From Methylococcaceae bacterium (GTDB taxonomy: Bacteria; Pseudomonadota; Gammaproteobacteria; Methylococcales; Methylomonadaceae), in assembly GCA_947506155.1 (NCBI GenBank), contig CANNNV010000008.1, forward strand, positions 1 to 38,704: a stretch of DNA of 38,704 bases, given 5' to 3'. A program made the translations under genes and the position numbers. The notes beneath the pieces were generated by a model that did no database searches, was not told the DNA's origin, and saw nothing but the letters and a program-made list of their open reading frames with translations. Positions 1-38,704 of the stretch are shown piece after piece; position 1 is the first letter of the stretch, and each line of letters starts with the position of its first letter.

Positions 1-200
1 CGGTTGTAATCATTGTCGAAGGGAGATTGCGGGAAACCGCAGCGTTACTAGCCCCTTACGGGGATACCCTCACGGGTTGACCGCTTGGAAAGACAAGCAC
101 CTAATTTTTTAAAGATAGCAAACGCAATAGGAGCTGCATGAGTTGGGTCGGCTAATGCCGACGCGCTATCCCTCCCCGACCTAAAGGACGGGGTGATTGA
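1..200 (+). mobile_element. IS200/IS605-type right end / omegaRNA-like segment (element body would lie left of the window)
   Basis: Structured G+C-rich segment containing GAGTTGGGTCGGCTAATGCCGAC (hairpin GTCGGC-TAAT-GCCGAC, 147-162) and a terminal hairpin CCCCG..CGGGG (174-193) followed by TGATTGA. This resembles 3' ends of tnpB-associated elements. Its outer motif TCAATCACCCCG(T/C)CC recurs inverted at the other window edge. Confidence 0.5.
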
Positions 201-282
201 CTATCCCATTGTGCTGGTGTAGCCATAGCCGATTCGAATCATAGCATATAATAATATTTTGGCTAAAAGCAGAAATATGGCG

Positions 283-708
283 TTAATTCAAACCGACCTC
301 GATAACCTCAAAATCATGAGTGATTTCTACTGCTTTACTCAGCATGATCGATGCCGAGCAATACTTTTCGGCGGATAATTTTACCGCACGCTCAACAGCA
401 GCGGGCTTTAAATCATGGCCGGTGACAATAAAATGCAAATGAATTTTGCTAAATACACTGGGAATCGCATCGACCCGCTCGGCAGTAACTTCGGCCACGC
501 AATTAACAATATTATTTCTGCCTTTTTGTAAAATCTGCACCACGTCAAAAGATGAGCAGCCACCTACGCCCAGTAATAACATTTCCATCGGCCGCATACC
601 TATATTGCGTCCACCGTGATCAGGCGGACCATCCATAACTACCGCGTGACCACTGCCGGTTTCACCTACGAACATGACCCCATCGACCCATTTAACGGTT
701 ACTTGCAT
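283..708 (-). CDS. OsmC family protein (YhfA-like)
   Basis: 141-aa ORF with OsmC-like features (MRPMEMLLLGVGGCSSFDVVQILQKGR...; ...AVKLSAEKYCSASIMLSKAVEITHDFEV). Divergent from a crp-like gene, as yhfA/crp in E. coli. Confidence 0.9.
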   Translation of the reverse strand: MQVTVKWVDGVMFVGETGSGHAVVMDGPPDHGGRNIGMRPMEMLLLGVGGCSSFDVVQILQKGRNNIVNCVAEVTAERVDAIPSVFSKIHLHFIVTGHDLKPAAVERAVKLSAEKYCSASIMLSKAVEITHDFEVIEVGLN

Positions 709-834
709 TTGATTTCCTGGTTAAAAATAGGGAACAGACTAGCATAAAAAAACTTATTTTCAGAATGACAATATTGATTTTTTTGTTAAAGCCTCTATTG
801 TTAAACCTACTGATGCAGCATTAATCCTAGATAG

Positions 835-1500
835 ATGGTTATTATGTCAATTAAAGCCCAAGAAAATCCTTATAAAGAGGCGCTGGAACATTTTCTACAT
901 TTTTGCCATATAAAGAAATATCCGGCTAAAGCTATTATTATTAGACCCGGCGATACCGGAGACCGGCTGTATTTTATCATAGACGGTTCGGTCAGTGTTT
1001 GTGTGGAGGAAGTTGATGGTGAGCATGAACTGATACTTGCTTACCTAAATAAAAATGAATTTATTGGTGAAATTGGTATTTTCAAAACAGCTGAAATACG
1101 AAAAGTAGTGGTAAAAACACGTAGCGAGTGTCGTTTAGCTGAAATAAGCTACGACCGACTTCGCCAAGTCTTGAGAAAAGAACTCATAGAGTATGGACCT
1201 GACATTTTATACATGATAGGCGAGCAATTATCATCGCGGTTATTAAACACCAGTCGAAGTTTATGTGACTTAGCGTTTATGGATGTGGAAGGACGTGTTG
1301 CTCGAATTTTAATGGAATTATGTAAAAGTCCTGATGCAATAACCCACCCCGACGGCATGCAGCTACATATATCCAGACAAGAAATAGGTCGTATGGTAAG
1401 TTGCTCAAGAGAAATGGCTGGGCGGGTGTTAAAAGAGCTGGAAAATAAAAAACTGATTAGCGCACACGGTAAAACTATTGTCGTATTTGGCACCCGCTAA
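835..1500 (+). CDS. crp: Crp/Fnr family transcriptional regulator (cAMP receptor protein-like)
   Basis: cNMP-binding domain (IIRPGDTGDRLYFIIDGSVSV...GEIGIF) and C-terminal HTH (ISRQEIGRMVSCSREMAGRVLKELENKKLI). Confidence 0.85.
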   Translation: MVIMSIKAQENPYKEALEHFLHFCHIKKYPAKAIIIRPGDTGDRLYFIIDGSVSVCVEEVDGEHELILAYLNKNEFIGEIGIFKTAEIRKVVVKTRSECRLAEISYDRLRQVLRKELIEYGPDILYMIGEQLSSRLLNTSRSLCDLAFMDVEGRVARILMELCKSPDAITHPDGMQLHISRQEIGRMVSCSREMAGRVLKELENKKLISAHGKTIVVFGTR

Positions 1501-1587
1501 ACCTGGCGCACACAGTTTATATATTGCCATGCTATTTTCTTGAAATACCGGTACTGCTAAAATTTGTACTTTTGGTAAAATGTACCG

Positions 1588-2130
1588 ATGATTAAAGATT
1601 ATTATCGTATTTTAGGACTGGCTGATAATGCTGAAGATGTAGTTATACGCACTGCATTTAAGTTGCTTGCCCACCGCTACCACCCTGACAAATGGCTTCA
1701 AGAACAACCAACAGCCAATCGAATGATGGCTGAAATCAACGAAGCTTACCGCACCTTATCTGACCCTTTGTTGAAACTAGCCTACGATCAAAAAAGGGTG
1801 ATTTATCAAGTAGATTCAGATTTCTATCGAATTTTAGGTGTGTTGGGTCATGTGGACATCAAGATGATTCAAGTGGCTTATGAAGTGTTGTCTCAAAAAT
1901 ACCGTCATTCATCCAGTCATGCGTTAGCTGAAAAAAGATTAGTTGAAATTAACCAAGCCTACCAAATTTTGGCCGATGTTACCAAACGAAAAACATATGA
2001 CTTCAAACAGAAATCTGCATCCTATTTTTCTCGCTCAAACCGGCGTTCTGGACTCAGTTTGTGGAAAGTATATTTAGTTTATAATTTAGTTTTTTACCTT
2101 ATTATTGCGGGTATTATTTTTCTTTTATAG
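1588..2130 (+). CDS. DnaJ-domain protein with a second degenerate J-like domain and a C-terminal TM segment
   Basis: N-terminal J domain with HPD (DYYRILGL...HRYHPDKW...INEAYRTLSDPLLKLAYD). Second repeat DFYRILGV...QKYRHSS...INQAYQILADVTKRKTYD lacks HPD. Hydrophobic C-terminus. Confidence 0.85.
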   Translation: MIKDYYRILGLADNAEDVVIRTAFKLLAHRYHPDKWLQEQPTANRMMAEINEAYRTLSDPLLKLAYDQKRVIYQVDSDFYRILGVLGHVDIKMIQVAYEVLSQKYRHSSSHALAEKRLVEINQAYQILADVTKRKTYDFKQKSASYFSRSNRRSGLSLWKVYLVYNLVFYLIIAGIIFLL

Positions 2131-2265
2131 CTAAACGCTATCTAATTTATTATTGATAATGAACAGCTTACAGCCATGTTGTTCAAACCAATCTATATCG
2201 AAGATCTCTATGGAGCTGTATGTATCTATGTTGTTCATGTGTACGAATTTTTACGTATACAGTAG

Positions 2266-2994
2266 TCAATTGCTAAACAGCAGTTCTTGGGCAAAGCGCA
2301 ATAAAAAAGCCTTTAGATAAGCTGCGCTGGTTGAACTGTAAATCCCGCGAGAGTCATAGATAGTCAGCACGCTTTGCGTCACAGCCGTCGCCGACCGGCT
2401 AAAAATCAGCGCCGATACCTTGGCTTTACTATTGCTGTAAGCTCGAAAATCGGTTTGCTGATTCAGCTGCAAGCCTGCACCAAGTGCCAAAGCAGAAAAT
2501 TGACACACGGCAGGCTCAGGAATCAACAGATAAAATAAACCCTGCGGGGCCAATAACTGCCCGACAATACCAATCAAATCGGTAAAAGGCAGTTGATCGG
2601 TGTGCCTGGCGGTGTTTCTAAGTGCATCAACAGTCTTGCTGTGATTTTCAAAAAAAGGCGGATTGCTGATAATCAAATCGTATTGCCGACCAGCGGTCAA
2701 AGCAAATCCTTGAATATCCTGATGCACCGCTAACAGTCGCCCTGCCCACGGGCTGTGGTTGAAGTTGCTCTTAGCTTCCGTAAAAGCCTCTAGCGTCAAC
2801 TCCACTGCCGTCACATTCGCCGCGCCCAGCTGGGCGGCCATCAGTGCCAACACGCCGGTACCTGTGCCAATGTCCAGCACCTGAATACCCGGATGAACCG
2901 GAGCCATAGCACCGAATAAAACAGCATCGGTACATATTTTCATGCCGGAATTTTTTTGCAGCACTGAAAACTGCTGGAAGTGAAAAGTTGACAT
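2266..2994 (-). CDS. trmN6: tRNA1(Val) (adenine(37)-N6)-methyltransferase (YfiC/TrmN6-like)
   Basis: SAM motif VLDIGTGTGVLALMAAQ and NPPF motif (IISNPPFFENHSK). Likely start is the internal Met at 2994 (MSTFHFQQFSVLQKNSGMKICTDAVLFGA). Confidence 0.85.
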   Translation of the reverse strand: MSTFHFQQFSVLQKNSGMKICTDAVLFGAMAPVHPGIQVLDIGTGTGVLALMAAQLGAANVTAVELTLEAFTEAKSNFNHSPWAGRLLAVHQDIQGFALTAGRQYDLIISNPPFFENHSKTVDALRNTARHTDQLPFTDLIGIVGQLLAPQGLFYLLIPEPAVCQFSALALGAGLQLNQQTDFRAYSNSKAKVSALIFSRSATAVTQSVLTIYDSRGIYSSTSAAYLKAFLLRFAQELLFSN

Positions 2995-2998
2995 AATT

Positions 2999-5900
2999 TT
3001 ATTTTTCTTCCGGCTCGCCATCTTCTTGCTCTATGACCTTATTTTTAGCTGCTATTTTATGCCAAAGTCCGTTGCAAGAAAAACATGTCCAGCCCCATTT
3101 AAGCCAGTTGAGCAAAGATACCGCCAGCCATAGTGACCAGGCCAGCATCAGGAACCGATAAACCGACAGCGGCACCGAGATCAGCGTCGCAACAGGCAAG
3201 GTCGACGAACTTCTATCCTGGTACCAGTTTAAAGTGAAGGCCGAGGACTGATTGCCGCTCACCTGCATATCGGGCGAGTTGAGCAATCCCTGCTCTACGG
3301 CCAAAAACAACAGACTCAGCGAAACTATGGTCAGGCATCCGATCAGCAGTTGCAGCGCATTAAAATAGCGAGACTCTGCAACTGCCGGGGTCTTGCGCCA
3401 GCCTAACAGCATTAACCAAAGCACAACAATGCCTGCTGACTGCAACGGTAGTTGGCTGAGTCCCACCAACAATAAAAACCAGTGCCGGGGTTTTAATGGC
3501 GTCAGCGAAATTTTTCCCAAGCCTTGCGACACGATAACAATAACAATCAGCAAACCCCAAAATAAAACCGCAGGCCCCAGTCTTGGCCCCAATGCAAATA
3601 ATACCCAGCGATCCTCACCCAGGTGCATAGTCAGGTTGGCGTTGACACTCGGCACGCCGAGGTCTATTTCTGGCGTAGTCATTACGCTGTTGATCCCCGT
3701 TGCTATCCGCCAGCTGATTAAAACCTGCTGCTTGCCGGGATTAACCGGTACAGTCAGCTTTCTGCCTTCCTGCCTGAGCGGCTGAGCCATTCCGTCAATC
3801 GCGACAGACTGCAATACCGCATTTTCCGGCAATATAACTGCGTGTTGCGAGCCTAGGGAGCTTCTCAAGCTAAGGTTTAACTCAGCTTCCTGGATGCGTA
3901 GCCCCGGTTTAATGCTTAAGTGGCTGTTATCGATAGTCAAGGTTTGTCCTTCTACCGCTACCGGCCTGCTTATATGCAGGCTTATTTTCTCTCCAGGCCA
4001 AAGATGCCATTCCGGCAGCCATAAATCCTTGTTATCAATATGCATCATCGCGATGCCAGCTGTTTCAACATGCCAGATCGGGCTGATATCGGCTTTTAAT
4101 ACCTCGGTCCATTGTTCAGTCTGAGCGGCAACAAAAGTGATTTGTTCGGATTTTTCCAGCATAGACTCCCATTGCAATCCAAGTTGCTGTGCCGGGATAT
4201 TAACGTCGACTTTACCGTCTTTAACCCGAATTCCTGCCGAGATAACCGACTCGCCAGCTAACAACGGAACCGCCAGCACCACGGCGGAATCTGCTGGTGA
4301 AAGCCGGATAACCCGAGTGATAACCCGCCAGTCCAAACCCAATTGCAACGTACGTTCAATCCTGACAAAAGGCGGTAATGCAACCGGTACTAATGAGTCG
4401 ATTTGTTGAGTCTGATTTATCCGACTAAATTGCAGTTGATCGTCCACCTGATTATTTTCTTGCAGGCCGATAAGTTCCCAGCCGCTATGTTGCAGGCTGA
4501 CCCAGTTCGGCTTTAACGGCAACGGCAGGGTGAATTTACTTAACAACGGCGTTACCCCGCTCAATACAACCTGGTGTTCCCCTGGCCCTAAATTAAGCCA
4601 CAAACTTTTCTGGTCGCGATACAGTCCTGACGCTGCTTTCCCGTCAACCAGAACTTGTTCGGGAAACCATTGTTGATATTCAGCAGGCATGGGAATAGCC
4701 ACCGATTGCTGAGCATGAATCTGCAATAAAATAACCAGTTGCTTGTCGGTAATCGTCAGTTTCATCTGCTGAATTTCAGCACAACTTGGCAAGCAGTCGG
4801 GCGGCAAGGGTTTTTCCAGTAGCCGAATTCTGAGTTCATCCAACAAGGCTTTATCTGGAAGTTCGGCATAAACGCTAGGAGACGGCAAACACAACATAGG
4901 CAACAGCAAAAACCACAGCAGTAACGGTAGCGAAGCGTGCAACCCTTTAAAACTGAACCGTGAGCTTATCGAACGGTCGAAAACGCCAAACATCAGCAAG
5001 GCCAGAACCGTAACCAAAATAACACGGACAAAATTAAGCAACAGCGTCAAGGCTGGCGTCAAATACCATAAATGTAGCTGTTGCCCCGCATCAACCGTAC
5101 CATTCCAGGACAGCTGCACCGTGTGCCATTGCCATTGCGGCAAGCCGGGACCGGTCTGCACCTTGGCTTTGGGGTCGATGCGCTCAAAAGCTGGCTCTGT
5201 ATAAGCAGAAGACGACACGGCATCCATCGTCAACACCCGCGATTTCATCTGGAGCATCGGGGCATTGGTCTCGACCAGATTGCTATAACCTCTAATCACT
5301 TGAGCTGATTTTTCCAGTTGCGGATAAAGCCCGGTACGTACCTGTTCCACCATGAACGGCAAGGTCGTCAACACCAAGCTCAGCCAGAATGCCTTGCGAT
5401 ACCAGCTCATCAACATTAAAAATCTGCCTTGCGGCAATACCTTGAGCAAGGCAGTTGCCGCCAAAATATTCAGCCAGAGGTATTGTGGCGAACCTGGCTC
5501 CTGCCAAATCAATACCAGCGTGACCAGTGCTAGGCCACCCCAGTAAAGATTCCACAGCCGAGTCGTTGCCAGTGCTGTAATTAACACCAGGAACAAATCC
5601 AGCAAAGTCCAGCGCGCTATCCAGCTGTCGGGCACATTGTCCACGCCGCTGGCAGCCAGCAAACGCCAGCCCGGAGGCAAGTTCAGTTCGGCATTGACGG
5701 TATGAAAATCCTGCGCCCACCCCACGGCACTGATAGTATTGACGGCGCCAATGGCTCGGCTATCAGCATCCAGCGTGATCGTACCGGCCCTGACTTCCAC
5801 ACCTTGCTTACCGGCTTTATCCTGGGTAATGAACTGATTCGTGCCATTTAGGGTGACTTTTCCCGGTTGGGTTTGCGGCAAGGTGTTAAGCCGCCAACCG

Positions 5901-7015
5901 CTAGTCATCCTGCCGGTAATCGTATCATTGACGGTATAGCCTGAACCGTCAAAATCCAGCCAGAGTTTTCTTTTTAGGTTCAGTTGATTGGGTTCAGGCT
6001 CGGGGTCGCCGCGACGCACGGTTTTAAAAACCATAGTCTGACCCAGGGCGACTTTATAGGCCGGGAGGCTTTTCCAGTCATCCGGCACATTGGTCAGGCT
6101 GGAATCTATCGCGCTTAACTGTTCAATTTCAACCACGCGCAGCTGTGGTCTGGCCTCAAATACCCAGACTTCCTCACGGTTTCCAAGCGAAGTCAGCTCA
6201 CTCAGTTCTTTGCTGTTTCTGGACAACAGGTCAACCTGCCAATGCCCGGGACGCAATTGCAATAATAACTGTCCGTCAGGTTCCAGGCGGGCAGGCAACC
6301 GGCTTTCCAAGCTCAACGCAATAAAGCCGTCCAACACAGGTTTAGGCAATTTTATTTCGCGCTGCTCACCGGAAACATCGAGAATCAGTCGGGTTAAAAT
6401 TTCTGTCGGCACTTCATCAGTAATTTTTCGGAACACCTGAATATCCAGGTTATTCTGCAAATTTTCCAGTTTAGTTAAACCGGTCTCGCTTGCTTTTAAC
6501 CACAGTTGACCTTCTTTAAAGCTAGCTGTCGGACTGCTTAAGCCATTAATGCGCAGGTCTATCAGTCCGGTATCGCCGGGTAGCGTTAAGTTATCCGGCA
6601 TCGCAGTCCATAAAAATTCACCCTTGATCCGGTATTGCAGGCCGGCAGTCAGTTTAATCGAAGGAGTGCCATCTTTAGCCATAACCGGCACAGACAACTC
6701 ATTAACCGTCACATTAAGCGGCCAGTGTTTTTTATCGCCCGGCAGACTGATCCAGCTATCCTGATAGACCGTCCCGTTCATCAAAAAAACGCCTTTTTCG
6801 CTGGTTAACTCCAGCCGGATTTGGCTAGGCCAGCTACAACGTTTTTGCTCATAACTGTTGTAAATGAAAGGGCATGATGGTTCCGGGCTATCCTGCAAGG
6901 CCCAGGCTATCCAGGGTTTGAGTGGTTCAGGAACCTGTTCCGGACTTAACGGTTTGGCCTGAGTAATGGAAGTGAATAATACGCAACTTAGAAACAACCA
7001 AATAATACGACTCAT
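2999..7015 (-). CDS. Large exported/inner-membrane protein of unknown function
   Basis: ORF 2999-7066. The more likely start is MSRIIWLFLSCVLFTSITQA at 7015 (signal peptide). Two large extracytoplasmic regions separated by several TM segments, with TM segments near the C-terminus. Confidence 0.8.
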   Translation of the reverse strand: MSRIIWLFLSCVLFTSITQAKPLSPEQVPEPLKPWIAWALQDSPEPSCPFIYNSYEQKRCSWPSQIRLELTSEKGVFLMNGTVYQDSWISLPGDKKHWPLNVTVNELSVPVMAKDGTPSIKLTAGLQYRIKGEFLWTAMPDNLTLPGDTGLIDLRINGLSSPTASFKEGQLWLKASETGLTKLENLQNNLDIQVFRKITDEVPTEILTRLILDVSGEQREIKLPKPVLDGFIALSLESRLPARLEPDGQLLLQLRPGHWQVDLLSRNSKELSELTSLGNREEVWVFEARPQLRVVEIEQLSAIDSSLTNVPDDWKSLPAYKVALGQTMVFKTVRRGDPEPEPNQLNLKRKLWLDFDGSGYTVNDTITGRMTSGWRLNTLPQTQPGKVTLNGTNQFITQDKAGKQGVEVRAGTITLDADSRAIGAVNTISAVGWAQDFHTVNAELNLPPGWRLLAASGVDNVPDSWIARWTLLDLFLVLITALATTRLWNLYWGGLALVTLVLIWQEPGSPQYLWLNILAATALLKVLPQGRFLMLMSWYRKAFWLSLVLTTLPFMVEQVRTGLYPQLEKSAQVIRGYSNLVETNAPMLQMKSRVLTMDAVSSSAYTEPAFERIDPKAKVQTGPGLPQWQWHTVQLSWNGTVDAGQQLHLWYLTPALTLLLNFVRVILVTVLALLMFGVFDRSISSRFSFKGLHASLPLLLWFLLLPMLCLPSPSVYAELPDKALLDELRIRLLEKPLPPDCLPSCAEIQQMKLTITDKQLVILLQIHAQQSVAIPMPAEYQQWFPEQVLVDGKAASGLYRDQKSLWLNLGPGEHQVVLSGVTPLLSKFTLPLPLKPNWVSLQHSGWELIGLQENNQVDDQLQFSRINQTQQIDSLVPVALPPFVRIERTLQLGLDWRVITRVIRLSPADSAVVLAVPLLAGESVISAGIRVKDGKVDVNIPAQQLGLQWESMLEKSEQITFVAAQTEQWTEVLKADISPIWHVETAGIAMMHIDNKDLWLPEWHLWPGEKISLHISRPVAVEGQTLTIDNSHLSIKPGLRIQEAELNLSLRSSLGSQHAVILPENAVLQSVAIDGMAQPLRQEGRKLTVPVNPGKQQVLISWRIATGINSVMTTPEIDLGVPSVNANLTMHLGEDRWVLFALGPRLGPAVLFWGLLIVIVIVSQGLGKISLTPLKPRHWFLLLVGLSQLPLQSAGIVVLWLMLLGWRKTPAVAESRYFNALQLLIGCLTIVSLSLLFLAVEQGLLNSPDMQVSGNQSSAFTLNWYQDRSSSTLPVATLISVPLSVYRFLMLAWSLWLAVSLLNWLKWGWTCFSCNGLWHKIAAKNKVIEQEDGEPEEK

Positions 7016-7042
7016 GATGCACTGCTCCTGATTAGTTAAGAA

Positions 7043-7166
7043 ACGAGCATGAAATAACTTGAACAACTTTAATTTGAAATATGAATTATCCAGCAGGTGG
7101 GAGCGGATTTATCCACCCAAGGCGAATGAATTCGCCCCCACAGACGCTCAACTTATTTCGCGTGCA
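7043..7166. repeat. MITE/REP-like element with inverted terminal-like motifs
   Basis: GAGCATGAAATAACTTGAAC (about 7045-7064) and inverted GCTCAACTTATTTCGCGTGC (about 7145-7164) flank GCGGATTTATCCACCCAAGGCGAATGAATTCGCCCCCACA. Related pieces occur at 16.0, 16.4 and 37.6-37.9 kb. Confidence 0.55.
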
Positions 7167-7237
7167 GTCCTAATCAGCGAAAGGTATAAAGATTTTCTTC
7201 GTTTTCTCGTTTTATGTTGATGTATTCGTGTCTGAAA

Positions 7238-7504
7238 TTAAGGGCTTTTTGCCTGTAGCGGAAAGCGTTCCGGATGTCTGATAATTTCCAGCGTTAAATC
7301 CACATCAATATCTGGCCAATAAAAATGCCCAGGCGATTGTTCTTCAACATTAATAACTGATTGAATTTGCTGGCACTTAAACCAAGGAAAATCATCATAG
7401 GATATGAATAACTCCTCGTCATGAGTTAATAGCCAGATACCATTGCTTGAAATATGCGTAACTTCAACAGGAGAAATACTGTTGCCATGCGCTAATGAGC
7501 TCAT
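7238..7504 (-). CDS. DUF2442 domain-containing protein
   Basis: 88-aa ORF with DUF2442-like pattern (SPVEVTHISSNGIWLLTHDEELFISYDDFPWFK...ESIRHPERFPL-type C-terminus). Overlaps the DUF4160-like ORF. Confidence 0.8.
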   Translation of the reverse strand: MSSLAHGNSISPVEVTHISSNGIWLLTHDEELFISYDDFPWFKCQQIQSVINVEEQSPGHFYWPDIDVDLTLEIIRHPERFPLQAKSP

Positions 7505-7703
7505 TGTAATGTTCCTCCAGAAGTGATTCGATTTCTTTTAACTGCTTTCTTGTATATTGATAGTTTTTAGCTAATTCGATTTGCGGCTCTAGCCAGAATT
7601 TAGCCTCTCCATCTCCTGAAACAATATGGATATGCATCCTGGACTCTTCTCTGGAAAAGAAAAAGAATCTGTATCCATTTTCTTTAAATACGGTTGGACT
7701 CAT
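7464..7703 (-). CDS. DUF4160 domain-containing protein
   Basis: MSPTVFKENGYRFFFFSREESRMHIHIVSGDGEAKFWLEP matches the DUF4160 pattern. Typical pairing with DUF2442. Confidence 0.85.
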   Translation of the reverse strand: MSPTVFKENGYRFFFFSREESRMHIHIVSGDGEAKFWLEPQIELAKNYQYTRKQLKEIESLLEEHYNELISAWQQYFSC

Positions 7704-7756
7704 TTAGGCATTCATTCGCTGAAAAAATATCCAAATTCCCTGACACCTAACGACAA

Positions 7757-8347
7757 TCACCGCTCCAAAAAATTCCGCAGCATATCATGGCCATGTTCGG
7801 TCAGGATCGACTCGGGGTGAAATTGCACGCCTTCAATATCCAGTTGTTTATGCCTTACGCCCATGATTTCATCGAGCTTGCCAGCGTCATCCTGAGTCCA
7901 GGCCGTTATTTCCAGACACTCAGGCAAGGATTGCTGCTCTATAACCAGCGAATGATAACGGGTAGCGGTAAACGGGTTGTTAAGGCCTTTAAATACGCCC
8001 TGATTTTGATGATAAACCAGTGAAGTTTTACCATGCATAATGCTTTTGGCATGGACGATATGACCTCCGAAAGCATAACCGATGCTTTGGTGACCCAAAC
8101 AAACGCCCAAGATAGGAATGTGTCCGGCAAAGCGTAAAATCGCCTCAACGGAAATGCCCGCTTCCTTAGGCGTACAAGGGCCGGGCGAAATGACCAGTTT
8201 ATCGGGAGCAAGTTTTTCAATACCGGCTATGGTCACTTGATCATTGCGCACCACCGTGACTTTTGCGCCCAATTCGCCAAAATATTGTACCAAGTTGTAA
8301 GTGAACGAGTCGTAGTTATCAACCATGACCACTTTAACTGCGCTCAT
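7757..8347 (-). CDS. trpG: Anthranilate/aminodeoxychorismate synthase glutamine amidotransferase component
   Basis: Class I GATase motifs: [45 protein letters not shown]. Confidence 0.92.
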
Positions 8348-9831
8348 GATTGTTCCCCTTCCAAACCGGCTTCGGCCAGACTCACAGCGCGGAAAATGGC
8401 GCGGCCTTTATTCATGGTTTCATCCCATTCATTTCTGGGCACCGAATCGTAAACGATGCCGGCACCGGCTTGTATATGCAACATATTGTTTTTGATCACG
8501 GCTGTCCTGATTGCAATAGCGGTGTCCAGATTGCCAGACCACGCTATATAGCCGACAGCACCGGCATAAACGCCGCGCTTGACCGGTTCGAGTTCGTCGA
8601 TAATTTCCATTGCGCGAATTTTGGGCGCGCCGCTGACGGTGCCGGCGGGAAAAGTCGCTGCCAGTACATCAAAGGCGTTGTCACCTTGTTGCAACTGGCC
8701 AGTCACGTTAGAGACAATGTGCATAACATGAGAATAGCGCTCGACAATCATTTTCTCAGTCAATTGCACCGTGCCAATAGCTGCGACCCGGCCCACATCA
8801 TTGCGACCCAAATCGATCAACATTAAATGCTCGGCCAGTTCCTTGGGGTCGGCCAGCAAATCTTGTTCCAATTCAAGATCCTGTTCCGGACTGGCGCCAC
8901 GCGGACGTGTACCAGCAATCGGTCGTACCGTGACCATATTGTCTTCTAGCCTGACCAGGATTTCTGGCGACGAGCCGACGATATGAAAATCGTCCAGATT
9001 CAGATAGAACATGTAAGGCGATGGATTCAGACAACGCAAAGCCCGGTATAAATTCAAGGGTGAGGCCGTGTAAGGTATCGATAAACGCTGCGATAACACT
9101 ACCTGCATGATATCGCCATTGGTGATGTATTCTTTGGCTTTCAGAACCGCATTTTCAAAGCCCTGCTGAGTAAAACCAGAGACAAAATCGGACTCTTCCA
9201 CCTGTTTTGGCGCCTGGTGTTTTTGTGGTTTGGCTTGTAGTTCACGCAGTTTGACTGCCAGATCATCCACCCGTGCAACCGCCCGGTTATAGGCATCAGC
9301 TTGTTCAGGATTGGCGTGGGTCAGCAGCAGCATTTTGCCCGACAAGTTATCAAATACCAGCATTTCTTCAGATACCATCAGCAGGATATCCGGATTTCCC
9401 AGTGGGTCGGCTTTGGCCGCGCCACGTAACTTAGGTTCGATATAGCCGATAGTTTCATAGCCGAAATAACCCACCAGACCACCATTAAAGCGGGGCAAAG
9501 TATCAAGGTCAGGCACGTTGTAGCGTTCTTTAAACTGCTCTATCCAAATCAGCGGGTTATCGTGGGTGATGGTTTCTTGCAGCTCACCGTTTTGTTCCAG
9601 GCGAATTTCATTACCGGTAATCTTGACAATGGTTTTGCAAGGCAGGCCAATGATCGAATAACGACCCCATTGCTCGCCGCCGTGCACCGATTCAAACAAA
9701 TAAGAATAAGCACCGTCAGCCAGTTTCAAATAGGCGCTCAAAGGTGTATCCAGGTCTGCCAACACTTCGCGGCAAATCGGGATGCGGTTGTAGCCCTGCC
9801 GGGCATAGTGGGTGAATTGTTCTGGGGTCAT
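8344..9831 (-). CDS. trpE: Anthranilate synthase component I
   Basis: Chorismate-binding motifs ([49 protein letters not shown]). ATGA-type overlap with trpG. Confidence 0.94.
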
Positions 9832-9898
9832 GTTTGTTATTCAATGTGTCAATTTTTTAGTCCCGCAGAAGCCGCAGTGCCTATTACAGTCCTAGCGG

Positions 9899-10435
9899 CT
9901 AGTGCATTTCAACGCTAACAGGAAATTCATTAAAGATAAGACTATGCTTCAGTTCGCCCGTATTTTTATAAAACGTCATATTTCCTTCTGAACCACACAA
10001 CCAGAATTCTTTACAGCCTCTGGCAAAATAAAGTTCTTTTTTTTCATCCATCTCTGCGGTGGTATTTGACGGTGAGATGATTTCAATACAAATTTCCGGT
10101 GCTTCAAGAAACGGCGTCATATCCTGATTTGTCTGGATAAACTGAGACGATGCCCATGCAACGTCCGCGACTTTTGTGCCTTCACTGGTTTCTACCGAAC
10201 ACTCTGTAATCACAGTACCACTACGCATCAGTCGGCTCAACAAGGCAGTGATTTTTGCCTGGTAGATTCCATGCCTATTTGATGCCGGACTCATAACAAT
10301 ATTACCCCACTTATCTGTTTGAATTTTATAAGGTAAATTTGCTAATACCGGGTTTTCACAAATACTTGCCCAATTCATATTACTCCCTTTCTCACTGAAC
10401 CTGTAGGGTGGATTCGCCGCGAGGCGATCCACCAC
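9899..10435 (-). CDS. Uma2 family (DUF820) putative endonuclease
   Basis: PD-(D/E)xK-like pattern typical of Uma2: VADVAWASSQF...APEICIEIISPSNTTAEMDEKKELYFARGCKEFWL. Start probably downstream at MNWASICENPVLANLPYKIQTDKWG. Confidence 0.85.
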   Translation of the reverse strand: MVDRLAANPPYRFSEKGSNMNWASICENPVLANLPYKIQTDKWGNIVMSPASNRHGIYQAKITALLSRLMRSGTVITECSVETSEGTKVADVAWASSQFIQTNQDMTPFLEAPEICIEIISPSNTTAEMDEKKELYFARGCKEFWLCGSEGNMTFYKNTGELKHSLIFNEFPVSVEMH

Positions 10436-10447
10436 AACTGCTTAGTT

Positions 10448-11119
10448 TTAAACGGCCTTAGCCAATTCAACGCGCATTTCATCGATCACTTTTTTATAAT
10501 CCGGCTGGCTGAAAATTGCAGAACCGGCGACGAAAGTATCAGCACCCGCTGCTTTAATCTCGCGAATATTATCGACTTTAACGCCACCATCAATTTCCAG
10601 GCGAATATTCAAACCGCTATCATCGATTCTTTTTCTGACCAGTCTTAATTTATCCAGCGCCGAAGGAATGAAAGACTGACCGCCAAAACCGGGATTAACC
10701 GACATCAACAAAATCATGTCCAGCTTGTCCATGACATAATCCAGATAATGCAGCGGTGTACCGGGGTTAAATACCAAGCCTGCCTGGCAACCGCAATCTT
10801 TAATCAATTGCAAAGTGCGATCGATATGAATCGACGCTTCGGGATGGAACGTAATAATGCTAGCACCGGCTTTGGCAAAATCAGGAATAAGACGATCCAC
10901 AGGCTCCACCATCAAATGCACATCAATTGGCGCGGTAACCCCGTGTTTTCTGAGCGCTTCGCAAACCAAAGGTCCAATGGTCAGGTTGGGCACAAAGTGA
11001 TTATCCATCACGTCAAAATGCACCACATCGGCGCCGGCTTTTAAAACATTATCAACTTCTTCACCCAGCTTTGCGAAATTGGCTGACAGGATGGATGGAG
11101 CTATCCAGTTTTCATTCAT
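10448..11119 (-). CDS. rpe: Ribulose-phosphate 3-epimerase
   Basis: [66 protein letters not shown]. Confidence 0.95.
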
Positions 11120-11234
11120 GTTCTAATCCTCTGTATTAAAAATCGCTGATTATATCTTTTTTTTCTACAAACACTTACGTTTACTGTTGCGCTTATAATG
11201 GTAGAACCTAAAATCAACCGGATACGCTTACGCT

Positions 11235-12089
11235 ATGAAACTGATAACGTTTACTCACCATAACAAAACTCGGGTTGGGGCCGTTGTTGACGGCTTGGTT
11301 ATTGATAGCAAAAATAATACTAAAATTCCGGCAACCATGCTTGAATTTTTAAGTGCGGGTGAACCCGCACTGAAAGCTATGCAGCAACAAATTGACAGCG
11401 GCAATAATCGCCTAGCGCTAGCTCAGGTCAAACTGCATGCACCGGTGCCTAGGCCGGGTAAATATTTGGGTATCAGTTTGAACTACGCCGACCATATTGC
11501 AGAAACCGGTCTGGCTAAACCGGAATATCCCAGTTTTTTCACCAAACAAGCAAGCTGTGTAATCGGGCACGGCGACGCAATACACCGACCTAAAGTGTCC
11601 GATAAACTGGATTATGAAGGCGAACTGGCTTTTATCATAGGAACCCGCTGCCGCCATGTGCCGGTCGACAAAGCGGCCCAGATGATTGCCGGCTTTACCA
11701 TAGCCAATGATGTGTCGGTGCGCGACTGGCAGTTTCGTTCGCCGACGTTTACCCTGGGTAAATCTTTTGATACTCACGGGCCGCTGGGACCGTGGCTAGT
11801 GACTAGCGATGACATCAGTGATCCGCATAATCTGGAACTTAAAACCTGGGTAGATGATGAACTGCGGCAAAGTGGCAATACCCGGCAAATGATTTTTAAC
11901 TGCTACGAAATGATCGCCTATTTATCGCAAGCGATGACGCTAGAACCCGGCGATGTGATTTGCACCGGCACGCCCAGCGGTGTCGGCGTCAGCATGACGC
12001 CGCGTGGTTATCTCAAACCCGGACAAACTGCCCGGATTGAAATCAAAGAAATAGGGACGCTGGTTAATCCAGTTATTGCTGAGCCGTAG
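11235..12089 (+). CDS. Fumarylacetoacetate hydrolase family protein
   Basis: FAH-fold motifs: YLGISLNYADHIAETG, DYEGELAFIIG, GFTIANDVSVRDWQ, KSFDTHGPLGPWLV, GDVICTGTPSGVG. Confidence 0.92.
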   Translation: MKLITFTHHNKTRVGAVVDGLVIDSKNNTKIPATMLEFLSAGEPALKAMQQQIDSGNNRLALAQVKLHAPVPRPGKYLGISLNYADHIAETGLAKPEYPSFFTKQASCVIGHGDAIHRPKVSDKLDYEGELAFIIGTRCRHVPVDKAAQMIAGFTIANDVSVRDWQFRSPTFTLGKSFDTHGPLGPWLVTSDDISDPHNLELKTWVDDELRQSGNTRQMIFNCYEMIAYLSQAMTLEPGDVICTGTPSGVGVSMTPRGYLKPGQTARIEIKEIGTLVNPVIAEP

Positions 12090-12191
12090 GCGCATGTTTA
12101 TGGCCGTTAACCATGTAAATATAACCGACAGGGCTGACAACAGGAAAACAAAAATGCTTTATTTTCATTATTTATCAATGTGTTGCATCCA

Positions 12192-12209
12192 CCCCCCCCC
12201 CCCCCCCCC
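12192..12209. repeat. Poly-C homopolymer tract (18 C)
   Basis: Directly visible: ATCCA-CCCCCCCCCCCCCCCCCC-ACCAACAC, about 190 bp upstream of the hybrid kinase start. Confidence 0.95.
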
Positions 12210-12397
12210 ACCAACACAGCAATCCATTGTTTTATTGTGTATAATGGTTTTATAGGTATCTATGTCAGCAAGCGCGTAGATGCAATCCAACCTACGCTAA
12301 AAACTCATTCATGTTTGAAGTCTTTACTGTTTAGCTTAAAAAACCATCGATTCAACTGCGTCTTGTTTGGTTTCAAAATTTTCAAATTTAAAATGGC

Positions 12398-15300
12398 ATG
12401 AAATACTCTTATATCGAACTGCTGCACATACTCGGCCTGGCTTTAGCCTACTTTATAGCCGGTAAACTCAGCCTATCCTTGGACAAGGGCGATTATTTCA
12501 ATGCTGCGTCCATCTGGCCACCTTCCGGCATTGCTTTGGCCGGTATTCTGCTCTACGGCTACCGTGCCTGGCCCGGCATACTACTGGGTGCATTTCTGAT
12601 TAATGACTTAAATCCATTAACAGCGAGTTTGGTTTCAGGGAATCTTAATCCAGCGCTTGTTAGCCTGATCATCAGTAGCGGCACCAGTCTGCAGGCCATC
12701 GCAGGGGCTTATTTAGTTAGACGCTATACCGGATTTCCGAACGCATTGACTCGGGAAAAAGATATTCTGTTATTCTTACTCAATAGCGCCCTGTTAAGCC
12801 CGCTGATCAATTCGACCTTGTCGGTGTCTACGATGGCGATCACAGGGCAGATACCAGCGGTAGACTTTCTGACTAGCTGGGGAACTTGGTGGTTAGGTGA
12901 TGTATTTGGGATATTGATCTTTACCCCACTGAGTTTGGTCTGGCTACAACAGAACAATCCAGACTGGCATAACAGACGACTAGCGATTACCGTACCAATA
13001 GGTTTGATGTTTATACTGACCATAACCGCTATTTCTTATGAAGATCGATACGAAAATGAGCGAATAAAGCTTGAGTTTAACCAACGGGCTATCGGGCTAA
13101 ACCTTGCCTTGCAAGCTTCGGTTTTAACGCATATGAATGTGCTACGCTCTATCGAGAGTTTATATACCAGTTCGGAATCGGTTAGCCTAAGCGAATTCAA
13201 GTCTTTCATCATACATTCCTTGGATGATTTTCAAGGCATACAGGCACTGGCATGGGCGCCTATTATTAAGGCCTCTGAGCGGGACGGCTTTGAAAAAAAG
13301 TTTCAACAAGAAGGCTATCTCAGCTTCCAGATCACCGAACGTGACACTGACAAAACCATGATCCGTGCCAAGGATCGTCCCCGCTATGTCCCTAGCACAT
13401 TTCTTGAGCCTTATCAGGGCAATGAAAAAGCCTTAGGTTATGATTTTAATTCCAACCAAGAACGACAAGAGGCGCTAAATAGAGCAACGGATACAGCTGA
13501 ACTTGCCATCACCTCCCAGATTGAACTGGTTCAAGAAAAATCTGGCCAGCTGGGCATTGTTGCATTTTTTCCGGTTTATCGCAGAGACCTTCCCTATAAA
13601 ACCCTGGAGCAACGGCGTAACGCTATTTCTAGTTATATCGTCGGTACATTCAGGATTAGTGACATCCTTACTAAAGCACTTAAAGACCAAAATCTACACA
13701 ATTTGTCCTATCGTCTCATTGATGAAACTGTACCGGAAACCGAACAACTATTATTTTTTAGCACTGCACAAGAACAACAATCCTGGGTACAAAAAGGCTT
13801 TTTGAACACCAAAGACCTGCTTACAAACCACTCAACCTTAACCATCGGAGGGCGAATCTGGGGTGTTGAGATCATGCTTACGCAAAATTCTTTGGTTTAT
13901 CATCATTCAGTTAATGCCTGGATGACTTTATTGGCCGGTCTGCTGCTGACCAGTTTGGTTACTATGGCCGCACTAATAGCTTCGGGTAGGAATCGCTTGC
14001 TGCAAAAATTAGTGACCGAGCGTAGCTATGAACTTGAACAACAATATGAAATAACCCATAGCGTCAAAAAAGACAACGCAACTGTTCGTGCGCGCCTTGA
14101 ACTCATACTTAATGCGACCGGTGAAGGTATTTTCGGCATTGATATAGAAGGCAAGTGCATCTTCGCCAACCGCTCCGCACTAATGATGCTAGGTTATACC
14201 TCGCAACAGGATGTCTTGGGTAAAAACAACCATCAGCTGTTTCATCACTCCCATGCAGATGGTTCAGACTACAAGATCGATCAGTGTCCGATCGACAATA
14301 CATTACGAGGTCATCTTTTCAAATCCATGGATTCTGAAGTGTTCTGGCGTAAAGATGGAACCTGTCTTCAAGTCGAATATCAAGCCTATCCAATCAAAGA
14401 CGACAATCAAATCATTGGCTGTGTGGTGAGTTTTATCGATATCACCGCACATAAACAAGGCAAAGACCAGATAAGAAAACTGCTCCTAGCCGTAGAGCAA
14501 AATCCAACAGTCATTGTAATCACTGACCTCAATGCAAAGATTGAATATGTCAATGAGCAGTTCGTCAAGAGTTCTGGCTACTCTCGTGAAGAAGTGATCG
14601 GTAAGAATTCTCGATTATTACAGTCAGGCAAAACGCCCGAAACAACGTATATCGATATGTGGGCCACGCTGGGCAAAGGTGACAATTGGCGGGGTGAACT
14701 CGTTAACAAGTCCAAACAAGGCACCGAATACCTGGAGTCAGTGCTTATATCGCCTATCCGTGATTCCAATGAAAAAATCACCCATTACCTGGCTATTAAA
14801 GAAGACATTACTGAGCGTAAACAAAACGAGAGCATCGTCTTGCTCGCTAAAGAAAGGGCTGAAGCGCTGGCTATATCAAAAACACAATTTCTCGCCAATA
14901 TGTCCCATGAAATCCGCACCCCGATGAACGGCATCATCGGCTTTTCGGAGCTAGCCTTACTCAAGGAGATGCCTGCCGACATACGCGATTATTTAACCAA
15001 GATTAACCGTGCCTCGACAAATTTATTGAGCATACTAAATGACATTTTGGATTTGTCCAAACTCGAAGCTAATGGCGTTAGCCTTAACTTGGTTTTGTTT
15101 GATCTCGATGAGCTTCGGGATACGCTTTATAGCCTGTTTGCTGAGACCGCCCAGAATAAAAGCCTCATTTTCAATATAAAGATCCCGGCTCAAGTGCCAC
15201 GCCAGTTAATCGGCGATGATCTTAGGCTAAAACAAGTACTGATTAATCTGCTAAGTAATGCGGTCAAGTTTACCGCCATCGGCGCTGTCAGTCTCGATAT

Positions 15301-16021
15301 TAGCTTGTTAGACAGCGAAGCCTCAAAAACCCGGCTGTTATTTAGCGTTAACGATACCGGCATCGGGCTATCAGCTCAGGACCAGGAAAAACTATTCCAA
15401 CCTTTTACTCAGGCTGACGACTCGATCGCCCGTCGTTTCGGGGGAACCGGATTGGGACTCGCACTTAGCCATAATCTGCTGCAATTAATGGGTAGTGAAT
15501 TTACCGTGGTCAGTACGCCAGGACTGGGCAGCTGTTTTAGCTTCGAACTGGTACTGGACATATCGGCTACATCTCATGTGGCTAAAGCTAAACAACCGCT
15601 AGCAACCACCGCTTCTGCCTTGAAAGACTTTGCTCCGAGGCTTGCAGGAACACAGATTCTGGTAGCAGAAGACAATTTTTTCAACCAACAGATCATACAA
15701 GAACTACTGAAGTTAGCCAGCATTAAGGTGGAAATTGCCAATAATGGGGCGGAAGCGTTGGCGATGCTCGAATCTGGTGAGTTTGATGCGATATTAATGG
15801 ATGTACACATGCCGGTCATGGACGGACTTGAAGCGACACAACACATACGCCGCTCATCACGTTTTGCCGATATTCCTGTGATTGCGCTGACCGCTGGCGT
15901 AACCCAAGCCGAGCGTGAACAATGCCTAGCTTCAGGCATGAATGATTTCATCAACAAACCGATCAATATGACGCAGCTGTTATCAACGCTGGCGCAGTGG
16001 ACAAAACCTCAACACCTATAG
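12398..16021 (+). CDS. Hybrid sensor histidine kinase/response regulator (MASE1-CHASE-PAS-PAS-HisKA-HATPase-REC)
   Basis: N-terminal multi-TM MASE1-like (SIWPPSGIALAGILLYGYRAWPGILLGAF), CHASE-like sensor, PAS boxes with PAC, HisKA FLANMSHEIRTPMNGIIGFSELA, HATPase NDTGIGL...RRFGGTGLGLALS, REC ILVAEDNFFNQQ...AILMDVHMPVMDGLEA. Confidence 0.93.
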   Translation: MKYSYIELLHILGLALAYFIAGKLSLSLDKGDYFNAASIWPPSGIALAGILLYGYRAWPGILLGAFLINDLNPLTASLVSGNLNPALVSLIISSGTSLQAIAGAYLVRRYTGFPNALTREKDILLFLLNSALLSPLINSTLSVSTMAITGQIPAVDFLTSWGTWWLGDVFGILIFTPLSLVWLQQNNPDWHNRRLAITVPIGLMFILTITAISYEDRYENERIKLEFNQRAIGLNLALQASVLTHMNVLRSIESLYTSSESVSLSEFKSFIIHSLDDFQGIQALAWAPIIKASERDGFEKKFQQEGYLSFQITERDTDKTMIRAKDRPRYVPSTFLEPYQGNEKALGYDFNSNQERQEALNRATDTAELAITSQIELVQEKSGQLGIVAFFPVYRRDLPYKTLEQRRNAISSYIVGTFRISDILTKALKDQNLHNLSYRLIDETVPETEQLLFFSTAQEQQSWVQKGFLNTKDLLTNHSTLTIGGRIWGVEIMLTQNSLVYHHSVNAWMTLLAGLLLTSLVTMAALIASGRNRLLQKLVTERSYELEQQYEITHSVKKDNATVRARLELILNATGEGIFGIDIEGKCIFANRSALMMLGYTSQQDVLGKNNHQLFHHSHADGSDYKIDQCPIDNTLRGHLFKSMDSEVFWRKDGTCLQVEYQAYPIKDDNQIIGCVVSFIDITAHKQGKDQIRKLLLAVEQNPTVIVITDLNAKIEYVNEQFVKSSGYSREEVIGKNSRLLQSGKTPETTYIDMWATLGKGDNWRGELVNKSKQGTEYLESVLISPIRDSNEKITHYLAIKEDITERKQNESIVLLAKERAEALAISKTQFLANMSHEIRTPMNGIIGFSELALLKEMPADIRDYLTKINRASTNLLSILNDILDLSKLEANGVSLNLVLFDLDELRDTLYSLFAETAQNKSLIFNIKIPAQVPRQLIGDDLRLKQVLINLLSNAVKFTAIGAVSLDISLLDSEASKTRLLFSVNDTGIGLSAQDQEKLFQPFTQADDSIARRFGGTGLGLALSHNLLQLMGSEFTVVSTPGLGSCFSFELVLDISATSHVAKAKQPLATTASALKDFAPRLAGTQILVAEDNFFNQQIIQELLKLASIKVEIANNGAEALAMLESGEFDAILMDVHMPVMDGLEATQHIRRSSRFADIPVIALTAGVTQAEREQCLASGMNDFINKPINMTQLLSTLAQWTKPQHL

Positions 16022-16058
16022 TGGCGGATTTAGCCACCTAGGGCGATTTTGCCCCCAC
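16020..16058. repeat. Degenerate copy of the hairpin part of the MITE/REP-like repeat
   Basis: GTGGCGGATTTAGCCACCTAGGGCGATTTTGCCCCCACA compared with 7098 GGAGCGGATTTATCCACCCAAGGCGAATGAATTCGCCCCCACA. Confidence 0.5.
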
Positions 16059-16072
16059 ACGCCGACTATTGC

Positions 16073-16324
16073 TCATTTTGCTTTATTTACCACCTCGATT
16101 TCAATCACCGTTACTTTTCCATCGTTATTGGCATCGAGCTTGGCAAAATTATCCTTAATGCGAACAGCGTCCCCGGCAATGGCTTCGGCCATAGAAACCC
16201 CACCATCTTTATTCGTGTCTAATTGCTTAACCCGATTGGCAATTGCATCAGCAGAATATGCCCAAGCACTGACAGTTAATACAGACAAGGCCAAAACGAT
16301 AAAAACATTAACAACAATTTTCAT
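16073..16324 (-). CDS. Secreted EF-hand domain protein
   Basis: Signal peptide (MKIVVNVFIVLALSVLTVSAWA) and two EF-hand loops DTNKDGGVSMAE and DANNDGKVTVIE. Confidence 0.88.
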   Translation of the reverse strand: MKIVVNVFIVLALSVLTVSAWAYSADAIANRVKQLDTNKDGGVSMAEAIAGDAVRIKDNFAKLDANNDGKVTVIEIEVVNKAK

Positions 16325-16383
16325 TTTTTCTCCAAAATAACGAGCTGTACGATTAGAAATTCACTGCTACACGCCAATGAAGG

Positions 16384-16452
16384 AATGAGCACGAAATAAC
16401 TTGAGCATCTTATTCTCCTCACCCCTAACCCTCTCCAGCAAGAGAGGGAGCA
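16384..16452. repeat. Dispersed repeat: tail motif of the MITE-like family followed by a CCTCACCCCTAACCCTCTCC-type hairpin
   Basis: AATGAGCACGAAATAACTTGAGCATCT (16384-16410) matches the tails at 7.0-7.2 and 37.6 kb. CTCCTCACCCCTAACCCTCTC...GAGAGGGAG forms an adjacent palindrome. Confidence 0.55.
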
Positions 16453-16607
16453 AGTTGCCTAAGTAATTCGATGCAAGCTGCTAAGCAATAATTCATGGCT
16501 ATGGGTTCCTTGATCGGACTTTCAGTGTCATATTGGCGAAGAATAACAGTTATACTAGAATCCGTGACGCTTAATTTCAGTTTCATTGAATTAACATACG
16601 TCGTTTC

Positions 16608-17765
16608 TTGATTGAGGGGTTGACACATTTGGAAGCAAGTTGGATTAAAAACTATAAAAAAGGACGGCGTCCATTGATTACCATCCTGGATAAAATGATT
16701 GCTCAGGATTTGCTAAAAACACTGCTGGCTGTTTTGTCGGTGCTGGTGGTTATTATCGTCAGTCAAGGGTTTATCCGGATTCTCGATAAGGCCATACAAG
16801 GGTTGATTTCAAATAAAACCTTGCTGAGTATTCTGGGTTTTAAAACTATTATTGCCAGCGTGGCTTTTTTGCCGGCCGCTGTCTTTATGACGATATTGAT
16901 GGTTTTAGGGCGACTGTACAGAGATCAGGAAATGTCGGCTATTTTTTCTGCGGGCGGCGGTCCAGGATCAATTTATAAAGCTGTATTTTTGATGGTTTTT
17001 CCGTTAACCGTGCTGGCCGCTGGCTTGTCGCTGTACGTCGCGCCCTGGGCGGAATCCAGGATAGCGGAATTGATGCACCAGGATGAAGAATCCTCTGATC
17101 TTAGGGGACTTTCAGCTGGTAAATTTAGCGAGTATAGCCAAGGTGATCTGGTTGTTTATGTGGAAAAGATAGACGCTGATAAAAACATGACTGATGTTTT
17201 TGTCCAAAACAGACAGCATGGGAAAATTGAAATTATAAATGCGAAAGCGGGCCGATTAAAAGACTTGCCTGACGGCTCCTATATGATTTTAGAGCAGGGT
17301 GAACGTATACAAGGACAGCCCGGAGCCGTCAATTATGTGATTGAACAGTTTAATGAATACGCGGTAAGGATAGATACAAAAAAAACGGCGCTTAATTTTG
17401 CCCGAGAAGCCTTTGCCATCGACGTATTGGCAAAATCTGAATTAATAATGGATGTTGCCGAATTGCAGCGTCGGTTCTCTATTCCAGCAGGCATTATGTT
17501 GCTCAGTTTTATTGCCGTGCCTTTGGCGCAAATTTCGCCTCGCGGGGGGATTTACGGGAATATGTTAGTTGGTTTTCTTATTTATTTTAGCTATGGGAAT
17601 TTTGTTCGCGTCAGCCAAACCTGGGTCGCAAAAGAAGCTATTCCGGTATGGGTGGGCGGTTTTGGCGTTAATTTGATCTTGCTGTTCATAGGTTTGGTTT
17701 TATTGGCTCGATTGTATGGTGGGCACTGGTTGATAATAAAAGCCAAAGCAAAGGTGGGGCTATGA
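16608..17765 (+). CDS. lptF: LPS export ABC transporter permease LptF
   Basis: YjgP/YjgQ family: GFIRILDKAIQGLIS, MTILMVLGRLYRDQEMSAIFSAGGG, SPRGGIYGNMLVGFLIYFSYGNFV. Annotated start may be upstream of the real one. Confidence 0.92.
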   Translation: MIEGLTHLEASWIKNYKKGRRPLITILDKMIAQDLLKTLLAVLSVLVVIIVSQGFIRILDKAIQGLISNKTLLSILGFKTIIASVAFLPAAVFMTILMVLGRLYRDQEMSAIFSAGGGPGSIYKAVFLMVFPLTVLAAGLSLYVAPWAESRIAELMHQDEESSDLRGLSAGKFSEYSQGDLVVYVEKIDADKNMTDVFVQNRQHGKIEIINAKAGRLKDLPDGSYMILEQGERIQGQPGAVNYVIEQFNEYAVRIDTKKTALNFAREAFAIDVLAKSELIMDVAELQRRFSIPAGIMLLSFIAVPLAQISPRGGIYGNMLVGFLIYFSYGNFVRVSQTWVAKEAIPVWVGGFGVNLILLFIGLVLLARLYGGHWLIIKAKAKVGL

Positions 17766-18832
17766 ATGTCTTAACCGGCTATGTGATTAGAGAGGTTTTA
17801 AAGGGATCTTTTATCGCACTTTTATTATTACTGACCTTATTTAATTTATTTACCTTAAGTGATGAATTACGATTTCTAGGGAAAGGAACTTATGGCTTAA
17901 AAGACATATTTTATTTTCTTGCCCTGACGTCACCGACTACTTTTTATGAATTGATCCCGGCCTCGGCTTTGCTGGGCAGTCTTTTTGTCTTGGGTAATAT
18001 GGGCAATAATCGCGAACTTATCGCGATGCAAGCGGCGGGATTATCTGTTTTTGGTATTATAAAAGCCGTGCTGTGGGCTGGGGCTATTTTAGTAGTTATC
18101 TCAGTGCTGGTTGGTGAACTGGTCGCACCAAACACTGAAAAAACAGCACGAGAACTCAAAGCTACAGCCCAAAACGGACAGATATTTTTGAATGCCCGAT
18201 ACGGGCTTTGGTTGCGTGAAGGCAAAAGATTTATCAATGTAAGGCAAGTCAAAGATGATGGCAATCTAGCCGACATTAGCATTTATGAACTAGATGATCA
18301 GCACCATTTACGCCAGGTAACGCATGCAGAACAGGCGACTTTCATAACGGGTCAGCAATGGAAGTTAGAACGCATCAAATACTCTATTATCTCAACCGAG
18401 CAAATGCTGGCCAATCAGCAAAGTGAACAAGATTGGACCTCGTCAATAGAGCCAGATTTATTGAAAGTTGTCGTGGTCAGTGCGGATAATTTATCGCTCT
18501 ATGATTTGGCTATGTATGTTGATTACTTGAAGGATAATCATCAAAAATCGCAGGTTTTTGAAATGGCTTTCTGGGGGAGAGTGGTCAATCCTTTACTGAC
18601 TTTTATTATGCTGTTGGTGTCAGTGCCTTTCGTTATTGGCGTTAAGCGAGGCGTTAATGTCGGCAGCCGAATGATGATAGGTGTGGTGATCGGTATGGGT
18701 TTTAATCTAGTTGATAAGATCGTCAGCCATATTGGGTTGATTTATGATCTTAATCCACCGTTAATCGCGGTTGCGCCGAGTTTGGCGGCTTTAGTGTTGG
18801 CGTTATTTGCCGTGAATCGGCTACAGGTGTGA
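17762..18832 (+). CDS. lptG: LPS export ABC transporter permease LptG
   Basis: YjgP/YjgQ family (LIPASALLGSLFVLGNMGNNRELIAMQAAGLS; RGVNVGSRMMIGVVIGMGFNLVDKI). ATGA overlap with lptF. Confidence 0.93.
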   Translation: MNVLTGYVIREVLKGSFIALLLLLTLFNLFTLSDELRFLGKGTYGLKDIFYFLALTSPTTFYELIPASALLGSLFVLGNMGNNRELIAMQAAGLSVFGIIKAVLWAGAILVVISVLVGELVAPNTEKTARELKATAQNGQIFLNARYGLWLREGKRFINVRQVKDDGNLADISIYELDDQHHLRQVTHAEQATFITGQQWKLERIKYSIISTEQMLANQQSEQDWTSSIEPDLLKVVVVSADNLSLYDLAMYVDYLKDNHQKSQVFEMAFWGRVVNPLLTFIMLLVSVPFVIGVKRGVNVGSRMMIGVVIGMGFNLVDKIVSHIGLIYDLNPPLIAVAPSLAALVLALFAVNRLQV

Positions 18833-18885
18833 TTTGATATGTCCTACGTCAACCTTTGTGTTTGAATTATTTTTTAGAGAGTCTT

Positions 18886-19866
18886 ATGTTACCTTGGTTT
18901 AAACGAATTGCTATAACCCTGTTAGTTCTGTTTTTTAGTTTTTTTGCCTTAATCCGTTTTGAAGGCTTGCAGTATATGGCAGCTTATTCAGGTTCAGGCT
19001 TTGCAAGAAGTTTGCCGGAGATAACCAAGCCGCTAAGCTGCAATGCTCAGCCTATTAATGTGTTGAGCTATAACGTCAGATACGGTTCAACCCTGATTGA
19101 AGCCATAGCTGACCGTTTTTCTAAGGGTGATACCGGTGATGGCTTTTTACCCTGGTCGGTACGCTTACCTGAAATCCGTGCCCGTATAACCAGTCATGCA
19201 CCGGACTTGCTCGGCTTGCAGGAAATGGAGACAGATAACGATATTAAAGCCATTGTGTCGCTGGAGCAGTACACACTGGTCAGTTACCATTTGGGTAGTT
19301 TTCAGTATGGCGACTCTGCACTATTGTACAAAACCGCACGTTTTGAGCAACTGGATTCCGGGCAAGTTTGGCTGGGGCCGCATTCCGAGTTGCCGATGTC
19401 CTTGGGTTTTAGTCCGCTGGCGATGATCCGATATAGCAATTGGGTATTACTGCGCGAAAAATCGACAGGTTTCACCTTTATGTTTGTGAACACGCATTTC
19501 GACAATGCCAGCAAAAATAAAGATCCCAGCGCGATACTGTTTCGTGAGCGCATTGCCGCTCTTGCCTCCGGATTACCGATGATCGTCAGTGGGGATTTTA
19601 ATACCACCGCCAATACTGAGCGCTATTTTCGCTTTACCGGAAGTCATGAGTTACCCGCGCTGCTAAAAAATACTTATGATCTTGTTAAGCCGCCACTAAC
19701 GGTTAGTGAATCGCATCCTGATAAACTTATTGACCATATCCTTGCCGGCGGCCCTTGCAAAATAGACGTTGAGCAATGGCTGGTTGATGCCCGTCCACTC
19801 AACAACGGTCAACCGATGTCCGATCATAATCCTGTTTTTGCGCGATTGAATTTTTCTTCAAAGTAG
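18886..19866 (+). CDS. Endonuclease/exonuclease/phosphatase (EEP) family protein
   Basis: LNVLSYNVRYG..., DLLGLQEMETD, MFVNTHFDNAS, PMIVSGDFNTTA, SDHNPVFARLNF. Start at 18886 preferred over 18856. Confidence 0.88.
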   Translation: MLPWFKRIAITLLVLFFSFFALIRFEGLQYMAAYSGSGFARSLPEITKPLSCNAQPINVLSYNVRYGSTLIEAIADRFSKGDTGDGFLPWSVRLPEIRARITSHAPDLLGLQEMETDNDIKAIVSLEQYTLVSYHLGSFQYGDSALLYKTARFEQLDSGQVWLGPHSELPMSLGFSPLAMIRYSNWVLLREKSTGFTFMFVNTHFDNASKNKDPSAILFRERIAALASGLPMIVSGDFNTTANTERYFRFTGSHELPALLKNTYDLVKPPLTVSESHPDKLIDHILAGGPCKIDVEQWLVDARPLNNGQPMSDHNPVFARLNFSSK

Positions 19867-19960
19867 CACCAACCAGCGAATGCGCAGCTCAAAATTTATT
19901 CACTACGAAAGACATTAAGGTTTTGAAACCACTGGTTAGTAAAAAGGAATATAATGCGTA

Positions 19961-20053
19961 TTAGCCCACCCTGAAAAGTGGCGCTTGTAAAAGCGCTTTT
20001 CAACCTAAGATAGCAGCATAATAGAAGCTACGGGGAGTTGGATCGGCTAACGC
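19961..20053 (+). other. omegaRNA/IS605-end-like relic in the hvfA-like 5' region
   Basis: CCCACCCTGAAAAGTGGCGCTTGTAAAAGCGCTTTTCAACCTAA resembles the right-edge motif CGCCCTGAAGGACGGAGCTTGTAAAAGCTAGGTTGACC. GATAGCAGCATAATAGAAGCTACGGGGAGTTGGATCGGCTAACGC resembles the left-edge motif GATAGCAAACGCAATAGGAGCTGCATGAGTTGGGTCGGCTAATGC. The terminal hairpin/TGATTGA boundary is missing. Confidence 0.5.
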
Positions 20054-20111
20054 AAAAACTGATGAACAACCGCGAACAGATTGAAATTTACATCAACACT
20101 TTGGAGTCAAC

Positions 20112-20669
20112 ATGAAAAAAATCAACAAAACGCCTTTAGCTGCTGCAATGGGCGCTGCTTTTCTGTCTGCTTTTGCTGCGACTGCGGTTAATGCAGAAGC
20201 CAATCCTTTCGGTATGACTGAATTATCAACTGGTTACATGCAAGTTGCCGCAGCTGAAATGGCTTGCGGCGCAGCCATGGGCGGCATGGAAAAGCCTAAG
20301 ACTGCGGAAGGCGCTTGTGCTGGCAATGTAAAACCTAAAGCAGCCGAAGGCGCAAAAGCGGCTGAAGCTGCCTGCGGCGCGATGATGAAAGACGGAAAAA
20401 TGAAACCGGGCATGGAAGCTGCTTGTGGCGCAATGATGAAAGGTAAGGAAGGCGCGTGCGGCGAGATGATGAAAGGCAAGGAAGGCGCTTGTGGTGCACA
20501 ATGCGGCGAAGGTATGAAAGCCTGCGATGCAGCTAAAACCAAAGAAGGCGCTTGTGGCGCACAAATGAAAGGTTGTGGTGAAGGCATGCAAGGTTGTAGT
20601 GAAATGTCTAAAGGCAAAGAAGGCGCTTGCGGCGACAAAATGAAAGCGAAAGACGCTGCCGGTAAATAA
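20112..20669 (+). CDS. HvfA/BufA-like Cys-rich RiPP precursor (probable metal-binding peptide) with Sec-type signal peptide
   Basis: 185 aa; signal peptide MKKINKTPLAAAMGAAFLSAFAATAVNA; NPFGMTELSTGYMQVA leader-like segment; 12 Cys with four EGACG plus EGACA/EAACG variants. Immediately followed by DUF692 and DUF2063 genes. Confidence 0.88.
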   Translation: MKKINKTPLAAAMGAAFLSAFAATAVNAEANPFGMTELSTGYMQVAAAEMACGAAMGGMEKPKTAEGACAGNVKPKAAEGAKAAEAACGAMMKDGKMKPGMEAACGAMMKGKEGACGEMMKGKEGACGAQCGEGMKACDAAKTKEGACGAQMKGCGEGMQGCSEMSKGKEGACGDKMKAKDAAGK

Positions 20670-20682
20670 TTTTTTCATATTG

Positions 20683-20715
20683 TAGGAGCGGGCGTGGACC
20701 GCTCCTATGTTTTTT
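20683..20715 (+). terminator. Stem-loop plus T-run between precursor and MNIO gene (putative attenuator/terminator)
   Basis: TAGGAGCGG-GCGTGGA-CCGCTCCTA followed by TGTTTTTT. A related imperfect hairpin TAAGAGCTGGGCGTGAACCGCTCCTA follows at 20721-20746. Confidence 0.6.
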
Positions 20716-20771
20716 CAGTGTAAGAGCTGGGCGTGAACCGCTCCTACCCCTCAAATCATAAAGGTGTTCTT

Positions 20772-21608
20772 ATGGACACAACTCAACATCTCGTACACGG
20801 TGCTGGCCTTGGTCTTAGGCGGTCTTTTTTAACTCAAATTGTACAAACGCCTCCCCTAGAGGTCGGCTTTTATGAAGTCGCGCCGGAAAACTGGATCACG
20901 CTCGGCGGAAAATTCGGTAAACAATTTCGCGCGATGACCGAGCGCTTTGCTTTTATTTGCCACGGCTTATCGCTGTCGATAGGCAGTACCGATCCGTTAG
21001 ATGAAAATTTCGTTCGTGAAATCAAGCAGTTCATGGCCGAGCATCAAATCAAGTTTTACAGCGAGCATTTAAGCTATTGCAGCAAGGACGGGCATTTATA
21101 CGACTTAATGCCAATTCCATTTACTTCGGAAGCGGTGACCCATGTAGCCAGCCGAATCAGGCGTGTTCAAGACATTCTGGAACAAAAAATTGCCATCGAA
21201 AACGTATCCTATTATGCGGCTCCTGGCCAGGAAATGGCCGAAATTGATTTTTTCAAGGCGGTTATCGAGGAAGCCGATTGCGATGTACTGCTGGACATCA
21301 ATAATATTTACGTCAACAGCGTAAACCACGGCTACAATGCCGAAGATTTTTTAAAGGCGATGCCGGTACAGCGGGTTGCTTATGCCCACATCGCCGGTCA
21401 TTATCAGGAAGCTGAAGATTTTCTGGTCGACACCCATGGCGCCGATGTGATCGACCCGGTCTGGAAACTGCTAGGCAAGGCTTACCAGCTTTACGGCGTG
21501 TTCCCGACTTTACTGGAACGGGATTTTAATATCCCAGCCCTCGACGAATTGCTCAAGGAAGTCAACACCATCAATACCATACAAGCCGCCTGGGGAACGC
21601 AGCCATGA
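20772..21608 (+). CDS. DUF692/MNIO-family multinuclear non-heme iron oxidase (HvfB/BufB-like)
   Basis: GAGLGLRRSF, FYEVAPENWI, CHGLSLSIGSTDPL, KFYSEHLSYC, IAIENVSYYA, LLDINNIYVNSVNHG, YAHIAGH. Start at internal Met 20772. Confidence 0.93.
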   Translation: MDTTQHLVHGAGLGLRRSFLTQIVQTPPLEVGFYEVAPENWITLGGKFGKQFRAMTERFAFICHGLSLSIGSTDPLDENFVREIKQFMAEHQIKFYSEHLSYCSKDGHLYDLMPIPFTSEAVTHVASRIRRVQDILEQKIAIENVSYYAAPGQEMAEIDFFKAVIEEADCDVLLDINNIYVNSVNHGYNAEDFLKAMPVQRVAYAHIAGHYQEAEDFLVDTHGADVIDPVWKLLGKAYQLYGVFPTLLERDFNIPALDELLKEVNTINTIQAAWGTQP

Positions 21609-22363
21609 AAGTGGATTTCAAAGCCAAGCAGCTTGAATTTGCAGCATTTATCCGCGATCCCGAAAATAATCCACCGCCTGCCGATGTGCCGGAACCGCGC
21701 ATGGCGATGTATCGGGAGCTGTTTTTTAACAATATCGATAATTTTCTGAGCGCAAATTTCCCGGTGTTGCGGGCGATACTAAGCGATCAGCAATGGTTGG
21801 CTTTAGGCCAGGATTTTTTTGCCAAACACGTTTGTCTATCGCCGCATTTTTCAAAAATACCCGAAGAATTTCTGGATTATTTACAAAACGAGCGTGACGG
21901 CTCCGATGATTTTGGCTTTATGCTGGAACTGGCGCATTACGAATGGGTGGAAATGGCTTTATCGATAGCCCAGGAAACGGTCCCAACTCAGCACAGCGCG
22001 GATAATCTGGAAAACCAGTACCTTCGGTTGTCGCCTTTAGCCTGGCCGCTGGTTTATCAATATCCAGTCCAGCAAATATCGCCAGATTTTTTACCTGAAA
22101 CCGAGCCGGATCAACCCACGTTCCTGATTGTTTATCGCAATCTGGAAGACGAGGTTCATTTTATGACTATCACTCCGCTGACTTACCGGTTACTGGAAAT
22201 TATTCAGGAGCAAGAAGGAATTTTGACTAACGATTGCCTGACACAGCTAGCCAAGGAATCGCAGCATCCCAATCCAGACGTGATCATCGCTGGCGGTTTG
22301 CAGATATTAAAAGAGCTGGCTGAAAAGACGATTATTATTTTCTCAAATGTCTTTGTGAGATAG
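21605..22363 (+). CDS. DUF2063 family protein (HvfC/BufC-like partner of MNIO)
   Basis: QLEFAAFIRDPENNPPPADVPEPRMAMYRELFFNNIDNFLSANFPVLRAIL pattern. ATGA overlap with the MNIO gene. Confidence 0.92.
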   Translation: MKVDFKAKQLEFAAFIRDPENNPPPADVPEPRMAMYRELFFNNIDNFLSANFPVLRAILSDQQWLALGQDFFAKHVCLSPHFSKIPEEFLDYLQNERDGSDDFGFMLELAHYEWVEMALSIAQETVPTQHSADNLENQYLRLSPLAWPLVYQYPVQQISPDFLPETEPDQPTFLIVYRNLEDEVHFMTITPLTYRLLEIIQEQEGILTNDCLTQLAKESQHPNPDVIIAGGLQILKELAEKTIIIFSNVFVR

Positions 22364-22459
22364 GCTTTCTACGCAGCAAGCTTACCGCGTTGTTTTACCG
22401 GCAACGCATTAAAAAATGATAGAATTGGCGTTTTTTTTAAATACGAGAATTCCTCATCC

Positions 22460-24838
22460 ATGTTCAATACTTTAAAGCTACCCCTAGAATCACTGAAACT
22501 AAATGTCGATCTGGCTGGCTTTGAGTTCCCAAGCACACCGAGTGTACCCGATACTATCCTAGGTCAAGCCAGGGCCCAGTCGGCGCTGAAATTTGGCGTT
22601 GCAATGCGTAATCCCGGCTACAATATTTTTGTCATGGGCGAACCTGGTTTGGGTCGCTTGTCGATGATCACTCAGCATCTGGATACCCAGGCAAAAACAC
22701 TGCCGGCACCCCCCTCTTATGCCTATGTCGATAATTTTGATAATCCGAGAGAGCCGGTAGCCATTCAGTTACCCGCCGAGCAAGGACAACGACTCAGCAA
22801 AGACATTGAAAAATTGATCGACAACCTGTTGGCAACGTTTCCGGCGGTCTTTGAAAGCCCAACCTATCAACAAAAAAAGAGCGCAATCGAACGCCACTAC
22901 AATCAGTACTACAATACCGCAATCGATCTAGTCGATAAAAAAGCTCAGACCTTAAACATTGCCTTATTCAGAGAAAGCGAGTCGATTACTTTTGCCCCCA
23001 TCCTGGACAACAAAGCGCTGAACGAAGATCAATTCACTCAATTGCCCCGACCAGAACGCGAAATATTCCACAAACATGTCGAAAAACTGGAAGAGTATCT
23101 GAGCGAAGTATTGCTGGAAATGCCCCAGTGGCGCAGGGCCATGGTTGAAAAAGTCAAACAGCTGGATAATGACACGATCAGCCTGGCGATAGAACCGCTG
23201 TTTGCCGAATTGAATGACAGCTACCAGGCTATCGAGGATGTACGTTGCTTCTTAGCAAAAATGCAAAAAAGCTTGAATAACACCATCACGGATTATCTGA
23301 TGCCGAGCCGGACGCCCGAACCTCAGGATAACACCACCAAACGACTGCTACTGACCGAGCTGTACGCGCCCAACATTCTGGTTGATAACAAACAAGAATC
23401 CGGCGCACCGGTTATTTACGAGCCTCATCCGATTTATCAAAACCTGTTTGGCCGCATCGAATATGTCAGCGACCAGGGCGCCCTGGTCACCAATTACCGG
23501 CGGATTTGCGCCGGTTCCTTGCACAAAGCCAACGGCGGTTATTTGATACTTGACGCCGAGAAACTGCTGAATTATCCGTTCGTCTGGGATGGCCTCAAGC
23601 GCGCACTGCAATCAGGCTACATCGAAATCGATTCGCCGTATTCAGACCTCGGCATTAACACTATTACCCTGAAGCCGGAAGCCATCCCATTAAATGTTAA
23701 AGTGATTTTGGTCGGCTCCCGAGACATGTATTATCTGCTGGAGGAACTGGATGACGAGTTTAACGAGATGTTCAAGATCCTGGCTGATTTTGACAATTAC
23801 ATTCCGCGTACCGATGAATCCACCCAGCGTTTTATTCTGCGGATGATCAATTCCGGCGGCCTGCCGTTAACGCGCACGGCTATTGAATGTCTGATTGAGC
23901 ATAGCTGTCGGCTGTCGGAAAACCAGCACCATTTCTCAGCCCGGATCAAGGATTCACTGGAAATAATCGGCGAAGCTAACCTGTTTTGCAACTGGGGCAA
24001 GCAGTCGATTTGTGACAGAACCCATATAGAACAAGCGCTGGCCGCACGAGAGCATCGTAACGGCAGAATGCCGGAAAACATCCTCGAAGAAATGCTGGTT
24101 GGCACAATACTGATTGATACCGAAGGCGAGGCGCTGGGCAAAGTCAATGGCTTGACCGTGCTGGAAGTCGGCGGCAGCAGCTTTGGCGCGCCGGTACGAA
24201 TTACCGCCAGTGTTTCCCCAGGTTCCCGAGGCATAGTCGATGTCGAGCGGGAAGTCGAACTAGGCCAGGCCATCCATTCCAAAGGCGTGATGATCTTGAC
24301 CGGTTATCTGGGCCACACCTATGCCCAACAATTCCCGTTGGCCATCTCTGCTAGCATCGCAATTGAACAATCCTATGGTTATATCGATGGCGACAGTGCC
24401 TCGCTGGCCGAACTTTGCTGTCTTATTTCAGCGCTGACACGAACACCGATTAATCAATCGTTTGCAGTGACCGGATCGATCAATCAATACGGCGAAGTGC
24501 AGGCAGTAGGCGGTGTTAACGAGAAAATAGAAGGCTTCTTCAGATTATGTCAGGCGCGAGGCCTTACCGGCCAGCACGCCGCCATTATTCCGGCCGCGAA
24601 CAAACGTAATCTGATGTTAAAACAGGAAGTGATAGATGCGGTGGCGCAGGGGCTGTTTGCGGTTTATGCGGTGTCCAGTGTTGATGAAACCCTGGAATTA
24701 CTGACCGGACAAGAAGCCGGCACAGCTGATAGCGAAGGCTTTTACCCGGAAAACAGCATCAATTTTAAAGCCATTTCCCGGTTAAAAGAAATTTCGGATA
24801 TGGCTACGGATGAAGATGATAAAGAAGAAGCGGGGTAA
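22460..24838 (+). CDS. Lon-like ATP-dependent protease (AAA / S16 peptidase, YcbZ/LonB-type)
   Basis: GEPGLGRLSMI Walker-like region; RICAGSLHKANGGYLILDAEKLL; S16 domain with DGDSASLAELCCLISALT...QYGEVQAVGGVNEKIEGFF. Confidence 0.9.
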   Translation: MFNTLKLPLESLKLNVDLAGFEFPSTPSVPDTILGQARAQSALKFGVAMRNPGYNIFVMGEPGLGRLSMITQHLDTQAKTLPAPPSYAYVDNFDNPREPVAIQLPAEQGQRLSKDIEKLIDNLLATFPAVFESPTYQQKKSAIERHYNQYYNTAIDLVDKKAQTLNIALFRESESITFAPILDNKALNEDQFTQLPRPEREIFHKHVEKLEEYLSEVLLEMPQWRRAMVEKVKQLDNDTISLAIEPLFAELNDSYQAIEDVRCFLAKMQKSLNNTITDYLMPSRTPEPQDNTTKRLLLTELYAPNILVDNKQESGAPVIYEPHPIYQNLFGRIEYVSDQGALVTNYRRICAGSLHKANGGYLILDAEKLLNYPFVWDGLKRALQSGYIEIDSPYSDLGINTITLKPEAIPLNVKVILVGSRDMYYLLEELDDEFNEMFKILADFDNYIPRTDESTQRFILRMINSGGLPLTRTAIECLIEHSCRLSENQHHFSARIKDSLEIIGEANLFCNWGKQSICDRTHIEQALAAREHRNGRMPENILEEMLVGTILIDTEGEALGKVNGLTVLEVGGSSFGAPVRITASVSPGSRGIVDVEREVELGQAIHSKGVMILTGYLGHTYAQQFPLAISASIAIEQSYGYIDGDSASLAELCCLISALTRTPINQSFAVTGSINQYGEVQAVGGVNEKIEGFFRLCQARGLTGQHAAIIPAANKRNLMLKQEVIDAVAQGLFAVYAVSSVDETLELLTGQEAGTADSEGFYPENSINFKAISRLKEISDMATDEDDKEEAG

Positions 24839-24875
24839 CTTTATCGCAAGTAGCACTATTTTTGCCGCTGAGTCG

Positions 24876-25592
24876 TTACGCTTTTTTAAATTTCACAACC
24901 TTGTTTAAAGGGCTGAGGTTGATTTCATCAATCACAATCTGCGCTCTTGAATTCAGCGCGTAACACACTGCCTCGGCGACATCCTCAGGCAGTATAAAAT
25001 TGCTGTCATCATCGCCCGGCTCAAAAGACAAGTGGTCAAAAAATGGGGTTTTGACCATGCCCGGATTAATCAGGCAGACACGCACACTGCTTTTTCCGCA
25101 CTCTTCGCGCAAAGCCTGAGTGAAGCCACGCAGCGCAAATTTACTGGCGCAATACAATCCGCCTTTACGACTACCTTTCAAAGCAGCTTCCGAGCCAATA
25201 AAAATCAAATCGCTATGTTCTTTACGTTTTAAACCGGGCAATAAAGCGCGAACCAGAAACGCTTGACTGGTAAAGTTTAGCGCCATCAGTTCTTCAATTT
25301 GTGCATATGAAAACTCTTCCACCGAGCCAAACTGGCCTTTACCGGCACAAAAAACCACGGCGTCAAGTTCGGGAAACTGGTGTTCCACGTCGCGCATTTT
25401 TTGTGGTAGCTCAGCTAACCGAGTTAAATCGAGCTGTACCGGAATGAAGTCATCTATTTTTTGACAAAACTTGCTGCAATCGCGGGATGCGCCGAGTACC
25501 CGATGCCCTTGTTTTAATAGCTTGCTGGCGACGGCCCTGCCGATGCCAGAGCTGGCGCCAGTCACCAAAATTGTCCGCTTTATCAGTTGCAT
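24876..25592 (-). CDS. Short-chain dehydrogenase/reductase
   Basis: TILVTGASSGIGRA, YCASKFALRGF, LINPGMVKTPF. Start at 25592, overlapping the upstream ORF end. Confidence 0.9.
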   Translation of the reverse strand: MQLIKRTILVTGASSGIGRAVASKLLKQGHRVLGASRDCSKFCQKIDDFIPVQLDLTRLAELPQKMRDVEHQFPELDAVVFCAGKGQFGSVEEFSYAQIEELMALNFTSQAFLVRALLPGLKRKEHSDLIFIGSEAALKGSRKGGLYCASKFALRGFTQALREECGKSSVRVCLINPGMVKTPFFDHLSFEPGDDDSNFILPEDVAEAVCYALNSRAQIVIDEINLSPLNKVVKFKKA

Positions 25593-26572
25593 GGGAAAAA
25601 TTTTTCCTCTGGAATATAAGTTAACAGTTGTTCTGTGCAATACGCCATCATCTCCTGCTCCAGTTCCTGCTGATAGGAAACCATGCCCTGCTGACTGACC
25701 AGCGGCCCAGCAAATAGTTTTTCGTCAGGATAAAGTTTGTGTACTTTTTTATAAAAATTTTCCGGCAGGCGAAACACGCCAAGACTGACTGAATGCAGTA
25801 AATCAAAATTAATACAGGAAAAAACCTGCTCAAAAAATTCCCGGTATTGCTGTTGATAGCCCGATTGATAAATCAATGGATCAAAGCGCAGTCCAATCTG
25901 CCACCCCTGTTCTTGTAATTTGCATAAAGCCTCCAGTCGGCGCTGTACCGAAGGTGCTTTGGCTTCAACTTTTTTGGCAATAATATCGGGAGACAGGCTG
26001 AAAGCCACGATGCAGCGGGGCAAAGGCTCACGATTTAACAGGCTTCTAACCTGGGTACTTTTAGTTCTTAACTCCAACCAGGCATTGGGTAAGCTTGCAA
26101 AAAAGGGTAAAAATTGCTCGGCAAAGCCTGTTACCGGCTCCAACGCCAGACTGTCGCAATCATAGCCAGAAAAAAAATGCAGATCTTCATCAGGTGACTT
26201 AGCGCATAACTGCCGGATGTCTTGCTGAAAATCCTCGTAATTAACAAACAGCACATAATTGGCCGACTGATACATGCCCTGTAAAAAACAGTAACGGCAA
26301 TCATACAAACAATTAAGCATGTGCGAAAAATAATAGTTTCGTAAAGCTCCGATGCCGTAACCCAAGGGCGCGGGCAGTGCGAAATTTTTATACTTTTCCG
26401 CCAGTATCAAGGCAGGCTGCTGTTTTTGCAGGCGAAAATTTTGCGCTTTGGGATTAAAAACCTCACCATAACGGCCGCAAATGATTTTTCTAGCCTGCGG
26501 AAATCGCGCAATAATTTCAACAACGCGCGGATGTTGCAGAATGGCTTCTTCTATATAAATGGTTTCAATCAT
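25583..26572 (-). CDS. Spore photoproduct lyase family (SplB-like) radical SAM protein
   Basis: Radical SAM CxxxCxxC (NCLYDCRYCFLQGMYQS); SPL-like N-terminus and architecture (ARKIICGRYGEVFNPKAQNF...; LELRTKSTQVRSLL; IVAFSLSPDIIAKKVE). Confidence 0.85.
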   Translation of the reverse strand: MIETIYIEEAILQHPRVVEIIARFPQARKIICGRYGEVFNPKAQNFRLQKQQPALILAEKYKNFALPAPLGYGIGALRNYYFSHMLNCLYDCRYCFLQGMYQSANYVLFVNYEDFQQDIRQLCAKSPDEDLHFFSGYDCDSLALEPVTGFAEQFLPFFASLPNAWLELRTKSTQVRSLLNREPLPRCIVAFSLSPDIIAKKVEAKAPSVQRRLEALCKLQEQGWQIGLRFDPLIYQSGYQQQYREFFEQVFSCINFDLLHSVSLGVFRLPENFYKKVHKLYPDEKLFAGPLVSQQGMVSYQQELEQEMMAYCTEQLLTYIPEEKFFPCN

Positions 26573-26694
26573 AAGCTTTGTTTATCGTTTTTTAGGTAAT
26601 GTAACACAGCAGGTTGGATGAATAGCCTTGTGATTTCTTATGCAGACCTCATATAGGGTAAAATACTTTTAACTCAACCAACTCATTATCAACC

Positions 26695-27522
26695 ATGAAA
26701 ACAAACAAGATAGGTTTTATCGGTGGCGGCAATATGGCATCAAGTCTGATTAGCGGATTGATTGCCAGCGGCCATGTCCCGGAACAGATTTGGGTGTCAG
26801 ATATTAATCCCGACACGCTGGCTGGACTGAAGCAGCAGCTGAACGTTAACACGTCGGCCAGCAATGATGACATTATTAATGCGGTTGATGTTGTGGTTCT
26901 CGCAGTCAAGCCGCAAGCACTGAGCGCTGTTGCACAAAGCGTCGCGGCCTTGATTCAGCAAAAAAAATCACTGGTCGTCTCAATCGCTGCCGGTGTTAAC
27001 CAAAGCAGTTTGAGCCGTTGGTTAGGCAATGATACCGCCATTGTGCGCTGCATGCCCAATACACCGGCGCTAGTGTTGACTGGCGCTACCGCCTTGCATG
27101 CCAACCTTCAGGTAACCGCTGAACAACGTAATCTGGCCGAAAGTATTTTACGTGCCGTCGGCATTGCGCTATGGGTTGAAAATGAAACCGAGCTGGATGC
27201 AGTAACTGCGGTGTCCGGCAGCGGCCCCGCCTATTATTTTTTACTGATGGAAGCGATGGAAAAAGCTGCATTGGAACTGGGTCTGAGCGTTGGAACTGCA
27301 CGGTTACTGGTGCAACAAACCGCTTTGGGTGCCGCCAAAATAGCACTAGAATCAGTCGAATCGCCAGAACAACTACGCCAGCGCGTGACCTCGCCAGGTG
27401 GTACCACACAAAAAGCTGTAGAGACTTTTGAGCAGGGCGGTTTTACCGAACTGGTATCAAAAGCCTTACATGCGGCGCGAGACCACTCTGTTGAGATGTC
27501 CAAACAAATGGAGAGTTTCTAA
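26695..27522 (+). CDS. proC: Pyrroline-5-carboxylate reductase
   Basis: IGFIGGGNMASSLISGL, VRCMPNTPALV, AVSGSGPAYYFLLMEAM, VTSPGGTTQKAVETFE. Confidence 0.95.
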   Translation: MKTNKIGFIGGGNMASSLISGLIASGHVPEQIWVSDINPDTLAGLKQQLNVNTSASNDDIINAVDVVVLAVKPQALSAVAQSVAALIQQKKSLVVSIAAGVNQSSLSRWLGNDTAIVRCMPNTPALVLTGATALHANLQVTAEQRNLAESILRAVGIALWVENETELDAVTAVSGSGPAYYFLLMEAMEKAALELGLSVGTARLLVQQTALGAAKIALESVESPEQLRQRVTSPGGTTQKAVETFEQGGFTELVSKALHAARDHSVEMSKQMESF

Positions 27523-28097
27523 TGGATTCCAGCTACATGACTGACCCGGTTATTTTTATAATCGACTCGCTATTTTCCTTGTATATTTTAGGCGTGTTAC
27601 TGCGCTTTTTATTGCAATGGAGCGGCGCTGATTTTTATAATCCCATTTCTCAGTTTCTGGTCAAGGCCACACATCCGCCGTTAAAGCTGTTGCGCCGTTT
27701 TGTGCCCTCTATCGGAAAAATTGATACATCCTCACTGGTGCTGGTACTTTCGCTGCAAATGCTGGCCGATTTTTCAATTCTGCTACTAAAAGATATTGAG
27801 ATCAGTATCGGCGCATTAGCTATTTTATCATTGACCCAGTTAGTCTCATTGCTAATCAATATTTTCATCTATGCGGTATTTGCCAGGGCTATACTTAGTT
27901 GGATGAATCCCGGCATGTTTGGCTCTGCATCGTCTATCCTACACAGTTTGACCGAGCCGTTGCTTAACACCTGCCGCAAAGTCATCCCTGATTTTGGTGG
28001 CATGGACTTGTCGCCGTTAGCCGTGTTAATGCTGCTACAATTGGCAAAAATGGTCATACTGCCGCCGTTGCATCAATTAGCAAACTTGATCGGTTGA
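27522..28097 (+). CDS. YggT family membrane protein
   Basis: Two YggT repeats (LRFLLQWSGADFYNPISQFLVKATHPPLKLLRRFVP; ARAILSWMNPG...ILHSLTEPLLNTCRKVIPDFGGMDLSPLAVLMLL). Downstream of proC. Confidence 0.93.
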   Translation: MDSSYMTDPVIFIIDSLFSLYILGVLLRFLLQWSGADFYNPISQFLVKATHPPLKLLRRFVPSIGKIDTSSLVLVLSLQMLADFSILLLKDIEISIGALAILSLTQLVSLLINIFIYAVFARAILSWMNPGMFGSASSILHSLTEPLLNTCRKVIPDFGGMDLSPLAVLMLLQLAKMVILPPLHQLANLIG

Positions 28098-28396
28098 ACT
28101 GGTACCACTGGGAGCTGGGCATTTTGACACTGAATCTTCATGTTCAGCCCAAAGCCAGTAAGGATGAATGGTCGGGACTGCACGGCGACAGGTTAAAGCT
28201 CAGAATCAAGGCCGCGCCTATTGATGGTAAAGCCAACCAGCAATTGATCGCTTTTATAGCCCAGCAGTTTGCGGTCAGCAAATCGGCCTGTAAACTAATC
28301 TCCGGAGAATCCGGACGGGAAAAACGCATCGCTATTAGTTCGCCTAAAAAGCTGCCTTTACTGCCGGATGAACTACACTTTGATATTTTTTTGTGA
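28094..28396 (+). CDS. DUF167 family protein (YggU-like)
   Basis: LNLHVQPKASKDEWSGLHGDRLKLRIKAAPIDGKANQQLIAFIAQQFAVSKS...SGESGREKRIAI. Confidence 0.92.
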   Translation: MNWYHWELGILTLNLHVQPKASKDEWSGLHGDRLKLRIKAAPIDGKANQQLIAFIAQQFAVSKSACKLISGESGREKRIAISSPKKLPLLPDELHFDIFL

Positions 28397-28447
28397 AAGG
28401 CCTTCTATAATTTACATTTGCCGAAAAAATCAGTTAATTGATCGCCC

Positions 28448-29443
28448 ATGCAAAAATATATTTTCTCAGTCAGTATTTTTTTAGCCTGTTTCTTGATGCT
28501 ATGCAGCAATCCATCGGTATTTGCAAAAAAAATGTACCGGTGGGTTGATGAGCATGGCGAAACTACTTTTTCAGATCAGGTGCCGCCTGAAGATGCACAA
28601 TATCGACGAGAGTCGCTAAATCAAAAAGCCCGTGTTGTTGAGGTCACCGAACAGGCCAAAACAAAAGAACAACAAGCTATGGATAATCGGCTTACTGATT
28701 TGAAAAAAGCTCAGGAAAAAATCATCGCTCAGCAAGCCGCTAACGATAAGGTACTGATCAGCACCTTTCGTAATATCGAAGATATGCAGGCTAGTCTTTA
28801 CGCAAAAATGCAAGCACTGGATACCCAGAGAAATGTAGCGCAGGGCAATCTAAAACGGGTAGAAAATCAACTGGAAACACAACAAAAGAAAGCAGCTGAA
28901 CTCGAACGTAACGGCAAAAAAGTGCCGCCTTTTTTATTAAATGACATTAAACAAACGGAAGCACAGATACAAGAGGCTTATGCTGAAATCAATAGACACA
29001 TCGAGAAAAAAAACCGAGCTAAGGCTCAGTTTGAAACCGATATTGAACGATTTAAATTTTTAACCCAGGAAACTAAAAACTTATCAACAGTAGATGACAA
29101 AACGACAGATAACCAAGCAGCCGATCAGATTGGCCTGTATGTCTGCGACACAGCGGTACTCTGCACCAAGGCTTGGTTAAGTGTGCATGATTTTTTCAAA
29201 ATTTATGCCACCACACCGATTGATACCGATACCGACAACTTGATTATGGGCAGGGCGCCGGCAATCGATAGTGATCTGAGCTTATCAATCTCAAAAATAC
29301 AAGATGGAAACAAAAAACAACAGCTTTTTCTCGATATTCGCTGTCGAGAATCTTCGTTAGGTACCGAGCTTTGCGATAGTCAAAAAGTCCGTGACATAAG
29401 ATCTGCCTTCAGACCGTTTATTGAAGCTACCACAGGTAAATAA
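28448..29443 (+). CDS. DUF4124 domain-containing exported coiled-coil protein
   Basis: Signal peptide then KKMYRWVDEHGETTFSDQVPPEDA (DUF4124), followed by a long charged coiled-coil region. Confidence 0.85.
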   Translation: MQKYIFSVSIFLACFLMLCSNPSVFAKKMYRWVDEHGETTFSDQVPPEDAQYRRESLNQKARVVEVTEQAKTKEQQAMDNRLTDLKKAQEKIIAQQAANDKVLISTFRNIEDMQASLYAKMQALDTQRNVAQGNLKRVENQLETQQKKAAELERNGKKVPPFLLNDIKQTEAQIQEAYAEINRHIEKKNRAKAQFETDIERFKFLTQETKNLSTVDDKTTDNQAADQIGLYVCDTAVLCTKAWLSVHDFFKIYATTPIDTDTDNLIMGRAPAIDSDLSLSISKIQDGNKKQQLFLDIRCRESSLGTELCDSQKVRDIRSAFRPFIEATTGK

Positions 29444-29451
29444 AGCAAACG

Positions 29452-29488
29452 TCACCACGAAGAAAAAATATCGTGATCTTCGTGGTGA
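29452..29488. terminator. Bidirectional stem-loop between convergent genes
   Basis: Perfect 12-bp stem TCACCACGAAGA ... TCTTCGTGGTGA between the DUF4124 gene and clpB. Confidence 0.55.
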
Positions 29489-29493
29489 ATAAT

Positions 29494-32070
29494 TTATCTT
29501 TTCAAAAACCGCATAATCTGATGTTCAACATCAACCTTTATAATATCTCCCGCGATAAAATTACCGGCCAGTATTTCCTGAGCTAACGGATTTTCCAGTT
29601 GTTGCTGAATGGCCCGCTTCATAGGCCTAGCTCCATAAACTGGATCGAACCCCGCCTCGCCTAATAAATCCAACGCCTGTTCGGAAATTTCAAAACCGAT
29701 TTCTCTATCCTGTAAACGTTTACGTAGATATTCGATTTGGATTTCTGAAATAGCGCGAATTTGTCCTCGCCCCAAGGAATGAAATACCACCGCCTCATCA
29801 ATTCGATTGATGAATTCGGGACGGAATCGGCTGCTGACCTGATCCATCACCGCTGTCTTCATGACCGAATAAAGCGCTTCCCCGGACAGCGATTGAATAA
29901 TATCCGAACCCAGATTAGACGTCATCACGATGATAGTATTCCTGAAATCTACCGTTCTACCCTGACCATCGGTCAAGCGGCCATCATCGAGTACCTGCAA
30001 CAAAATATTAAACACATCTTGATGGGCTTTTTCAATTTCATCCATCAAAATAACCGAATACGGCTTGCGCCTAACCAACTCGGTTAAATAGCCACCTTCT
30101 TCATAACCGACATAACCCGGAGGTGCACCAATCAACCGCGCCACTGAATGCTTTTCCATAAACTCGGACATATCGATGCGCACCATTGCATCGGGGGTGT
30201 CGAACATAAATTCGGCCAATGCCTTGCACAGCTCGGTTTTACCGACACCGGTCGGCCCTAAAAACAGGAAGGAACCATTCGGACGATGCGGGTCAGATAA
30301 GCCTGCTCTGGAACGACGGATCGCATTACTGACGGCTTTCAGCGCTTCTTGCTGACCAATCACCCGCTGACCAAGATACTCTTCCATGCGCAATAATTTA
30401 TCGCGCTCGCCCTCCATCATTTTCGACACCGGAATGCCGGTCCATTTCGACACCACTTCAGCAATCTCTTCTTCGGTAACTTTGTTGCGCAACAAGGTCA
30501 TTTTTTGGGTCTCACCTGGCGCATCGGTATGCAGTTGTTTTTCCAGCGCTGGAATAATGCCGTATTGCAACTCGGACATCTTCGCCAAATCACTGGCTCG
30601 ACTAGCGGCTTCCAACTCGGTTCTAGCCTGTTCCAATTTTTCTTTAATTGAGGCAGAACCTTGTAATGAGGCTTTTTCAGCTTTCCAGATTTCTTCCAGA
30701 TCGGAATATTCTTTTCCCAACTCGACAATTTCGTCTTCGAGAATTTCCAGACGTTTTTTAGACGCAGCGTCTTTTTCCTTTTTAAGCGCGACCTGCTCGA
30801 TTTTTAACTGAATCAAACGCCGATAAAGCTTGTCCATTTCTTCTGGTTTTGAATCAATTTCCATGCGAATACGGCTGGCCGCTTCATCAATCAGATCAAT
30901 GGCCTTGTCTGGTAACTGGCGGTCAGCAATGTAACGATAAGATAAATTTGCCGCAGCAATAATAGCGGGATCGGTAATATCAACGCCATGATGCACTTCG
31001 TATTTTTCCTTTAGGCCGCGCAAAATAGCAACCGTGTCTTCAACTGACGGCTCATCAACTAGCACTTTTTGAAATCGACGCTCCAGGGCGGCATCTTTTT
31101 CAACATATTTGCGATATTCATCTAACGTCGTAGCACCCACGCAATGCAATTCACCACGCGCTAATGCCGGTTTCAACATATTGCCGGCATCCATAGCACC
31201 TTCTGCCTTGCCCGCACCAACCATAGTGTGCAATTCGTCGATAAACAAAATCACCTGCCCTTCTTGTTTGGCCAGGTCATTCAACACAGCTTTAAGCCGT
31301 TCTTCGAATTCGCCACGAAACTTTGCCCCCGCTATCAGTGCAGCCATATCCAGAGCCAACACCTGCTTACCCTTAATACCTTCAGGCACTTCGCCATTAA
31401 CAATGCGTTGCGCCAGACCTTCAACGATCGCGGTTTTACCCACGCCCGGTTCGCCGATTAACACCGGATTATTTTTGGTACGCCGCTGTAAAACCTGAAT
31501 CGTCCGACGTATTTCGTCATCCCGCCCGATCACAGGGTCAAGCTTGCCTTGTTCTGCGCGTTCAGTCAGATTGATGGTATATTTTTTCAGTGCCTGACGC
31601 TGGTCTTCAGCGTTGGGATCGTCCACCGGCTGACCGCCGCGCATTGCATCGATGGCTTTTTCGACGGTCTGTTTAGTGACACCAGCTTTTTTAAGCAGGT
31701 CCTGAAGCAGGCCTTTTTCTTCAAAAGCCGCTAACAAAAATAATTCACTGGAAATGAACGAGTCATTACGCTTTTGCGCCAGTTTGTCGGTTAAATTCAG
31801 CAAGCGAGTTAGTTCATTGGAAATTTGCACGTCGCCACCAGAACCGCTAACCGTAGCAATACGCCCCAACTCCTTAACCAACTCGGTGCGCAACAACTGC
31901 GTGTTAATACCCATCTGGGCTAGCAATGGTCTCGTGCTGCCGCCCTGCTGATCCAGCAAGGCTAACAACACATGGGTCGGCTCAATAAATTGATGGTCTT
32001 TGCCCAAGGCTAGACTCTGTGCATCAGCCAATGCCGTTTGAAACATGCTGGTTAATTTGTCCATCCGCAT
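29494..32070 (-). CDS. clpB: ATP-dependent chaperone ClpB
   Basis: ClpN domain, Walker [31 protein letters not shown] and [20 protein letters not shown], middle coiled-coil domain. Likely start [18 protein letters not shown] or MDKLT. Confidence 0.96.
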
Positions 32071-32236
32071 AATACTTGCCTCATCAAGGAGTTTTTGAAG
32101 TAATTGCTAACATGGGGCATAGTTCGATCTTTTTCAAGCGGACTATTTAGTTGCCAACATCGATTTTAAAACAAAAAATACATGGGCTAGATTTTTATCT
32201 GCTATTTACCAAAAAAGCGCTGGCCAGCTTTGAGGT

Positions 32237-32752
32237 TTACATCTCGACTGCGTTCAAATTCTCATTGTCGTATAAACGTGTTTTTTTCCAGCCAACAAAT
32301 TTATCGTCATAAAATTGAAGGTCATTATCAATTGAAAATTCGTAACAACTTCTGAAGAGTTTGGCGGTACGAAACGCATGTAACTCATCATCTGCGGTGA
32401 CTATATTTACATTGCCAACTTGAAAGGTTTTATTTCTAGATTTGCAGTTATTAACCCAAAAAACGGTATAGCAAAGATAGCTTTTATCTTTACGATGATC
32501 ATACTTAATGGTTCTGGATACGCCAGTAACCCCGGTAGTGGTTTTGTTTTTGGGCGGCTTAAGAAATCGTGTTTTACTGCCTTTTAAAACGATCAGCATT
32601 TGGTCACGCCAAGTAATCGCGGCTTTTAAGGATTTCCCCTTGTTGCCCCACAATTTATGCGAAAAATAACGACTACTTTCCTTGCCTCGCCGAACAATAC
32701 GAACCTGAAAACCAAACACGTCAGGTTCGGTAATATGTTTATTTTTTGCCAT
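32237..32752 (-). CDS. AP2/ERF-like DNA-binding domain protein (putative)
   Basis: TGVTGVSRTIKYDHRKDKSYLCYTVFWVNNCKSRNKTFQVG...AFRTAKLFRSCYE resembles bacterial AP2-like domains. A second partial AP2-like segment lies N-terminally (FGFQVRIVRRGKESSRYFSHKLWG..KSLKAAITWRDQML). Confidence 0.6.
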   Translation of the reverse strand: MAKNKHITEPDVFGFQVRIVRRGKESSRYFSHKLWGNKGKSLKAAITWRDQMLIVLKGSKTRFLKPPKNKTTTGVTGVSRTIKYDHRKDKSYLCYTVFWVNNCKSRNKTFQVGNVNIVTADDELHAFRTAKLFRSCYEFSIDNDLQFYDDKFVGWKKTRLYDNENLNAVEM

Positions 32753-33022
32753 GATAGAACCTCTTCAAACAAACTTAAGGGAATTTAACAGCCATGTTAG
32801 GCCGACCAGCTTTAAAGACACACAAAGTAGAGTTAATATCTGGCATCGTTGTAAGCTATTGATGACAGATTATGGTCGCATTTAAAATTAAAGCAAGTTG
32901 AAAATAACAACTCTCTCCAATTCCTGACTAACCTGGTGTACAATTCAATTAAGTCACTTTAATGTGTGGCTAACACCAAGTTAACAACCTTTTGTTTTTT
33001 CACTATTTATTGGAGATAATCA

Positions 33023-33628
33023 ATGAGCGTATTAGTCGGTAAACAAGCACCTGATTTCACAGTTCCTGCTGTTTTAGGCGATGGTCAAATAGTTGATTCA
33101 TTCAGCTTTTCAGAAGCTACTAACGGTAAGTATGCGGTAGTATTTTTCTACCCATTAGATTTTACTTTTGTTTGTCCAAGTGAATTGATCGCGTTAGATC
33201 ACCGCATGGATGCCTTTAAAAGCCGTAATGTTGAAGTGATTGCTGTATCTATAGATTCTCATTTCACTCATAACGCCTGGCGCAATACACCGGTCAATAA
33301 AGGTGGTATAGGCCCTGTGCGTTACACCATGGCTGCTGATTTATCTCATTCAATTTGTAAAGATTATGACGTTGAAGCCGACGCGCCTGCCGTGGCTTAC
33401 CGTGGCACATTTTTAATCGATCGCACGGGTAAAGTTCGTCATCAAGTTGTTAATGATCTGCCTTTAGGTCGTGACATGGATGAATTACTGCGCATGATTG
33501 ACGCCTTACAATTCCATGAAGAACATGGCGAAGTCTGCCCAGCCGGCTGGACTAAAGGCGATAGTGGTATGAATGCAAGCCCTGCAGGCGTTGCAGATTA
33601 TCTGGATAAAAATGCTGATAAGCTGTAA
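33023..33628 (+). CDS. Peroxiredoxin (AhpC/TSA family, typical 2-Cys)
   Basis: FFYPLDFTFVCPSELIALDHR, second Cys in HGEVCPAGWTKG. Confidence 0.95.
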   Translation: MSVLVGKQAPDFTVPAVLGDGQIVDSFSFSEATNGKYAVVFFYPLDFTFVCPSELIALDHRMDAFKSRNVEVIAVSIDSHFTHNAWRNTPVNKGGIGPVRYTMAADLSHSICKDYDVEADAPAVAYRGTFLIDRTGKVRHQVVNDLPLGRDMDELLRMIDALQFHEEHGEVCPAGWTKGDSGMNASPAGVADYLDKNADKL

Positions 33629-33661
33629 GCACCAAATTAATTAGTCGCGTTACAACGTAAG

Positions 33662-33695
33662 AAAAGGCCTAGATGTTATCGTCTAGGCCTTTTTT
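33662..33695. terminator. Rho-independent terminator between convergent genes
   Basis: AAAAGGCCTAGA-TGTTATCG-TCTAGGCCTTTTTT. Confidence 0.85.
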
Positions 33696-34479
33696 ATGGC
33701 TGTTTGTTTTGAGTAACGTCAGGCACTTCATCCTGAAACTTTCGATAATTAATTGAAACCTTAAGCCCGGCAAAACGTCCAGCCATTCTAACCAGCTCCT
33801 GAGTTTTTTTATCGAACGTAATCTTAACTTCGTTTAACGCTCGGTCTTCATAGCCCGCTTCTATGTGATGCGTTTCCAGCAAGAAACGGTAAATATATAT
33901 TTCTTGCTCCGCTTCATCCTGTATTTCAAAAGGCTCACCCAGTTGCGCCAGAACAGCCGGTTTTTTGGGCAAATCTTCAGATATTTTTTGCAGCAATGCC
34001 GAGTTGGCTTTAAGCTGTTGTTTTTCTTTATCGATTTCAGCTCCAGCTATGGAGCGTAAAGAAACCTCTAAAAATTTTGGCGGTGCAATTGCCAAAAACA
34101 ATGAAGAAAATGACCAAGCAATCAAACGATTTTCTTTATTAAACTGCAAATCCGAATAAAATTTTACCTCGGGTTCAATCAGCTTGTTGTTACCATCGAC
34201 TTTGCGAAACCAGTAGCGCCAACGCCTGCCATCCGGCATTAGGTCATCCTGACTGGCATAAAGTTTGGACAAGGAAACAAAGTCTTTGCTGTAAAGAACA
34301 GGATCTTTGAAAAACAAGGTAAAGTCGTCTTTGGCCAGAACCGAAAAGTGGCGGTCAAACTCATTCATCTGTAAATAAACTTGATAAGCCCGAATCCAGT
34401 ACATACAACCAGATAATGAAGCCGTCAGTACCAGCAAAAATATAATACGAAAACTTCGTTTAATTATTCCGGTTTGCAT
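33694..34479 (-). CDS. Putative lipoprotein of unknown function
   Basis: Signal sequence with lipobox LTASLSGC; no further domain recognised. Confidence 0.7.
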   Translation of the reverse strand: MQTGIIKRSFRIIFLLVLTASLSGCMYWIRAYQVYLQMNEFDRHFSVLAKDDFTLFFKDPVLYSKDFVSLSKLYASQDDLMPDGRRWRYWFRKVDGNNKLIEPEVKFYSDLQFNKENRLIAWSFSSLFLAIAPPKFLEVSLRSIAGAEIDKEKQQLKANSALLQKISEDLPKKPAVLAQLGEPFEIQDEAEQEIYIYRFLLETHHIEAGYEDRALNEVKITFDKKTQELVRMAGRFAGLKVSINYRKFQDEVPDVTQNKQP

Positions 34480-34485
34480 CGATTT

Positions 34486-35355
34486 TTAGTGCCGTGTTTC
34501 AGCGTCATCAGTGCTGCTTTTTTGAAACAGCAGCGTTTCTACATCAACATTATCAAAATGGTAGCGTTCGTTACAAAACTCACAATTTACTTCAATACTG
34601 CCGCGCTCCTTGAGGATTGCCTCTAACTCGGTCCGTCCCAGCGCAAATAAAGTTGTCTCGATGTTTGCACGAGAACAAGCACAATTAAATTCTACCGGTT
34701 CTGGATCAAACAGCCTGACTTTTTCTTCATTAAACAGACGATACAAAAGTGTTTCGCAATCTAGCTCGAGCAATTCTTGTTCAGTGATAGTGTTAGCCAG
34801 AATTTCGATATGCTCCCAATCTGTCTGATAACTGTCTTGTGTAGGTAATTCCTGCAACAACAGCCCTACCGCTTGGGTGTCATTGGAAAATAGCCACAAG
34901 CGGGTCTTAAGCTGCTCAGATTGTGCAAAATAAGTTTCCAAGGCGGCAGACAAATTTGTTCCCTGTAACGGAACGATACCCTGATAAGGTGAGCCGGTGC
35001 CTGACTCTATAGTTAACACTAAGCGTCCCTGACCGAACATTGATTCTAAAGAGCCTTGGTTTACATTTTCTTTACCTCTTACCAAGCCTCTGATTTTTAG
35101 CTGATCAGTTGCCTGAGCAACCAAGGTTTTAATATCACCATCACCCTGAGCCTGAAGGATCATCGAGCCTTTAAATTTTACCGTAGCTGATAACATGACT
35201 ACCGCTGCCAGTGCCTGCCCCAGTTGCTGCTGTAAAATATCAGAGCCGTGCTGGTGGCGCTTGGCCTCTTGCCAACTGTCAGTTAACTTAACCCATTCTC
35301 CACGAACGCCCTGCTCTTCAAATAAAAATCGGCGTAATAAGTCTTGCTCTATCAT
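34486..35355 (-). CDS. hslO: Hsp33 family redox chaperone
   Basis: [31 protein letters not shown]...; C-terminal zinc Cys pattern CACSR...[10 protein letters not shown]. Likely start MIEQDLL at 35355, not 35652. Confidence 0.93.
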
Positions 35356-35440
35356 GTTTTTCCAGTTAAAAGTTACACATTTTAAGGCATCAGGATTACC
35401 TATCCTGATTAAAATAATTTGGATAAAAATACCACAAATC

Positions 35441-36046
35441 ATGATTTTCTCATCTAAAAAACTCACTTTACTCGACCCTAAACAAGCCTTACCTGGGCGC
35501 AACACGCTCATGGTAGTCACCAATAGGCATTTTGTAACAGAAAACCCGATAGTACCACCGTTTCCAGAAAGCCTTGAGCAAGCTTTGTTTGGTTTAGGCT
35601 GTTTTTGGGGAGCAGAACGAAAATTCTGGCAATGTCCTGGAGTATTTAGCACCGCAGTCGGATTTACTGGGGGCTACACGCCTAATCCGAGCTATCGGGA
35701 ATTATGTACCGGTTTAACCGGACATAATGAAGTAGTCAGCGTGATTTATGATCCTGAGATAATTTCATATTCTGAGTTGCTCCAACTTTTTTGGCGATCC
35801 CATAACCCTACCCAAGGTATGCGACAAGGTAACGACATCGGCACACAATACCGCTCTGGAATTTACACCTACACCCAGCAACAGTTTGAACTCGCGCAAA
35901 CTTCAAAACAAGATTACCAGCAGCAACTCACTCAAGCCGGCTTAAACCCAATAACCACTGAAATTCTGCCAGCCAGTGAATTTTATTATGCCGAAGATAT
36001 GCACCAGCAATATTTGGCGAAAAATCCTTCTGGTTACTGCGGTTAA
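35441..36046 (+). CDS. msrA: Peptide-methionine (S)-S-oxide reductase
   Basis: [53 protein letters not shown]. Start at internal Met 35441. Confidence 0.93.
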
Positions 36047-36507
36047 CTAGCCCCAACAAAGCCAAGTTGTGCCCAAGCCTCATAACTAACCAACGCCACC
36101 GCATTAGATAAATTTAGGCTACGATTATTAGGTTTCATAGGGATTCTTAATTGATGGTCTGATGGAATAGTGCGGTGTATAGCGTCAGGTAGGCCAGCTG
36201 TTTCAGAGCCAAACAGTAAAACATCACCCGACTTGTATTCAATTTGGTTATATAAACGAGTTCCCTTGGTCGTTAAGGCCACTATTCTGTGTCCTTGCAT
36301 GGCCTCTATAAATGCGGCGTAGTTTGGATATAGGCTTAGCTTAGCGAGGTCAAAATAATCCAGACCAGAGCGCCGTAAATTTTTTTCTTCAAGATCAAAA
36401 CCCAGTGGCTCGATCAGGTGCAGATGACAACCATTATTAGCCGTGAGCCGAATAATATTGCCAGTATTTTGCGGTATTTTTGGCTCAAAGAGCGCAATAT
36501 TAAACAT
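36043..36507 (-). CDS. trmL: tRNA (cytidine(34)-2'-O)-methyltransferase
   Basis: SPOUT MTase motifs: [71 protein letters not shown]. Confidence 0.93.
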
Positions 36508-36651
36508 GGAGGTCCTTGGGACTAAGTGAACGGAGGGAGGAATTAACAGCTGAAGTCTACGATGAACTAAGTGCGTTGAGGCCTTAGAAATTATGCAGGG
36601 GGTTGTAATACGGCTCTAAAGCTTAAGAGCGCGGGGAATTAAAAGGCAAAA

Positions 36652-36685
36652 AAATACCCCCCGTCACTAGGAGCGGGGGGTATTT
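36652..36685. terminator. Strong rho-independent terminator
   Basis: AAATACCCCCCG ... CGGGGGGTATTT with flanking A and T runs. Confidence 0.85.
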
Positions 36686-36690
36686 ATTTT

Positions 36691-36891
36691 TTAGTTGCCT
36701 ACGTTACCAGTTTTGTTACTGGTTTTTTTCGCATCAATTTTCGAGAATACTTCAGCGTTACTGGCTGCAACAGCGCCACTTGCTAAATGCTTTGTTTCGT
36801 CTTGTTTCAACATTACAACTAATACAATAACAGCAGCAATAGCAACACCAGCAATCAACCATGTGTTGTCTTTTTCTTGTTCTTCAGCCAT
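36691..36891 (-). CDS. Small single-TM membrane protein, unknown function
   Basis: 66 aa, one TM (WLIAGVAIAAVIVLVVML), bounded by a strong terminator. Confidence 0.6.
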   Translation of the reverse strand: MAEEQEKDNTWLIAGVAIAAVIVLVVMLKQDETKHLASGAVAASNAEVFSKIDAKKTSNKTGNVGN

Positions 36892-37178
36892 TTTAAAATC
36901 CTCGTATGTTTATATTATATATTATTCCCTTTCTTCGAAGGGAGCCCCCCAATAAATTGCTTTTTTGGGTTGCTGTCGAATTAAGTATTAAACGACAGGG
37001 TACTTTTTATCATGAGATTCGGATTGTGTCAAAGCTATAAATAAAAAAAGTTCCTGATGCCGCATAATCTATGATCTAAAGAGGATTTACACCGCGTTGT
37101 CGCCCTGAAAAAGCGCAATTACTGGCAACAGCTTCTAACTTACTGAAAAAACAAAGGTAAACTCGTTACAGCCTATTC

Positions 37179-37577
37179 TTACCAACAATTTGCCACAGAA
37201 TTAGTGCCTGTGACGGTTTTAGTTGTTGCCTGATCAACGCCTAGGATGCCGCATGCAGCGTCTGTAAATGTGCGTGGGGTAGCGGTAACAGTGTAAGTTG
37301 TGGCTGTGTTTGTTGGGACGGCAACAGTGTAATAACCCTCAGCTGAGGTAGCGCTGATGTTTATCTGGGCAAGCGTGCCATAGGTAATATTGTTAGCCCT
37401 ATATTTTTCCTGTGCCAGTTGAGCCTGTAACAGCGCGGCTTTACCATCCGAACGCTTGGAACGAATCACATAATCCGTGTATGACGGATAAGCAATGCTG
37501 GCAAGAATCCCGATAATCGCCACTACAATCATCAATTCCATTAAAGTAAAACCGGCGGATCGTCTTAATGTGTACAT
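37179..37577 (-). CDS. Type IV pilin (PilE-like)
   Basis: [42 protein letters not shown] prepilin signature; C-terminal Cys pair. Confidence 0.9.
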
Positions 37578-37626
37578 TATTTCACCTTAACTTAAGTTGT
37601 TTTATTTTGAGCAAATATAGCATAGG

Positions 37627-37885
37627 AATGCACACGAAATAAGTTGAGCATCTGTGTGGGTGGATCTCAAAGTTGTCGATGTTATTTGATGCTTGGGCTG
37701 GACGGGGCATATTGCCCCGTCCGAAACGTTTGATAATTTAAATGTATTTTTGGCTTTTGGAAAGGTTGCAACGGGGTAACACATACCCCGTCGCGCCATG
37801 ATATCTGTGGGGGCGAATTCATTCGCCCTAGGCGGATAAATCCTGACTGATCTCAAAGTTGTCCATGTTATTTGATGCTCGTTTC
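37627..37885. repeat. Mosaic intergenic repeat cluster (MITE/REP-like pieces, hairpins, 30-bp direct repeat)
   Basis: Tail motif GCACACGAAATAAGTTGAGCATCTGTGTGGG. GATCTCAAAGTTGTC(G/C)ATGTTATTTGATGC at 37663 and 37849. Hairpins GGACGGGGCA-TAT-TGCCCCGTCC (37700-37722) and ACGGGGTA-ACACA-TACCCCGT (about 37771-37791). GTGGGGGCGAATTCATTCGCCCTAGGCGGATAAATCC shared with 7.1 kb. Confidence 0.6.
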
Positions 37886-38016
37886 ATAGCCGATGTACCG
37901 GTCGGCAACTGAGTTGATTAACGTTTAAATTCAATAGATGAAATGAAGACCAGTTAACGAATTAAGGACAATAGTCATCTATAATCAAACGACACAAAAA
38001 TGGAGTACATATAAAA

Positions 38017-38535
38017 ATGGGAAAAAACACCGGTTTCACTCTACTTGAAACAATGATAGTTGTTGCCATCATTGGTATTCTTGCGGCAATGGCCGTGCCG
38101 TCTTTTCAAGATACGATTGAGCGTAATCGACTACAACAAGTTGTTGAAGGGTTAAAATCTGATTTGCAATTTGCGCGTACAGAAGCGATCAAACGCAGTC
38201 AAACCGTTCTTATCACGCGTACCCCAGGAAATACTGGAACTTGGTGTTATGGTTTAACGAGTAAAGCAGCCTGCAGTTGTGCACAAGTGACGACAACAGT
38301 TGCCGATTATTGTGAAATAAAGCGTGTTTTAGGGGCTGACTTTAGCTCTGTAAATATGGATGCGGCTGTTGGCAATAATAGTAGCTTTAATTTTAGGCGC
38401 GGTACTATCGGTGCAGACAGCATAACGTTTAGCACCGCCCACTATGCGGCTCGAGCTACCTTTAGCGATGTCGGTCGAGTAAGGACATGCACACCTACCG
38501 GTTCAACAGGCATATCAAATTACCCTGGGTGTTAA
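38017..38535 (+). CDS. GspH/FimT family pseudopilin
   Basis: [61 protein letters not shown]. Confidence 0.9.
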   Translation: MGKNTGFTLLETMIVVAIIGILAAMAVPSFQDTIERNRLQQVVEGLKSDLQFARTEAIKRSQTVLITRTPGNTGTWCYGLTSKAACSCAQVTTTVADYCEIKRVLGADFSSVNMDAAVGNNSSFNFRRGTIGADSITFSTAHYAARATFSDVGRVRTCTPTGSTGISNYPGC

Positions 38536-38558
38536 GCCAATATTTAGAGGCAAGGCTG

Positions 38559-38704
38559 TCAATCACCCCGCCCTGAAGGACGGAGCTTGTAAAAGCTAGG
38601 TTGACCAGACTAAGCGCTAACACAGTGCTACGATTACAATGGGTCGTTAAGACTTACCAGCGAATGCTTCCTTAGTTCGCTGCTCTAAAAGGATCGGATC
38701 ACGC
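38559..38704. mobile_element. IS200/IS605-type end / omegaRNA-like segment (partial, orientation uncertain)
   Basis: TCAATCACCCCGCCCTGAAGGACGGAGCTTGTAAAAGCTAGGTTGACCAGACTAAGCG. The outer motif is the reverse complement of the element end at 181-200, and the hairpins resemble the 19.97 kb relic. Confidence 0.45.

Follow-up and report, generated by a model that had tools for sequence, protein, structure and literature searches.

A probable hvfABC-type operon for an exported, copper-buffering modified peptide in a Methylobacter methanotroph

Within a 38,704-nucleotide stretch of DNA (hereafter the window), we identified an hvfABC-type (captophorin/oxazolin-type) RiPP operon through which a Methylobacter methanotroph probably makes an exported, copper-buffering modified peptide. 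To our knowledge, copper handling for particulate methane monooxygenase (pMMO) in gammaproteobacterial methanotrophs without methanobactin is poorly explained. A copper-peptide operon that is genus-wide and present in nearly all relatives searched provides a testable candidate in the cultured M. tundripaludum SV96 (L137). An initial reading of the window, made from sequence alone, had proposed three co-directional genes encoding a secreted 185-residue precursor with 12 cysteines, a DUF692/MNIO enzyme and an overlapping DUF2063 partner. All three open reading frames were confirmed, and the locus contains the following features:

20112–20669, forward strand: precursor gene (hvfA/bufA-like), 185 amino acids, 12 cysteines, methionine-rich
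20112–20195, forward strand: predicted Sec signal peptide, residues 1–28, assigned from sequence, cleavage after V-N-A
20202–20249, forward strand: conserved post-cleavage segment NPFGMTELSTGYMQVA, residues 31–46, shared by Methylococcales orthologues
20502–20597, forward strand: 32-residue module CGEGMKACDAAKTKEGACGAQMKGCGEGMQGC, residues 131–162, spacing C-x6-C-x9-C-x6-C-x6-C
20681–20709, forward strand: intercistronic hairpin in the precursor–enzyme gap, 11 pairs then TTTTTT, terminator/attenuator-like
20720–20747, forward strand: degenerate second copy of the hairpin's inverted repeat (GTAAGAGCTGGGCGTGAACCGCTCCTAC), assigned from sequence
20772–21608, forward strand: MNIO enzyme, HvfB family (PF05114, NCBIfam HvfB)
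21605–22363, forward strand: HvfC family partner (DUF2063 + NGO1945_C, RRE-type; PF09836, PF22106, NF050145)

Consistent with the middle gene encoding an HvfB-type MNIO, its product scored 356 bits against PF05114 (cut-off 25) and 446 bits against NCBIfam HvfB NF003818 (cut-off 360). It fell below the BufB-class cut-off (NF050167, 273 bits versus 310) and far below that of the MbnB equivalog (54 bits versus 325). The most likely start is the ATG at 20772, behind AAAGGTG; the upstream GTG at 20733 is the mechanical start of the open reading frame. An AlphaFold model (pLDDT 84) matched the folds of 3BWW, TglH and MbnB with E-values from 1e-22 to 1e-12 (Foldseek: 3bww, 8hci, 7tcr). Conserved iron-ligand residues had been named as a test of the assignment, and we found no variation at His64, His99, Glu143, Asp175, His206, Asp220, His222 or Glu249 among 24 relatives, the most distant of them at 54% identity; these residues share motifs with MbnB in an alignment with 7dz9 – the iron ligand positions being judged from motif context. 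Arg16-Arg17 and Asp251-Phe252 (ERDF motif) are invariant in the same 24 relatives. Judged by motif context, they sit where FonB has Arg15-Arg16 and Asp249-Phe250, residues that govern substrate choice and catalysis (PMC13097082), and would be their equivalents.

The third gene product matched PF09836 (84.7 bits), PF22106 (114.9 bits) and NCBIfam HvfC NF050145 (314 bits, cut-off 142), and its closest solved relative is 3DEE. Its start overlaps the MNIO stop as ATGA at 21605–21608, as had been read from the sequence. An HMM search proposed at the outset thus recovered the DUF692 and DUF2063 families but placed the precursor in no family, Pfam or NCBIfam; DUF2282, the mark of bufferin 1, gave no Pfam match in it.

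The precursor itself is under purifying selection. Compared with five relatives, it shows a Ka of 0.04–0.08 against a Ks of 0.47–0.96, with 44–68 third-position differences and 12–27 at first and second positions, which shows the frame to be a real gene. A 150-residue Phe/His-rich open reading frame runs antisense to it (window 20226–20678, minus strand) and appears to be a by-product of the repeat codons rather than a gene. By inspection, the Sec signal ends in the cleavage motif VNA/EANPF, in which A28 is invariant across 33 orthologues, and cleavage would leave a mature product of ~157 residues. In the NPFGMTELSTGYMQVA segment, P32, F33, G41 and Y42 are invariant among Methylococcales orthologues, and N31, E37, M43 and A46 nearly so. 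By analogy, the signal region probably doubles as the enzyme recognition (leader) region, a role that comes from HvfA and bufferin work as cited in PMC13419390.

The initial reading had named EGKCG-type precursors as the known MNIO substrates. We observed no EGKCG motif in this precursor; its repeats are instead EGACG, EAACG and EMACG. Four exact EGACG repeats are present, and composition-preserving shuffles contained a mean of 0.04 and a maximum of 2 EGxCG motifs (10,000 shuffles). Together with two EAACG, one EMACG and one EGACA, these place eight cysteines (52, 69, 88, 105, 116, 127, 148 and 173) in an E-x-A-C-G/A context; the other four (131, 138, 155 and 162) occur in QCG, ACD, GCG and GCS. 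Alanine precedes 9 of the 12 cysteines and lysine none. Orthologues from the host genus mix EGKCG and EGACG, so alanine replaces lysine within an orthologous gene. Methionine makes up 11.6% of the mature precursor, against 1–6% in most of the Lys-Cys-rich orthologues that come from other families of the order. Two precursor variants occur in related genera (L055, 6515–7234; L060, 3463–4047): one has 18.6% methionine in its mature residues and GGMDMKG repeats, the other is lysine-rich with eight Lys-Cys sites.

Part of the precursor is rigid in length. Among 64 precursors adjoining Methylococcales MNIO genes plus that of the window, 19 carry the CGEGMKACDAAKTKEGACGAQMKGCGEGMQGC module. It is always 32 residues long in these carriers, with all five cysteines, three methionines and several glycines and lysines invariant, and the stretches flanking it vary in length. 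On the MNIO tree the trait requires about five changes versus 16.6 for shuffled labels, and the window groups with L101 and L102 (support 96/86). A module profile matched 41 of 201 family genomes in 8 of 29 genera, four of the 41 being weak or partial matches; across 387 genomes sampled over the class, the window's genome was the only one matched. Structure prediction for the precursor gave no confident fold (pLDDT 47, pTM 0.15), we found no relatives of solved structure, and the protein is probably disordered. The same scores give no support to the beta-helix reported for long EGKCG proteins, which we set aside. That one stretch keeps its length within a length-variable, probably disordered protein hints at a structural function, for example as a metal site. 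The module is a clear target for metal-site work.

The gap between precursor and enzyme genes also carries a recurrent structure. Each of the 28 precursor–MNIO intergenic regions tested, the window's and those of 27 relatives, folds better than the mean of its own shuffles; 26 of them have z < -2, and the window and L040 have -1.7 and -1.0. The Methylobacter stem is mostly GAGGGCATGAT..ATCATGCCCTC; six loci (L035, L054, L056, L058, L059 and L061) keep a stem in the same place although some or all of its sequence differs. Since the stem hardly varies inside the genus, base-pair covariation is weak; the case for the hairpin is made instead by its reappearance, with unrelated sequence, in other species and genera. 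Among the stems inspected, a U-tract directly 3' is clear only in the window. An origin as a REP element was rejected, as the repeat is single-copy in the genome even at 3 mismatches. By inference, the hairpin probably dampens transcription of the enzyme genes, so that precursor mRNA outnumbers enzyme mRNA.

The closest named genomes to that of the window (a 2.86 Mb assembly, 90% complete) are Methylobacter, and a pmoA fragment lies at a contig edge of the same assembly; the host is thus a methanotroph, as had been proposed conditionally. An HvfC-type partner gene is present in all 23 searched genomes of the host genus, and the HvfC model matched 60 of 61 relatives (above cut-off in 53). Judged by this gene content, the operon is a core trait of Methylobacter-type methanotrophs rather than a rarity. 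Orthologues extend across the family and order, mostly with the precursor directly upstream of the MNIO gene; some Methylococcales loci yielded no precursor by motif search, in several cases because a contig end lies close by.

The surroundings are not conserved. The window's operon has an Exo_endo_phos gene on one side and a LonB-like protease gene on the other, and at none of the relative loci examined do these two adjoin the operon or each other; an endonuclease III-like open reading frame lies upstream in many relatives. Gene order thus indicates that the operon behaves as a self-contained unit. The expectation that no DoxX-like gene is nearby held: the eight nearby genes scanned all belong to other Pfam families, and the genome's sole DoxX-family match is weak (25.8 bits, cut-off 23.6) and on a different contig. 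Pfam scans of nearby genes found no copper regulator or copper pump adjoining the operon. We found no stand-alone additional precursor and no Csp-type copper storage protein (PF03860) in the window's genome, and a sigma-70 promoter scan 5' of the operon scored no better than shuffles.

From the characterized HvfB and FonB enzymes, we infer the following mechanism. The precursor would be synthesized in the cytoplasm, where HvfC would bind its N-terminal signal/leader region, the region through which HvfC-assisted recognition acts (PMC13419390). HvfB, as an iron-dependent MNIO, would strip four hydrogens from each accepted cysteine of the E-x-A-C-G repeats (eight canonical E-x-A-C-G/A cysteines) and join it to the preceding alanine carbonyl, forming 5-thiooxazoles. 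The sequence-only reading had offered oxazolone/thioamide or thiooxazole products; only the latter stands, as HvfBC and FonBC products are now assigned as 5-thiooxazoles (PMC13097082, PMC13419390). FonBC modified an engineered peptide, EAACGEGACG, and thus accepts alanine before cysteine (PMC13097082), so the lysine-to-alanine change should be tolerated. Cys131, Cys138, Cys155 and Cys162, which lie in the module outside EGxCG contexts, are less likely substrates. A charged residue after the cysteine blocks FonBC (PMC13097082), and Cys138, followed by aspartate, is accordingly predicted to stay free and to be the poorest of the four. Sec would then export the peptide, and cleavage would follow residue 28. 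The product would chelate copper, either in the periplasm or on the cell surface, and so buffer the metal around the copper-dependent methane monooxygenase; the hairpin, by lowering enzyme transcription, would let substrate outnumber enzyme. More speculatively, Methylococcaceae may have evolved a two-part copper peptide serving pMMO, in which thiooxazole EGACG repeats are joined to a largely unmodified 32-residue module forming its own Cu(I) site and an attenuator hairpin sets enzyme dosage; we hold this fuller scheme tentatively.

Copper buffering has to be weighed against other uses of the same genes. The product could be a secreted copper-acquisition agent – a methanobactin-like chalkophore feeding pMMO under copper limitation. 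The host's need for copper, indicated by pmoA, and the single MNIO in the assembly, with no separate methanobactin MNIO detected, are consistent with this idea. We nonetheless consider it unlikely: genes for a TonB receptor, an exporter or an MbnC-type protein are absent beside the operon, the product is large (~157 residues), characterized HvfB-type systems react to excess copper (PMC13097082), and methanobactin is associated with acquisition but bufferins and oxazolins with protection (PMC12452194). We give similarly little weight to the same chemistry serving mainly to buffer another soft metal or to protect against oxidative stress. Related operons do respond to gold and oxidative stress, fusions to mercury-resistance domains occur in related systems (PMC13097082, PMC12452194), and the peptide is rich in methionine as well as cysteine; however, the characterized relatives named in the literature examined all bind copper (PMC13097082, PMC12538549), and the host's central enzyme is copper-dependent.

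Several points count against copper buffering by a modified peptide: the precursor belongs to no Pfam or NCBIfam family and has no confident predicted fold, no gene for a copper regulator, a copper pump or DoxX adjoins the operon, and the neighbouring genes vary. The missing EGKCG repeat counts against it too and raises the question of whether the precursor is modified at all. Twelve cysteines in a methionine-rich protein could bind Cu(I) in an unmodified, metallothionein-like form, or a minority of cysteines might be modified now that alanine replaces lysine and no EGKCG site is left. We regard this as the least probable explanation, given that FonBC modifies EAACGEGACG (PMC13097082) and that, across the genus, the precursor is accompanied by intact, conserved HvfB and HvfC, making loss of their use unlikely. 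A modified, copper-buffering peptide remains our preferred reading, and characterized products of MNIO–partner pairs with EGKCG cores bind copper (PMC13097082; bulbicupramide, PMC12538549).

The locus shares with the hvfABC/oxazolin operon of Haemophilus influenzae the order precursor–MNIO–DUF2063 partner, a Sec signal peptide on the precursor, and an MNIO and partner that pass the NCBI HvfB and HvfC equivalog models. It differs in that HvfA carries three AEGKCGEGKCG motifs in place of EGACG repeats, and that operon includes a DoxX-like HvfX, which does not adjoin the window's operon (PMC13419390); the window's precursor also has twice as many cysteines (12 versus the six modified in HvfA) and adds a methionine-rich core and the fixed 32-residue module. 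Among the captophorins (fontiphorin, fonABC; gonophorin, ngoABC; PMC13097082), fon is likewise a three-gene minimum without DoxX, so DoxX is not obligatory. The window's MNIO has the Arg-Arg and Asp-Phe residues that set specificity in the Lys-Cys enzyme group, yet its precursor, never with lysine before cysteine, falls outside the three large precursor groups – DUF2282, Lys-Cys (EGKCG) and Cys-Lys (PMC13097082). Similarly, it resembles the Buf_EGKCG/oxazolin precursors (PMC12452194) in Sec signal, repeated E-G-x-C-G, gene order and PME-type 1 partner, but lacks the defining EGKCG that same-genus orthologues retain.

The Microbulbifer bulbicupramide operon mmrABC (PMC12538549) is also obligately conserved across a genus, with an MNIO/DUF2063 pair, a variable number of cysteine repeats and a conserved N-terminal leader; its cassettes are EGKCG (5–8 cysteines) and its host is no methanotroph. 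Methanobactin (MbnABC) shares the MNIO superfamily, copper and a methanotroph host, and the window's MNIO matches the MbnB fold; the window's system differs in its HvfB-class enzyme, exported and protein-sized precursor, DUF2063 partner and lack of an mbn gene set. The machinery is known and widespread; what sets this locus apart is its set of EGACG repeats, its rigid Cys/Met module and the hairpin between precursor and enzyme genes. These three are undescribed in the main-text MNIO-peptide literature examined, and the operon is unmentioned in the methanotroph literature searched for relevant terms; one study does mention hundreds of unclassified precursors, among which similar sequences may already be listed. 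The EGACG repeats provide a natural-substrate test of tolerance at the -1 position, for which the sole measurement so far used an engineered FonA peptide.

We made several further observations in the window and its relatives. A strongly conserved, extended -10-like TTTTGATATGATAAGC-like block lies ~100 bases 5' of the precursor start in most Methylobacter orthologues (L032–L053); the window has a diverged GCATAATAG at this position. The window's genome has another LonB-like protease gene (G000:C65:12467-14843) that appears broken: it was matched as two pieces and contains one TGA and two TAG codons. A second, paralogous operon occurs in further Methylobacter species and in one relative at the order level (L072–L082); its MNIO is ~55% identical to that of the window, and its precursor mixes EGGCSG and EGKCG. 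Neither this operon nor any other second MNIO, methanobactin or paralogous, was found in the assembled portion of the window's genome (90% complete). At L079 and L081, a 44-residue open reading frame (MSLMCNLNGQCSAKKGLCIHEKMMMG...) lies between the precursor and the second-type MNIO, just upstream of the latter. With three cysteines and a hydrophobic tail, and with a similar open reading frame in L045, it is possibly a small membrane component.
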